From the IMG/VR virus record IMGVR_UViG_3300022744_000009, positions 1 to 43,816 of that record: 43,816 nucleotides of DNA. The stretch is one strand, 5' to 3'. Of the stretch, positions 1-43,816 are shown piece after piece; position 1 is the stretch's first letter; the number at the start of each line of letters is the position of its first letter. The notes under the pieces were generated by a model. The model worked only from the letters and a program-made list of their open reading frames with translations. It ran no database searches and was not told the origin of the DNA. The stretch is from a virus. Made by a program: the position numbers and the translations under genes.

Positions 1-123
1 TGCGCAATCGCAAACAGAGGGGGGGGGCTGGGCTTTTTTGGGCTGCTGGGCTGGCCTATCCTAATAGAACCCCACCCAATTTCCTAAACATTTTCAAACT
101 TGCCTTGCCTCCAGCAGATTCCT
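1..123. repeat. Terminal direct repeat, left copy
   Basis: Bases 1-123 are identical to 43694-43816, including a run of nine G and the tail CCAGCAGATTCCT. This is either the overlap left when an assembler closes a circular (or circularly permuted) genome, or a true short terminal repeat. It lies in the non-coding region between the two divergent gene arms. Both explanations give a unit genome of 43,693 bp. Confidence 0.97.
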
Positions 124-258
124 GCCTTACCTTACATTCCTGCCTTCATTACAATCCCTGCCTCCTGCCTACCTCCTCCCTCGTTATCATCTCATTATCA
201 TCCTTTTGCAGGAATACGGCCATGCCTCTTGACACCTCCCTTTGCAGGAGCAATCATT
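124..258 (+). promoter_or_regulatory. Leader region upstream of the rightward gene arm
   Basis: This pyrimidine-rich stretch repeats the motif CCTGCC(T) several times. TTACATTCCTGCC occurs at 132-144 and TTACAATCCCTGCC at 149-162. A related TTACATATTCCCTGC is at 43614-43628, on the other side of the contig junction. No convincing -35/-10 pair was found on the + strand, so the late promoter is unassigned. The repeats could be activator sites or untranslated leader. Confidence 0.4.
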
Positions 259-274
259 ATGCCTCTTGACACCT
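205..274 (+). repeat. Tandem duplication of a translation start region
   Basis: Two imperfect copies lie head to tail: 205-237 and 241-274. Both begin TTTGCAGGA, contain an ATG (222 and 259), and end with the same 17 bases starting at that ATG. Only the middle, between the AGGA and the ATG, differs. The second ATG opens the long first gene. The first ATG is in another frame and opens a 15-codon ORF. Confidence 0.85.
222..269 (+). CDS. Possible leader peptide overlapping the first gene
   Basis: A 15-residue ORF (MPLDTSLCRSNHYAS) begins at the duplicated ATG 222, preceded by AGGA at 210-213. Its TGA (267-269) falls just inside the next gene, which starts at 259. Terminating ribosomes would therefore stop within reach of the second start, the usual geometry for translational coupling. 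It may equally be an inert by-product of the duplication. No homolog is known to me. Confidence 0.3.
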   Translation: MPLDTSLCRSNHYAS

Positions 275-1116
275 CTGAATTCGATAAGCGCATTGCGGAA
301 TCTCGCTATTCCGTCCAATCCTATGATGGCAAGCGCACTAATACAGGTCAGGGCGAGGCAACCTTGCAAGTTGCGATGGAAATTGTAAAGACTGTCTTTC
401 CTGATCTGATCGCAAAAACTCATTCAAAGGTTTCTGCAAAGGAACCTCGCACCCCCGGCGCAACTGGTGAATATTCTTACAGCTTGGCTGGTGGCGAGGG
501 TGACGGCATCCGGCTAAAGAATGCAGATCGTATTTATCCTGCAATGCGCCGTGTGGATGCAAAACCAGGAACAGACGCTAAATCATATAGCGAAGTGAAT
601 TTCACTACTGATCAAGTTATGGAGGGCGTGAATACAGTCCTGCATGAAATGTACCATGCACGTACGCGTGCAGGATTCATCAATGAAGGCGCAGCAACGT
701 CCAAACTAACGCCTGAGCAAATGAAACGCGTCAATGATATGGCGCAAGCTCCTGAATCTGGCTATCCTCAGTTCGGCTCTCCCTTCGCCTCTATGTTCAG
801 TGATACGATGAACGAAGAGGAATTCATGGCAAATGCAGACGCTCTCCTATCCATGAAAGAGCGCGGTCTTCGCGTTTCCCCTGAATCTCGTACGGCTGGC
901 CGCATGGTTACCCTACAGCGCATCATGCAAGAAATTCCTGAGGTTGCTGCATACATTGAATCTCGCCGCCAGCCAAACATTCCTTCCCTCAAGGCTCCTC
1001 CTACCGGAACTCTTGGCGCAATTATCTCCAACATTGATGCCTTCCTGAATGATTATTCCGTGAAGGAAACCAGCGGTGGCGCCAAACCTGGAACTCCTCG
1101 GGCTACTGGAAAGTAA
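259..1116 (+). CDS. HExxH zincin-like phage protein
   Basis: 285 residues, first gene of the rightward arm. Residues around 130-140 contain VLHEMYHAR, a textbook HExxH zinc-protease helix. About 55 residues later NEEEFMANADAL could supply the third, glutamate ligand of a gluzincin. No signal peptide or membrane segment is visible. The start at 259 is chosen because AGGAG lies at 246-250 with good spacing. An in-frame extension upstream would be low-complexity and lacks a ribosome site. Its role could be a virion-associated protease, a prohead protease, or a peptidoglycan or host-protein peptidase. Because no other lysis enzyme was recognised in the window, a lysis or entry role is possible but is inference. 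Confidence is high for a real gene, moderate for a metallopeptidase fold. Confidence 0.75.
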   Translation: MPLDTSEFDKRIAESRYSVQSYDGKRTNTGQGEATLQVAMEIVKTVFPDLIAKTHSKVSAKEPRTPGATGEYSYSLAGGEGDGIRLKNADRIYPAMRRVDAKPGTDAKSYSEVNFTTDQVMEGVNTVLHEMYHARTRAGFINEGAATSKLTPEQMKRVNDMAQAPESGYPQFGSPFASMFSDTMNEEEFMANADALLSMKERGLRVSPESRTAGRMVTLQRIMQEIPEVAAYIESRRQPNIPSLKAPPTGTLGAIISNIDAFLNDYSVKETSGGAKPGTPRATGK

Positions 1117-1121
1117 TCATC

Positions 1122-1676
1122 ATGACATTTGCATCCCCCACGTCCACTGAAGAGCGTGCACTTGCGCTCCTCGGCCAAGGTCTAGGTCCTGAGGTTGTTG
1201 CATCTGCCGTTGGCGTAACTGTCTCTCGCATTTCGCAACTCCTGTCCGCTCCGGAATTCTCTGCACAAGTTGCTGATCTGCGCTACAAGAATCTATCCAA
1301 GCACAATGAGCGCGATAATGCTTATGATCGCATGGAGGATACGCTCCTGGAAAAGCTTACTGATCTCCTCCCCTTCATGGTGCGGCCAATGGAAGTTCTG
1401 AAGGCAATTCAGATCATCAATGCCGCCAAACGTCGTGGCTCTTCCGCCCCGGAAAGCATCACCAATCAGCAAACTGTTGTGCAACTTGTCATGCCTACGC
1501 AAATTATCAATCGCTACACGCTAAATGCGAATAATCAAGTCATTACCGCTGGACAACAGGATCTTGTAACTGTACAATCAGCCTCATTACCCGCACTTCT
1601 TGCATCACGAAAGGCAGCAATCAGCCATGAACGCCCCAATGACCCCTCAAATGCGCGCGCAAATGCAGCAGCTTGA
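1122..1676 (+). CDS. Putative terminase small subunit
   Basis: 184 residues, starting 5 bases after the previous stop at an AATCATCATG start. The N-terminal ~45 residues look like a helix-turn-helix: EERALALLGQGLGPEVVASA then VGVTVSRISQLL, the pattern of small terminase DNA-binding domains that recognise packaging sites. A helical middle (residues 60-105) and a polar, Ala/Asn-rich tail follow. The position two genes upstream of the large terminase supports the call. The family assignment rests on the helix-turn-helix and on gene order. No sequence signature specific to one TerS family was recognised. Confidence 0.7.
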   Translation: MTFASPTSTEERALALLGQGLGPEVVASAVGVTVSRISQLLSAPEFSAQVADLRYKNLSKHNERDNAYDRMEDTLLEKLTDLLPFMVRPMEVLKAIQIINAAKRRGSSAPESITNQQTVVQLVMPTQIINRYTLNANNQVITAGQQDLVTVQSASLPALLASRKAAISHERPNDPSNARANAAA

Positions 1677-1773
1677 GCAAAAGCAGCGCCTCCTGGAACA
1701 AAATAAGCAGGCGGCCCTTGTGCAACTGCGCATCATTCAATCTATGCTGGCCCAGAAGCCTGTTGCGCGATGA
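1627..1773 (+). CDS. 48-residue coiled-coil protein between the terminase genes
   Basis: The ORF encodes MNAPMTPQMRAQMQQLEQ followed by Lys/Gln/Leu-rich sequence, almost entirely heptad-like helix. It starts inside the 3' end of the small-terminase gene (50-base overlap). Its TGA overlaps the large-terminase ATG as ATGA (1770-1773). This double coupling suggests co-translation with packaging proteins. It might be an accessory terminase or a head-joining coil. There is no recognisable family. The tight overlap and non-random Gln-rich helix argue it is real, although the ribosome site is weak. Confidence 0.6.
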   Translation: MNAPMTPQMRAQMQQLEQKQRLLEQNKQAALVQLRIIQSMLAQKPVAR

Positions 1774-3329
1774 AATTCTCTGCAACATCCCTTGGATTTT
1801 CCGACGTCGCCACGGTTCCCCCGCCTGCACCACTTCCAGAGGAGCCGCAATATCAGGAAAATGCATTCAATACGCAGGAAGTGATCGACAATGCACGAGA
1901 TTCCCTAGATTTCCTCGCTGCACTCGCACTTCCTGCCGTATTCAAGTACTTCTTTCCTCCTGTCTTCCAAGCAATCTGGGCTTGGATGCTGTCGTTCGTC
2001 CATAAAACTCGTGATTTTTCCCAACTCGCTATCGGTCTTCCGCGCGGTTTCGGAAAGACCATGCTCATCAAGATTTTCATTCTCTATGTAATCCTCTTCA
2101 CGCGCAAACAGTTCATTCTAATCATCTGCGGTACGCAAACTAAGGCAAACAACATCATTGCAGATATCATTGGAATACTGAATGAAAGCAACGTAAAGAA
2201 AGTATTCGGAGATTGGAAACTTGGCGCCGAGACAGATAGGCAGGATCTCAAGAAATTCGGATTCCGGGGCCGCAACATCATCTTGATGGGAGCTGGTGCG
2301 CAATCAGATATTCGTGGCATCACACTGGAGAATGTGCGGCCCGACATCATGATTTTTGATGACATCCAAACTCGTGAGGATGCCGATAGCGACGTTATCT
2401 CATCCAATCTCGAAACATGGATGGTCGGCACGGCAATGAAAGCAAAGAGCCCTGAAGGGTGTCTTTTCATCTTCATTGCTAACATGTATCCCACCAAGCA
2501 CTCTCTCCTCCGGAAACTCAAGCACAATCCTACCTGGACTAAATTTATTGCAGGTGGCATCCTCGCTGATGGCACATCTCTCTGGGAAGATTTGCAGCCA
2601 ATCTCCCAGCTCCTGCGTGAATATGAAAACGACCTGGCAATGGGAAAGCCAGAAGTTTTCCATGCGGAAGTCCTGAATGATGAGAATGCCTCCATCAATA
2701 ATCACATTGATATTGGCAAGATTCCTGCATTTCCCTATGAAGGCGAAACTACCCACCAGGGTTCCTTCATCCTCATTGACCCCTCAAATGATAAGGCCAA
2801 TAGTGATGCAGTATCCATTGGATATTACGAAATCTTTGAGGGTAAGCCTGCCTGCCAGGAAATTATTGAAGGTCGTCTATCCCCAGGAGATACAATCCGG
2901 GAAACCCTTAAACTGGCATTGCGTCGCAATTGCCGAGTAATCTGCGTGGAATCGAATGCATACCAGTACTCTTTGCTCTACTGGTTTAATTTCATTATCA
3001 ATCAGTTCGGCCTAACTAATGCTGGTTTCCATTGCCTGGATCTGTACAGTGGCCAGCGATCCAAGAATGCTCGCATTCTGGATATGTTCAAATCCCTCCT
3101 GAAGGGCGAAATCTGGCTATCTAATGCGGCGCGCCCAGCAACCTTCTCGCAGATTACATCCTTCAACCCACTAAAAACAAACAATGTGGATGGCGTCCTG
3201 GATCTTCATACATACGCAAACAAGGCAATTGAACTGTATGGAGATTTCATTGCATCCTCACTAATCCTGGAAGCTCAGGAATTTGACGGCATTCCCGTCC
3301 TCTCCGCAGCCGAAAACTGCGCATTCTAA
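1770..3329 (+). CDS. terL: Terminase large subunit (packaging ATPase/nuclease)
   Basis: 519 residues, the motor that threads DNA into the prohead and cuts it. The N-terminal ATPase has a Walker A-like GLPRGFGKT at about 89-97 and a Walker B IMIFDD at about 193-198. The C-terminal RNase H-like nuclease begins with FILIDPSND at about 333-341, whose Asp is the expected first metal ligand. Further acidic residues follow (ICVESNAYQ, and VDGVLDLHTYA near the end). The GFGKT Walker variant and the layout resemble T7 gp19-type and related podovirus terminases. It starts on the ATGA overlap with the 48-residue gene. Length is normal for the family. Confidence 0.93.
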   Translation: MKFSATSLGFSDVATVPPPAPLPEEPQYQENAFNTQEVIDNARDSLDFLAALALPAVFKYFFPPVFQAIWAWMLSFVHKTRDFSQLAIGLPRGFGKTMLIKIFILYVILFTRKQFILIICGTQTKANNIIADIIGILNESNVKKVFGDWKLGAETDRQDLKKFGFRGRNIILMGAGAQSDIRGITLENVRPDIMIFDDIQTREDADSDVISSNLETWMVGTAMKAKSPEGCLFIFIANMYPTKHSLLRKLKHNPTWTKFIAGGILADGTSLWEDLQPISQLLREYENDLAMGKPEVFHAEVLNDENASINNHIDIGKIPAFPYEGETTHQGSFILIDPSNDKANSDAVSIGYYEIFEGKPACQEIIEGRLSPGDTIRETLKLALRRNCRVICVESNAYQYSLLYWFNFIINQFGLTNAGFHCLDLYSGQRSKNARILDMFKSLLKGEIWLSNAARPATFSQITSFNPLKTNNVDGVLDLHTYANKAIELYGDFIASSLILEAQEFDGIPVLSAAENCAF

Positions 3330-3348
3330 CCTCCTCTCCCTCACAGCC

Positions 3349-5355
3349 ATGGCAGCCAACCAACCATTCATCCCCTCCCGCCCCGTTCAGGATGCATTCC
3401 TGGACTATCACAAGTATTGCGGCACAACCTCTGAACGGCAGTGGAATCTGCGCGAACAGATGCGCCGCATTGACCTTGCGTATCTACGGGAAGAGGATCT
3501 GACTGCTGAACAGTGGCGCGCCAAGTATTCCAATATTGCCGGTGATTCCAATAAAATCCAGAATGTCACCATTCCCGTAGTCAAGCCGCAAGTCAATGCA
3601 GCCGTAGATTACCAGGTTTCCGTATTCCTCACGGATTATCCAATCTTCGGTGTCGTCTCATCTCCTGCATACATTGACCAAGCTCTCCAACTGCAAGCGC
3701 TGATTGAGGAGAATAGTGTTCGCACTGGTTGGACCTCTCAGCTCACGCAATTCTTCTTTGATTGCTTCAAATATTGGGGCGCCATTGAATGTACCTGGGA
3801 TCGCGTAGTTACCGCAGCCATTGAAACTGACATCTCCTATAAAGGAGGAGCAGAGGGCCGCCCCAAGGAAATCATTTGGCAAGGCAATCGCCTTACTCGC
3901 TGGGATCCCTACAATACGTACTTCGATAATCGTGTAGCCTTCCGGGACATTCCCACGCGAGGGGACTTTGCAGGACATACGGAACTCCTCACGCGCACTG
4001 CACTAAAGGAGTTCATCAATAAGCTGGATGTGAAGATTATTGAGAACATCCCGCGTGCATTTGAGGCGCCCTCCATTCTTACTCTCGGCGCCAATGTTCC
4101 CTACGGATGTTCCTACTACATTCCGCAACTGAATCTCTCCTCTCTCGTTGACGCATCCGATATCGACACCAGTGAATGGATGGGATGGGCAGGACTACAG
4201 AATCTCTCCAAGAATGGCTATCGTACTGGCACTGGCCTGTATGAACTATCTACGGAATATGTTCGCATCATCCCCTCAGATTTCGGTCTGAAGGTTCCTG
4301 CACCCAACACTCCCCAGGTGTGGAAACTGATCTGGGTGAATCACAGCGTCCTGATTTATGCTGAGCGCCAGACGAATGCGCACGAAAAGATTCCCGTGTT
4401 CTTCGCGCAGCCTGGTGATGAGGGCCTCGCATACCAATCTAAGAGCCTTGCTGAGGATGCCATTCCCTTCCAGCAAACCACCAGCGCACTGATGAATAGT
4501 GTCCTGGCTGCGCGCCGTCGTGCCGTAACTGATCGCATGATCTATGATCCGTCGCGCATTCTGGAAGCGCACATCAATAATCCCAACCCCGCAGCTAAGA
4601 TTCCCGTGCGGCCATCTGCATATGGAAAAGCTGTGCAGGAAGCTGTCTACCAGATTCCCTTCCGGGACGACCAATCAGGGATTGCACTGCAAGAAATTCA
4701 GCAGATTGTGCAATTTGGCAATGTGCTAAATGGCCAGAATCCTGTACGCCAAGGTCAGTTCGTTAAGGGCAATAAGACGAATGACCAGTGGTCAGACTCC
4801 ATGAGTGCAGCCACCGGAAAGGATCAGCGCACTGCACTAATCTTTGAGGCAGATGTGTTCACTCCCATGAAGGAAGTGATGAAGCTGAACTATCTGCAGT
4901 TTCAGCAGCCTGGATCCATCTATTCGCCTTCGCAGCGTTCGGAAGTTTCCATTGATCCTCTCACCCTTCGCAAGGCTGTCCTGAATTTCAAGGTCACGGA
5001 TGGTCTCCTTCCGAAGGATAAAGTAATCAGTGGCGATGCAATGAAGGTTGGCATGCAGATCATTGGGTCCTCCCCGCAGATTGCATCTGCATACAATGTG
5101 GGTCCGATGTTCTCGTATCTCATGAAAACTGAGAATGTTGACTTCACGCCATTCCAAAAGAGCCCGCAGCAGCAAGCATATGAACAGGCACTTGGCGCAT
5201 GGAATCAGGTTGCAATGGCTGCTGCGCAAAAGGGATTGGAAATCAAGACGCCAATGCCTACTCCTGAACAATTCGGATATGATCCGGCAATGACAGATCC
5301 TGCTGTTGCGGCTGCATCTGGTCAGGCTGCTGGACAAACTGCTGGGACGCAATGA
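3349..5355 (+). CDS. Portal protein
   Basis: 668 residues from ATG 3349, acidic and mostly helical. It forms the dodecameric ring at the unique capsid vertex through which DNA enters and leaves. The assignment rests on size and position directly after the large terminase, plus portal-like features: an N-terminal region with LREQMRRIDLAYLREEDLTA, long helices, and a C-terminal Gln/Ala-rich barrel-like tail with PQQQAYEQALGAWNQVA. The frame stays open upstream to a TTG at 3283 inside the terminase gene, but that start has AGGA only two bases away and adds a low-complexity leader. ATG 3349 itself lacks a clear ribosome site, so the start is uncertain. The 3' end overlaps the next gene as ATGATGA. 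Confidence 0.85.
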   Translation: MAANQPFIPSRPVQDAFLDYHKYCGTTSERQWNLREQMRRIDLAYLREEDLTAEQWRAKYSNIAGDSNKIQNVTIPVVKPQVNAAVDYQVSVFLTDYPIFGVVSSPAYIDQALQLQALIEENSVRTGWTSQLTQFFFDCFKYWGAIECTWDRVVTAAIETDISYKGGAEGRPKEIIWQGNRLTRWDPYNTYFDNRVAFRDIPTRGDFAGHTELLTRTALKEFINKLDVKIIENIPRAFEAPSILTLGANVPYGCSYYIPQLNLSSLVDASDIDTSEWMGWAGLQNLSKNGYRTGTGLYELSTEYVRIIPSDFGLKVPAPNTPQVWKLIWVNHSVLIYAERQTNAHEKIPVFFAQPGDEGLAYQSKSLAEDAIPFQQTTSALMNSVLAARRRAVTDRMIYDPSRILEAHINNPNPAAKIPVRPSAYGKAVQEAVYQIPFRDDQSGIALQEIQQIVQFGNVLNGQNPVRQGQFVKGNKTNDQWSDSMSAATGKDQRTALIFEADVFTPMKEVMKLNYLQFQQPGSIYSPSQRSEVSIDPLTLRKAVLNFKVTDGLLPKDKVISGDAMKVGMQIIGSSPQIASAYNVGPMFSYLMKTENVDFTPFQKSPQQQAYEQALGAWNQVAMAAAQKGLEIKTPMPTPEQFGYDPAMTDPAVAAASGQAAGQTAGTQ

Positions 5356-5585
5356 TGATTCCGCCTGCATATAGCAAAATCATGGTAAGCACTGGAGGAC
5401 GTAGATTCCTCCTCTCTTGTGCTTCCCTTGTATCCATCACATTCCTGAATGCGTATGGCACCCTTTCCGGAGATGCATTCGCCATCGCACTGACAGCCAC
5501 TGTTGCATCCTACATTGCCGGTGGCACCTATCAACACGTTGCAACTTCCAAGAAAGCAAGCAATGAGCCAAGTCAACCTGAATAA
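5352..5585 (+). CDS. Small two-helix membrane protein, holin candidate
   Basis: 77 residues starting on the portal stop codon. Two hydrophobic stretches are visible: about 18-34 (RRFLLSCASLVSITFL) and about 43-58 (AFAIALTATVASYIAGG). They are joined by a short turn with Asn/Gly/Ser and followed by a charged Lys/Glu tail. This hairpin topology fits a class II-like holin or a small inner-membrane virion factor. Position in the head-gene cluster rather than beside an endolysin weakens the holin call. Confidence 0.6.
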   Translation: MMIPPAYSKIMVSTGGRRFLLSCASLVSITFLNAYGTLSGDAFAIALTATVASYIAGGTYQHVATSKKASNEPSQPE

Positions 5586-5859
5586 TCCGTTCATTAGTTA
5601 CTCCCTGACCCCTAAGGAGATCATCCAAGGATCACAGCTATCCCTACTCCAAAAGCAATGCATCCAGAATATGATTGCATCCTACGCTGCTGAACGCCTC
5701 TCGCGGGAAATATCTGTATCCGCCCCACTAGAGACAGTTCAAGCAGATGCTAAGAACCAAGGACAGATTGAAGCCTTGCGCCATCTTCTTGATCTTAGTG
5801 ATGCTGCGGATGAAGCCATCCGTAATCCCTCAACCGCCCCTCAGGAAGGCCTCTCGTGA
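5563..5859 (+). CDS. Conserved-type small head-cluster protein
   Basis: 98 residues from ATG 5563 (MSQVNLNNPFISYSLTPKE). The frame is open upstream only through a weaker TTG. Predicted largely helical: LSLLQKQCIQNMIASYAAER, then a helix containing NQGQIEALRHLLDL. It overlaps both neighbours, by 23 bases upstream and by GTGA downstream. A helical protein of this size between portal and scaffold is common in podovirus-like genomes and may aid prohead assembly. No specific family recognised. Confidence 0.7.
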   Translation: MSQVNLNNPFISYSLTPKEIIQGSQLSLLQKQCIQNMIASYAAERLSREISVSAPLETVQADAKNQGQIEALRHLLDLSDAADEAIRNPSTAPQEGLS

Positions 5860-6623
5860 GTGTCATGGAAAAGGTTTTCGGCGCCTTTAAGCCGACTTCG
5901 CAAGTTCAACCTGGCAGCCCGGTGCAACCTAACCAGCCGCAAGTTACGAACAATCCGGCGCAGAATGCTCCCACCGGGCAAACTGCTAACACCCCTGGAA
6001 CTGCTCCGAATGGCGTAGTTCCCGCAGGTGCTGCGGATGCTCCCGCTGTTCCGCTGGAAAAGTACAAGGATCTGTGGACTCCTCCTACTCCCGCCACCGG
6101 AAATGAAGGCGGTAACGGAAACGATGGGCAGATTGATCCGCAGAAACTAATGGAAGCCGCAGCTCGTGTGGACTTCACGAAAGTTGTGGATGCGGAATCC
6201 ATGGCAAAGATTGCCGCTGGTGGCGAGGAGGCTGCACAAACTCTGGTTGCACTTCTCAACAAGACTGCGCAACAAGTCTATGGGCAATCAACTGTCGTAA
6301 CTAGCAAGATTGTTGAGCAGGCTGTTGCACAGGCTCGCGATCAGTTCATTGCACAGATTCCTGATGTGATCCGAAAGCAAGGCGCTCGTGCCGCTGTTTT
6401 CGATAAGAACCCGGCCTTCAGCAATCCTGCTGTTGCTCCGCTGATTGAGGCGCAAGTTGCACAGCTTGCACTCAAGTACCCCAAAGCCACTCCTAGTGAA
6501 CTCGAAGGCATGGCCCAAGAGTATCTCAAGGATATGGCAAATCTGATCAATCCTCAGAAAAACGATGCATCCTCGAATAAGAGGACCGTGAATGCAGAGG
6601 ATGATTGGAGTGCTTACACCTGA
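5856..6623 (+). CDS. Scaffolding protein
   Basis: 255 residues. The N-terminal ~75 residues are a Pro/Gln/Asn/Ala-rich disordered linker. The rest is acidic, Gln/Ala-rich helix, with QAVAQARDQFIAQIPDVIRK and NPAVAPLIEAQVAQLALKYP. It ends in a charged segment of the kind that contacts capsid protein. This profile and its position immediately before the capsid genes are typical of internal scaffolds. The GTG start is chosen because AGGAAG lies seven bases upstream and GTGA overlaps the previous stop. An ATG nine bases in is the alternative. Confidence 0.85.
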   Translation: MSVMEKVFGAFKPTSQVQPGSPVQPNQPQVTNNPAQNAPTGQTANTPGTAPNGVVPAGAADAPAVPLEKYKDLWTPPTPATGNEGGNGNDGQIDPQKLMEAAARVDFTKVVDAESMAKIAAGGEEAAQTLVALLNKTAQQVYGQSTVVTSKIVEQAVAQARDQFIAQIPDVIRKQGARAAVFDKNPAFSNPAVAPLIEAQVAQLALKYPKATPSELEGMAQEYLKDMANLINPQKNDASSNKRTVNAEDDWSAYT

Positions 6624-6640
6624 TACGTTAACCAATTAAC

Positions 6641-6652
6641 TCCCGAAAGGGA
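6641..6652 (+). promoter_or_regulatory. GAAA tetraloop hairpin before the decoration-like gene
   Basis: TCCC-GAAA-GGGA forms a 4-bp stem with a GNRA loop. It abuts the AAAGGA ribosome site of the gene at 6665. A second small inverted repeat, GTTAA...TTAAC, lies just upstream. It may expose or protect the ribosome site of an abundant virion gene. Confidence 0.4.
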
Positions 6653-6664
6653 AAGGAAACCATC

Positions 6665-7072
6665 ATGCTTTTCAAGCGCGTTGACCACACGTCGATGTAC
6701 GTTCCGGGAATGAGTCGTAGTGGCATTGGCACCGGCCTCTTTGCAAACATTCGCCCGGTTGCAGTTGCCACGGATGCTAACGTTACGCTGACTGTTGATC
6801 AGATGGCCGGTGGAATGATTCAGTACACTGGCTTCACTGCTGGTCGTAACCTGACTACTCCTACGGCTGCACTGATTCTTGCTGCTGCTACGGATATGGA
6901 TGTTGGGGATGCATTCTCCTTCATCGTGTCGGTGGTTCCTGCTTTTGCTGGAACTTGGGTTGCGGGGACTGGCGTGACTCTGGCTGGTCGTGCAACGGTT
7001 CCTGCATCCTCGTGGGCAATCGTTACCGTCACAAAACTTTCTGCTACCACTGTTGAGTGGCGCGTCTCGTAA
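6665..7072 (+). CDS. Putative capsid decoration / head protein
   Basis: 135 residues with an excellent AAAGGA site. A short basic N-terminus (MLFKRVDHTSMYVPGMSRS) is followed by beta-rich, Ala/Thr/Val-rich sequence with little charge: LTVDQMAGGMIQYTGFT and WAIVTVTKLSATTVEW. The second half (AGTWVAGTGVTLAGRATVPASS) resembles the end of the tailspike at 9631-11274 (FTLDVGGLKTIPSATAAF), suggesting a shared beta-sandwich module. Position between scaffold and major capsid genes suggests a capsid decoration or head-fibre protein. Function is inferred from position and fold type only. Confidence 0.6.
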   Translation: MLFKRVDHTSMYVPGMSRSGIGTGLFANIRPVAVATDANVTLTVDQMAGGMIQYTGFTAGRNLTTPTAALILAAATDMDVGDAFSFIVSVVPAFAGTWVAGTGVTLAGRATVPASSWAIVTVTKLSATTVEWRVS

Positions 7073-7118
7073 TCTGCCATCGGCAATGCCCTCGGCAACA
7101 ACTACTTAAGGAATTGAA

Positions 7119-8345
7119 ATGAGCACTGGACTGCTTAGTACCACCACTCTCGGCGCAACCACTGACTACGTTGCAAAGAGTTTTGCGGGTATGATTACTC
7201 GCCTGATGCCGAATGGCCAGGCGCCCCTGTTTGGCATGACGGCAATGCTGGCGACGGAAACTGCTCTGCAGGTTGAGCATGGCTTCTTCACGAAGACCAT
7301 GGTCTTTCCGAACATGAATCTGGATGCTGCTGTTGCTGCCGCTGCGGATACTGTCTTCACGGTTGCCACCACTAACAACCTGATTCCTGGCATGCTGATG
7401 CGTGCTCAGAGCACTGGCGAGATCGTTCTGATTAATCAGATTCTGAGCGGCACCAGCGTCAGCGTGACTCGTGGCGTTGGCACTGTGGCCGCTGGTGCGA
7501 TTGCTGATAACGTTAACTTCTACCAAGTTGGTAACGCATTCGAAGAATCCAGCATTCGCCCGAACGCTCTGCAGATCAATCCTGTTCGCATCACTAACTA
7601 CACGCAGATTTTCCGCAACACCTGGGCTCTTTCGGGCTCGGCTCAAGCTACGCAAGTGATTGCCGGCGAGAGCACTGTTGCTGAGTCGCGTCAGGAATGT
7701 GCTGCGTTCCATGCTGCGGACATCGAGAAGGCGCTGTTCTGGGGTCAGAAATCCACCGGTACCCGGAATGGCCAACCGTTCCGCACCATGGATGGCCTGA
7801 TTCGCGTTGTTAGCGATCTGACGTACTACCCGTCTAGCTACGCTGCTGCGAACATCACCACTGCTGGTTCGACCACGAACTACACGCAGCTGGAAAATGC
7901 CCTGGATCCGGTCTTCAATCAGGTGACTGATCCGAAGGCTGGCAATCAGCGGATTCTGTTTGTCGGTTCGCAAGCTCGCAAGGTGATCAATAACATTGGT
8001 CGCCTGAACAGCACGTACTACATGCAGAATGGCGCCACCAGCTACGGCCTGCAGTTCGCTTCGTTCAACATCGCTCGTGGTTCGTTCAATATGATCGAGC
8101 ACCCGCTGTTCAATAGCAACAGTGATTGGGCGAAGCTGGCTGTCGCTGTGGATCTTTCCAGCTTCCGTGTTGCCTATCTGGGCGGCCGCAAGACGAAGAA
8201 AGAGGAATTCAATCTGGCTGGTCAGCCGGTTGATAACGGCATCGACGCTGTTGGCGGCACCCTGACTACGGAAATGACTTGCGTGGTGAAGAACCCGCCG
8301 GCCAATGCCGTGATCTATGATCTGACCGCTGCCGCTGCTGGCTGA
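7119..8345 (+). CDS. Major capsid protein (SU10-like)
   Basis: 408 residues, the expected HK97-fold shell protein. The N-terminal arm TTDYVAKSFAGMITRLMPNG then APLFGMTAML, with ETALQVEHGFFTKTMVFPN, matches the pattern I associate with the SU10 major capsid family (DUF5309). Later blocks such as RILFVGSQARKVINNIGRL and VAVDLSSFRVAYLGGRKTKK also fit. A strong AAGGA site precedes the ATG. The base composition is more GC-rich and codon-regular than its neighbours, as expected for the most expressed virion gene. No N-terminal protease-cleaved delta domain is evident, consistent with a separate scaffold gene. Confidence 0.88.
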   Translation: MSTGLLSTTTLGATTDYVAKSFAGMITRLMPNGQAPLFGMTAMLATETALQVEHGFFTKTMVFPNMNLDAAVAAAADTVFTVATTNNLIPGMLMRAQSTGEIVLINQILSGTSVSVTRGVGTVAAGAIADNVNFYQVGNAFEESSIRPNALQINPVRITNYTQIFRNTWALSGSAQATQVIAGESTVAESRQECAAFHAADIEKALFWGQKSTGTRNGQPFRTMDGLIRVVSDLTYYPSSYAAANITTAGSTTNYTQLENALDPVFNQVTDPKAGNQRILFVGSQARKVINNIGRLNSTYYMQNGATSYGLQFASFNIARGSFNMIEHPLFNSNSDWAKLAVAVDLSSFRVAYLGGRKTKKEEFNLAGQPVDNGIDAVGGTLTTEMTCVVKNPPANAVIYDLTAAAAG

Positions 8346-8363
8346 TCCTTCCGGGAGATTAAC

Positions 8364-8564
8364 ATGTCCATCATTGTTCAGGTTAATCCCCCCGGTATGG
8401 CTTCCACTGATCCTGGCTACATCTCCAGTATCACGGTGCGTACCGGAGGATCTGCAACTGTCCTCACTCCGAATGCAACCACTGGGCAAATCACGGTGGA
8501 TGATGCATTCGGAACGCAATTGGTGCAACCGTATCAGCGATTTAAGCTGATCAATAATTCCTAA
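8364..8564 (+). CDS. Small virion-type protein of unknown function
   Basis: 66 residues after a GGGAG ribosome site, 18 bases behind the capsid gene. It is beta-rich and polar: YISSITVRTGGSATVLTPNA, then TTGQITVDDAFGTQLVQPYQ. Similar tiny all-beta proteins next to capsid genes often sit on the head surface. No family recognised. Confidence 0.65.
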   Translation: MSIIVQVNPPGMASTDPGYISSITVRTGGSATVLTPNATTGQITVDDAFGTQLVQPYQRFKLINNS

Positions 8565-8571
8565 GGATTCC

Positions 8572-8631
8572 TCCTGAGGGAGCTGTTTTCTGGCGATGGT
8601 TCAGCATAAAAACCTATGCCGCCCCTCAGGA
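8572..8631 (+). terminator. Nested stem-loop after the capsid genes
   Basis: TCCTGAGGG (8572-8580) pairs with CCCTCAGGA (8623-8631), 9 bp. Inside the loop GCATA (8604-8608) pairs with TATGC (8615-8619) around AAAACC. A short T run (8637-8640) follows. This may attenuate transcription after the capsid genes or stabilise their mRNA 3' end. The T run is too short for a strong intrinsic terminator. Confidence 0.5.
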
Positions 8632-8655
8632 ACCCCTTTTCGCTAGGAAACACCA

Positions 8656-9039
8656 ATGACCACGCCCGTTGAAGAAACCAAAATTGTCGTGTATCGCAAC
8701 AACCTCGGTAGTTGCAACATGTACACGCCCAAAGGTAAGCGCATTGCATTTGTTGGTGGCCGCTTCGCCACATCTGATGCTGAAATCGTCACGTATTTGG
8801 AAGGAGAAATCGTAAATGGCAATCAGTTCCTTCGCCACGGCACTGCGGATGATGTTGCTGCTGTCGGTGCTGGTGATCCTCTCGCCGCTCTCCGGAAGAA
8901 ATTCTTCGAGGAATTCTCCGCAGATCAGGCTCGTATCATGGCTGAACTGAAGCAAGGTAAGGATCAGGGAACTAGCGTGCAGGGCGCCCTGAAAACTGCT
9001 ACCACCAAGGACATTGCTCCTGTAACTCTGGGCCGCTAA
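8656..9039 (+). CDS. Head-completion candidate, unknown
   Basis: 127 residues with AGGAAA ribosome site. The N-terminal half is compact and beta-rich: KIVVYRNNLGSCNMYTPKGK then RIAFVGGRFATSDAEIVTYL. This 'K-G-K-x-x-F-x-G-G-x-F' pattern recurs in phage head proteins. The C-terminal half is helical and charged (DPLAALRKKFFEEFSADQAR). Its place between the capsid and adaptor genes suggests a head-completion or decoration role. No firm family. Confidence 0.6.
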   Translation: MTTPVEETKIVVYRNNLGSCNMYTPKGKRIAFVGGRFATSDAEIVTYLEGEIVNGNQFLRHGTADDVAAVGAGDPLAALRKKFFEEFSADQARIMAELKQGKDQGTSVQGALKTATTKDIAPVTLGR

Positions 9040-9040
9040 A

Positions 9041-9628
9041 ATGACTCTGACCGAACTGCAACAGGAAGTCTACACAATCACGAACCGTCCGACTCTGGTT
9101 GCTGAAACCCTGTTGGCAGTTCGGCAGGCAACTCTCGCTCTGCATCAACAAGACTACTGGTGGAAGGATCTACAGGAAACTGGAATCTCCTTCCCTAGTA
9201 GTGCCTACAATCAAGAGATTGATTTTCGTATCATTCTCCCGCTGTTTCGCTCCCTGAAATACCTTCGTAAAAGTGATAGCGCAGGCACCGTGGGGGCTTT
9301 TTTTACGGTCGTACAGCCGGAATCTGTGCTTGATGAGTACGGAGTGGATCGTACAAATGTATGCTACGCTGCTGGCAGCTCCATTGAGATTAAGAGCAGC
9401 ACCCAATTTCAGTACGCAGTCATGGGTTATTACGCCAATCCGAACATCTCGGTGGCCGGATATAACTCATGGATTGCTCTAGATCATCCTTATGCCATTG
9501 TGCTTATGGCAGCCGAAAAGGTGTTCAAGATGATCGGCAAAAGCGAGGAATTTGCTGCATACAAGTTGCTTCGTGATGAAGAACTGCAGCGCCTCACCAT
9601 CTCCAATGCTCAACTTGCAGGTTACTAA
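9041..9628 (+). CDS. Head-to-tail adaptor protein
   Basis: 195 residues starting two bases after the previous stop. The N-terminal helices (LTELQQEVYTITNRPTLVAE, then LLAVRQATLALHQQDYW) and the C-terminal helices (YAIVLMAAEKVFKMIGKSEE, then FAAYKLLRDEELQRLTISNA) bracket a beta-rich middle. This is the layout of phage adaptors that bind beneath the portal (P22 gp4 and T7 gp11 type). Gene order just before tail genes supports it. The exact family was not assigned. Confidence 0.7.
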   Translation: MTLTELQQEVYTITNRPTLVAETLLAVRQATLALHQQDYWWKDLQETGISFPSSAYNQEIDFRIILPLFRSLKYLRKSDSAGTVGAFFTVVQPESVLDEYGVDRTNVCYAAGSSIEIKSSTQFQYAVMGYYANPNISVAGYNSWIALDHPYAIVLMAAEKVFKMIGKSEEFAAYKLLRDEELQRLTISNAQLAGY

Positions 9629-9630
9629 TC

Positions 9631-11274
9631 ATGGCATCCATCTGGAATCCTTCTACGTTTGTGCCCATCGATTCGGAAGTAATTAGTATTTTTGATTACC
9701 TTACGGCGGCACAGATTGCAGATGTAAAGGCAGGTACTGCACTTTTGGAGGTAACTGACGCAATTCGTACCGCCATCAGCACTGCGTATGCGTTTTCGCA
9801 GGGCAGTATTACGGTTCCATATGACACAATTCGCTTGGGCGGGTACACGATTGTGTTTCCTGCTGGTACGTATCTAGTTACGGGTACGATCGAATTGAAC
9901 GAAGGCATCACGTTGCAAGGTGCTGGACGGTTCTCTACCATCATCAAATCTTCGTATGATGGCACCATTATTCGTAACGCTACTCCCGCCTCGTATGATG
10001 CCTTTGGAATGGGCATTAAATTCATGACGATTTGGGGGGATCGTACGAAAACTAATCAGATCGGCATTGCGCTGTTGCGAGATTGGTTTGGTACGTATCA
10101 AGATGTTGTGGTTGCAGAAACCGGTTCACACGGCTGGCGCCTTTATCAGTGCATTAACACTCAACTAAAGAACTGTGAAGTTCTAGAGGCTGTTGGGCGC
10201 GGACTATACATTAGTGACGGCATTGCTTCCTGGGCATCCCCCACTAACACCAATCTGCCGACAAACAATCTGGATATCTACGGCTTTCATGCCTACGGTT
10301 GTGATGGCGCAGGTATCTACCTTGGCCGCTCTGGCACTGGTATTGGTGTGATGGGCGTTAAGTTCTTTGGAGGATCTTCGGAATACAATTATCGTTCGTC
10401 ATCCGCAGGTGTTGGATACAACATTGAAGTGGTGAATACGAACAATGCTGTTCCGAACTACTTCATCAACATGTGGTGCGAGGATACAAACTCTCTTGCA
10501 CATGTGTACTACAACGCAACAAATGACCAGGATCCTCTGGTGTTTCAGAACTTTGTGCACTTTGCGCATGGCTCTGGAAACTACCCTCAGAAGGCGGCTA
10601 TCGTAAATAAGGGCCGGTTGATTATTGAGGGCGCCACAGGTAGCGGAGAGTTGTATCGTACCTATCTTGGATCCAATGCACCCTTCCAGCTCACTAAGGC
10701 TACTGGCACCATCTATGCAAATAATGTGACTGGCGCTGGGTTGGCTGTTGGCGTTGCACAAATCGTAGATGAGACTGGCGCATCCACCGGGCTGGAAGAT
10801 AATGTTCGTGTCAATACGCATGGACAGCATTGGGGCCCCGTAGTCTTTAATACGGACAGCGGTAAATCTGGCCCTAGCTTCTACCAAGCGGGACAATCTT
10901 TTGCGTATGCGGACTTCAGCAACACGTCAAAAGCTATTCGCATGGGCACAGGGCTGTCAGCTCCTGTAGTTGCACTAATCAACAATTTCATTGGTGTAAG
11001 TGCAAACCGCGGAGATGCAAACGTAACGCTTACTGTGGGAGTAAACGAGGAGATTCAACTGTTTGCAACTGCACTAACTGCCAATCGCACCGTCACGCTA
11101 TCTACGAGTGGCGGCGTAGCCAAAGGGCACAAGTTTAGAATTGTTCGCACTGGTCTTGGCGCATTCACTTTGGATGTTGGTGGCCTCAAGACAATTCCAA
11201 GCGCGACTGCTGCATTTGTTGATGTAGCACATAATGGCACTTCCTGGCAGTACGTTGGTTATGGATTGCTGTAA
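9631..11274 (+). CDS. Tailspike with pectate-lyase-like beta-helix
   Basis: 547 residues. The N-terminal ~60 residues form a particle-binding anchor (SVISIFDYL-like pattern, 'LTAAQIADVKAGTALLEVT'). The pectate-lyase-type beta-helix opening then follows: IVFPAGTYLVTGTIELNEGI and TLQGAGRFSTIIKSS, at about 75-112. Repeated strands with Asn/Gly turns continue to about residue 430. A beta-sandwich C-terminus resembles the decoration-like protein at 6665. It is likely to bind or cut host surface polysaccharide. Catalytic residues cannot be placed by eye. The gene starts two bases after the adaptor stop at an AATCATG motif. Confidence 0.82.
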   Translation: MASIWNPSTFVPIDSEVISIFDYLTAAQIADVKAGTALLEVTDAIRTAISTAYAFSQGSITVPYDTIRLGGYTIVFPAGTYLVTGTIELNEGITLQGAGRFSTIIKSSYDGTIIRNATPASYDAFGMGIKFMTIWGDRTKTNQIGIALLRDWFGTYQDVVVAETGSHGWRLYQCINTQLKNCEVLEAVGRGLYISDGIASWASPTNTNLPTNNLDIYGFHAYGCDGAGIYLGRSGTGIGVMGVKFFGGSSEYNYRSSSAGVGYNIEVVNTNNAVPNYFINMWCEDTNSLAHVYYNATNDQDPLVFQNFVHFAHGSGNYPQKAAIVNKGRLIIEGATGSGELYRTYLGSNAPFQLTKATGTIYANNVTGAGLAVGVAQIVDETGASTGLEDNVRVNTHGQHWGPVVFNTDSGKSGPSFYQAGQSFAYADFSNTSKAIRMGTGLSAPVVALINNFIGVSANRGDANVTLTVGVNEEIQLFATALTANRTVTLSTSGGVAKGHKFRIVRTGLGAFTLDVGGLKTIPSATAAFVDVAHNGTSWQYVGYGLL

Positions 11275-11276
11275 TC

Positions 11277-12839
11277 ATGGCACAAGTAACGTATCGAGCC
11301 AATCTGTCCGCAGCAATCTTTCCACTGTCACTTGCGCAAGCAGGTCGCAGTGTAATCATTCCTGGCCCGGATAATAACTACGATCGTCGTGTTGATCCGG
11401 AAGGAGAACAAAAGGATGCTGGCATTCCTCAGGCAATCTATCTTGAGAATGTAATTCCCACGGCAAATGGCTATCAGAGTGTTGGATACGAAACTCTCGG
11501 ATCAATTACACTTCCCACGGGACACCTGTATTTCTATCGTGTAGCAGTTCTTAATGGGTATACCTACATTTTTGAGGTAAATAGTGGAGGTACTCCGAAT
11601 CGTTGCTATCGAAGCAATGATCTAATCACGTGGACAGATGCTACTGCAACGTGGTTTGCAGTGTTCGGGGCGCCATTTATTGAGGGCTACCTTCCCTACA
11701 ATAATATGAGCCAGGCAACCATTCGTGGCGTAACTTATGTGTATGTGCGCAATGGTCAGGTTCTGGGCACAGTAGTTGGTACGGCCCTCACGGATATTTC
11801 CGGCACCATTACTGGAATTGCAGCCACAGATATTCAGTGTATCGTGGGCAGTTTCAACTACCTCATTGCGATCCTGGATGATGGATCTATTGCATGGTCC
11901 TCCACTACCACCCCCACGGATTTCACGCCATCTCTTGTGACTGGGGCAGGCAGTGCAACTCCCAATGCAATTCGATCTGAGATTGTGGCCGCACACGTAT
12001 GTCCTGAAGGGTTTATTCTGTATACCCGCGAAAATGCCGTACTTGCGCAATACACTGGTAATTCTCGGTATCCGTGGAAATTCACGGAAATTTCAAACAG
12101 TGGCGGCCATACATCTGAGCGACTGATTGCAGCTCCTCAGGATTCCGCTGTACATTTCACAATCAATGCGCAAGGCAGCATCAATCAGATTAGTGCAAGT
12201 GGTGCGGTTCGTGTAGCTCCGGAAGTTTCTACGTATCTGCGTACTGGACTTGGTGCATATGATGTATATAACAGCAGTACAAATACTATTGACACGACGA
12301 ATGCATATTTATTTGCATATGAAATCATGTACCTTGCAAATCGGTACATTTGTGTGCAGCTCACCAGTGAGAATGGTGCGAATGGTATTGTACCTTGTGC
12401 AACAATCATTTATGATACCTTACTTCGTCGCTATGGGCGCCTTGGATCTGATGCATTGTTTCTGTGGGATGACAGCGAAAATGTGTACTGCCTGACCACT
12501 GCCGGTGCAATCAAGCAAATTGTATACGATGTGTATGATTCTACTACTGCACAGGATGGCATTCTAGTTCTTGGTAAGTTTCAATACGTCCGCAGTCGCA
12601 GACTGTCGTTGGAAGAGATGGTCATTGAAGGGGACTTCAATGGGGTGACTCCCTATGTGATTAGTTCCGATGACGGTAACCCACCGGCATCTGGTGATGC
12701 GATGGACTTGGCTGCAGGAACAAATTACGTGCGCTCCTACACCTGTCGTAATGAAGGAGTGAATCATGCCATCGCAATCAAGGGTAAGTTCTCCCTATCT
12801 ACAGTGGAACTTGTTATGCATATTGGAGGCTCACGGTGA
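11277..12839 (+). CDS. Tail nozzle / DNA-stabilisation-like protein
   Basis: 520 residues, beta-rich throughout with repeated Tyr/Thr/Ile strands, as expected of a beta-propeller. The N-terminal segment GIPQAIYLENVIPTANGYQS is the type seen in phage tail-nozzle and P22 gp10-like packaged-DNA stabilisation proteins. Position after the adaptor and spike genes fits a component that closes the short tail. It overlaps the next gene as GTGA. There is no tape measure anywhere in the window, consistent with a short tail. Confidence 0.65.
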   Translation: MAQVTYRANLSAAIFPLSLAQAGRSVIIPGPDNNYDRRVDPEGEQKDAGIPQAIYLENVIPTANGYQSVGYETLGSITLPTGHLYFYRVAVLNGYTYIFEVNSGGTPNRCYRSNDLITWTDATATWFAVFGAPFIEGYLPYNNMSQATIRGVTYVYVRNGQVLGTVVGTALTDISGTITGIAATDIQCIVGSFNYLIAILDDGSIAWSSTTTPTDFTPSLVTGAGSATPNAIRSEIVAAHVCPEGFILYTRENAVLAQYTGNSRYPWKFTEISNSGGHTSERLIAAPQDSAVHFTINAQGSINQISASGAVRVAPEVSTYLRTGLGAYDVYNSSTNTIDTTNAYLFAYEIMYLANRYICVQLTSENGANGIVPCATIIYDTLLRRYGRLGSDALFLWDDSENVYCLTTAGAIKQIVYDVYDSTTAQDGILVLGKFQYVRSRRLSLEEMVIEGDFNGVTPYVISSDDGNPPASGDAMDLAAGTNYVRSYTCRNEGVNHAIAIKGKFSLSTVELVMHIGGSR

Positions 12840-13165
12840 CTGAGTGGAACTCATCTTTACCCTATACCGATGCTACATTGGATGCGCTTCGTGAGAGCAT
12901 CGGAGTTCCGCAATTCAGCGGAGCTACTAGTGAGAATTGGGCGTTCGTATTCAATGGCATGATCTTCCAGGGCGGTAAGATTAGCGTACCTGCAGGTGCA
13001 ACTGCTTTTGATTTCCCCGCCCCTCTCACGCAGCAAGTTCTCGGAGTGTTTCTGCAAACAACGGTTGCTGCAACCGTGTACGTATCTGCAACAACCCTTA
13101 ACACATTCACTGTTACCCATGCAGGTGCAACACACGATGTATATTGGTGGGCCATTGGCGTGTGA
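12836..13165 (+). CDS. Small tail-fibre-tip-like beta protein
   Basis: 109 residues from a GTG start overlapping the previous stop; GGAGG lies upstream at correct spacing. After a polar N-terminus the sequence is beta-rich and ends AGATHDVYWWAIGV. This resembles the C-terminal sandwich of gp53-type tail-fibre proteins, which end in 'YWWAIG' or similar. It probably sits on the tail or spikes. Confidence 0.6.
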   Translation: MTEWNSSLPYTDATLDALRESIGVPQFSGATSENWAFVFNGMIFQGGKISVPAGATAFDFPAPLTQQVLGVFLQTTVAATVYVSATTLNTFTVTHAGATHDVYWWAIGV

Positions 13166-13237
13166 TGGCACAATGAGATCCCTCACTGCTGCCTATCCCC
13201 ATCCCCGAATATCATAACGTAATCTCAGGAAACTAGC

Positions 13238-13483
13238 ATGTCAAGTACACCTTCCGACATCTCTTTGGAACAGATGATCGAACTGCTGAACAATGTTGCA
13301 GTTCTCACTCAGCGCGTTCAAATGCTGACTGACACTGTGCAACGTCAGGATGACGAGATTAGAAAGCTCGTTGCCTTGGCGGAGCAAGGAAAAGGAAGCG
13401 TGTGGATGCTCATGGCAGTTGGCGGTTTTGTTGGCGCAGTCCTTAGTAATGCTAAGGCAATTGTAGCTGCACTTCTTCGGTAA
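13238..13483 (+). CDS. Coiled-coil plus C-terminal membrane helix, lysis candidate
   Basis: 81 residues. Residues about 8-50 form a heptad-rich coil (LEQMIELLNNVAVLTQRVQM, then LTDTVQRQDDEIRKLVAL). One hydrophobic helix follows at about 56-72 (WMLMAVGGFVGAVLSNA), with a basic last residue. This topology resembles XhlA/haemolysin-like holin accessory proteins and some ejection-associated membrane proteins. It has its own AGGAAA site and 72 bases of upstream spacer. It is the best structural candidate for a holin partner, but no endolysin gene is adjacent. Confidence 0.65.
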   Translation: MSSTPSDISLEQMIELLNNVAVLTQRVQMLTDTVQRQDDEIRKLVALAEQGKGSVWMLMAVGGFVGAVLSNAKAIVAALLR

Positions 13484-13501
13484 ATCTTTCAGGAGCTCAT
13501 G

Positions 13502-14194
13502 ATGGGTATCAGTATTGGTTTCGGCTTGGATAAAGCCAATACCAGCGGCAGTGAAACGCAGCAAGCTAATCAAACTACCACCACCGGGAAAGTGTTGTCA
13601 CAGTCGGCTGTCGACAAACTGATCTACGATGTGCTCTCCGCAGATAATGGTCTAGCCTCTCTTGCTACTGGCGAGAATCTGAGTGGCGGATATGCTGCAT
13701 CCACTAAAGCGCTGCTTGCACAGGATTTCGTTACTAAGCTGGTTGGAGAACTAGCAAATGTGACGGCACAGACTGTGTCTACGGAAGTTGGGTCTGCAAG
13801 CAAGACCAGTAAGTCGTCCACTACAAAAGCAAGTGGCGGCCTCAAAACTGTGATTTGCACGGAACTGAATAGGCAAGGACTGCTGTCGGATGAGCTGTAT
13901 AACCATCCCAAGGCGACTGCGCATTTTAATTCCCTGCACCCATTCACTGTTCGCGGCTATCATTTCTGGGCAGTTCCCGTGGTTCGTAAGATGCAGAAAT
14001 CTGTGCCCTTGTCAATGGCGCTGTTTCCGATTGCACACGGACGATATGTACAGATTACTACAGGCAAGCGTACTATTGGCGGCATGCTGACTATTTGGGT
14101 TGGCCAGCCGCTATGCTATGCAATTGGTACACTCCTGAGCATTGCGGATGCATTCCGTGGAAAGCAAAAGGAGCAGGAACATGCCGTCAATTGA
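13502..14194 (+). CDS. Internal virion protein, first of three
   Basis: 230 residues from the second of two adjacent ATGs, which has the better spacing (6 bases) to AGGAG at 13491-13495. The N-terminal half is Ser/Thr/Gln-rich and flexible. After residue ~115 the segment LKTVICTELNRQGLLSDELY begins a compact C-terminal half with conserved-looking Cys, His and aromatic residues (YHFWAVPVVRKMQKSVPL). The 'ICTELNRQGL' block is familiar from phage ejection-region proteins. Hydrophobic residues at about 195-215 could insert into membrane. Confidence 0.7.
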   Translation: MGISIGFGLDKANTSGSETQQANQTTTTGKVLSQSAVDKLIYDVLSADNGLASLATGENLSGGYAASTKALLAQDFVTKLVGELANVTAQTVSTEVGSASKTSKSSTTKASGGLKTVICTELNRQGLLSDELYNHPKATAHFNSLHPFTVRGYHFWAVPVVRKMQKSVPLSMALFPIAHGRYVQITTGKRTIGGMLTIWVGQPLCYAIGTLLSIADAFRGKQKEQEHAVN

Positions 14195-15890
14195 TGCAAT
14201 CATGCAGGCTGCTGGAGATGTTAATCAATCCAGCGCACAGCTTGCCGTACAGCGGCAGAAGGTTGCAAAAGCAAATGAGGATGATGTACTAGCTTACATT
14301 GATGCCGTCGGCCGTGGATCTGTTGCACAGCGAGATATGGCTCGTGAGGCGGATGCAATGACCATGGCGCTAGATTCCGCTAAGGCAGGAATCATGGAAG
14401 TACGCGGTGGCCCAGCTCGTTTGCAAGCTGACCTGCGGAAAGTGATGGACCAGGGCGCAGATTTGGAAGTACAAACTGCCGAGTTGGTGCGTAAGAATAA
14501 TCGCAGCATCTTTGATATTGTCAGCGATCCTGTTGGCGTTATCAAGGATTTGTTGGATGTGGATGGTACGGAAGCTAAAGTACAGGGAGCTGCTGCAAAA
14601 TTGCAAGCATCCCGTGCATCTCTGCAAGCAACGCATCAGACTGTTGTTGAGAGTGTTACGCAACTGGAATCCACGAAGCCAACGATTACGGCGGCACTTG
14701 CACAGGCACGACAGGAGCAGATGCTTGCTGCCACGCAGGCCAGTATTGCACAGGCTCGCATTGAAGGGCGCAAGCACGGTATTGATGGCTACAAGGCAGT
14801 TCTGGATGCGAACATGTCATCTCTGCAAGTAGCTAGTACCGTTCAGGGTGCCCGCGCTCAGGAAGAGCATTTGCAATTGCAGCGTGATGCAGCAGTTGCA
14901 GCTTCTGAGGAGCGCAACATCCGCATGACTATGCTTCGATTGCAGCAAAGCGAATTGAAGGATGTACAGGCGCGTAAGGATTTCTACAAGAGCACCATTG
15001 CTCGTGGCATGAGCAGCATTGGTCTGAAGCCTCCGGAAGGTCCTGCGCTTGAGATTCTTGCGGAACAAGCTGCGAAGGATCCAAATAGTGAAGCAGCCCG
15101 GAACTTTAACCGTGGCATGATGCAACTCTCCGTGCCTGGCGCTGGCAACCGCATTGCAGCTACGGCATGGGAAGCAAGTCAGGTTATCAAGACTGATACG
15201 GTGAATCTGCCCCCAGAAACTCAGGTAGTGCAGGAAGTTCTTGCAAAGGCGGATGCACTGCTTCAGATTGCTCTTTCTAAGCCTGGTGCTCCCGATCCAA
15301 AGAAGAATCCGCAAGCCTATGCTACTGCATATGATGCTCAAGTGAAGCGTGTACTAGATGATACGTTCATGGATGTGCGGACGGATGTACCATCCCTTGC
15401 CAATCCGTTCCCGAATATGAACACGTACGTGATGGCGGATCCGAAAATTGCAAATCTTCCCATCACAAAGAAGTTCCTAAAGCCACTGATGGATCAAGGC
15501 ATCTCTCTGAGCAACCCTGCGGCACTAATGAAGCAAGGCGTTGCGGCTGTTCAGGCGGGAACTATCAGTAGCGGTGAACTGATCGTTGGCATGAATCTGA
15601 TTGCAACTAGCGCAGTCCTGCAACATCAGGCACTGTCCAGGGCAACTGACTTTGGCCTCATTCCGCCAACTACACTCAATGTGCGACTGCCCGTAAATCG
15701 CGGCCCATTCGGAAGTTCACGACTGGTGAACATGACGTCGCCCAGTGATCTGGCAATGTACTTTGCTGAGCAGACTCCGTTCAAGACTCTGTACGATGCA
15801 TCGGAAAGCATTAGCGGACAACGCATTCGGGAAGGCGCTAAGAACAGCTACCTGAATAATCCGAACTACGGCAACCCGGTCGGACGATAA
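14181..15890 (+). CDS. Internal virion (ejection) protein, coiled-coil
   Basis: 569 residues from ATG 14181, preceded by AAGGAG seven bases upstream; it overlaps the previous gene by 14 bases. Residues 1-290 are almost continuous Ala/Gln/Lys/Glu-rich coiled coil. The C-terminal half is more globular (NPFPNMNTYVMADPKIANLP). This architecture, just before a very large protein, matches middle ejection proteins that build the trans-periplasmic conduit in short-tailed phages. The call is from architecture and order, not from a signature motif. Confidence 0.72.
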   Translation: MPSIDAIMQAAGDVNQSSAQLAVQRQKVAKANEDDVLAYIDAVGRGSVAQRDMAREADAMTMALDSAKAGIMEVRGGPARLQADLRKVMDQGADLEVQTAELVRKNNRSIFDIVSDPVGVIKDLLDVDGTEAKVQGAAAKLQASRASLQATHQTVVESVTQLESTKPTITAALAQARQEQMLAATQASIAQARIEGRKHGIDGYKAVLDANMSSLQVASTVQGARAQEEHLQLQRDAAVAASEERNIRMTMLRLQQSELKDVQARKDFYKSTIARGMSSIGLKPPEGPALEILAEQAAKDPNSEAARNFNRGMMQLSVPGAGNRIAATAWEASQVIKTDTVNLPPETQVVQEVLAKADALLQIALSKPGAPDPKKNPQAYATAYDAQVKRVLDDTFMDVRTDVPSLANPFPNMNTYVMADPKIANLPITKKFLKPLMDQGISLSNPAALMKQGVAAVQAGTISSGELIVGMNLIATSAVLQHQALSRATDFGLIPPTTLNVRLPVNRGPFGSSRLVNMTSPSDLAMYFAEQTPFKTLYDASESISGQRIREGAKNSYLNNPNYGNPVGR

Positions 15891-15893
15891 CAC

Positions 15894-18800
15894 ATGGCAA
15901 ATCTTGCGAATTATCAGATCGTAGCGGATTCACACAATGTGATGAACACTGGCACTTCCTGGACTGATCCTGCATCATGGGAGAAGAAACTAGGAAATGC
16001 CGGTAAGTTCATTGCAACCTCCCTCATCAGTGGGGCCAATAGTTTCTATAACACTGCTATTGCGGTGGGGAACTTTGCTGGCCTCGATGTGAAGGAAAAT
16101 GATACGCAGCGATTCATCACTTCCCTTGACAGCGACTGGGGGCAGTACTATCGTGCGAATAAGGAACTTGTTGATCTTACTGGTTTCGTTGCAGGCAGTA
16201 TTATTCCTGGCCTTGGTGGTACTAAGCTGTTCAATATGGGACAGGAAGTTATCCGGACTGCCGTAGCCACGGGAAAGATTACTGGGCCACTGGCAAGGGC
16301 AACCGGACTACTGACGCCCCGCACTGCGTACTACCTTGACGAAGCTAAGGATGCAATCACAACCTCCCTTGCAACGCAGGGAGTTATGAATGCACGAACC
16401 TACCAAGCCATGGCGGCTGGTCTCTGGCAAAATACCCTTGAAGCTGCTGCTGCCGAGACAATGGTCACTGCGGTAATGTTCAAATCTCCTGTGCTGGATG
16501 ACATGGAGATTGGCGACATTGCAAAGAACGTTGCAACTGGTGCATTGCTTGGCGGTGTGATTGGCGGCTCCATTGATGCAGCTAAGACAGTGGGAGTTTT
16601 GCGCGGTACGATGCGCAAAGTGGATGAACTTCGCCTGCCGTGGACCAAGCCAGAACAATATGCGGCCGCCACTCCTGCTGCTGACCTTGCCATTCAGAAA
16701 GCATTTGATCTGGATGCGCTGGCAGTTCCCATTCTGCGCACTGCTACGGATGCAGCGGAGAATGCAAAACTGGCAAAAGAATATGAGATGCAGCTTGTGC
16801 TGTACAATAAGCGCGTCTCGGAATCTCTTGATGGCGTACGTAAGGCAATCAACGATGCATCCGGTAGCGATGTTGCGGTTGGCAATGCACTTGCAGATAT
16901 GGCCAGCCCGATTCGCAATGCTGATGGCACTGTGCAGGTTGGCACAGGGCAGCGATTGTTTGAAGGCCTGAGTGGCGCAGTGCATATTGCGGCCCCTGGT
17001 CGCCTTACCAAGGCGGAACAAGTTGCTAATAAGGCAATGAAACTTGCAGGGGAAGGGCCACTAGAGGATCCCATTGCTATCCGCTTTGTTAAGCTACACG
17101 GCCATGAGATGGGAGATATTACTGAAGAAGTTCCTGCAATCACGACTCTTGGCGATCGTGCAACCAGTATTGACCACGCGTATAAGCAAGCAAGGAGTGC
17201 TGGGTTCACGCTGAAGGAAACATTCGACATGGGGAAACTGAGCGCTCTGGAAGATTACCAGATGGCTCAGCGTCGCTATGTGTGGGCCGCATCTCTGAAG
17301 GAAATTAAACCAGGAACGCTGATTCATGCAACGGACATTCCGCTGCTGAACCGAGCACTGAAGGACCGCTTGCTCGATATCAAGATTGTTCGTGGAACTG
17401 GTCCCGATCTGGAAGTTACCGTCCCCGGAACGATTGATGAACTGGCCGCATTCATTCGCAATGAGAAGGTGGATTTGGCAAATAAGATCCATCTGGATCA
17501 GTACAAGCGATACGCCACTTCAGGTAATTTCGATGCGAATGCAGGCGCAATGCGGGCCGCCACCATTGCAGATGTGAACCCGAACTTCCTGATGGGTAAA
17601 CAATCTGCAAACATTGATGACGATCTGTTCTATTCGCAGACGCTGATTAAGAAGCATCAGGAATATCGCGCACAGCGAGGCTTGGGTGTGGATGCAAGCT
17701 ATGATCCATTCGTGACTCCTAGCGTTGCAAAGGTTGTGTATAAGCTTGACCGCAATCTGATTGACGCACATCCGCACATTTTGGATGCAATTGTACATTA
17801 CAAGCAACAGCAGAAAGCATTTGAGCAATCTGCTCGCAATGTGACTAGTCGCTGGTTGGGGCCAGTTGCGAATCAATTGCCAGAATTTGATGAGCGTACA
17901 TTGCTTCGCTTGAATCGTGATGATCCGGCTGCTGGCCTTTTGACGAGTGCAAATGCAGGCTACGGAACTCCTGGCAGCGTGAGTACGCAAGTGGGCAAGG
18001 TTACTGCAGGTATTGAACAGCAGTGGGCAAAGGATGCTGGTGATGCACTGCAAGCTCCGCTGGTGAAACTTGGCCAGAAACCGGAAGCTGCAATTGAATT
18101 CGAGGCGCTCTCCATTAAGGTGGATCGCAGTACGCTGCGCATGGTGCCATACGAATACAATGGCGAACGCATGCTGGTGGATCGCACTCTTGTGAAAGCA
18201 GTGGAAGCTGCTGATGGAGAGATTGACCTTGCAGAACTTCTCAAGGAAGGAAATCACTTTACGGTGAAGCATCAGGAAACTTGGGATGCAATCATGGCGC
18301 ACACGGGGCGTACGCAGCGCCTCACGAAAATGCGCAATGAGCGATGGGCAGCTCTCGGGAAATCTAATGAGATGCACGATGATGTGTTCGTGCCCATTCG
18401 TCCTGATCCTCGGGACTATCCGTACTATGCATTCGTATATGATGATCGCGTGACGAATAGCGGACACGTTGCAATGATTCATGCGGCCTCTGAAAAGGAA
18501 CTGGCTGAATTGATTGATCGCGTCCCTACGCATTATTCTGTGACGGCATCTCCTGACACGGCAAAGCGCATCACGACTCGCACGAAGCTGGATGTGGAGC
18601 GCTACCAGAAAGCACGGGATGCATACGACTACGATCGCACACTGAATGAGAATTACATTAACAGCGAACTGAAGAGCAAGGGCGTCTACGCTAGCTACTT
18701 CCCGAAGACTGATCCGCAGAAGATCATCAATGATGTGATGCAATATCATATTCGTGCCGAGAAGCTGGCTGCGAAGGAGACGGTGCGTCTGCACTATCAG

Positions 18801-20747
18801 CCAGTTTTCGACATGATGGAAAGTATGGGCGCCCGCTATTCGGAACTCGCAACGAGCAAGATTGCAGGAAGCGTAGAGCGCATTCAGGCTGCTGCAGCCA
18901 ATCCGTATTTCAATCAGATCAAGACAGCGCTGAACATTAGCACAGCGAATGAGAATCACCTGATCTATGGTGCGAACAAGGCACTGGATGAGACGGTATC
19001 GAAAGCGTTTGGTGCAATCAGCAAACTGTGGCAGGGGGTTAAAAGTCCTGAGCAACTCGATGTCATCAATCGAGCACTAGATAGTCATGGAATCAAACCG
19101 GCCTACTATGATGCAGCCCTTGAAGCGCTCTCCAATCACACAGCCCCGCGCGGAGTCCTTACGAATTTTGTGCGTAAGGCAAACGCTATGCTTTCTCTAT
19201 TCACCTTGGGACTTGATCCTCTCAATGCTGTTAACAACGCTATTGGCAGTAATATTCTGAGGGGCCCGGAACTCGCTGCCATCACGCGTGCAATTAAGAA
19301 TGGCAATACGGAACTTGCAGGTGATCTGGCAGCGCTTGCAAAGATTCGCACTCCGGGCACCGGTGATGAGATTCTTGCACCATCTAAACTGGTAGCTAAT
19401 GCAATTGAAGCGCTGGCAAAGGACGGTGCAAAAGGTCCGCTGAAGGCAAGGTATCGGCAATGGGGAATCATTAAGGATCAGACTGAGCAGCTTGCATTGC
19501 TAGTGGATGACTTCACACTGAAGGGAACCGAGGGAGCAACGGAACTCGCGCAGCGTGCGGATACTGCATGGAATCGAATTAAGGGCCGCCTTAGTGAACT
19601 TGCTGAGGGCGGACAAAAGATTACCGGCAATACGTTTGCTGAGGAAGCGAACCGATTCATCAGTGCAAACGTGATGGATCAGCTCACCTCAGTGGCAATC
19701 AAGCACGGTGTGATGGATGAGCGCACTGCGCAAGCGTATATTAATACGTTTGTGAATCGCGTGGAAGGTTCCATCATTGCATCGCAGCGTCCTGGAATCT
19801 TCCAAGGTCCGATTGGTCAAGCCATCGGCTTGTTCCAGCGATATCAGTTTAACTTGTTGCAACAGATGTTCCGATACGTGAGTGAGGGCAGTCGGAAGGA
19901 TGTGGCAATGGTGATGGGATTGCAGGGAACTCTGTATGGACTACAGGGGCTTCCTGCGTTTCAGTTCATCAATACTCACATTGTTGGACAACTGAGCGGC
20001 AACACTGAACATAGAGACTTGTATGATTACACCTACGGTGTCGTTGGCAAGACGGCGGCTGATTGGGTTATGTACGGCGTTCCGTCCAATATCCTTCACG
20101 CTAACCTTTACACTCGTGGCGATGTCAATCCTCGACACCTGACCATTCTGCCAACCAATTTGCAAGAGATTCCGCTGGTGCAAGGCTGGGGTAAATTCCT
20201 CGGCAGCATTGCGGAAACTACGAAGAAGATTGGCCTGGGTGGCGATGCATGGGAATCCATTCTGCAAGGCGTGGAGCATAATGGTATCAGCCGCCCCCTT
20301 GCTGGATTGGCACAAGTTGCTCAAGGTTTCGGGGAAGGTGGCAAAGTGTATGGAACTTCCAATCAGGGAAGTATCCTCCAATCAAATGATCTGCTGTCCT
20401 TTGCTACCATTGTTAGGCTGGCAGGTGGCCGCCCTCTGGATGAAGCACGATTGAATGATGCAATGCATCGTGTGCAAGTCTACAAGGCAGCGGACAATGA
20501 GCGAAGGAAGGCACTTGGTGAGGCGATTAAAACTACCATGATCGGTGGTGGCAATCCTTCCGCAGATCAGATTGAGGCGTTTGCTGCGCAGTATGCAAAG
20601 TACGGTGGCAAGCAGGAGAACTTCAATCGCTACATGATGGGGCTCTATAAGAATGCCACTGTGCCTCAGGCTGAGCAACTTGAGATGAACCTTAAAAGCC
20701 CGTTCAGTCAGAAGATTCAACTTCTGATGGGCGGATCTGATGACTGA
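15894..20747 (+). CDS. Large internal virion (ejection) protein
   Basis: 1,617 residues, the largest gene. The N-terminal region is Ala/Gly-rich with amphipathic or membrane-like helices (GGTKLFNMGQEV near 110; IAKNVATGALLGGVIGGSID near 210). A mixed centre contains DVFVPIRPDPRDYPYYAFVY. The C-terminal ~500 residues are helical (IGQAIGLFQRYQFNLLQQMF). No lysozyme or transglycosylase triad and no RNA polymerase motif was recognised. Size and place at the end of the ejection gene set indicate a protein injected with DNA to form a channel, analogous in position to T7 gp16. Confidence 0.75.
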   Translation: MANLANYQIVADSHNVMNTGTSWTDPASWEKKLGNAGKFIATSLISGANSFYNTAIAVGNFAGLDVKENDTQRFITSLDSDWGQYYRANKELVDLTGFVAGSIIPGLGGTKLFNMGQEVIRTAVATGKITGPLARATGLLTPRTAYYLDEAKDAITTSLATQGVMNARTYQAMAAGLWQNTLEAAAAETMVTAVMFKSPVLDDMEIGDIAKNVATGALLGGVIGGSIDAAKTVGVLRGTMRKVDELRLPWTKPEQYAAATPAADLAIQKAFDLDALAVPILRTATDAAENAKLAKEYEMQLVLYNKRVSESLDGVRKAINDASGSDVAVGNALADMASPIRNADGTVQVGTGQRLFEGLSGAVHIAAPGRLTKAEQVANKAMKLAGEGPLEDPIAIRFVKLHGHEMGDITEEVPAITTLGDRATSIDHAYKQARSAGFTLKETFDMGKLSALEDYQMAQRRYVWAASLKEIKPGTLIHATDIPLLNRALKDRLLDIKIVRGTGPDLEVTVPGTIDELAAFIRNEKVDLANKIHLDQYKRYATSGNFDANAGAMRAATIADVNPNFLMGKQSANIDDDLFYSQTLIKKHQEYRAQRGLGVDASYDPFVTPSVAKVVYKLDRNLIDAHPHILDAIVHYKQQQKAFEQSARNVTSRWLGPVANQLPEFDERTLLRLNRDDPAAGLLTSANAGYGTPGSVSTQVGKVTAGIEQQWAKDAGDALQAPLVKLGQKPEAAIEFEALSIKVDRSTLRMVPYEYNGERMLVDRTLVKAVEAADGEIDLAELLKEGNHFTVKHQETWDAIMAHTGRTQRLTKMRNERWAALGKSNEMHDDVFVPIRPDPRDYPYYAFVYDDRVTNSGHVAMIHAASEKELAELIDRVPTHYSVTASPDTAKRITTRTKLDVERYQKARDAYDYDRTLNENYINSELKSKGVYASYFPKTDPQKIINDVMQYHIRAEKLAAKETVRLHYQPVFDMMESMGARYSELATSKIAGSVERIQAAAANPYFNQIKTALNISTANENHLIYGANKALDETVSKAFGAISKLWQGVKSPEQLDVINRALDSHGIKPAYYDAALEALSNHTAPRGVLTNFVRKANAMLSLFTLGLDPLNAVNNAIGSNILRGPELAAITRAIKNGNTELAGDLAALAKIRTPGTGDEILAPSKLVANAIEALAKDGAKGPLKARYRQWGIIKDQTEQLALLVDDFTLKGTEGATELAQRADTAWNRIKGRLSELAEGGQKITGNTFAEEANRFISANVMDQLTSVAIKHGVMDERTAQAYINTFVNRVEGSIIASQRPGIFQGPIGQAIGLFQRYQFNLLQQMFRYVSEGSRKDVAMVMGLQGTLYGLQGLPAFQFINTHIVGQLSGNTEHRDLYDYTYGVVGKTAADWVMYGVPSNILHANLYTRGDVNPRHLTILPTNLQEIPLVQGWGKFLGSIAETTKKIGLGGDAWESILQGVEHNGISRPLAGLAQVAQGFGEGGKVYGTSNQGSILQSNDLLSFATIVRLAGGRPLDEARLNDAMHRVQVYKAADNERRKALGEAIKTTMIGGGNPSADQIEAFAAQYAKYGGKQENFNRYMMGLYKNATVPQAEQLEMNLKSPFSQKIQLLMGGSDD

Positions 20748-20749
20748 TA

Positions 20750-20762
20750 CCTGCACTGCAGG
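20750..20762 (+). promoter_or_regulatory. Small hairpin before the spike cassette
   Basis: CCTGC-ACT-GCAGG, a perfect 5-bp stem between the large ejection gene and the ribosome site AAAGGAAA of the next gene. There is no T run, so a role in mRNA processing or spacing is more likely than termination. Confidence 0.35.
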
Positions 20763-20778
20763 GTGAAAGGAAACTGAA

Positions 20779-21018
20779 ATGTATTTTCCCGGCTACAAAG
20801 GTGGCGAGGCCATCACTCCTAGCGACGTCACGAACTTCACGCGAGGCGTGTGCAATGGCATCTACGTTGGAGGCACTGGTGCAATTGCGATGGTGATGAT
20901 GGATGATACAGTGGTTACGCTTGCAGCGGTGCCTGCTGGTATCATCCTTCCGTTCCTTGCAAAGCGAGTGAATGCAACTGGTACGGCTGCAACGAATCTT
21001 GTTGCACTGTATGCGTAA
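20779..21018 (+). CDS. Head-spike base-like protein (RCAP_rcc01079 type)
   Basis: 79 residues. The sequence follows a recognisable pattern: ITPSDVTNFTRGVCNGIYVG, then GTGAIAMVMMDDTVVTLAAV, PAGIILPFLAKRVNATGTAA and a terminal VALYA. This is the pattern of the spike-base family named for Rhodobacter capsulatus gene transfer agent protein Rcc01079, with 'TPSD', 'YVGG-G', 'V-PAG--LP' and 'V-ATGT-AT-LVALY'. In the gene transfer agent this protein anchors spikes on the head. It has a strong AAAGGAAA site and is followed by a probable spike protein, as in that system. The assignment is from memory of the pattern and is not alignment-tested. Confidence 0.72.
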   Translation: MYFPGYKGGEAITPSDVTNFTRGVCNGIYVGGTGAIAMVMMDDTVVTLAAVPAGIILPFLAKRVNATGTAATNLVALYA

Positions 21019-21038
21019 GCGTTACGAGGAGCATAGAC

Positions 21039-22457
21039 ATGGCTGATAACTTTCGGCATGCACAATACAACACTGTGGGTGTGCAGATTGATGATCCACA
21101 GAGAATTAAGGATCTAACTGAAAGTCAGGTAGTGGCAGTTCAAGCCCTGGTGTCAGATGCTGGGATTCTTGGCACCACGTTCTGCGACTGGTCTACTGGC
21201 GGCAGCATTGCCGTGTCGGGGTCTACCGGCGCGACGGCCGTGCTGGACAACAGCGTGTCCATTGCCGGTCGGCCGTCGCTGCGGATCACGATGGGAGCCA
21301 CCGGCACGTTGCAGGTGACTTTCACCTTCACGACGCCTGCCACGCTGGCCCAGCTCAAGACGCTGCAGATCCCGGTGCGCTTCTCGCGTAACGGCACCGA
21401 CAATGGCGCCACGCAGGTGATGGCGGCGCCGACCCTATGGCTGGTTGGCAGCAGCGGGTCGCAATGGCGCTACGCCCTGGCCACCACGGGATGGCGCGAC
21501 AGCGCGTGGCGCGTGTGGTCTGTCGCCCCGGGTGGAACAACGCAGGGCTGGTCTTTCGGGGGCTCGCCCTTGCCGACAGACAGCAGCAGCATGGATGCCG
21601 ACACCATCGTGTCAGCGCGACTGGTCTACGCGGTCAACGCCATCGACGCGGGCGAAACGCTGTGGCTCGGGCCGCTGACTGCTGGCGCTCGTCGCAAGGG
21701 GCGTGTGTCGGTGGTGATGGACGGCTGCTACACCAGCCAGGACACCAACATCTTGCCGATGATGCGGGCCCAGGGCCTGCGGGCATCACTGGCGGTGGTC
21801 AACAGCCTGGTCGGGCAGTCGGGGTCGTTCGGCTGGTCCACGCTGGCGCGTCACTACAGCGACGGCCACAACGTACTGCATCACACCTACGACGCCACCG
21901 GCGGCAAGACGAACGGCTATGTCAATGCAACGGATTGGCCCACAGCCGCCAGCATCACTGCCGACGTAGCTGCTGGCTTCGCCGACCTGACGACGCGCGG
22001 TTTCACCCGTGGTGTCGGCTATGGCGTGTGGGGCTATGCGCTGCCTTGGGCATTTGCTACCGGCAAGACCCGGCAGGACTTGGTGGTCAACGCGCTGAAG
22101 GCGGGAGGCTTGCGCGCCATGCGCAATGGGTCGGTGAGCGGCGGCCCGTACACGCGCCTGCAATCCATCGCGCATGCCGACTACGTAGATCCGCTGTCCG
22201 TGCAGGGCGCAATCCAGATCAGCAGCGGCAACAGCGCCCAGGATGTAAAGGACGTGATCGACCGCGCTCGGGATCGCGGAGAGTGGGGCGTCATCACCGT
22301 GCACAGATCAGTCGTGAGCACGCCAGGATCGCTTGAGATGACCAACGCCAACTTCGACGACTGGATCAGCTATCTCGGCGCGCAAGTCCGCCTGGGTGGT
22401 GTGGATTGCACGCCGTTCGATGAGGTGTGCAGCTCGCTCGGCGTGTCGGCGATCTGA
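21039..22457 (+). CDS. Spike protein with NodB-like polysaccharide deacetylase domain
   Basis: 472 residues, GAGGAG site. Residues 1 to about 50 have phage-like composition and form a probable anchor. From about codon 50 the DNA becomes strongly GC-rich. Residues 55-215 look like a beta-sandwich. Residues 220-472 resemble a NodB/CE4 deacetylase: a KGRVSVVMDGCY strand at about 220-231 in the position of the family 'TFDDGY', then DGHNVLHHTYD at about 275-285, and late WGVITVHRSV. The first Asp of the usual DD pair is replaced by Met, and the second His of the HxxxH motif is not obvious. It may be inactive and used for glycan binding. As last gene of the late arm it is probably the host-range determinant. 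Confidence 0.75.
   Translation: MADNFRHAQYNTVGVQIDDPQRIKDLTESQVVAVQALVSDAGILGTTFCDWSTGGSIAVSGSTGATAVLDNSVSIAGRPSLRITMGATGTLQVTFTFTTPATLAQLKTLQIPVRFSRNGTDNGATQVMAAPTLWLVGSSGSQWRYALATTGWRDSAWRVWSVAPGGTTQGWSFGGSPLPTDSSSMDADTIVSARLVYAVNAIDAGETLWLGPLTAGARRKGRVSVVMDGCYTSQDTNILPMMRAQGLRASLAVVNSLVGQSGSFGWSTLARHYSDGHNVLHHTYDATGGKTNGYVNATDWPTAASITADVAAGFADLTTRGFTRGVGYGVWGYALPWAFATGKTRQDLVVNALKAGGLRAMRNGSVSGGPYTRLQSIAHADYVDPLSVQGAIQISSGNSAQDVKDVIDRARDRGEWGVITVHRSVVSTPGSLEMTNANFDDWISYLGAQVRLGGVDCTPFDEVCSSLGVSAI
21195..22457 (+). other. GC-rich horizontally acquired segment
   Basis: Composition changes inside one reading frame. Line 21481-21540 has 43 G+C of 60, whereas 16981-17040 has 31 of 60 and 36121-36180 has 26 of 60. 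Third codon positions become mostly G or C. The left edge falls between about 21165 and 21225; the right edge coincides with the stop codon. This looks like replacement of the receptor-binding part by sequence from a high-GC host or phage. Confidence 0.88.
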
Positions 22458-22516
22458 TCCATCCCCTGCCGGTAATGCTTAGCCTATGATGTAATAATTA
22501 CGCGTAGCCAAACGCA

Positions 22517-22554
22517 AAAACCCCTAGGTAGCAATTAAGCCGCCTAGGGGTTTT
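22517..22554. terminator. Bidirectional intrinsic terminator between converging arms
   Basis: AAAACCCCTAGG (22517-22528) pairs with CCTAGGGGTTTT (22543-22554): a perfect 12-bp stem with a 14-base loop. T-rich sequence follows on both strands. It lies between the last rightward gene and the last leftward gene, so it can stop both convergent transcripts. Confidence 0.95.
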
Positions 22555-22576
22555 GTTTTGTCTGCTTGTTTTCAAG

Positions 22577-22828
22577 CTAGGTAGTGATGGGAAGCACAAT
22601 AATCACACGTTTTGCCTGTAAGCGTTGCGTGCATACCTTACAGATGCCGAGAATGTCATCTCGTGTGTAAGTGCCATCAAGAACTACACCACAGTATGCA
22701 CTGATTTCTGCGATGTGCACATATGGATCTGTATCAGCCTGCACTGCAAGAATCGTGAGAAGGTCTGGATGATGTTGCAGCTCTTCTTGCAGGGCGAGAA
22801 CTTCCTCTGGAAAGTAGTGGTAGTACAT
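22577..22828 (-). CDS. Small protein of unknown function, end of the left arm
   Basis: 83 residues, last gene of the leftward arm, two bases after the DHH gene. It begins MYYHYFPEEVLALQEELQHH, a helix, followed by HIAEISAYCGVVLDGTYTRD and ICKVCTQRL. The CxxC near residue 66-69 plus earlier His could bind metal. It has no ribosome site of its own, suggesting coupling to the DHH gene. Confidence 0.65.
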   Translation of the reverse strand: MYYHYFPEEVLALQEELQHHPDLLTILAVQADTDPYVHIAEISAYCGVVLDGTYTRDDILGICKVCTQRLQAKRVIIVLPITT

Positions 22829-22830
22829 GG

Positions 22831-23754
22831 TTATGTTGGAATATTCCAGAGAGTTACGCCACTGCCGCCTGCATTATCAATTGGATCAGTGATGGAAAAT
22901 CCCGCTGCATTCTTATGGCCACCACCTCCAAACTGCTTGGCGATTGCAGATACATCGAAGTCACCAATAGAGCGCAGAGAGAACTTATGAGATCCATCGG
23001 ATGCAGCGAAATAGCTTCCTCCAAAGGTTCCTGTTTCGTTAGCAAGTTCATGACCAACATCACTTGCAAACTGTCCTGGGCAATTGCAGATGAGTCCTTC
23101 ATGGCCATTGATTGTGAATGGGCGCTTGGTTGCCTTAATGATTGATTGTACGGTGCGACGATCCTGCTTCAGGAGAAGCTCCCCAAACATTGTGCATTGA
23201 TAGAACTGCCCTTCATCCAATGAACGATGCAGCGCAGTGTATGCATCGAAGGTGCGATCAGTCATTCCAATCAGTGCATTGATTTCCTTCGTCCAAGGTT
23301 CCTTGTGCAGCCATAGATCGCGGTCTTGAATGTAGCGGATCAATGCAGGTGCAGGAGTGCTGGAGAAGTATTCCCATGCAATCATTGCGCCGCTACGGCC
23401 GTTATCCAGGAGAATCTCGCCCTTCGTGAGCGTGTCAATCAGGTGACTGAGATTTTCAAATGCAGTCTTGTGGTGATCTAGCAGGACAGTGTATGCAGCC
23501 AGATCGTGAATATCCATCAGTTGCGGGGATGGATATGAGAAGTCAAGGATGAAAACATCCCGGCCGCTACAGAGGGAGAATGGCGGCTCCTCTCCGTAGT
23601 TTGCTGCATGATATTGTACATCTGCATAGGAATGTGCAGCCCGCTGAGCAAATGCCCATGCAGCACCGAAGCCATCATTGCAATGTGCATGATAGATTAC
23701 GAGTGCCTTACTGGCTACGGGTTCGATGAACACTGGCAGTGGCTCTTGATACAT
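22831..23754 (-). CDS. DHH-family phosphoesterase
   Basis: 307 residues. Motif I is IYHAHCNDGFGAAWA (about 20-34), motif II DFSYP (71-75) and the signature LLDHHKTA at about 91-98. The C-terminal DHHA1-like glycine motif is FGGGGHKNAAGF near residue 275-286. All metal-binding blocks of DHH-DHHA1 enzymes are present. The family includes RecJ-like exonucleases, nanoRNases and cyclic-dinucleotide phosphodiesterases; at 307 residues it resembles the short nanoRNase/phosphodiesterase branch. In a phage it could recycle short oligonucleotides or destroy a signalling nucleotide. The start overlaps the preceding HTH gene by 47 bases and lacks a ribosome site. Confidence 0.88.
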   Translation of the reverse strand: MYQEPLPVFIEPVASKALVIYHAHCNDGFGAAWAFAQRAAHSYADVQYHAANYGEEPPFSLCSGRDVFILDFSYPSPQLMDIHDLAAYTVLLDHHKTAFENLSHLIDTLTKGEILLDNGRSGAMIAWEYFSSTPAPALIRYIQDRDLWLHKEPWTKEINALIGMTDRTFDAYTALHRSLDEGQFYQCTMFGELLLKQDRRTVQSIIKATKRPFTINGHEGLICNCPGQFASDVGHELANETGTFGGSYFAASDGSHKFSLRSIGDFDVSAIAKQFGGGGHKNAAGFSITDPIDNAGGSGVTLWNIPT

Positions 23755-24136
23755 GAATCAATCCTGTTTCAGTTTGAGTGGTAGTGACGGCAGCCTCATG
23801 CAATAACTTGTTGCGCCATCGCTTTGCATACTGTGCTTGCGTGAGTGGTTTGGGTTTCACTGCATCCGGCATTCCATGGCCCATTCGCCACATTGCAGTG
23901 TAACAGCCACGAGTTCCTTTACGTTGCCATGATTCTACATAGACAATGCGATCCTTTCCTGTGGATAGAACTGCCATCCAGCGACTAATGGTTGTGTTGG
24001 TCAGTCCTGTGATTTCATGCAATTCTGTTTTAGAGTGTGCACGAATTGCCATTGCCGCCATCAATGCTTTGAATGCAGTAATGTTGACAATGGTTTTCGT
24101 ACCTCTAGATGCGAAACCAGTTGCAGTGAACCCCAT
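23708..24136 (-). CDS. Winged-helix / HTH DNA-binding protein
   Basis: 142 residues. Residues 20-60 read as a helix-turn-helix: FKALMAAMAIRAHSKTELHE followed by ITGLTNTTISRWMAVLSTGK, then a wing-like DRIVYVESWQRKGTRGCYTA. The C-terminal part is basic (QAQYAKRWRNKLLHE). Probably a regulator or a DNA-bending accessory factor. It overlaps the DHH gene start and lies 12 bases from the MazG gene stop. Confidence 0.7.
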   Translation of the reverse strand: MGFTATGFASRGTKTIVNITAFKALMAAMAIRAHSKTELHEITGLTNTTISRWMAVLSTGKDRIVYVESWQRKGTRGCYTAMWRMGHGMPDAVKPKPLTQAQYAKRWRNKLLHEAAVTTTQTETGLIHVSRATASVHRTRSQ

Positions 24137-24148
24137 TGCGTGTACGTG

Positions 24149-24571
24149 TTACGTTGCCTTATCAGCCCTAGCAATTGCCGCAGCATCACTGTACCGCAAC
24201 CCATTGTAGCGAGTAGCTAGCTTATTGCCATTCGCCTGCAACAGCTCACTCTCGGTGATGCCGTAATGATTCATTACAGCTTGCATGTAGAAGCGCAGAT
24301 CGCCAAGCTCCTCAACAATGTTCTCCCTATCTCGCTTCTTGCCATAAATGTATTCCTTCTTAATTGCATCAACAAGTTCCCCTGCTTCCCCTGCGCAACC
24401 AAGTGCTGCATGCAGTGCCATCATTGGCTCCGTATCAGCCTTGAATAGTTGCTGCACAAACACATCGTAGCGAACAAGGTTGTGTGCATCCTGATCCGGG
24501 TTCTCAGGATTATCCGGAACGAATGCCGGATTGGGCAGGAGAATAAAACTGTTTGCGCGTGCGTTGCTCAT
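24149..24571 (-). CDS. mazG: MazG-like nucleotide pyrophosphohydrolase
   Basis: 140 residues. The all-alpha NTP-PPase metal site is visible as E62-x-x-E65 (AGEAGELVDAIKKE) and E88-x-x-D91 (ENIVEELGDLRFYM), the EExx(12-28)ExxD arrangement. It hydrolyses (d)NTPs to monophosphates. In phages it cleans non-canonical nucleotides or lowers (p)ppGpp-type stress signals. The stop of the upstream helicase-like gene overlaps its ATG by 4 bases. Confidence 0.9.
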   Translation of the reverse strand: MSNARANSFILLPNPAFVPDNPENPDQDAHNLVRYDVFVQQLFKADTEPMMALHAALGCAGEAGELVDAIKKEYIYGKKRDRENIVEELGDLRFYMQAVMNHYGITESELLQANGNKLATRYNGLRYSDAAAIARADKAT

Positions 24572-25833
24572 ACCTTCATTTCCCTTTCCTCTGCAGTCAG
24601 CAGAGATACATCAATAAACTTCTCCACTTTGCTCATATCCACTAGCTTATGAAGGGGGAGAAATCCTCCAAGAGCTGGAACTCGTTGAATCTTTCTTGCT
24701 TCCTCAAGATTCGAGAGGATGGTTCCTAGTGCTTTCATGTCATCAAGATCACTGGATACCTGTGCCCAGATGTCCCGTAGCTTCACAACACCTGGACCTG
24801 CATGAATGATCGCTACAACCTTGTGTGCTACATCACTGTTCTTTGCCTTACCAAATTCACCCAGTGCACGAGGCATGAATTGTTCTGCATGCGTCAGGAC
24901 TGTGTTTGCTGTGATGACGTCTCGCTCTGTGATGGTTGTCGAACTGCGAGCTGCACTCTGGATAATGCATAGTTTAATGAGGTGGTCCAATCTACGTTGG
25001 GAATAACTTTCAAATCTGACGTCAGCGACTCCGATTCCAGCTTGATAGATTGCATCAAGAGTTGACTCTGCACCTGCCGTGAGAGTTGCACTGCCAACAC
25101 AAGTTCGTTTAATCTGTCTGAGATGCTCAACAATTGCAACAGTCTCGTCCGCTGACGGCGCAGGAGGGAATGTAACTCTTCGTCCATTGGGTTCTCCATA
25201 AATGATAATCATGCGAGAGAGGAATCCTTGACCAACGATTGCTGCAGGGAATGCAAGTGCAAAGTTTGTAGGAGTGTTGCCACCAAGGATGCTGATGGTT
25301 GGATTGGGAATGGTGAATGATTCATTCTTGAAGCGACATGGGTAATTGCCTGAATAATTCCACATGTTGCCTAGCATGCTGATGAACTCTAGATTACCTG
25401 TGCCAATGAAGTCGTTGAATTCGTCAATTAGAATAAATACTTCTTTATAATCACTGCTTAGTTCGGGGGTTCCGAATAAGTTCTCTTCGAGAATATCCTC
25501 AGCAATTTTTGTTGCGTTTACATCTGTATGCTTACCTGCTAAATCAAGAAGAAACTTTTCCTTTGATGTGCGCTCTGCGCCGAAGGTTGTATATCCTGCT
25601 GAGACGAGTAGTTTTTTCAGCAATTTAATTGCGGTTCCTTTTCTTGCACCTGCAACTCCAATAAATTGACAATAGATGTTGGGATAGATATGGAAATTTC
25701 CGTGGTCAAAGCAGTACTGTCTGCCTAGGTAGGCTCCCAAACCCACGATAGCAGCCCACCTAGAGAAGTTGACCGGAACTTCTGGAGTGGACTTAGCATA
25801 TTGTAAGTAGTGGGAAATGAAATCTCCCATCAT
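24568..25833 (-). CDS. P-loop replicative ATPase (DUF3987-like)
   Basis: 421 residues from the double ATG at 25833. The Walker A region is FIGVAGARKGTAIKLLKKLL, with Lys-Gly-Thr rather than Gly-Lys-Thr. Walker B is VFILIDEFNDFIG, and SILGGNTPTNF supplies a sensor-Asn motif. Basic residues in SRMIIIYGEPNGRR are finger candidates. This 'RKGT' P-loop recurs in phage and plasmid primase/helicase-like proteins labelled DUF3987. Location beside DNA polymerase supports a replication helicase role. The frame runs open upstream into the HNH gene but those residues are not part of the domain. Confidence 0.78.
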   Translation of the reverse strand: MMGDFISHYLQYAKSTPEVPVNFSRWAAIVGLGAYLGRQYCFDHGNFHIYPNIYCQFIGVAGARKGTAIKLLKKLLVSAGYTTFGAERTSKEKFLLDLAGKHTDVNATKIAEDILEENLFGTPELSSDYKEVFILIDEFNDFIGTGNLEFISMLGNMWNYSGNYPCRFKNESFTIPNPTISILGGNTPTNFALAFPAAIVGQGFLSRMIIIYGEPNGRRVTFPPAPSADETVAIVEHLRQIKRTCVGSATLTAGAESTLDAIYQAGIGVADVRFESYSQRRLDHLIKLCIIQSAARSSTTITERDVITANTVLTHAEQFMPRALGEFGKAKNSDVAHKVVAIIHAGPGVVKLRDIWAQVSSDLDDMKALGTILSNLEEARKIQRVPALGGFLPLHKLVDMSKVEKFIDVSLLTAEEREMKV

Positions 25834-25843
25834 AGTTCCAATG

Positions 25844-26314
25844 TTATTTAGAGTTTCTCGACAGGTGAGCTGCAAACTCCCCTTGATGTTTAGCCGCTGC
25901 CTCCTCAAATGCTTTTTCTGCAAATGATTTAATTGGCCACGAACCAAGATACTGCAATTTTCCGTCTACACGAATTTGTGCTACCCAAGAGTTTCCATTC
26001 TTCCATACTCCTTTGCTACCGGATTTATTATATGCAGTTCTGTTGGTATTATTCTGCGCCCTTGTGACTAGACGAAGGTTGCACTTTGAGTTATTCAGTG
26101 TGTTGCCGTCAATATGATCTACCTCTTGATCGGAACCACAATCCATGATAACTCTAGCAAAGTGCTTATTACGTAGAGAACCTCCCGAGAATCTAACAAT
26201 TCTATATCCTGAAGGTTGCACATGGATAGTATATCCACAATCTAAATATTTTATATAATCACGTACATCGAATATACACATTTGATTGCTTACGGCAACG
26301 TGTATGGTTGTCAT
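25844..26314 (-). CDS. HNH homing endonuclease with AP2 domain
   Basis: 156 residues. The central VDHIDGNTLNNSKCNLRLVT is the HNH nuclease core, followed by RAQNNTNR. The C-terminal SKGVWKNGNSWVAQIRVDGK is an AP2/ERF DNA-binding domain. The N-terminal ~60 residues form the beta domain usual for this class. It is free-standing, with its own AAAGGAATAATCATG start, inserted between the replicative ATPase and the gene at 26317. The product likely cuts intron-less alleles of a neighbouring replication gene and drives its own spread. No intron or split gene is visible. Confidence 0.92.
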   Translation of the reverse strand: MTTIHVAVSNQMCIFDVRDYIKYLDCGYTIHVQPSGYRIVRFSGGSLRNKHFARVIMDCGSDQEVDHIDGNTLNNSKCNLRLVTRAQNNTNRTAYNKSGSKGVWKNGNSWVAQIRVDGKLQYLGSWPIKSFAEKAFEEAAAKHQGEFAAHLSRNSK

Positions 26315-26316
26315 GA

Positions 26317-26529
26317 TTATTCCTTTCGGCTGCTCTGATTCACACTGTGCAGAAACTCATACAGTCGGTCAGATAGCGTGACCCATTCTGCATGCCGTTC
26401 AGGAGGCAAGCAATTCAGGGAGCGATCAAGGAGTGCATGAAACTCCTGAATGGTTGTAGTGCTGCGAAGGGAGAAGTGTAGGACGTGGTCTGCGAGAGTG
26501 TCGCCGCGAGATACAGATACATGGATCAT
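26317..26529 (-). CDS. Small helical protein behind DNA polymerase
   Basis: 70 residues from ATG 26529, preceded by GGAATAACC. Short beta start (MIHVSVSRGDTLADHVLHFS) then helices LDRSLNCLPPERHAEWVTLS and DRLYEFLHSV. Its N-terminus faintly resembles that of the HNH protein (MTTIHVAVS). No family recognised. It sits two bases from the polymerase stop. Confidence 0.65.
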   Translation of the reverse strand: MIHVSVSRGDTLADHVLHFSLRSTTTIQEFHALLDRSLNCLPPERHAEWVTLSDRLYEFLHSVNQSSRKE

Positions 26530-26531
26530 GG

Positions 26532-28964
26532 TTATTCCGTTTCGTTCCAATAGACAGCTCGCTTTAGGGAGCCATCGGGTTGCGTGATTCCTACCTTGAG
26601 TGCGGCAGGGACGGTGAAAGTTCGTTGAATGCCATCAGCACCACGAACAGTGACAGGAATCTCCATACACTTCTGCACTGCATCGCAATGATCTGGGCGA
26701 TCAGCACGATAGGAGAACAGGATGCTATCATGAATCTGTGCATGGAGACGGAAGGTATCTGGATTGGGAAGTGCTACATCGTAGAATACTCGCATGTATG
26801 CTTCATTTAGTGTTCTTGCATTGAGAGACTGGGGTGGATGCGCCACGTAACTGTTAAGGTCGAGTTTGTTTTCGACTGGGTCTCCAAAGCAATATCGAGT
26901 CCAGTCTCCTTCAGCAATGTAATCCTCAGCTGAGTAGTTAGCGAGATTAAATGCTGTGTGATGATACGCTCTGCTAACGAGCTTTCGTGTGGTTGCAATC
27001 TCAGAGGCAACACTTGCATACCATGTTCCTGGTGCATATAGTTTGTACGAAGGGTTAGATGAATAGCGAAGGAAGGCAAGCACACGAGCAGAGCGGAAAC
27101 GAATCATGCCGCGAAGCTGCGTGTACGTGCGATGGAATACGCAGAGAAGATACTCAGCAATTTCAAGGGGATCAGTGAATGGCAAACGAAGAGTGGCAGC
27201 AGCATCGAAAATTGCTGGCAACCCCATTGTATCTACGAGGACTGCCGGTCCCATGTTATAGTTAGCACCATGGTTAACGCGTTTGGCAATGTCTCGTAGC
27301 TTTTTATTCTTAGTCTTTCCGCGCTCATCATCGTAGATGTCGGCATATGGCGTGCCAAAGAATGCGCTAGCATTGACAGAATGGAAGTCTTGAGTTCCCG
27401 AGACAGCCCGTATAAGCGCTGTGTCTGCGGAGATATGACCCGTGTCCCGGGACTCAGCTTGCTCAAGATCACATTCTGCCAGATGCCATCCCTCAGCAGC
27501 TCTGATAGTTCGCTTGACTTCAGGACCGCGCGGTATGTTCTGGATGTTGAATCCACACCAGAAGGCGTGCTCTCCAGATGCAAGGCGTCCTGTGTCAGTT
27601 CCGTGCGGATTGAGAGCATACAGGCTGCGTCCACGAAACTCCTTTGCGCCACCCTCTCCGGCATGAATTCCTGATTGCTTTGCATCACTATCCATTCGTA
27701 GATAAGTTGAGGAGAGCTTACGCAAGCCACGAATATCCAGAATGGCATCCACAATGCGGCCATTCAGAGGGTGGCGGTAAGCTGCTTTCTTTAGATCCTT
27801 CTCCTCGGTGGATTCAATGTCGCTGCAACCAAGTACCTTGAGAAGTGTCTTAACTTGCGGCGGACTGTTTGGATTGAACCCAGGAGTTGCAAGAGAACGC
27901 TGCAAGGATGCTGTTTTCGTGGATACCTGCGCATCTGTTGCTGCTCGCTCTGCTGCTAGCCGGACAGAATCACGAGCAAGGCCAGTCATTTCAGAGAGCA
28001 TGCACGGAAATACTAGGGGGAATTCTAGTGCATAGTTCCGTTGTGCCCAGGCAGGTGCTGAGAGAATCCATCCGATGAGTACATTTGCGGTGGCCCAGCC
28101 ATCAAGTGCATTGTACTTATAGTACTCAAACAGATCATTTGTTTCTGCCAGATCCTTCCAGTATACCACTTTACGTAGAAAGAAGGCATTAAGGAAAGCA
28201 AGATCCTTTGGTAGTTCGGAATAGTAACTGTGGAAGAGATGTGCAGTATCCCAGAGGTAGTGGGAAACTGGTGTTCCATAACGAAGAAGGTAGGCGTTGT
28301 CATACTTTCCATTCTGGAAAATCTTGGGGACAGGAAGCGCATTGAAGCGGCGCATCCACGCCACAGCATGCATGGAATCTATTGGAAGAACATACGATGC
28401 TGTAGATAGCTGGCCAGTAGGGCTAACAAATACGCCAGTGTAACTAATGCAACGGATTGACAAAGGGTTCTTGAAGGTCTCAATGTCCACAGCGATTGCA
28501 ATAGCTTGTGCAAGGTATGCATATGTTTCATCGCAATTAGCAGGAGTTAGAAGAGTCCAGGAGAATGCAGTTGCATCAATCCAATCTTCCGGTGCAACTA
28601 CCTTGCTGATGTAGCGAGAAAGAAGGAAGCGACCGTAGGGCACCGTGAAGATTTGCTTCAGAGGCGCTACGAATACAATCTCGGTGGCGCCATTCGGAAG
28701 GGTGAACAGGGAACCTGCGTAGTTTGACAACTTCGGAGATTCAATGTGCTTGCCCATGCGAGCAAGAAGCTGCTTTAGGATGGCAGTGTTGGTGGATACA
28801 ATGCGCGTGACATTGCGCTTTGCACAGTATTGTTCGAGAGGCGTGAGAAGGGAGACAGGTTCCGTGAGGACATAGGTTGATACGCCACGGAACATGGATT
28901 TCAGATGAGGAAGATATGCCTTATCTTCTTCGCATCCGAGAAAGAGTGCGTTTCCTGGAGTCAT
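26532..28964 (-). CDS. DNA polymerase, family A, with 3'-5' exonuclease
   Basis: 810 residues. The exonuclease is intact: D160-I-E162 (AVDIETF), NGKYDNAYLL with D222, and YYKYNALD with Y284/D288. Polymerase motif A is CDLEQAESR with D499 and E504. The O-helix reads R557-DIA-K561-RVN-H565-GAN-Y569. Motif C is QIHDS with H745-D746-S747. Two residues are unusual: the position of E. coli Phe762 is His565, and the HDE Glu is Ser. There is no 5'-3' nuclease domain. This is the phage replicase, flanked by the ATPase and small replication genes. It overlaps the next upstream gene by 4 bases. Confidence 0.95.
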   Translation of the reverse strand: MTPGNALFLGCEEDKAYLPHLKSMFRGVSTYVLTEPVSLLTPLEQYCAKRNVTRIVSTNTAILKQLLARMGKHIESPKLSNYAGSLFTLPNGATEIVFVAPLKQIFTVPYGRFLLSRYISKVVAPEDWIDATAFSWTLLTPANCDETYAYLAQAIAIAVDIETFKNPLSIRCISYTGVFVSPTGQLSTASYVLPIDSMHAVAWMRRFNALPVPKIFQNGKYDNAYLLRYGTPVSHYLWDTAHLFHSYYSELPKDLAFLNAFFLRKVVYWKDLAETNDLFEYYKYNALDGWATANVLIGWILSAPAWAQRNYALEFPLVFPCMLSEMTGLARDSVRLAAERAATDAQVSTKTASLQRSLATPGFNPNSPPQVKTLLKVLGCSDIESTEEKDLKKAAYRHPLNGRIVDAILDIRGLRKLSSTYLRMDSDAKQSGIHAGEGGAKEFRGRSLYALNPHGTDTGRLASGEHAFWCGFNIQNIPRGPEVKRTIRAAEGWHLAECDLEQAESRDTGHISADTALIRAVSGTQDFHSVNASAFFGTPYADIYDDERGKTKNKKLRDIAKRVNHGANYNMGPAVLVDTMGLPAIFDAAATLRLPFTDPLEIAEYLLCVFHRTYTQLRGMIRFRSARVLAFLRYSSNPSYKLYAPGTWYASVASEIATTRKLVSRAYHHTAFNLANYSAEDYIAEGDWTRYCFGDPVENKLDLNSYVAHPPQSLNARTLNEAYMRVFYDVALPNPDTFRLHAQIHDSILFSYRADRPDHCDAVQKCMEIPVTVRGADGIQRTFTVPAALKVGITQPDGSLKRAVYWNETE

Positions 28965-29233
28965 TTCTTATCCGTGCTGGTAGGAATATGCGCTATCTGA
29001 TACCGAATCTCCTTCTCGATATACGATGATGCATTTAGTACAACTTCAATGGCTCCATGTGTGCGAGGACTTGTGATTCCTGCGCGCTTCAGTAGCCCCT
29101 GCCAGCAATGCAAATAGCCACGAATTGCCATCGTATACCCAAGAGCTGCAAAAAGATTCCATTGGCGCTGCTGTGCAGGTGATTTCTCTTTGTAAAAGCG
29201 AGAGGGAGAACGGGAGAACTTTAGCTTAGCCAT
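28961..29233 (-). CDS. Small basic protein upstream of DNA polymerase
   Basis: 90 residues, very basic N-terminus (MAKLKFSRSPSRFYKEKSPA) followed by helical QWNLFAALGYTMAIRGYLHC and a Thr/Ser/Glu/Ile-rich end. The positive charge suggests nucleic acid or polymerase contact. It overlaps the polymerase start by 4 bases, implying translational coupling. No family recognised. Confidence 0.65.
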   Translation of the reverse strand: MAKLKFSRSPSRFYKEKSPAQQRQWNLFAALGYTMAIRGYLHCWQGLLKRAGITSPRTHGAIEVVLNASSYIEKEIRYQIAHIPTSTDKK

Positions 29234-29234
29234 G

Positions 29235-29474
29235 TTAATCCTCCATTACGTGAATCAGTGCAACATCCGTGCGGCGTAATGACCGCTGCATTTCAGTAGG
29301 CAGCGAAGATACAGATATGCAATATAGGAATACAATCGCATTCCTGAGTCCCCGCAATTTATCTGGTGTTTCTGGAGAACAGAAGGTGGGCAGTCTATCA
29401 AGCATTGGGATGAGGTTCTCCCCAAAACTCTCTGCGTGCCTAAGATTTTGTGCTATGATAACAATACGGGTCAT
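29235..29474 (-). CDS. Small Rossmann-like protein of unknown function
   Basis: 79 residues from ATG 29474 (GGAG upstream). It opens with a beta strand and helix, MTRIVIIAQNLRHAESFGEN, and has a second strand NAIVFLYCISVSS and a third DVALIHVMED. This alternation suggests an alpha/beta fold. Abuts the next gene by one base. Function unknown. Confidence 0.6.
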   Translation of the reverse strand: MTRIVIIAQNLRHAESFGENLIPMLDRLPTFCSPETPDKLRGLRNAIVFLYCISVSSLPTEMQRSLRRTDVALIHVMED

Positions 29475-29504
29475 TGCATATCTCCAAAGGAAAGGGAGGG
29501 GCAA

Positions 29505-29554
29505 ACGTAATGAAAGCCTCCGAACCGGGTAGGTAGGGAGGCTTGATATTACGT
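29505..29554. terminator. Long interrupted hairpin
   Basis: ACGTAAT (29505-29511) pairs with ATTACGT (29548-29554) and AAGCCTCC (29514-29521) with GGAGGCTT (29537-29544). That gives 15 bp of stem with a small internal loop and a 15-base terminal loop. It lies downstream of the leftward gene 29584-30045. T runs on either side are short, so it may be a weak terminator, a processing site or an mRNA stabiliser. Confidence 0.6.
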
Positions 29555-29583
29555 CAGCTTGTGGCTGCGTTCACGGCAGGGAA

Positions 29584-30045
29584 TCAGACAACCTTCACCG
29601 AATCCAACTTCAGGTACTTCTTGCTCTTATCATTCTTATCAGTACGCAGGGAGGTAGCCACCAGAACTTCCGCACCCTTGGCATCCGCCATCAGTTCGCG
29701 ATTGCTCTTAGCACCGAAGTGCTCAGCGAAGGACTTCATCAGTTCCTTGAACTGGCCTTGGCCAATCTCAGCAACCTTCGGGTTGTCATGCGTCAGGAAG
29801 TACAGAATCTTATCCGACTGGCCAGGAGAGACGACTTCATCAGAACCTGCGGGCGTCTCCACAGTTTCAATGGCAGTCAGAGAAACTTCGATTGCCTTGT
29901 GCTTCTTGTCACCAATCTCCTTCAGGTCGAGGGAGATAATGCAACGGTGCGCACCAGGGGGGAAGGGCTTGAATTCAGGCAGGTCAGCCAGATCGTCAAG
30001 GGTACCGTCCAACAGGCTGTCAATGTCTTGATTGATAGTGGTCAT
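29584..30045 (-). CDS. Putative single-stranded DNA-binding-like protein
   Basis: 153 residues. An acidic N-terminus (MTTINQDIDSLLDGTLDDLA) precedes a beta-rich OB-like body: GAHRCIISLDLKEIGDKKHK, AIEVSLTAIETVE, and a closing TDKNDKSKKYLKLDSVKVV. The strong AATCATG start, a position next to DUF3310 and Sak4-like genes, and a hairpin at its 3' end suggest an abundant replication protein. SSB-like function is inferred from fold and context; the acidic tail usual for SSB is absent at the C-terminus. Confidence 0.6.
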   Translation of the reverse strand: MTTINQDIDSLLDGTLDDLADLPEFKPFPPGAHRCIISLDLKEIGDKKHKAIEVSLTAIETVETPAGSDEVVSPGQSDKILYFLTHDNPKVAEIGQGQFKELMKSFAEHFGAKSNRELMADAKGAEVLVATSLRTDKNDKSKKYLKLDSVKVV

Positions 30046-30075
30046 GATTGTTTCTTTCGGAAGAATTGAGAAAGG

Positions 30076-30336
30076 TTACTTGGCTTGATTGGGAGAGGAT
30101 TCGAGAACTTCAATGAGTTTCTGCAGGTAGTGAATAGCTTTCTTCAGATCAGTGATACCTCCTTTATGTCGATAACGGGCAATGTATTTGATGGCTGCTC
30201 CATCCAGATAGCCACAATTCCATGCAATGATTGCATCCCACGGTTGAAGATCACCGTACTGCTTATAGTGATCGCCACCAACTTGGATGGAATTTGCAGG
30301 GAGGGGTGTGGATGATACGTTCGATTGCATGCTCAT
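30076..30336 (-). CDS. DUF3310 protein
   Basis: 86 residues. QVGGDHYKQYGDLQPWDAII followed by GYLDGAAIKYIARYRHKGGI and DLKKAIHYLQKLIEVLE is the full DUF3310 pattern (GGDHY, YI-RY--KGG--DL-KA--YL). The family is widespread in phages, often labelled a nucleotide-kinase-like protein, but its biochemical role is not settled. It lies one base from the stop of the next gene upstream. Confidence 0.9.
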   Translation of the reverse strand: MSMQSNVSSTPLPANSIQVGGDHYKQYGDLQPWDAIIAWNCGYLDGAAIKYIARYRHKGGITDLKKAIHYLQKLIEVLESSPNQAK

Positions 30337-30337
30337 G

Positions 30338-31234
30338 TCAAGAGGGCTTTCGGAGAGTGGCTGCGAGAGCTTGCAAATCTGATGCAGCCTTGGTTGCTGG
30401 GGTGTTTGCAGTTGGCGTTACCTTTGCAGGAACTCCAGGAGACGGGGTGACGGGAACAGATCGGAAGATGGAAACCAGTGATGCTTCTCCTGGAGTTGCT
30501 TCCAGTACCGTACCTGATCGTGATCCTGTAAGGATGTTGTTTCCATAGGTGGTAGATGATGCTGCAATGTGTTTCTTGTTCTTCACTTCAAGGTAAATTA
30601 CCTCATCGAAATACTTTGCAGTGTTGCGGGAGAAGTTCTTGGTTCCTGCAGTGGGCACTAGCTTTTGCTTGCCATCTTCCATCTCCACTTCCGTCTCATG
30701 GGAAATGCAGACGATATGAAAGGGAGCTTGCTGCACATAGGACAGGAATGTATCCATCAGCTTACCGAGGTTGCCCCAATCTTCATAGTTCAGCTTGTAA
30801 TCTTCAGGCTGATTCTTGGTGATGTGGGCAATCGCACTATTGGTAAGCTGCGTCAGGGAGTCAATGACTACGACGGTATCCAGGGACAGTTCGTTTAGTG
30901 CAACACGAACAAATGGCTGGTTGTCTTTACGGCAGATGGCGCATGCAACCTTACCATGTGCTTCGCAGATTTCTACGGGTGCGCCCTTGATTACTTTCAG
31001 GAGCGTCTCGATTGCGATGGGAAAGCCACGAGTATCGGGAATGCTGAGAACTTCTACACGCTCTTGATCTGCTGGGGGAAGTTGCTTGAGCGTGTCAATG
31101 CCATTTTCTAGGTCGAACCAGATAAGATTGAAAGATGATGCCAGGGTTCCTGCAAGGCGAGTCTTACCGGATTTGGGCGGACCGAACAGAAGAACACGAT
31201 GGGATTTGGAAGATGACTTCTGGGATAGTTTCAT
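30338..31234 (-). CDS. Sak4-like AAA ATPase (recombination)
   Basis: 298 residues. Walker A is LLFGPPKSGKT at about 15-25, Walker B VVVIDSLTQL at about 121-130. FDLENGIDTL follows the first strand pair, as in RecA-type phage Sak4 ATPases (AAA_24). A zinc-knuckle-like insert, C90-x2-H93-x4-C98-x2-C101, lies between them. The C-terminal ~50 residues are Pro/Thr/Ala-rich linker. Sak4 proteins promote single-strand annealing with phage SSB. The adjacent RecB-type nuclease supports a recombination/replication-repair module. Confidence 0.82.
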   Translation of the reverse strand: MKLSQKSSSKSHRVLLFGPPKSGKTRLAGTLASSFNLIWFDLENGIDTLKQLPPADQERVEVLSIPDTRGFPIAIETLLKVIKGAPVEICEAHGKVACAICRKDNQPFVRVALNELSLDTVVVIDSLTQLTNSAIAHITKNQPEDYKLNYEDWGNLGKLMDTFLSYVQQAPFHIVCISHETEVEMEDGKQKLVPTAGTKNFSRNTAKYFDEVIYLEVKNKKHIAASSTTYGNNILTGSRSGTVLEATPGEASLVSIFRSVPVTPSPGVPAKVTPTANTPATKAASDLQALAATLRKPS

Positions 31235-31236
31235 CG

Positions 31237-31437
31237 TTACGCCTTGAGTGACTTAAATACAGTGACCGTGCCACCTGCTGATCGAATGAGATTAGCAAGG
31301 CGTACAGCTTCACGGTATTCTTGAGTGGATAGGACTACCTTACTGTTCGTATCGGAGACTACAAGATATTCCGTGGGAATGGTTGGGTCACTGGAAAGGA
31401 TTGCATCAGGGGAAGGAAGGTCAGTGTCTGTAATCAT
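31237..31437 (-). CDS. Small protein between recombination genes
   Basis: 66 residues, acidic start MITDTDLPSPDAILSSDPT, then strand-helix TEYLVVSDTNSKVVLSTQEY and REAVRLANLIRSAGGTVTVF. It looks like a small alpha/beta unit. It overlaps the nuclease stop by 4 bases and precedes the ATPase by 2 bases, so it is probably co-translated with both. No family recognised. Confidence 0.65.
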   Translation of the reverse strand: MITDTDLPSPDAILSSDPTIPTEYLVVSDTNSKVVLSTQEYREAVRLANLIRSAGGTVTVFKSLKA

Positions 31438-32522
31438 AGCATTTCATCCATTTCATCAATGATTGCAGTGGGGGAAGATACCGATGCTTTCGAGAGTTGC
31501 GATTCAAGAAGATCAGCAAGTGTGATGACTACCTGATATTCAGTCTTATCCTCCTGAGAGGGAGTGCATGGCTTCGTCAGATAGGTAGTGGAGAGGGTGC
31601 AAGTGTTAATGTATTCGCATTCACGGAAGAAGGAATAGCAGGACTCACCACGCATCGGGAAGATTTCTGCATCTGCATACATCTTGATTGTCTCAATGTC
31701 CAGAAGGAGTTCCCGAATCCAAAGAGCGCGTTGCAGAAATGTCTTCGTGAAGGGGAGTGGAATGTACTCGCCTTGCTTTGTTGTGTAGACTAGATAAAGA
31801 ACTTTGTATGAAGAAAGGGAAGGATACAGATGGTCCAGAACAACGCTGTAACCAATAGCCTGCGCGCTATTCTTGTAAGTTGCAGGATTGATTGTTGCGC
31901 TACCAGTGGTCTTGCATTCAAGGACAAGAATCTCACCAGTGATGCGATGGCGTAGCACAGCATCGACGAAACCACGAAGCCTGAAACCATCAGGAAGTAC
32001 AATGGCAAAGGAGAGTTCAGTTGCAGGCTTGCCATTGTAGTATACAAGTTCATAATCTTTCAGGACTGCATTGCGAATTACCATGAATCGCTGAATGGCA
32101 AGGATGGCAGTCCAAAGGGATTTGTTTAGCTTCTCACCCTCATCGAAGATTGATGGCGTGTGCCATCCTAGATACATGCGCCAGATGATCTGAGGGAGAG
32201 GGAGATCGGTTAGAGCAAGCGCGATTCCTTCGCCAACAACGTGTCCAAAGCTGAAAGTAACTGTGGACTTAAGTGGCTCTTCTGCGCGGTGGACTGTTCT
32301 GAGTTTCTGGAGCTGAAACTTTCGAGGGCAGGAGTGTAGGGTAAGGAGGCTAGAGTACGATAGCTGGCGAATGCGGTAGTCAATCTTTCCTTCATAGCCA
32401 GGTTCGTGCCAATCATCTCCGCTAGTGCTAGTTTCTCCTGCACTGTCAGATCCGATAGCGGTACTGATGCCCACTGGTGAATCTGAAAGAAATGCGTCGA
32501 GTGAGAATTCTGTGGAAGACAT
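31434..32522 (-). CDS. RecB/Cas4-type PD-(D/E)XK nuclease with four cysteines
   Basis: 362 residues. A GH motif (SFGHVVGEG, 91-99), GFVDAVLRH with D187, ILVLECKTTG with E202-x-K204, and NSAQAIGYS with Q221/Y225 reproduce the RecB-family nuclease site. Cys65 (SCPRKF) plus Cys295, Cys302 and Cys308 (CYSFFRECEYINTC) match the one-plus-three cysteine layout of the Fe-S cluster in AddB and Cas4. The N-terminal 50 residues are Ser/Asp-rich and probably disordered. Likely processes DNA ends for the neighbouring Sak4-like annealing system. The start lacks a ribosome site and lies within a possible overlapping ORF. Confidence 0.9.
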   Translation of the reverse strand: MSSTEFSLDAFLSDSPVGISTAIGSDSAGETSTSGDDWHEPGYEGKIDYRIRQLSYSSLLTLHSCPRKFQLQKLRTVHRAEEPLKSTVTFSFGHVVGEGIALALTDLPLPQIIWRMYLGWHTPSIFDEGEKLNKSLWTAILAIQRFMVIRNAVLKDYELVYYNGKPATELSFAIVLPDGFRLRGFVDAVLRHRITGEILVLECKTTGSATINPATYKNSAQAIGYSVVLDHLYPSLSSYKVLYLVYTTKQGEYIPLPFTKTFLQRALWIRELLLDIETIKMYADAEIFPMRGESCYSFFRECEYINTCTLSTTYLTKPCTPSQEDKTEYQVVITLADLLESQLSKASVSSPTAIIDEMDEML

Positions 32523-32662
32523 TGCGTCACCGCGTTGATTAAGGCTGATGGGATTCCAAGATGCCGATCATCTGCATGTGATGGCAGAGCTAGCCAATTG
32601 CGAATGGCTAGATACTGCGGGACAGATAGATGACAGGTTAGGAATGCAAATGCCAGATGCAT
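32210..32662 (-). CDS. Possible overlapping gene upstream of the nuclease
   Basis: A 150-residue ORF starting 8 bases past the terminator at 32674-32691 and overlapping the nuclease N-terminus by 313 bases in another frame. The first 45 residues lie in sequence otherwise empty (VPQYLAIRNWLALPSHADDR). The middle looks protein-like (SDLTVQEKLALAEMIGTNLA). No ribosome site is obvious. Gene density argues that 32523-32662 is not empty, but the overlap with a disordered part of the nuclease may simply be chance. Low-to-moderate confidence. Confidence 0.35.
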   Translation of the reverse strand: MHLAFAFLTCHLSVPQYLAIRNWLALPSHADDRHLGIPSALINAVTQCLPQNSHSTHFFQIHQWASVPLSDLTVQEKLALAEMIGTNLAMKERLTTAFASYRTLASLPYTPALESFSSRNSEQSTAQKSHLSPQLLSALDTLLAKESRLL

Positions 32663-32673
32663 ATATGTGCAAA

Positions 32674-32691
32674 AGCCCCTTGGTAGGGGCT
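32674..32691. terminator. Intrinsic terminator
   Basis: AGCCCCT-TGGT-AGGGGCT, a 7-bp perfect stem. It is followed by GTTTGTTTT on the + strand and by TTT on the - strand. It lies about 20 bases after the stop of the leftward gene 32712-32945 and would end that transcript or reduce readthrough into the nuclease region. Confidence 0.75.
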
Positions 32692-32711
32692 GTTTGTTTT
32701 ATGTTCTGGGG

Positions 32712-32945
32712 TCAGCTTACAAGAGGATCCTCTTCAGGAATCGGCTTATCCCTGTTATCAATTGGTTGAGTCAATGCAGCAAATTGCCGAGTGAGTTCTT
32801 CTGCAATACGCTTACGAATGTACTTCTCGGGATCCACGTTTGCAGGGAGATTCTCCTTAACACGAAGTTCAATGGGCTTTACTTCCGGATAAGTAGTGGC
32901 CTTGTCGTGGATTGCGATATCAAAGCTGATAGAGTAGTTACGCAT
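32712..32945 (-). CDS. Small protein of unknown function
   Basis: 77 residues with AAGGAACTAATCATG start. Beta-rich N-terminus (MRNYSISFDIAIHDKATTYP), then EVKPIELRVKENLPANVDPE and a helix KYIRKRIAEELTRQFAALTQ, with an acidic Pro-rich tail. Followed by a terminator. No family recognised. Confidence 0.7.
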   Translation of the reverse strand: MRNYSISFDIAIHDKATTYPEVKPIELRVKENLPANVDPEKYIRKRIAEELTRQFAALTQPIDNRDKPIPEEDPLVS

Positions 32946-32992
32946 GATTAGTTCCTTGAGTGTGTGTGTGGGGTGTGCTGAGTGTGGAGAGA

Positions 32993-33280
32993 TTAAATGG
33001 CATCCAATCCGAGCTGTGCAATCTTACTCTTCACGGTGTTCGAGGATGCCTTGCTAGCAACCGTTTGACGAACCATGACAGTGTTTGTTTGCTGCATCAG
33101 ACCAGAGACGACGATTGCAATTTCATCTTCAGTCATGAGAGTTACATTCTCAGGCTGTGCCTTCAGTGTGCGATGAATCTCCTGCAAGAGTGTTGGCATT
33201 GTGGGATGGCGGGAAAGAACTGCTTGTTGCAAGGCAGCTAGCTTTTCCTTCAGCTCAAATCCAATGGCTACGGCTGTCAT
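32993..33280 (-). CDS. Small helical protein of unknown function
   Basis: 95 residues from ATG 33280, with AAAGGA upstream. Mostly helical: FELKEKLAALQQAVLSRHPT, MPTLLQEIHRTLKAQ, EDEIAIVVSGLMQQTN, and a basic end. Two bases from the next gene. No family recognised. Confidence 0.68.
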   Translation of the reverse strand: MTAVAIGFELKEKLAALQQAVLSRHPTMPTLLQEIHRTLKAQPENVTLMTEDEIAIVVSGLMQQTNTVMVRQTVASKASSNTVKSKIAQLGLDAI

Positions 33281-33282
33281 GA

Positions 33283-33588
33283 TTACAGGATTCCTTTCGT
33301 GCGTGCAATCCAATCAGATACAACAATGTAATCGCGATCAGCGGGTTCATGTGCCTGACTGATTGTGGAAGTTTGAGAAAGTGGAAACCATTCTTTCTTT
33401 CCTTCAGTACCTTCAGGAACGAATGCAGTGTCATTCACTCGGATGATTTCAAACAGAATTGCTTTTTCTGTTTGCCTGTGAATGTATCCATGCAATGTGT
33501 GGGTTGCTTCCTTCTTCTGCTCTTTGCGAACAGGAAGCGGTGTGGAAGGATCAGTTACCCAGGGGGGAATATCATCAGGGGAATGCAT
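33283..33588 (-). CDS. Phage protein with beta-barrel-like core
   Basis: 101 residues, AGGA upstream. A basic linker (LPVRKEQKKEATHTLHGYIH) leads into KAILFEIIRVNDTAFVPEGT and EGKKEWFPLSQTSTISQ. Short phage proteins with the 'A-L-F-x-I...E-W-F-P-L-S' pattern are common but uncharacterised. Ends with a basic helix. Function unknown. Confidence 0.68.
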   Translation of the reverse strand: MHSPDDIPPWVTDPSTPLPVRKEQKKEATHTLHGYIHRQTEKAILFEIIRVNDTAFVPEGTEGKKEWFPLSQTSTISQAHEPADRDYIVVSDWIARTKGIL

Positions 33589-33590
33589 AA

Positions 33591-34001
33591 TTAAATATCC
33601 TGCAATGTGATGGTTGCTGAGGGGTGAAGGTGCTTTGTCAGATAAAATGTTAGCACACTATTGGAACGGGAATGGGTGACAATGCAATGATAGGGAGCAA
33701 TCTCTAGTTTATAGCCAACGTCCAGCCACTTCTCTTTAATTACAGCTTTGAGAATTCGAGCGTGCAGGACTCTATTGGCAGTAATGCTTGCCTTGCCTTC
33801 TCGTTTAAGTTTTTCCCAGATAGGCTGATACAGGCGCATTGTTGGATGCATGCTGGTGGAGTGCATGCAGGGAGAAATAGAGTGCCTCACCCTGTACAAG
33901 CTCAGGTGTTCCATTCCCTTGTGAACTTCCCATGAAGGGACAAAGGAAAACTCTCGCACACACCGATGTAAGCGAGAGGGAGGATTGCGTCCGAGGCACA
34001 T
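33591..34001 (-). CDS. Basic His/Arg-rich protein of unknown function
   Basis: 136 residues from ATG 34001, chosen because GAACAATCATG matches the start pattern of other left-arm genes; an ATG 12 bases upstream is the alternative. Basic throughout, with Cys and His scattered (RLHRCVREFSFVPSWEVHKG). The second half is more regular: QPIWEKLKREGKASITANRV, LHARILKAVIKEKWLDVGYK, then strands. Possibly nucleic-acid binding. No family recognised. Confidence 0.58.
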   Translation of the reverse strand: MCLGRNPPSRLHRCVREFSFVPSWEVHKGMEHLSLYRVRHSISPCMHSTSMHPTMRLYQPIWEKLKREGKASITANRVLHARILKAVIKEKWLDVGYKLEIAPYHCIVTHSRSNSVLTFYLTKHLHPSATITLQDI

Positions 34002-34095
34002 GATTGTTCTCATTGCGTGGTAGCAGAAAGGACAATCATGTAACAGAGCGTGGACAGTTTTACATCATGTCCAGGATGTTCTCTATCTTCTTACG

Positions 34096-34125
34096 TCCTG
34101 CCTATGTGGGCGTGCATTGGCAGGA
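34096..34125 (-). terminator. Stem-loop after the 34136-34741 gene
   Basis: TCCTGCC (34096-34102) pairs with GGCAGGA (34119-34125), with an additional ATG/CAT pairing inside after one mismatch. It lies about 10 bases beyond the stop of the leftward gene. There is no T run on the - strand, so it is more likely an mRNA 3'-end stabiliser or a weak terminator. Confidence 0.5.
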
Positions 34126-34135
34126 GATGGGAAGA

Positions 34136-34741
34136 TCAGAGATTTTCCGCCAGGATCAGCGGCTCTTCAGCCGACAGATAGGTATCCAGGCGACGCAGCA
34201 GCAGTTCCAGCACGTCTTGGAATTGTTCCGCATTCGGAGTTTCCATGTACAGTGCCAACTGTTCTTGCAGCTTCTTCAGCAGCGGCTTGTTCGTCTTGAT
34301 TTGCACGAACTTCTTCACGTAGATCTGGCAAGCCAGGCCAACCTGCTCAGGAGTCTTACCAGCAACACTCGGCATGACATTGCTGTAATCCGTGACAAAT
34401 GCTTCCCACTGTTCCGCACTGATGGTAGCGCGTTCAGCCTTCGGCATGTTGGCGATGGCTTCCCAATACAGGGATGCAATCGGGAAGTTCTCTTGATTGA
34501 TCTTCTCATCATTGCCAACAATGTCACTGGCAACACTCTTGACAGTTGCATAGATTGCATCCTGCAGGAGTTCCAGTTGCTTGCCGCCAGCCTTCAGGAT
34601 TTCCACAATACCTTCAACAGAAGGAACGGGAAGCTTCAGTTCGACAGTCTGGCGTTTGTTCCCGAGACGATCTTTTTTAAACCTGAACGTGAAAGTTTGC
34701 GTATCGACAAGAGTATTGCTGTTCACAGAGATTTCGCTCAT
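34136..34741 (-). CDS. Strongly promoted early protein of unknown function
   Basis: 201 residues with AGGAAATACC ribosome site, its own sigma70-like promoter (34818-34846) and a 5'-leader hairpin, implying high expression. The sequence starts with beta strands (LVDTQTFTFRFKKDRLGNKR, then QTVELKLPVPSVEGIVEILK). Long helices follow (GGKQLELLQDAIYATVKSVA; PEQVGLACQIYVKKFVQIKT) and it ends acidic. It has no cysteine-rich or nuclease motif. Possible roles are a DNA-coating protein or a host-takeover factor. Function unknown. Confidence 0.78.
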   Translation of the reverse strand: MSEISVNSNTLVDTQTFTFRFKKDRLGNKRQTVELKLPVPSVEGIVEILKAGGKQLELLQDAIYATVKSVASDIVGNDEKINQENFPIASLYWEAIANMPKAERATISAEQWEAFVTDYSNVMPSVAGKTPEQVGLACQIYVKKFVQIKTNKPLLKKLQEQLALYMETPNAEQFQDVLELLLRRLDTYLSAEEPLILAENL

Positions 34742-34772
34742 GGTATTTCCTATTGGGGAGAGGGAGAATAAT

Positions 34773-34801
34773 GTTCCTGCTTAGTTAGCTGGTGCAGGAA
34801 C
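34773..34801 (-). promoter_or_regulatory. 5'-leader hairpin
   Basis: GTTCCTGC and GCAGGAAC form a perfect 8-bp stem with a 13-base loop. The stem starts about 10 bases after the predicted start of transcription and ends about 30 bases before the start codon of the gene at 34741. It is likely an RNA stabiliser or a regulatory leader element. Confidence 0.65.
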
Positions 34802-34817
34802 GTGAACCAGTGCATGC

Positions 34818-34846
34818 ATGATAGCGGGTGGGGGATAGCGTGTCAA
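34818..34846 (-). promoter_or_regulatory. Sigma70-like promoter
   Basis: On the - strand TTGACA (34846-34841), a 17-base spacer, then TATCAT (34823-34818). The -35 is perfect and the -10 matches 5 of 6. Transcription would start near 34811 and drive the gene at 34741. The -35 core with flanking C/G runs is shared with the promoter at 41284-41312. Confidence 0.85.
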
Positions 34847-35064
34847 CCCCCCTCGGGGCTGTTAGTAGGAACAGGATCCTTAAGTTTCAGAGTTGCTCCA
34901 AGGTAATCTTGAAGTGCATACTTACGATCGAGACGTTCAGTGATGGATGCAGGTGCATTCATCCATTCAATTGCTTGTGCAAATGTTGCTTCATGGATTG
35001 GAATGATGAATGATACGTTCGGAGTGATGGAAGATTGCAGAGTGATGGTTGATAGGATGGGCAT
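34843..35064 (-). CDS. Small protein of unknown function
   Basis: 73 residues with AAGGAAAGTAATCATG start. It begins with strands MPILSTITLQSSITPNVSFI, then a helix FAQAIEWMNAPASITERLD and a short acidic/Pro tail. Its 3' end overlaps the -35 element of the following promoter by four bases. No family recognised. Confidence 0.68.
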   Translation of the reverse strand: MPILSTITLQSSITPNVSFIIPIHEATFAQAIEWMNAPASITERLDRKYALQDYLGATLKLKDPVPTNSPEGG

Positions 35065-35085
35065 GATTACTTTCCTTTGCTTGCG

Positions 35086-36837
35086 TTAAATGAGGGAGGG
35101 AGTGGAACGAAAGGGAATATCTCGTCCCTTGAAGAATTCAGCCTTCTCAGCAAGAGTATTACCAATAACTTTCTGGCTGTTGATTCCTTTCGTGAAGCTA
35201 TCTGGCTCACAGATTACGTACAATTCTTCCTTTGCACGAGTGACTGCAGTATATAGGAGTTCCCGTTGCAGCATCTTATTGTGTGATTGATGTAGACAGA
35301 GGAATACCTTACGCCACTCCGAACCTTGTGATTTATGCACAGTTAGTGCATACGCCATGAGTAGGGAGTTCACTTCACCTGCTGCACTGATTGATACTTC
35401 CTCATCACTGTCATTCATTTTCAGGGTGATGATATGTGAGGAGGAACGAACACGATCTTCCTTGTCGGATGTAAGGGCTACTTGCGCAAGAAGGAAATCC
35501 GCTTCATCATCCGTTGCTGCTTCAATCTCGTGGTCTGCTTTGCCTCCAGGAACATCATTTGCAGAATCGTATCCCCAGTAATCGAGTGTGGCACTAGCGG
35601 GAATTGGCTGCGCTCCGAAATAAGCAGGATTCTTTTCGATGGAGATGACTGTTGCATCCTCTTTTTCATAGAGTACCTTTTCACCTTCACTGAGATAGAT
35701 GCGATTGAATCCTGCAATGATCTGATGTGTGATTCGCTTTTCCCGACGTGCAATGTGGTTTGCAATCAGTTTGTTTAGCTCATCAGTGCCGCATGCTTTG
35801 TTGTATGGAATCAGGATGATATCCTCTTCCGGGGAATATGCACCCTTATCGCATGCTGCTGCAAAGAAGGAACCTAGCGTCATGAGTGCATCAAGATCAC
35901 TGATGCGTTTCTTCCAGGGATGGATGGTTAGCTTTCCTGCGTGCTTCCATTCAGGGTATTGCGTTGCAGGAATGGGGTTGCCAGAGAGGATGCGGTGTGC
36001 AAGTGCAATGATGGGAGATTCAAGAGCTTGACGATACACTTCTGTAAGTTCGACTACGGGAAGGGATGTAAGTTTGAATCCGAGAATGGCAGGTCCAAAT
36101 ACTGGAGGAAGCTGCTGAATATCTCCAAGGTAGATGATCTGTGGATTATGGGGACATGCTTCCATAACTTGTGCATGCAAATCCGTGCCAATCATGGATG
36201 CTTCCTCAAAGATGATTGTCTTGATTGAGGGAGGCAAGGGATTGGCTGCATTACGGGTTGCTTCAAATCGCATGGTGGTGCGATCCTTACCTGTTTCTGG
36301 ATCAGTTACTTCGTAATAGACAGGTTGGTATTCCAGAAGCTTATGGATGGTGATGCAATTACCCTGTAGTTCGGATGAGACGTTGCGTCGAATGTTGGAT
36401 ACTGCACGACGGGTGTATGCACAAATGACGATGCCAGGAGTTCCTGAGGCAAGATGCTTATGGCCTGCGGATGCAAGAGTTCCTGCATGTCCGGATGAAA
36501 TGAGTGCGAGGGTAACTGCTTTCTGGCAAGTAGTTTTACCTGTACCTGCTGCACCGATTAGGACGCAATCACGACCAGATGCAGCGAGAGTGACGAATTC
36601 AAGCTGCTTTGCATTCAGAGTGATTAGGTTACCGTAGCGATCATAGATTTGTGATGCTTCAGTAATGCGATCTTCCTGAATTGTGGTGGTTTCCCTGGTT
36701 GTGGTAGTTACGGCTGCATGAATGGGAGTGGGAGTGGTGGTAGGGACGGGAACTACGGGTATTGATGCCGCTTCGCCGCGCTTTTCTCGCAATTGCTGAA
36801 GGAGGGAAGCTAAGCGGGAAGAATCTATTGTTGCCAT
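35086..36837 (-). CDS. SF1 helicase, RecD/Dda-like
   Basis: 583 residues. Walker A VLIGAAGTGKTT (92-103), motif II IFEEAS (209-214), motif III YLGDIQQLPPV (236-246) and TEVYRQ (265-270) identify superfamily 1B. C-terminal YALTVHKSQGSEWRKV is motif V with the SH3-like region and LLYTAVTRAKEELYV is motif VI. The N-terminal 60 residues are Thr/Pro-rich linker. The enzyme probably unwinds forks or recombination intermediates 5'-3', like T4 Dda or RecD2. A promoter-like TTGACA/TATAAA pair lies just upstream. Length is normal for the group. Confidence 0.93.
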   Translation of the reverse strand: MATIDSSRLASLLQQLREKRGEAASIPVVPVPTTTPTPIHAAVTTTTRETTTIQEDRITEASQIYDRYGNLITLNAKQLEFVTLAASGRDCVLIGAAGTGKTTCQKAVTLALISSGHAGTLASAGHKHLASGTPGIVICAYTRRAVSNIRRNVSSELQGNCITIHKLLEYQPVYYEVTDPETGKDRTTMRFEATRNAANPLPPSIKTIIFEEASMIGTDLHAQVMEACPHNPQIIYLGDIQQLPPVFGPAILGFKLTSLPVVELTEVYRQALESPIIALAHRILSGNPIPATQYPEWKHAGKLTIHPWKKRISDLDALMTLGSFFAAACDKGAYSPEEDIILIPYNKACGTDELNKLIANHIARREKRITHQIIAGFNRIYLSEGEKVLYEKEDATVISIEKNPAYFGAQPIPASATLDYWGYDSANDVPGGKADHEIEAATDDEADFLLAQVALTSDKEDRVRSSSHIITLKMNDSDEEVSISAAGEVNSLLMAYALTVHKSQGSEWRKVFLCLHQSHNKMLQRELLYTAVTRAKEELYVICEPDSFTKGINSQKVIGNTLAEKAEFFKGRDIPFRSTPSLI

Positions 36838-36846
36838 GATTATGTG

Positions 36847-37410
36847 TTACCTGCAATTGGGTGGGATAAGATCCGAGATGAAAGAAGGAACGGGACGCCC
36901 TTTATAGCTCATGTGAACGCCGCTGTCAAGGGGCCATCGGGTTGCTTTTCTGCGATAGAATTCCTGGTATCGCTGAATTGTTGTCATGTTCAGACGATGG
37001 GAAATGGTTGCAGGGCCACAAAATACGTGGGGCGTGTGTTGGGATGATGTAGTGTATGGATTGATTTCGAGAAGGAAATCCTGAATTGCACGAATGACAG
37101 GAATGGATGAATGCTCACCACAATTTGCAACGGATTCTCGAACATCCTGCAGGGCAAGGGCTAGTTCACATAGCCATAGCATGTTGTTATTTGCTTGCTG
37201 TGTCCAGACAGTGCATGGGTGCTTGACGTATGCAGGTTTGTAGAGAAGATGTTGCAGGGAGGATGCTGCAGGGAAGATTGATGGGGGAAAACGAATGTGC
37301 ATTGCAGTGGAAAGCATTTGCGCAGATTCAAGAATCATCTTTTGCATGTGCTGATCGCAATGCATTGCTGCACAAATGGATGGAGAATCATGTAGATAGA
37401 AGATGTTCAT
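36847..37410 (-). CDS. Conserved phage protein, pyrimidine-dimer-glycosylase-like pattern
   Basis: 187 residues. MNIFYLHDSPSICAAMHCDQ, then HMQKMILESAQMLSTAMH and later VKHPCTVWTQQANNNMLWLC match a family common in large and medium phages. Its members begin with 'M-IFYLD-D----A---CD-H--KMILE-AQ-L--A' and are often annotated as hypothetical or pyrimidine-dimer DNA glycosylase-related. The C-terminal YQEFYRRKATRWPLDSGVHM also fits the usual 'YR-YY--K' region. Biochemical activity is unproven. Its 3' end contains a promoter-like sequence for the helicase gene. Confidence 0.75.
   Translation of the reverse strand: MNIFYLHDSPSICAAMHCDQHMQKMILESAQMLSTAMHIRFPPSIFPAASSLQHLLYKPAYVKHPCTVWTQQANNNMLWLCELALALQDVRESVANCGEHSSIPVIRAIQDFLLEINPYTTSSQHTPHVFCGPATISHRLNMTTIQRYQEFYRRKATRWPLDSGVHMSYKGRPVPSFISDLIPPNCR
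36901..36929 (-). promoter_or_regulatory. Sigma70-like promoter inside a coding region
   Basis: On the - strand TTGACA (36929-36924), a 17-base spacer, TATAAA (36906-36901). Transcription would begin near 36894 and drive the helicase at 36837. It lies in the last codons of the upstream gene, so the match could be partly due to coding (Leu-Asp-Ser), but both boxes and the spacing are near-consensus. Confidence 0.65.
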
Positions 37411-37763
37411 GAGGCATCCTTGGGAAGCATGGAACGTTCAGAACGCGCATCAATATGCTGATGGGCTAGTGTGCGTGCAGGTGTTAGGAGCACGTATCCG
37501 TATGGAATCTCAGGCAGTTTACGGAAGGAAAGCAGGACAACTTTGCATCGGGTGAGTTCTGCATGCGTGCAATTGTGATAGATGCGAAGATATGTGATGC
37601 CTTCTCGAATGATTGGTGCTTTCTCACCCCATGTGCTAAATAGATATGTTGGATTCCAATGGAGCAGGTAATGATTGGACAGCTTGTGGTGCAATGGCTT
37701 GGGGATTACCCAGGATTGCGTGATGTGATGATAAATGCTGGTGGGAGTGTGCGGATTGTGCAT
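37407..37763 (-). CDS. Unknown His/Leu/Thr-rich protein
   Basis: 118 residues, four-base overlap with the next gene (ATGA). Contains HITQSWVIPKPLHHKLSNHY, ITYLRIYHNCTHAELTRCKV and PYGYVLLTPARTLAHQHIDA, suggesting alternating strands with several His. GCAATCATG start. No family recognised. Confidence 0.62.
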   Translation of the reverse strand: MHNPHTPTSIYHHITQSWVIPKPLHHKLSNHYLLHWNPTYLFSTWGEKAPIIREGITYLRIYHNCTHAELTRCKVVLLSFRKLPEIPYGYVLLTPARTLAHQHIDARSERSMLPKDAS

Positions 37764-37775
37764 GATTGCCCCTGA

Positions 37776-38813
37776 TTAGATGCTGGAATCATCACTGGCA
37801 GGAACAGGGCCATCAGGATTATCTGAGGAGCCATATTTCTGTGCAATGTTCCATCGCATCATTGCACGAATGAATGCGAATTGCGATGGGTACTGCTCAC
37901 GGGTAGGCTTAGCAGATGGCGCACTATCAATTAGTGCAGTGAGATTCGCTGATTCCGCAGTTTGTTGGGAAGATAGGATACGGTATGTGGAATGAATATC
38001 AGGATCACCCAGATCAAGGAATGTTTTCTTGCGCTCTGATGCACCCTTCAGGATGCTAAATAGGGCATGAGAGAAGATTGATCCTGCATCAATGTTATCA
38101 AAGCAATGATCCCGCAGTTCCTGTAGATCAGCATCTGGAATGCTGAAGATATAATCATCCTTTGTGCAACGAATGATGATCTCTTTCCAGAATTCTGCGC
38201 ATGTGATTTGCGTATGCAGGGAATTACCGAATGGACTGGAGACTAGGAAGGTAGGGAAAGATCCTGCGGATGCAGCCCATTCTGCAAGTGCATGTGCATA
38301 TTCTGATGGCTTGCGATGGGGAGACTTGATTAGACGAGCAAGAGCGTTTTCCCGACGAATGATGATTGCGCTTTCGTGGGCAGATCGGTAGCCACTTTTG
38401 AATTCATCGTAGCGATCATGCCAATTCTGGATCCAGTATTTGACATTTGCAAGGTAGCGAGTATCCGGAGAGACTGCGTAGTGGGGGAAGACTTCTTCGT
38501 AATTGGGAACGGTGGGAAGTTTGATTACAGTACGGAGAAGGTGTTCCATGTTGTTTGCAACAATGGAATCCGTATCAGGAGAGCGCATTACAGGAATGCG
38601 CCATTCGATTAGATCGGTGGAATTGAGGAGGGCAAGGAAAAGAAGATAGGAATCCGTGGGAGTTAAGCCACCCTCTGCCCATTTACCCGTCATTGCAAGC
38701 AAGCGTTTCTGGGGAAGGGAAAAGATAGGATGGGCTATCTCACGGGATGTGAATGATCCTGGGATATGATCGCAGGAAAATTCAATGGAGGACATTGCGC
38801 ATAGGATCTTCAT
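37776..38813 (-). CDS. Unknown 345-residue early protein
   Basis: Predicted mixed helical protein. It includes FSLPQKRLLAMTGKWAEGG, LTPTDSYLLFLALLNSTDLI, YLANVKYWIQNWHDRYDEFK and a long helix with HESAIIIRRENALARLIKSP. No Walker, nuclease or zinc motif is visible. Start at ATG 38813; ATG 38795 (MSSIEFSCD) is an alternative. It may be a replication organiser given its position above the helicase, but this is only context. Confidence 0.68.
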   Translation of the reverse strand: MKILCAMSSIEFSCDHIPGSFTSREIAHPIFSLPQKRLLAMTGKWAEGGLTPTDSYLLFLALLNSTDLIEWRIPVMRSPDTDSIVANNMEHLLRTVIKLPTVPNYEEVFPHYAVSPDTRYLANVKYWIQNWHDRYDEFKSGYRSAHESAIIIRRENALARLIKSPHRKPSEYAHALAEWAASAGSFPTFLVSSPFGNSLHTQITCAEFWKEIIIRCTKDDYIFSIPDADLQELRDHCFDNIDAGSIFSHALFSILKGASERKKTFLDLGDPDIHSTYRILSSQQTAESANLTALIDSAPSAKPTREQYPSQFAFIRAMMRWNIAQKYGSSDNPDGPVPASDDSSI

Positions 38814-38836
38814 GATGTTTGCTTTTGGTGAATGGA

Positions 38837-39244
38837 TTAGCGGTTGGTAGAATCAAGAGAGTTAGGAACAGTCATTCCACGATTACGCATGTATGCAGTG
38901 ATTGTTTCTGCATTCCAGCGCTTACGTCCAGGAAGTGGCAAAGGTGAAGGGAATGCACCGGATTTTGTCCAATTCTCGATGGTTGCAACACATACACCCA
39001 TGATTGCTGCAACCTCTTTGCTATTGAGTGTTGCAGCAGTTTGTATTGCACTGAGTTGTTTATTTCTTTCTTCATCCATGCGACGCTGAACATCACTGGA
39101 TGCCGTGGCTTTCCGTGCTACGGAATGTCGAGAAATTACCTGATAGCCCTGACGCTGAAGGAATGCGATTGCAATGCGAATCTTTTCCTCAGTGGTTTTC
39201 TTTGCAGGGACGTTTACAGGATTGGATTGGGTAGAATCAGTCAT
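38837..39244 (-). CDS. AlpA/MerR-like helix-turn-helix protein
   Basis: 135 residues. The C-terminal half carries TLNSKEVAAIMGVCVATIEN then WTKSGAFPSPLPLPGRKRWN and AETITAYM. This is the winged helix-turn-helix of AlpA, excisionase and helix_turn_helix_17 proteins (recognition helix plus 'P-P----GR-R-W' wing). A Lys/Arg-rich linker and a short helical N-terminus precede it. With no integrase present it is more likely a transcriptional regulator of the left arm than an excisionase. Confidence 0.8.
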   Translation of the reverse strand: MTDSTQSNPVNVPAKKTTEEKIRIAIAFLQRQGYQVISRHSVARKATASSDVQRRMDEERNKQLSAIQTAATLNSKEVAAIMGVCVATIENWTKSGAFPSPLPLPGRKRWNAETITAYMRNRGMTVPNSLDSTNR

Positions 39245-39274
39245 GATGATTACGATGTGATGGTAGTGATGGGG

Positions 39275-39649
39275 TTAGGAACGAGATGAGAGCAACCAGG
39301 ATTCGTATTCCGATTCCTGAACTGGGTCCATCATGCTATTTTCATAGCGATATTGATTAATGATCTCCATTTGTGGTGGCGTGATCCTTTCAGGGTTAGT
39401 GCACCAGAGTGCAAAGAGTTCCTGGGGTGATTGTTGCGGGGTTGTAGGAACTGCTAAGCCAAGGCGATCTTCCATTGTCGGTGAAAGGGTGAGTTGCGGT
39501 TGCATGATGCCATGCGTGATCTTTAGGGAGAATGATTCAAGATAGCGAAGAAGAGGGATGGAAGTTGTGGGGGCTGCTTTCATGCATCGGATTATTTCCT
39601 GTAGTTCACGTGGGGAGAAATAGGGACGAAATTTGTGGGATGGATTCAT
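39275..39649 (-). CDS. Unknown early protein
   Basis: 124 residues from ATG 39649 (GCAATCATG start). The frame is open further to a TTG that would overlap the upstream gene. It contains FSPRELQEIIRCMKAAPTTS and IPLLRYLESFSLKITHGIM, then a Thr/Pro-rich stretch and ITPPQMEIINQYRYENSMMD. Helical; no known motif. Confidence 0.6.
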   Translation of the reverse strand: MNPSHKFRPYFSPRELQEIIRCMKAAPTTSIPLLRYLESFSLKITHGIMQPQLTLSPTMEDRLGLAVPTTPQQSPQELFALWCTNPERITPPQMEIINQYRYENSMMDPVQESEYESWLLSSRS

Positions 39650-39741
39650 GATTGCATGAATGTGGATTGATATGTGAGAACAGGAAAAGCGAAGGATGCA
39701 TAGAGCACCGCTTCGCTTAGTTTCCAGAGGGGTGGGATGGA

Positions 39742-39966
39742 TTAGATTGATCGCATGATTGATGCTGGCCAATCCGGGTGATTATGCGTTGCATTCCTAT
39801 CACGAAATGCGCAGAGAATTGCATAATCAGAGGAGGATACAGGGACGTGATAGTATGTTGATAAGAATTCTTGTTGCTGGAAGGATAAGGAATTGTACCA
39901 GGAGAGTGCTAGGGAGTATTCTCCTGATGCCATGGATGGGTGATTAGATGGAAGAGAATGGATCAT
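39742..39966 (-). CDS. Small unknown protein
   Basis: 74 residues, Ser/His/aromatic-rich: MASGEYSLALSWYNSLSFQQ then EFLSTYYHVPVSSSDYAILC. No clear ribosome site, and the start at 39966 could be the internal ATG at residue 12. No known family. Confidence 0.5.
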   Translation of the reverse strand: MIHSLPSNHPSMASGEYSLALSWYNSLSFQQQEFLSTYYHVPVSSSDYAILCAFRDRNATHNHPDWPASIMRSI

Positions 39967-39990
39967 GATGCATTAACGGGATGGATGGAA

Positions 39991-40101
39991 TTACCAGACA
40001 ATCACGGTTGCAATGGTTGCAATGATTGCAATGATTGTGACGATGTAGCAAAGCCAGAACCAGAATGCAAAGCTACGGGGTTGATTGTTGCGATTGTGCA
40101 T
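39991..40101 (-). CDS. 36-residue single-span membrane peptide
   Basis: MHNRNNQPRSFAFWFWLCYI followed by hydrophobic Ile/Ala/Thr/Val to the end. There is a polar, basic N-terminus and one long membrane helix. It has the GGGAGTAATCATCATG start shared with its upstream neighbours. The underlying DNA repeats CAATGATTG-like units. Such tiny membrane peptides in early arms often disable host functions; that role is inference. Confidence 0.6.
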   Translation of the reverse strand: MHNRNNQPRSFAFWFWLCYIVTIIAIIATIATVIVW

Positions 40102-40123
40102 GATGATTACTCCCGAATGATTT

Positions 40124-40360
40124 TCATGGAAAATCTTGTAGGTGATGTAAGGGCAAGCAAGATTTACAGATTGCAAACATCACGCCTACGTAATCACCAT
40201 CAAATTCTTTGGTGGTTGCATCATAGGTATGCCCATGTACTTTGAAAAAGTATCCAGTTTCTTGATTATCTGCATCGACTTTATTTTGATCGCACGCATT
40301 ACACCAGAATTTTTGGGGCTGGATGAATTTAGGGTTGCGAGGAACGAGATTGACAAGCAT
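40124..40360 (-). CDS. Putative zinc-ribbon protein
   Basis: 78 residues from ATG 40360 with GGGAGTAATCATG. Two CxxC pairs, WCNAC (about 20-24) and CKSC (about 67-70), flank a strand-rich middle (GYFFKVHGHTYDATTKEFDG). This is a likely zinc ribbon. It could bind nucleic acid or host protein. No specific family recognised. Confidence 0.68.
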   Translation of the reverse strand: MLVNLVPRNPKFIQPQKFWCNACDQNKVDADNQETGYFFKVHGHTYDATTKEFDGDYVGVMFAICKSCLPLHHLQDFP

Positions 40361-40362
40361 GA

Positions 40363-40584
40363 TTACTCCCGAATATGGGTAGGATAACGAACAGTGGAGC
40401 CATCCGCCATTTTCCACTCGCATTGCCATTTGCAAGTGCCACTGCCAGGAATACCGTGAGGAATCAGGGATGTTTCGATTGGAGAGAATTCAGCAAGCAA
40501 TTCAAACTCCATTAGACGTCGTGATTCTGCGGCAGCCAATTGCATAGCAGTGGTGGGGAATTGATTGCGAGACGGTTCGATCAT
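40363..40584 (-). CDS. Small unknown protein
   Basis: 73 residues, CGGAGTAATCATCATG start. A helix AMQLAAAESRRLMEFELLAE is followed by a beta-rich end with GSGTCKWQCEWKMADGSTVR. Two bases from the zinc-ribbon gene. No family recognised. Confidence 0.65.
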   Translation of the reverse strand: MIEPSRNQFPTTAMQLAAAESRRLMEFELLAEFSPIETSLIPHGIPGSGTCKWQCEWKMADGSTVRYPTHIRE

Positions 40585-40589
40585 GATGA

Positions 40590-41150
40590 TTACTCCGATT
40601 GATCGTTGGTAGCTGTGGAAGCGGTGGCAGGGATGGAATCACATGCAGCGAAGTGTGCATTGATTAGTGCAGCAAATGCCATGTACTGTGCATGTGCAGC
40701 AGAGTTGTTTGCATGAGTGGAATTGATTGCAGCAATGAATTCTTGGATAGAGCCACTGAAGCAACCAGTATTTACACGAATTCCGATGACTGAATCACGA
40801 TGTGCAGTGGTGTAGCGATTGGATGAAATTGCCGGTCCGACTGTCATGCAATCGTGAGTGCGTCTGATGATTGCATCGCCAGAAATGTATGCATTGCCAG
40901 AAATGCGTGCATTGCCAGAAATGATTGCATCGCCAGAAATGTATGCATTACCAGAAATGTATGCATTGCCATGAATGATTGCATTACCATGAATGATTGC
41001 ATCGCCAGAAATGTATGCATCGCCAGAAATGTATGCATTGCCAGAAATGCGTGCATTGCCAGAAATGTATGCATTATCATGAATGCTTGCATTATTATGA
41101 ATGCTTGCATTATTATGAATGCTTGCCTCCGACCCAATATATGTTGCCAT
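40590..41150 (-). CDS. Left-handed beta-helix hexapeptide-repeat protein
   Basis: 186 residues from ATG 41150 (GGAG upstream). Residues 9-92 are 14 consecutive hexads, from ASIHNN-type to AYISGN/AYISGD-type, the pattern of a left-handed beta-helix. The C-terminal part contains SVIGIRVNTGCFSGSIQEFI and AAINSTHANN, which resembles the 'G---GCF-G-L-EF---V---H' end found on other phage hexapeptide proteins. No acyltransferase catalytic His is evident. Its own promoter (41284-41312) and structured leader point to strong early expression. Function unknown; it may be a trimeric scaffold or inhibitor. Confidence 0.85.
   Translation of the reverse strand: MATYIGSEASIHNNASIHNNASIHDNAYISGNARISGNAYISGDAYISGDAIIHGNAIIHGNAYISGNAYISGDAIISGNARISGNAYISGDAIIRRTHDCMTVGPAISSNRYTTAHRDSVIGIRVNTGCFSGSIQEFIAAINSTHANNSAAHAQYMAFAALINAHFAACDSIPATASTATNDQSE
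40875..41126. repeat. 18-bp tandem repeats (14 units)
   Basis: Units of the form CCAGAAATG(T/C)(A/G)TGCATTG repeat head to tail in frame and encode the hexads of the beta-helix. Neighbouring units are often identical, which suggests recent expansion by slippage or recombination. Copy number probably varies between isolates. Confidence 0.95.
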
Positions 41151-41167
41151 GATATAGAATCTCCAGT

Positions 41168-41223
41168 TATCTATCCACGAATTGCAGGATTGCATTGCGC
41201 GGCATGCGCAGAATGGATAGATA
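41168..41223 (-). promoter_or_regulatory. 5'-leader stem-loop
   Basis: TATCTATCC (41168-41176) pairs with GGATAGATA (41215-41223), 9 bp. An inner TGCGC (41196-41200) pairs with GCGCA (41206-41210). It lies between the promoter at 41284-41312 and the start codon at 41150. Confidence 0.6.
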
Positions 41224-41283
41224 TGTAGGGACTGCTATTTGTAATGGGTATGTTTATGCAAAGAGGAGAAGGGAGAATGAAAC

Positions 41284-41312
41284 AGGGTAACGCATGCGGG
41301 GGAGCGTGTCAA
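41284..41312 (-). promoter_or_regulatory. Sigma70-like promoter for the beta-helix gene
   Basis: On the - strand TTGACA (41312-41307), a 17-base spacer and TACCCT (41289-41284). The -35 is perfect; the -10 is weak (3 of 6). The core GCGTGTCAA followed by a C run on the + strand is shared with the promoter at 34818-34846, which supports function and suggests a common activator or repressor site. Confidence 0.62.
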
Positions 41313-41331
41313 GCCCCCCCCCATTGCGTGA

Positions 41332-41532
41332 TTATTCCATCCATTCATCAGGATAGATCAGATCGCCATTGCGATAGTATGGCTCACCATCGTATTCGCT
41401 GAGACTGGATATTTCATAGCATCCACGATCAACGGTGGAAACGTAGAAACAGCCAGGATGATTGCGGGACCATTCAATGCATGCGGTTTCGCATTCATCA
41501 TAGGTGGAGTATTGACGAGTGTAGGGGGGCAT
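41332..41532 (-). CDS. Small acidic Cys/Tyr-rich protein
   Basis: 66 residues from ATG 41532 with GGAACTAATCATG. Contains YDECETACIEWSRNHPGCFY and VDRGCYEISSLSEYDGEPYY. Three to four Cys and many Tyr/Asp suggest a small, possibly metal-bound or DNA-mimic-like fold. Function unknown. Confidence 0.65.
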   Translation of the reverse strand: MPPYTRQYSTYDECETACIEWSRNHPGCFYVSTVDRGCYEISSLSEYDGEPYYRNGDLIYPDEWME

Positions 41533-41534
41533 GA

Positions 41535-41765
41535 TTAGTTCCAATCACGGATAAGAGAGGGAAGATCGTGGCGAAAATGCCATAATTCATGATACACAGC
41601 CATTGCCTCTTGTGCATCATCGGCATTATCAGCGTTGAATGAAAGCACCATGATATGTTGCCATGCGGGATGATGCTTCCATCCATAGTTGTGATACAGG
41701 TAATCATCGGTATCTGGCAAGTGCTGGAGCTCTTGCAGGTTGCAGTAAATGTTCCTGGTTGCCAT
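41535..41765 (-). CDS. Small unknown protein, first of its group
   Basis: 76 residues with AAAGGAACAATCATG. Beta-start MATRNIYCNLQELQHLPDTD then IMVLSFNADNADDAQEAMAV and YHELWHFRHDLPSLI. Resembles a small alpha/beta protein. It lies immediately downstream of the iteron-bearing non-coding region, so its expression is probably set there. Confidence 0.66.
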   Translation of the reverse strand: MATRNIYCNLQELQHLPDTDDYLYHNYGWKHHPAWQHIMVLSFNADNADDAQEAMAVYHELWHFRHDLPSLIRDWN

Positions 41766-41827
41766 GATTGTTCCTTTCAGAGGGGTGGATGGATTGAAGA
41801 ATCAAGAATCTAATCAGAAACAAGGGT

Positions 41828-41854
41828 AAAAGACTGCTAGACTCCTAGACTGTA
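41828..41854 (-). repeat. Iteron cluster 1 (inverted)
   Basis: AAAAGACT then GCTAGACT-CCTAGACT-GTA: three 8-bp-spaced AGACT units. The reverse complement reads TACAGTCTAGGAGTCTAGCAGTCTTTT split by two changes from clusters 2 and 3, so this copy faces the opposite way. Confidence 0.85.
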
Positions 41855-42096
41855 GGGGGGTCAAGGGGAGGCAAGGGGGTGCATGCCCTGAATCTACCCT
41901 ATCGGGGGAATCCATTAGCACCTATGCATAGCACCCAAAGGCGTAGGGAGATATGCATAGTGCTTAGCCTATAAAATAGGGGTATCAAAATTTAATGAAT
42001 GATTAATTCAAAAAATCTAATGGGGGTGTATATATCTAGCACTAGGGGTGCATAGATTATGGGGTAGGGGGTCGGGTAGGGGCAAGGGCACCCCCT

Positions 42097-42125
42097 ACAG
42101 TCTGACAGTCTAGCAGTCTTTTAAG
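42097..42125 (+). repeat. Iteron cluster 2
   Basis: ACAGTCTG-ACAGTCTA-GCAGTCTT followed by TTAAG: three tandem 8-mers with core CAGTCT. Identical over 29 bases to 42218-42246. Confidence 0.92.
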
Positions 42126-42217
42126 GGTGTCCCATGCTAGATTGTGTGTGTATGCTAGATTGCAGTGTGGCATAGATACAACGGTAGGGCATGGGGTAGG
42201 TGCCCGCGGGGGGTGCC

Positions 42218-42246
42218 ACAGTCTGACAGTCTAGCAGTCTTTTAAG
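42218..42246 (+). repeat. Iteron cluster 3
   Basis: Exact 29-base copy of cluster 2, 121 bases further right. The start-to-start distance is close to eleven and a half turns of B-DNA. Confidence 0.92.
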
Positions 42247-42292
42247 CGTCATTCTCATTAGTTCACACGTTAATGCAAACTAATGAAAATGC

Positions 42293-42307
42293 CCCTGCAT
42301 TGCAGGG
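42293..42307 (-). terminator. Short hairpin terminator of the 42318-43019 gene
   Basis: CCCTGC-ATT-GCAGGG, a 6-bp stem, lies about 10 bases beyond the stop of the leftward gene. On the - strand CATTTTCATT follows, a modest T tract. Probably a weak intrinsic terminator. Confidence 0.55.
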
Positions 42308-42317
42308 ACAAGGGAAA

Positions 42318-43019
42318 TTACATGGATGCCTCGTCGAGTGCGGAAAGATCCAGGAATTCTGCGATCTTCGGTGCTTTCGGCTTTTCCATTGCAGTGATGC
42401 GCTCTAGCAAGCGCGATGCCATTGCATCATCATCACCGAGAGTTTCCAGTACCATGCGCAATGTGCGAAGCTGGTTTGCAGGGAGAATGGTCTTTCCGGT
42501 TGCAAGCACCTTGAGGAGTTCCCGATAGCCGTTTGCGTGCGTTTCGCAGACTTTCAGGCATTCCGGCGTCAGGTCCGTGAACCGGAGCTTGTCGGCGATA
42601 AATGCAATCACATAATCGCGTGCGGTTGCATTGAACCATGCTTCAACACTTTCGCCACTCAGCCGGCTGCCCGCATTCTTTGCATCCATGAATGCGATGC
42701 ATGCATCTACGCTAATCTCATCATCAGTCACTTCCGTGCGTGCGCCGTGACTGGATTCATACAGGGATCGAACGATGCCATCTTGCGCGGATTCCAGCAT
42801 GGATCGGATATGATCCATCATACGCGGAATCGCCGCTTCAATGTCTGCCGATGCGATCATCGGAACACTGGCAAAGACACTCGGGAGTGCTTTCACCCCT
42901 TGTTTCGTCATCTTCTCGGTTTGTTTGCAGATCACGCGGGATTCACGCTGGTTCGGCCATGCGGCGCTGGTGCCAGCGATGAAAGGGACGATTGCGTGAC
43001 GATTGGAAACGTTGGACAT
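42318..43019 (-). CDS. Early protein of unknown function
   Basis: 233 residues from ATG 43019 (AAAGGTAAATCC upstream). The frame is open further but without a ribosome site. Basic N-terminus (AAWPNQRESRVICKQTEKMT), helical centre (DIEAAIPRMMDHIRSMLESA), then VDACIAFMDAKNAGS and FNATARDYVIAFIADKLRFT. The C-terminal segment NQLRTLRMVLETLGDDDAMA suggests a helical bundle. It is among the first genes transcribed leftward, as host-takeover genes usually are. No family recognised. Confidence 0.72.
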   Translation of the reverse strand: MSNVSNRHAIVPFIAGTSAAWPNQRESRVICKQTEKMTKQGVKALPSVFASVPMIASADIEAAIPRMMDHIRSMLESAQDGIVRSLYESSHGARTEVTDDEISVDACIAFMDAKNAGSRLSGESVEAWFNATARDYVIAFIADKLRFTDLTPECLKVCETHANGYRELLKVLATGKTILPANQLRTLRMVLETLGDDDAMASRLLERITAMEKPKAPKIAEFLDLSALDEASM

Positions 43020-43114
43020 GATAGGATTTACCTTTGATGGTGAATGGTGAGTGATGCGGATTGCATCTAGCATTGCACGCATTCATGGGCATGCAATGCT
43101 AGGGCAATCGTGCG

Positions 43115-43288
43115 TTAGTCTGTCACACGATCAATGTGCAGGCTTGCCACAATCAATTCACGATAGGCCGCCATGCGCCCGGCCGCATCCGCTAGCTTGC
43201 GCCATGCATCCGCATAGCTATCGGCAAACAACCAATTTTGATGCACATAGCCTGATGCTTCGATGATGCGATAGTGATAGCGATTCAT
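43115..43288 (-). CDS. 57-residue early protein
   Basis: MNRYHYRIIEASGYVHQNWL, FADSYADAWRKLADAAGRMA, then AYRELIVASLHIDRVTD. A short strand pair then a helix. It has a GGAATCATCATCATG start. Codon use resembles neighbouring early genes. The 'YR--EA-GYVH-N---SYADAW' pattern looks like a small conserved phage domain, but I cannot name it. Confidence 0.7.
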   Translation of the reverse strand: MNRYHYRIIEASGYVHQNWLFADSYADAWRKLADAAGRMAAYRELIVASLHIDRVTD

Positions 43289-43315
43289 GATGATGATTCC
43301 TAGTGATTGCGATGC

Positions 43316-43459
43316 TCAGAGAACCAGTGCGCCATTGTGCCACATGCGCACACACTTACCTTGCTTCAGCAGTGCATTATAGACACGGTGGATACTGGAA
43401 AGTTTCGGACTGGAAATGCTTTCGATTCCGTTGATGCTAATCCATGTGACAGTGTGCAT
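43316..43459 (-). CDS. 47-residue early protein, first leftward gene
   Basis: MHTVTWISINGIESISSPKL, SSIHRVYNALLKQGKCVRMW, then HNGALVL. AGGAAACGATCATG provides a good start. It is the promoter-proximal gene of the left arm. The compact beta-helix-beta layout is plausible for a small regulatory or inhibitor protein. No family recognised. Confidence 0.68.
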   Translation of the reverse strand: MHTVTWISINGIESISSPKLSSIHRVYNALLKQGKCVRMWHNGALVL

Positions 43460-43693
43460 GATCGTTTCCTAGTGGTTACTTGATGACTGTTAGAGCGATT
43501 GCCCTGCTAGTAGTTCCGTCCGAAAGTGTAACAGTTCTCTAGCTTGTCGTTTTCTTTCCCTTATTCTAGTTTGAGTGCAGACCATCCCGATAGTTCCCTG
43601 CCGTTACACTCTGTTACATATTCCCTGCACATGCACTATCCTGCACCCTGCCAGCCAGCATGCGAATGGTAGCACGAATGCGAATCATTCTCA
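43460..43693. promoter_or_regulatory. Divergent control region, left-arm side
   Basis: Non-coding. It must hold the promoter for the leftward arm and, with bases 1-258, that for the rightward arm. It contains AGTGTAACAG (43525-43534), GTTACACT (43603-43610) and CTGTTACA (43611-43618), that is three GTTACA-type sites in both orientations, and pyrimidine-rich CCCTGC repeats up to 43653. No near-consensus -35/-10 was found on either strand, so an activator-dependent promoter is likely. Confidence 0.5.
43525..43618. repeat. GTTACA-type repeated sites
   Basis: TGTAACAG near 43527 is the inverted form of CTGTTACA at 43611-43618, and GTTACACT at 43603-43610 is the inverse of AGTGTAAC at 43525-43532. 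These are candidate operator half-sites for one of the helix-turn-helix proteins (38837-39244 or 23708-24136). Confidence 0.45.
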
Positions 43694-43816
43694 TGCGCAA
43701 TCGCAAACAGAGGGGGGGGGCTGGGCTTTTTTGGGCTGCTGGGCTGGCCTATCCTAATAGAACCCCACCCAATTTCCTAAACATTTTCAAACTTGCCTTG
43801 CCTCCAGCAGATTCCT
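43694..43816. repeat. Terminal direct repeat, right copy
   Basis: Exact copy of 1-123. The last base of the window corresponds to base 123, so the sequence continues at base 124 on the circle. Confidence 0.97.

Follow-up and report, generated by a model that had tools for sequence, protein, structure and literature searches.

It is an old question how unrelated phages can exchange host-contact domains and keep their genes whole, and the junctions that such exchanges leave rarely show conserved boundary sequences. That short boundary sequences serve as sites of homologous recombination is a long-standing proposal, yet most mosaic junctions have none (PMC3029335). The question arises again in a 43,816-base stretch of DNA, a single metagenomic virus record analysed as a whole and called the window here, in which one late gene changes its composition abruptly partway through the reading frame. 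In our judgement this gene likely encodes a two-part virion-surface protein, whose imported cargo comes from an exchangeable pool of cassettes bounded by short DNA boxes, with exchange taking place at those boxes.

A composition jump inside one gene

Two features define the jump:

21039–22457, + strand: spike (fibre) protein gene, 472 aa, native anchor plus imported cargo (single open frame, translation)
21171–22472, + strand: imported high-GC cargo segment (maximum-likelihood GC segment; codon test z = 15.5)

Maximum-likelihood segmentation of the 43,816-nt window assigns the segment at 21171–22472 a GC content of 0.66, against 0.49 outside it, with edge ranges of 21123–21217 on the left and 22442–22485 on the right. 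Counted in 60-nt lines, the segment averages 39.6 G or C letters and the remainder 29.4 (5–95% range 24–35, maximum 40), while GC stays at or below 0.552 in every other 1278-nt stretch of the window. Third-position GC (GC3) rises from 0.35 in codons 1–44 to 0.82 in codons 45–472, for which the phage’s own codon usage predicts 0.48, the observed value being 15.5 standard deviations higher (z = +15.5). As this excess exceeds the expectation from the phage’s own codon usage, amino-acid choice is not its cause, and amino-acid-driven GC is ruled out for codons 45–472.

An earlier note, made from the letters of the sequence, had described a receptor-tip domain swapped in from a high-GC source, and the sliding GC and codon analysis that it proposed confirms the segment. 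Its count of 43/60 at 21481–21540 is exact and the jump is real, although GC reaches 66% rather than 70%. The junction does lie inside one gene, but nearer codon 36–45 than codon 52. The tract had also been said to end exactly with the gene beside the terminator; instead its right end is a conserved box about 15 nt beyond the stop, with the hairpin about 45 nt further on, at about 22519–22555:

22510–22560, + strand: terminator-like hairpin 3' of the cassette, on the phage’s own side of the junction (fold −28.5 kcal/mol, z = −5.9)

After the spike gene, the strongest deviation is that of the major capsid gene at 7119–8345 (GC3 0.64, second highest in the window; z = 6.4), where codon selection for high expression is perhaps responsible.

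A native anchor behind a head-spike base gene

The window’s major capsid protein is about 37% identical to those of PaP2/119X-type podoviruses. Its late operon ends with a 1617-aa gene, whose product gave no relatives in an IMG/VR search, then a 79-aa gene and the gene at 21039–22457. The features relevant to attachment are:

20779–21018, + strand: head-spike base protein gene, 79 aa, directly upstream of the spike gene (PDB 8cjz, Rcc01079, phrog_12296)
21039–21140, + strand: native anchor, residues 1 to ~34 (MADNFRHAQYxxxGxQIDDP...), low GC3 (0.35), shared with L002

The 79-aa product matches chain h of PDB 8cjz, annotated ‘Spike Base Protein’ (E=4.5e-8), the head spike base Rcc01079 of RcGTA (E=4.5e-4) and phrog_12296, and its relatives occur in L002, Carin1, P8625, RcapNL, ZHS and immuto. 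Base and fibre genes are separated by 21 nt in the window and by 14 nt in L002, and they are likewise adjacent in the five named phages. The DNA from the 3' end of the base gene to the start of the spike gene (20954–21067) is 77% identical in L002. In Carin1, P8625, RcapNL, ZHS and immuto the gene behind the base gene begins with a Leu-Gly repeat, as in the RcGTA fibre; the anchors of the window and L002 differ from this type, and a search of the spike gene and the whole window for the GLGLG head-fibre anchor found none.

Different relatives on either side of the junction

Separate searches with the N-terminal and C-terminal parts, as the earlier note had suggested, returned different phages. 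L002 matches the window in its upstream genes (55% identity for the big protein, 58% for the 79-aa protein), and its spike protein matches only at residues 1–43 (53% identity); its C-terminus is a GDSL esterase (PF13472, E=5e-10), in a gene of low GC throughout. Three loci from other phage types, L092, L093 and L095, have in common with the window only the C-terminal part, a jelly-roll followed by a NodB-fold domain, and carry it on three other, unrelated N-termini. This cargo stands behind a tail gene in L092, just before a head-closure gene in L093, and between the major head gene and a head-tail adaptor-like gene in L095. The last of these is an independent low-GC phage, with its best high-GC segment at 1736–3075 and the corresponding gene at 1659–3059; its cargo is 37% identical to that of the window as protein, with no DNA match inside.

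The window gene thus combines a compositional junction with a two-sided domain exchange, and the proposed in-frame C-terminal swap onto a conserved anchor holds up, with a high-GC phage pool as its source. None of the relatives found has the whole protein at uniform composition. GenBank phages and plasmids, searched directly with the gene as DNA and as protein, gave no matches, and two scans of 85k species genomes, in which exact peptide words were required, gave no relative; for this last reason the donor is named as a high-GC phage pool and not as a host. In L093, a 108-aa gene just 5' of the NodB cargo gene (351–677) looks by eye like the end of a deacetylase-type domain, with no Pfam match, and is possibly the remnant of an older cargo.

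A pair of boxes at the cassette ends

The earlier note recognized the exchanged segment within one gene and missed the two DNA boxes that delimit it:

21141–21166, + strand: L box, CAAGCCCTGGTGTCAGATGCTGGGAT, 26 nt, in frame, encoding QALVSDAGI (L095 match; cassette consensus)
22455–22475, + strand: R box, the stop codon plus TCCATCCCCTGCCGGTAA (exact 16-nt matches in IMG/VR)

At the left end, inside the reading frame, 28 of 32 nt are common to the window and L095, and at the right end 16 nt directly behind the stop are identical. This R-box 16-mer, CATCCCCTGCCGGTAA, occurs once in the window and exactly in 30 IMG/VR stretches. In about 25 of the 30 it lies 2–4 nt after a stop codon, in the common context T(A/G)A..TCCCATCCCCTGCCGGTAA; the others, five or six in number (L107, L109, L119, L123, L127 and probably L121), look like chance matches and lack cassette context. 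A left box, CTGGTGTCAGGGGNTGGGA, is found 1.3–2.2 kb upstream of the R box in nearly all cassettes with enough sequence, usually in the same frame. The approximate consensus is TTCAANCCCTGGTGTCAGGGGNTGGGAA for the L box (coding), derived from 14 cassettes, and TGATTCCCATCCCCTGCCGGTAA for the R box (just after the stop). The window’s L box has two mismatches to the 20-nt consensus, and such a match appeared in none of 100 shuffles.

One box pair is common to about nine unrelated backbones and about 20 distinct cassettes, with cargoes that include NodB domains, five GDSL esterases, a GH28-like domain and other tips; because cassettes were collected through the exact R box, the counts understate how many and how varied they are, and depend in part on that criterion. 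The short boundary DNA recurs on either side of modules that differ from genome to genome. In L098, L102 and L125 a second gene stands between the boxed gene and the right box. That of L098 (3301–4200) encodes 299 aa (...HFIYMDEAGT...) and lies between a GDSL cargo and the exact R box, with a degenerate R-box copy behind the GDSL stop, so that this cassette seems to have grown by one gene.

The boxes in cassette form were found in none of 50,697 GenBank phage records searched with 30-nt queries, and the system would for this reason have escaped notice in cultured phages. A literature search, largely outside subscription papers and preprints, found no description of the box pair, and to our knowledge none exists.

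With the window being a single metagenomic virus record, one might suspect an assembly chimera in which two phages were joined at short shared boxes. However, the junction falls between domains and keeps the frame, and past the far end the sequence resumes with the phage’s terminator. L095 independently shows a low-GC anchor with a high-GC cargo, and one arrangement (L100=L113=L115=L122) recurs at 99.9–100% identity under different IMG numbers. The exact right-end run with L095, moreover, is only 16 nt long, shorter than usual assembly k-mers. We regard the probability of a chimera as close to negligible.

Crossovers at the boxes in other phages

Among phages other than a sister of the window phage, breakpoints of identity coincide with the boundary boxes in both directions. 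Where backbones are 90–96% identical, unrelated cargo occupies exactly the stretch from box to box: between L100 and L102, identity is 94% as far as 18 nt into the L box, disappears through the cargo, and is 96% again from 3 nt before the R box. The pairs L100–L116 and L102–L116 behave in the same way (90–95% on the left and 95–96% on the right across these pairs), and related backbones with different cargo are also seen in L098/L106 and L104/L105. The converse is found in L100 and L105, whose backbones are unrelated and which are 86% identical only over the interval that starts 5 nt before the L box and closes with the final base of the R box. L117, a relative of L100, has the first ~24 codons of the anchor gene followed by an R box (at 5774 of the reversed locus) and no cargo, an arrangement that would represent either a natural cargo-less state or a deletion.

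The shared boxes could serve some purpose apart from recombination. They might be expression or folding elements that travel with the cargo, the L box encoding a required linker and the R box acting as a signal in translation or in the transcript for the next gene, with exchange occurring by illegitimate recombination and selection keeping only the junctions whose elements are intact. Consistent with this, the L box always encodes a (L)VSG-x-G linker, the R box always lies just behind the stop, and the next ATG follows within ~10–20 nt in several cassettes. Yet synonymous codon choice in the L box is constrained much more tightly than such a need would explain: its serine codon is TCA in 13/13 cases, against 9% usage, and its last glycine codon is GGG in 14/14, against 17% usage, so that the L-box codons are fixed beyond what the protein requires. 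Furthermore, unrelated backbones stop matching precisely at the boxes, on either side and in both directions. We consider a purely expression- or folding-related role distinctly improbable.

The L and R box consensus sequences (window 21146–21165 and 22455–22475) contain inverted copies of a 12-nt core, of which the window’s left copy is degenerate. The boxes might accordingly be read as terminal inverted repeats (core CAGGGGATGGGA / TCCCATCCCCTG) on which a site-specific recombinase or transposase acts in trans. The consensus boxes agree as inverted copies at 12/12 positions, a value reached by 1 in 20,000 shuffles, and the pair occurs in about nine unrelated backbones, as would suit a mobile element. 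Against this, no recombinase gene was seen inside the cassettes, the L-box cores vary (the longest exact inverted match is 6–7 nt in many cassettes, including that of the window), and the conserved letters reach past the inverted core (TTCAA.. and ..CCGGTAA), as they would in boxes of homology. Recombination in trans at terminal repeats is thus highly improbable in our estimate. A more elaborate proposal, which we hold to be rather improbable, takes the boxes as inverted-repeat ends of a mobile cassette type with its specific recombinase, an integron-like system that would move surface enzymes between morphotypes onto capsids.

Fold, activity and position on the virion

The cargo comprises two domains:

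21174–21689, + strand: jelly-roll, carbohydrate-binding-module-like domain, residues 46–217 (AlphaFold2; Foldseek CBM4 and CBM11, E ~1e-6)
21690–22436, + strand: NodB-fold domain, residues 218–466 (PF01522, CE4 structures, alignment)

The AlphaFold2 model of the spike protein is of moderate confidence (pLDDT 65). Its NodB-fold domain matches PF01522 just below the cut-off (E=1.2e-4), and Foldseek relates it to the CE4 structures 7ax7 and 2cc0. The metal triad of CE4 enzymes consists of the second Asp of motif 1 and both His of motif 2 (PMC4505593). Alignment to chitin deacetylase and PgaB shows that D228 (the first Asp of motif 1, the catalytic base), H282 and H422 (the motif-5 His) are kept, while the Asp-His-His triad is incomplete, with H282 retained and two of the three ligands replaced by G229 and A286. 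Residues H281, H282, D285 and H422 are invariant among relatives, and H422 also occurs in the archaeal virus HFTV1. With two metal ligands missing, no canonical CE4 deacetylase activity is claimed; the NodB-fold part could be either an altered enzyme or a binder of the lectin type.

As to where the protein sits, the base-protein homologue directly upstream makes the capsid vertices the most likely position. Box cassettes elsewhere are found mostly in head clusters, and their neighbours there (major head, portal-type and connector genes) agree with a place on the capsid or the neck. In the PDB, the fold of the spike model is matched best by the HFTV1 capsid turret (E=1.7e-13), ahead of CBM4 and CBM11 modules and CE4 enzymes. 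Gene context and predicted fold together suggest that the protein is probably carried on the capsid rather than at the tail tip, and the same three observations speak against the earlier note’s ‘receptor tip’ where this is understood as a tail tip.

Ordinary exchange of tail-fibre or tail-spike tips, with the protein acting as a tail receptor-binding protein, would agree with the position of the gene at the end of the late operon and with the L092 cargo lying in a tail cluster; deacetylase tail fibres are, moreover, reported in other phages (PMC8471582, PMC9569702). We rank this possibility lower, as unlikely though credible, because the adjacent gene is a head-spike base homologue and cassettes elsewhere are mostly in head clusters. 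A separate gene of the window (9631–11274, 547 aa) encodes a pectate-lyase-type domain (PF12708, E=1.3e-9) and is probably the phage’s actual tailspike depolymerase.

Proposed exchange of cargo at the boxes

We propose that residues 1 to ~34 are the phage’s own anchor, encoded behind the head-spike base gene and most likely mounting the spike on capsid vertices, and that residues ~36–472 are imported cargo, the jelly-roll and NodB-fold domains, which would attach to the polysaccharide coat of the host as the phage adsorbs, and might also deacetylate it. The cargo would be one member of a cassette pool circulating among unrelated uncultured phages. Coinfecting phages would swap cargo at the boxes, most likely by annealing-type homologous recombination, which would preserve the reading frame on the left side and the spacing between genes on the right and leave the anchor and downstream genes intact. 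Relaxed homologous recombination is a property of phage Rad52-like recombinases (PMC3945230).

Several observations weigh against this reading. The window’s L box is degenerate in the repeat core, and L002, the nearest relative, has neither box, so that exchange at this anchor need not always use boxes. The reciprocal crossovers come from other phages and not from a sister of the window phage, the anchor is without the GLGLG repeat of known base-bound fibres, and the cargo relative L092 lies in a tail cluster.

Relation to known systems

Module exchange at boundary sequences (PMC3029335) resembles the present case in having short conserved DNA at both module ends, for which homologous recombination was proposed. 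Here, in contrast, there is a defined and partly inverted box pair, one box in frame within a gene and the other right after its stop, and the cargo is always a C-terminal surface domain. In distantly related Alteromonas phages, host-recognition genes are distributed across morphotypes, much like the cargo sharing described here, but whole multigene tail modules are involved, attributed to ancient illegitimate or homologous events, and the available part of that report (PMC10579305) describes no conserved DNA boxes.

In RcGTA, each fibre is gripped at its N-terminus by five base subunits on a capsid vertex and attaches to the capsule (PMC7296036). The head spikes Rcc01079/Rcc01080 thus share with the window a homologous base protein, and offer a precedent for N-terminal fibre attachment and capsule polysaccharide binding. 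The Leu-Gly repeat with which the RcGTA fibre fills five base pockets is absent here, the window anchor instead reading MADNFRHAQY... The NodB-fold domain agrees with CE4/NodB deacetylases (PF01522) in fold, catalytic-base Asp, first motif-2 His and motif-5 His, and differs in that the second Asp of motif 1 and the second His of motif 2 are replaced.

The closest structural parallel is the HFTV1 turret, made of base gp30 and gp31 (PDB 8QPG, PMC12494034). In gp31, which has its own small base protein, a stalk is followed by a sugar-binding-like domain (57–198) and a deacetylase-like domain (199–413) (PMC12494034); both loci thus have a small base gene, then a stalk, a sugar-binding-like domain and a C-terminal deacetylase-like domain. 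HFTV1 differs in being an archaeal virus whose base hexamer sits on hexameric capsomers, and its gp31 keeps the TIDD and HxxxH motifs. Sequence homology between the spike protein and gp31 was not detected by hhalign (probability 0.4%), and the likeness, going by the model, is one of architecture only.

A single pair of boxes brackets the cargo in about 20 distinct cassettes, and in both directions the breakpoints are resolved to a few bases. The old question of how host-contact domains are exchanged is now directly testable, and the boxes can be used to catalogue the cargo pool. Capsid-mounted carbohydrate-active proteins may, in addition, be a broad and exchangeable class in bacteriophages, with HFTV1 as a structural example. 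Genes behind head-spike base genes in IMG/VR encode, among 32 scanned, GDSL domains in five cases, arabinofuranosidase-like domains in three and lectin-like domains in two, all of them at loci without boxes (including L031, L036 and L043). Given these carbohydrate-related domains behind base genes, capsid-borne surface enzymes may be common.
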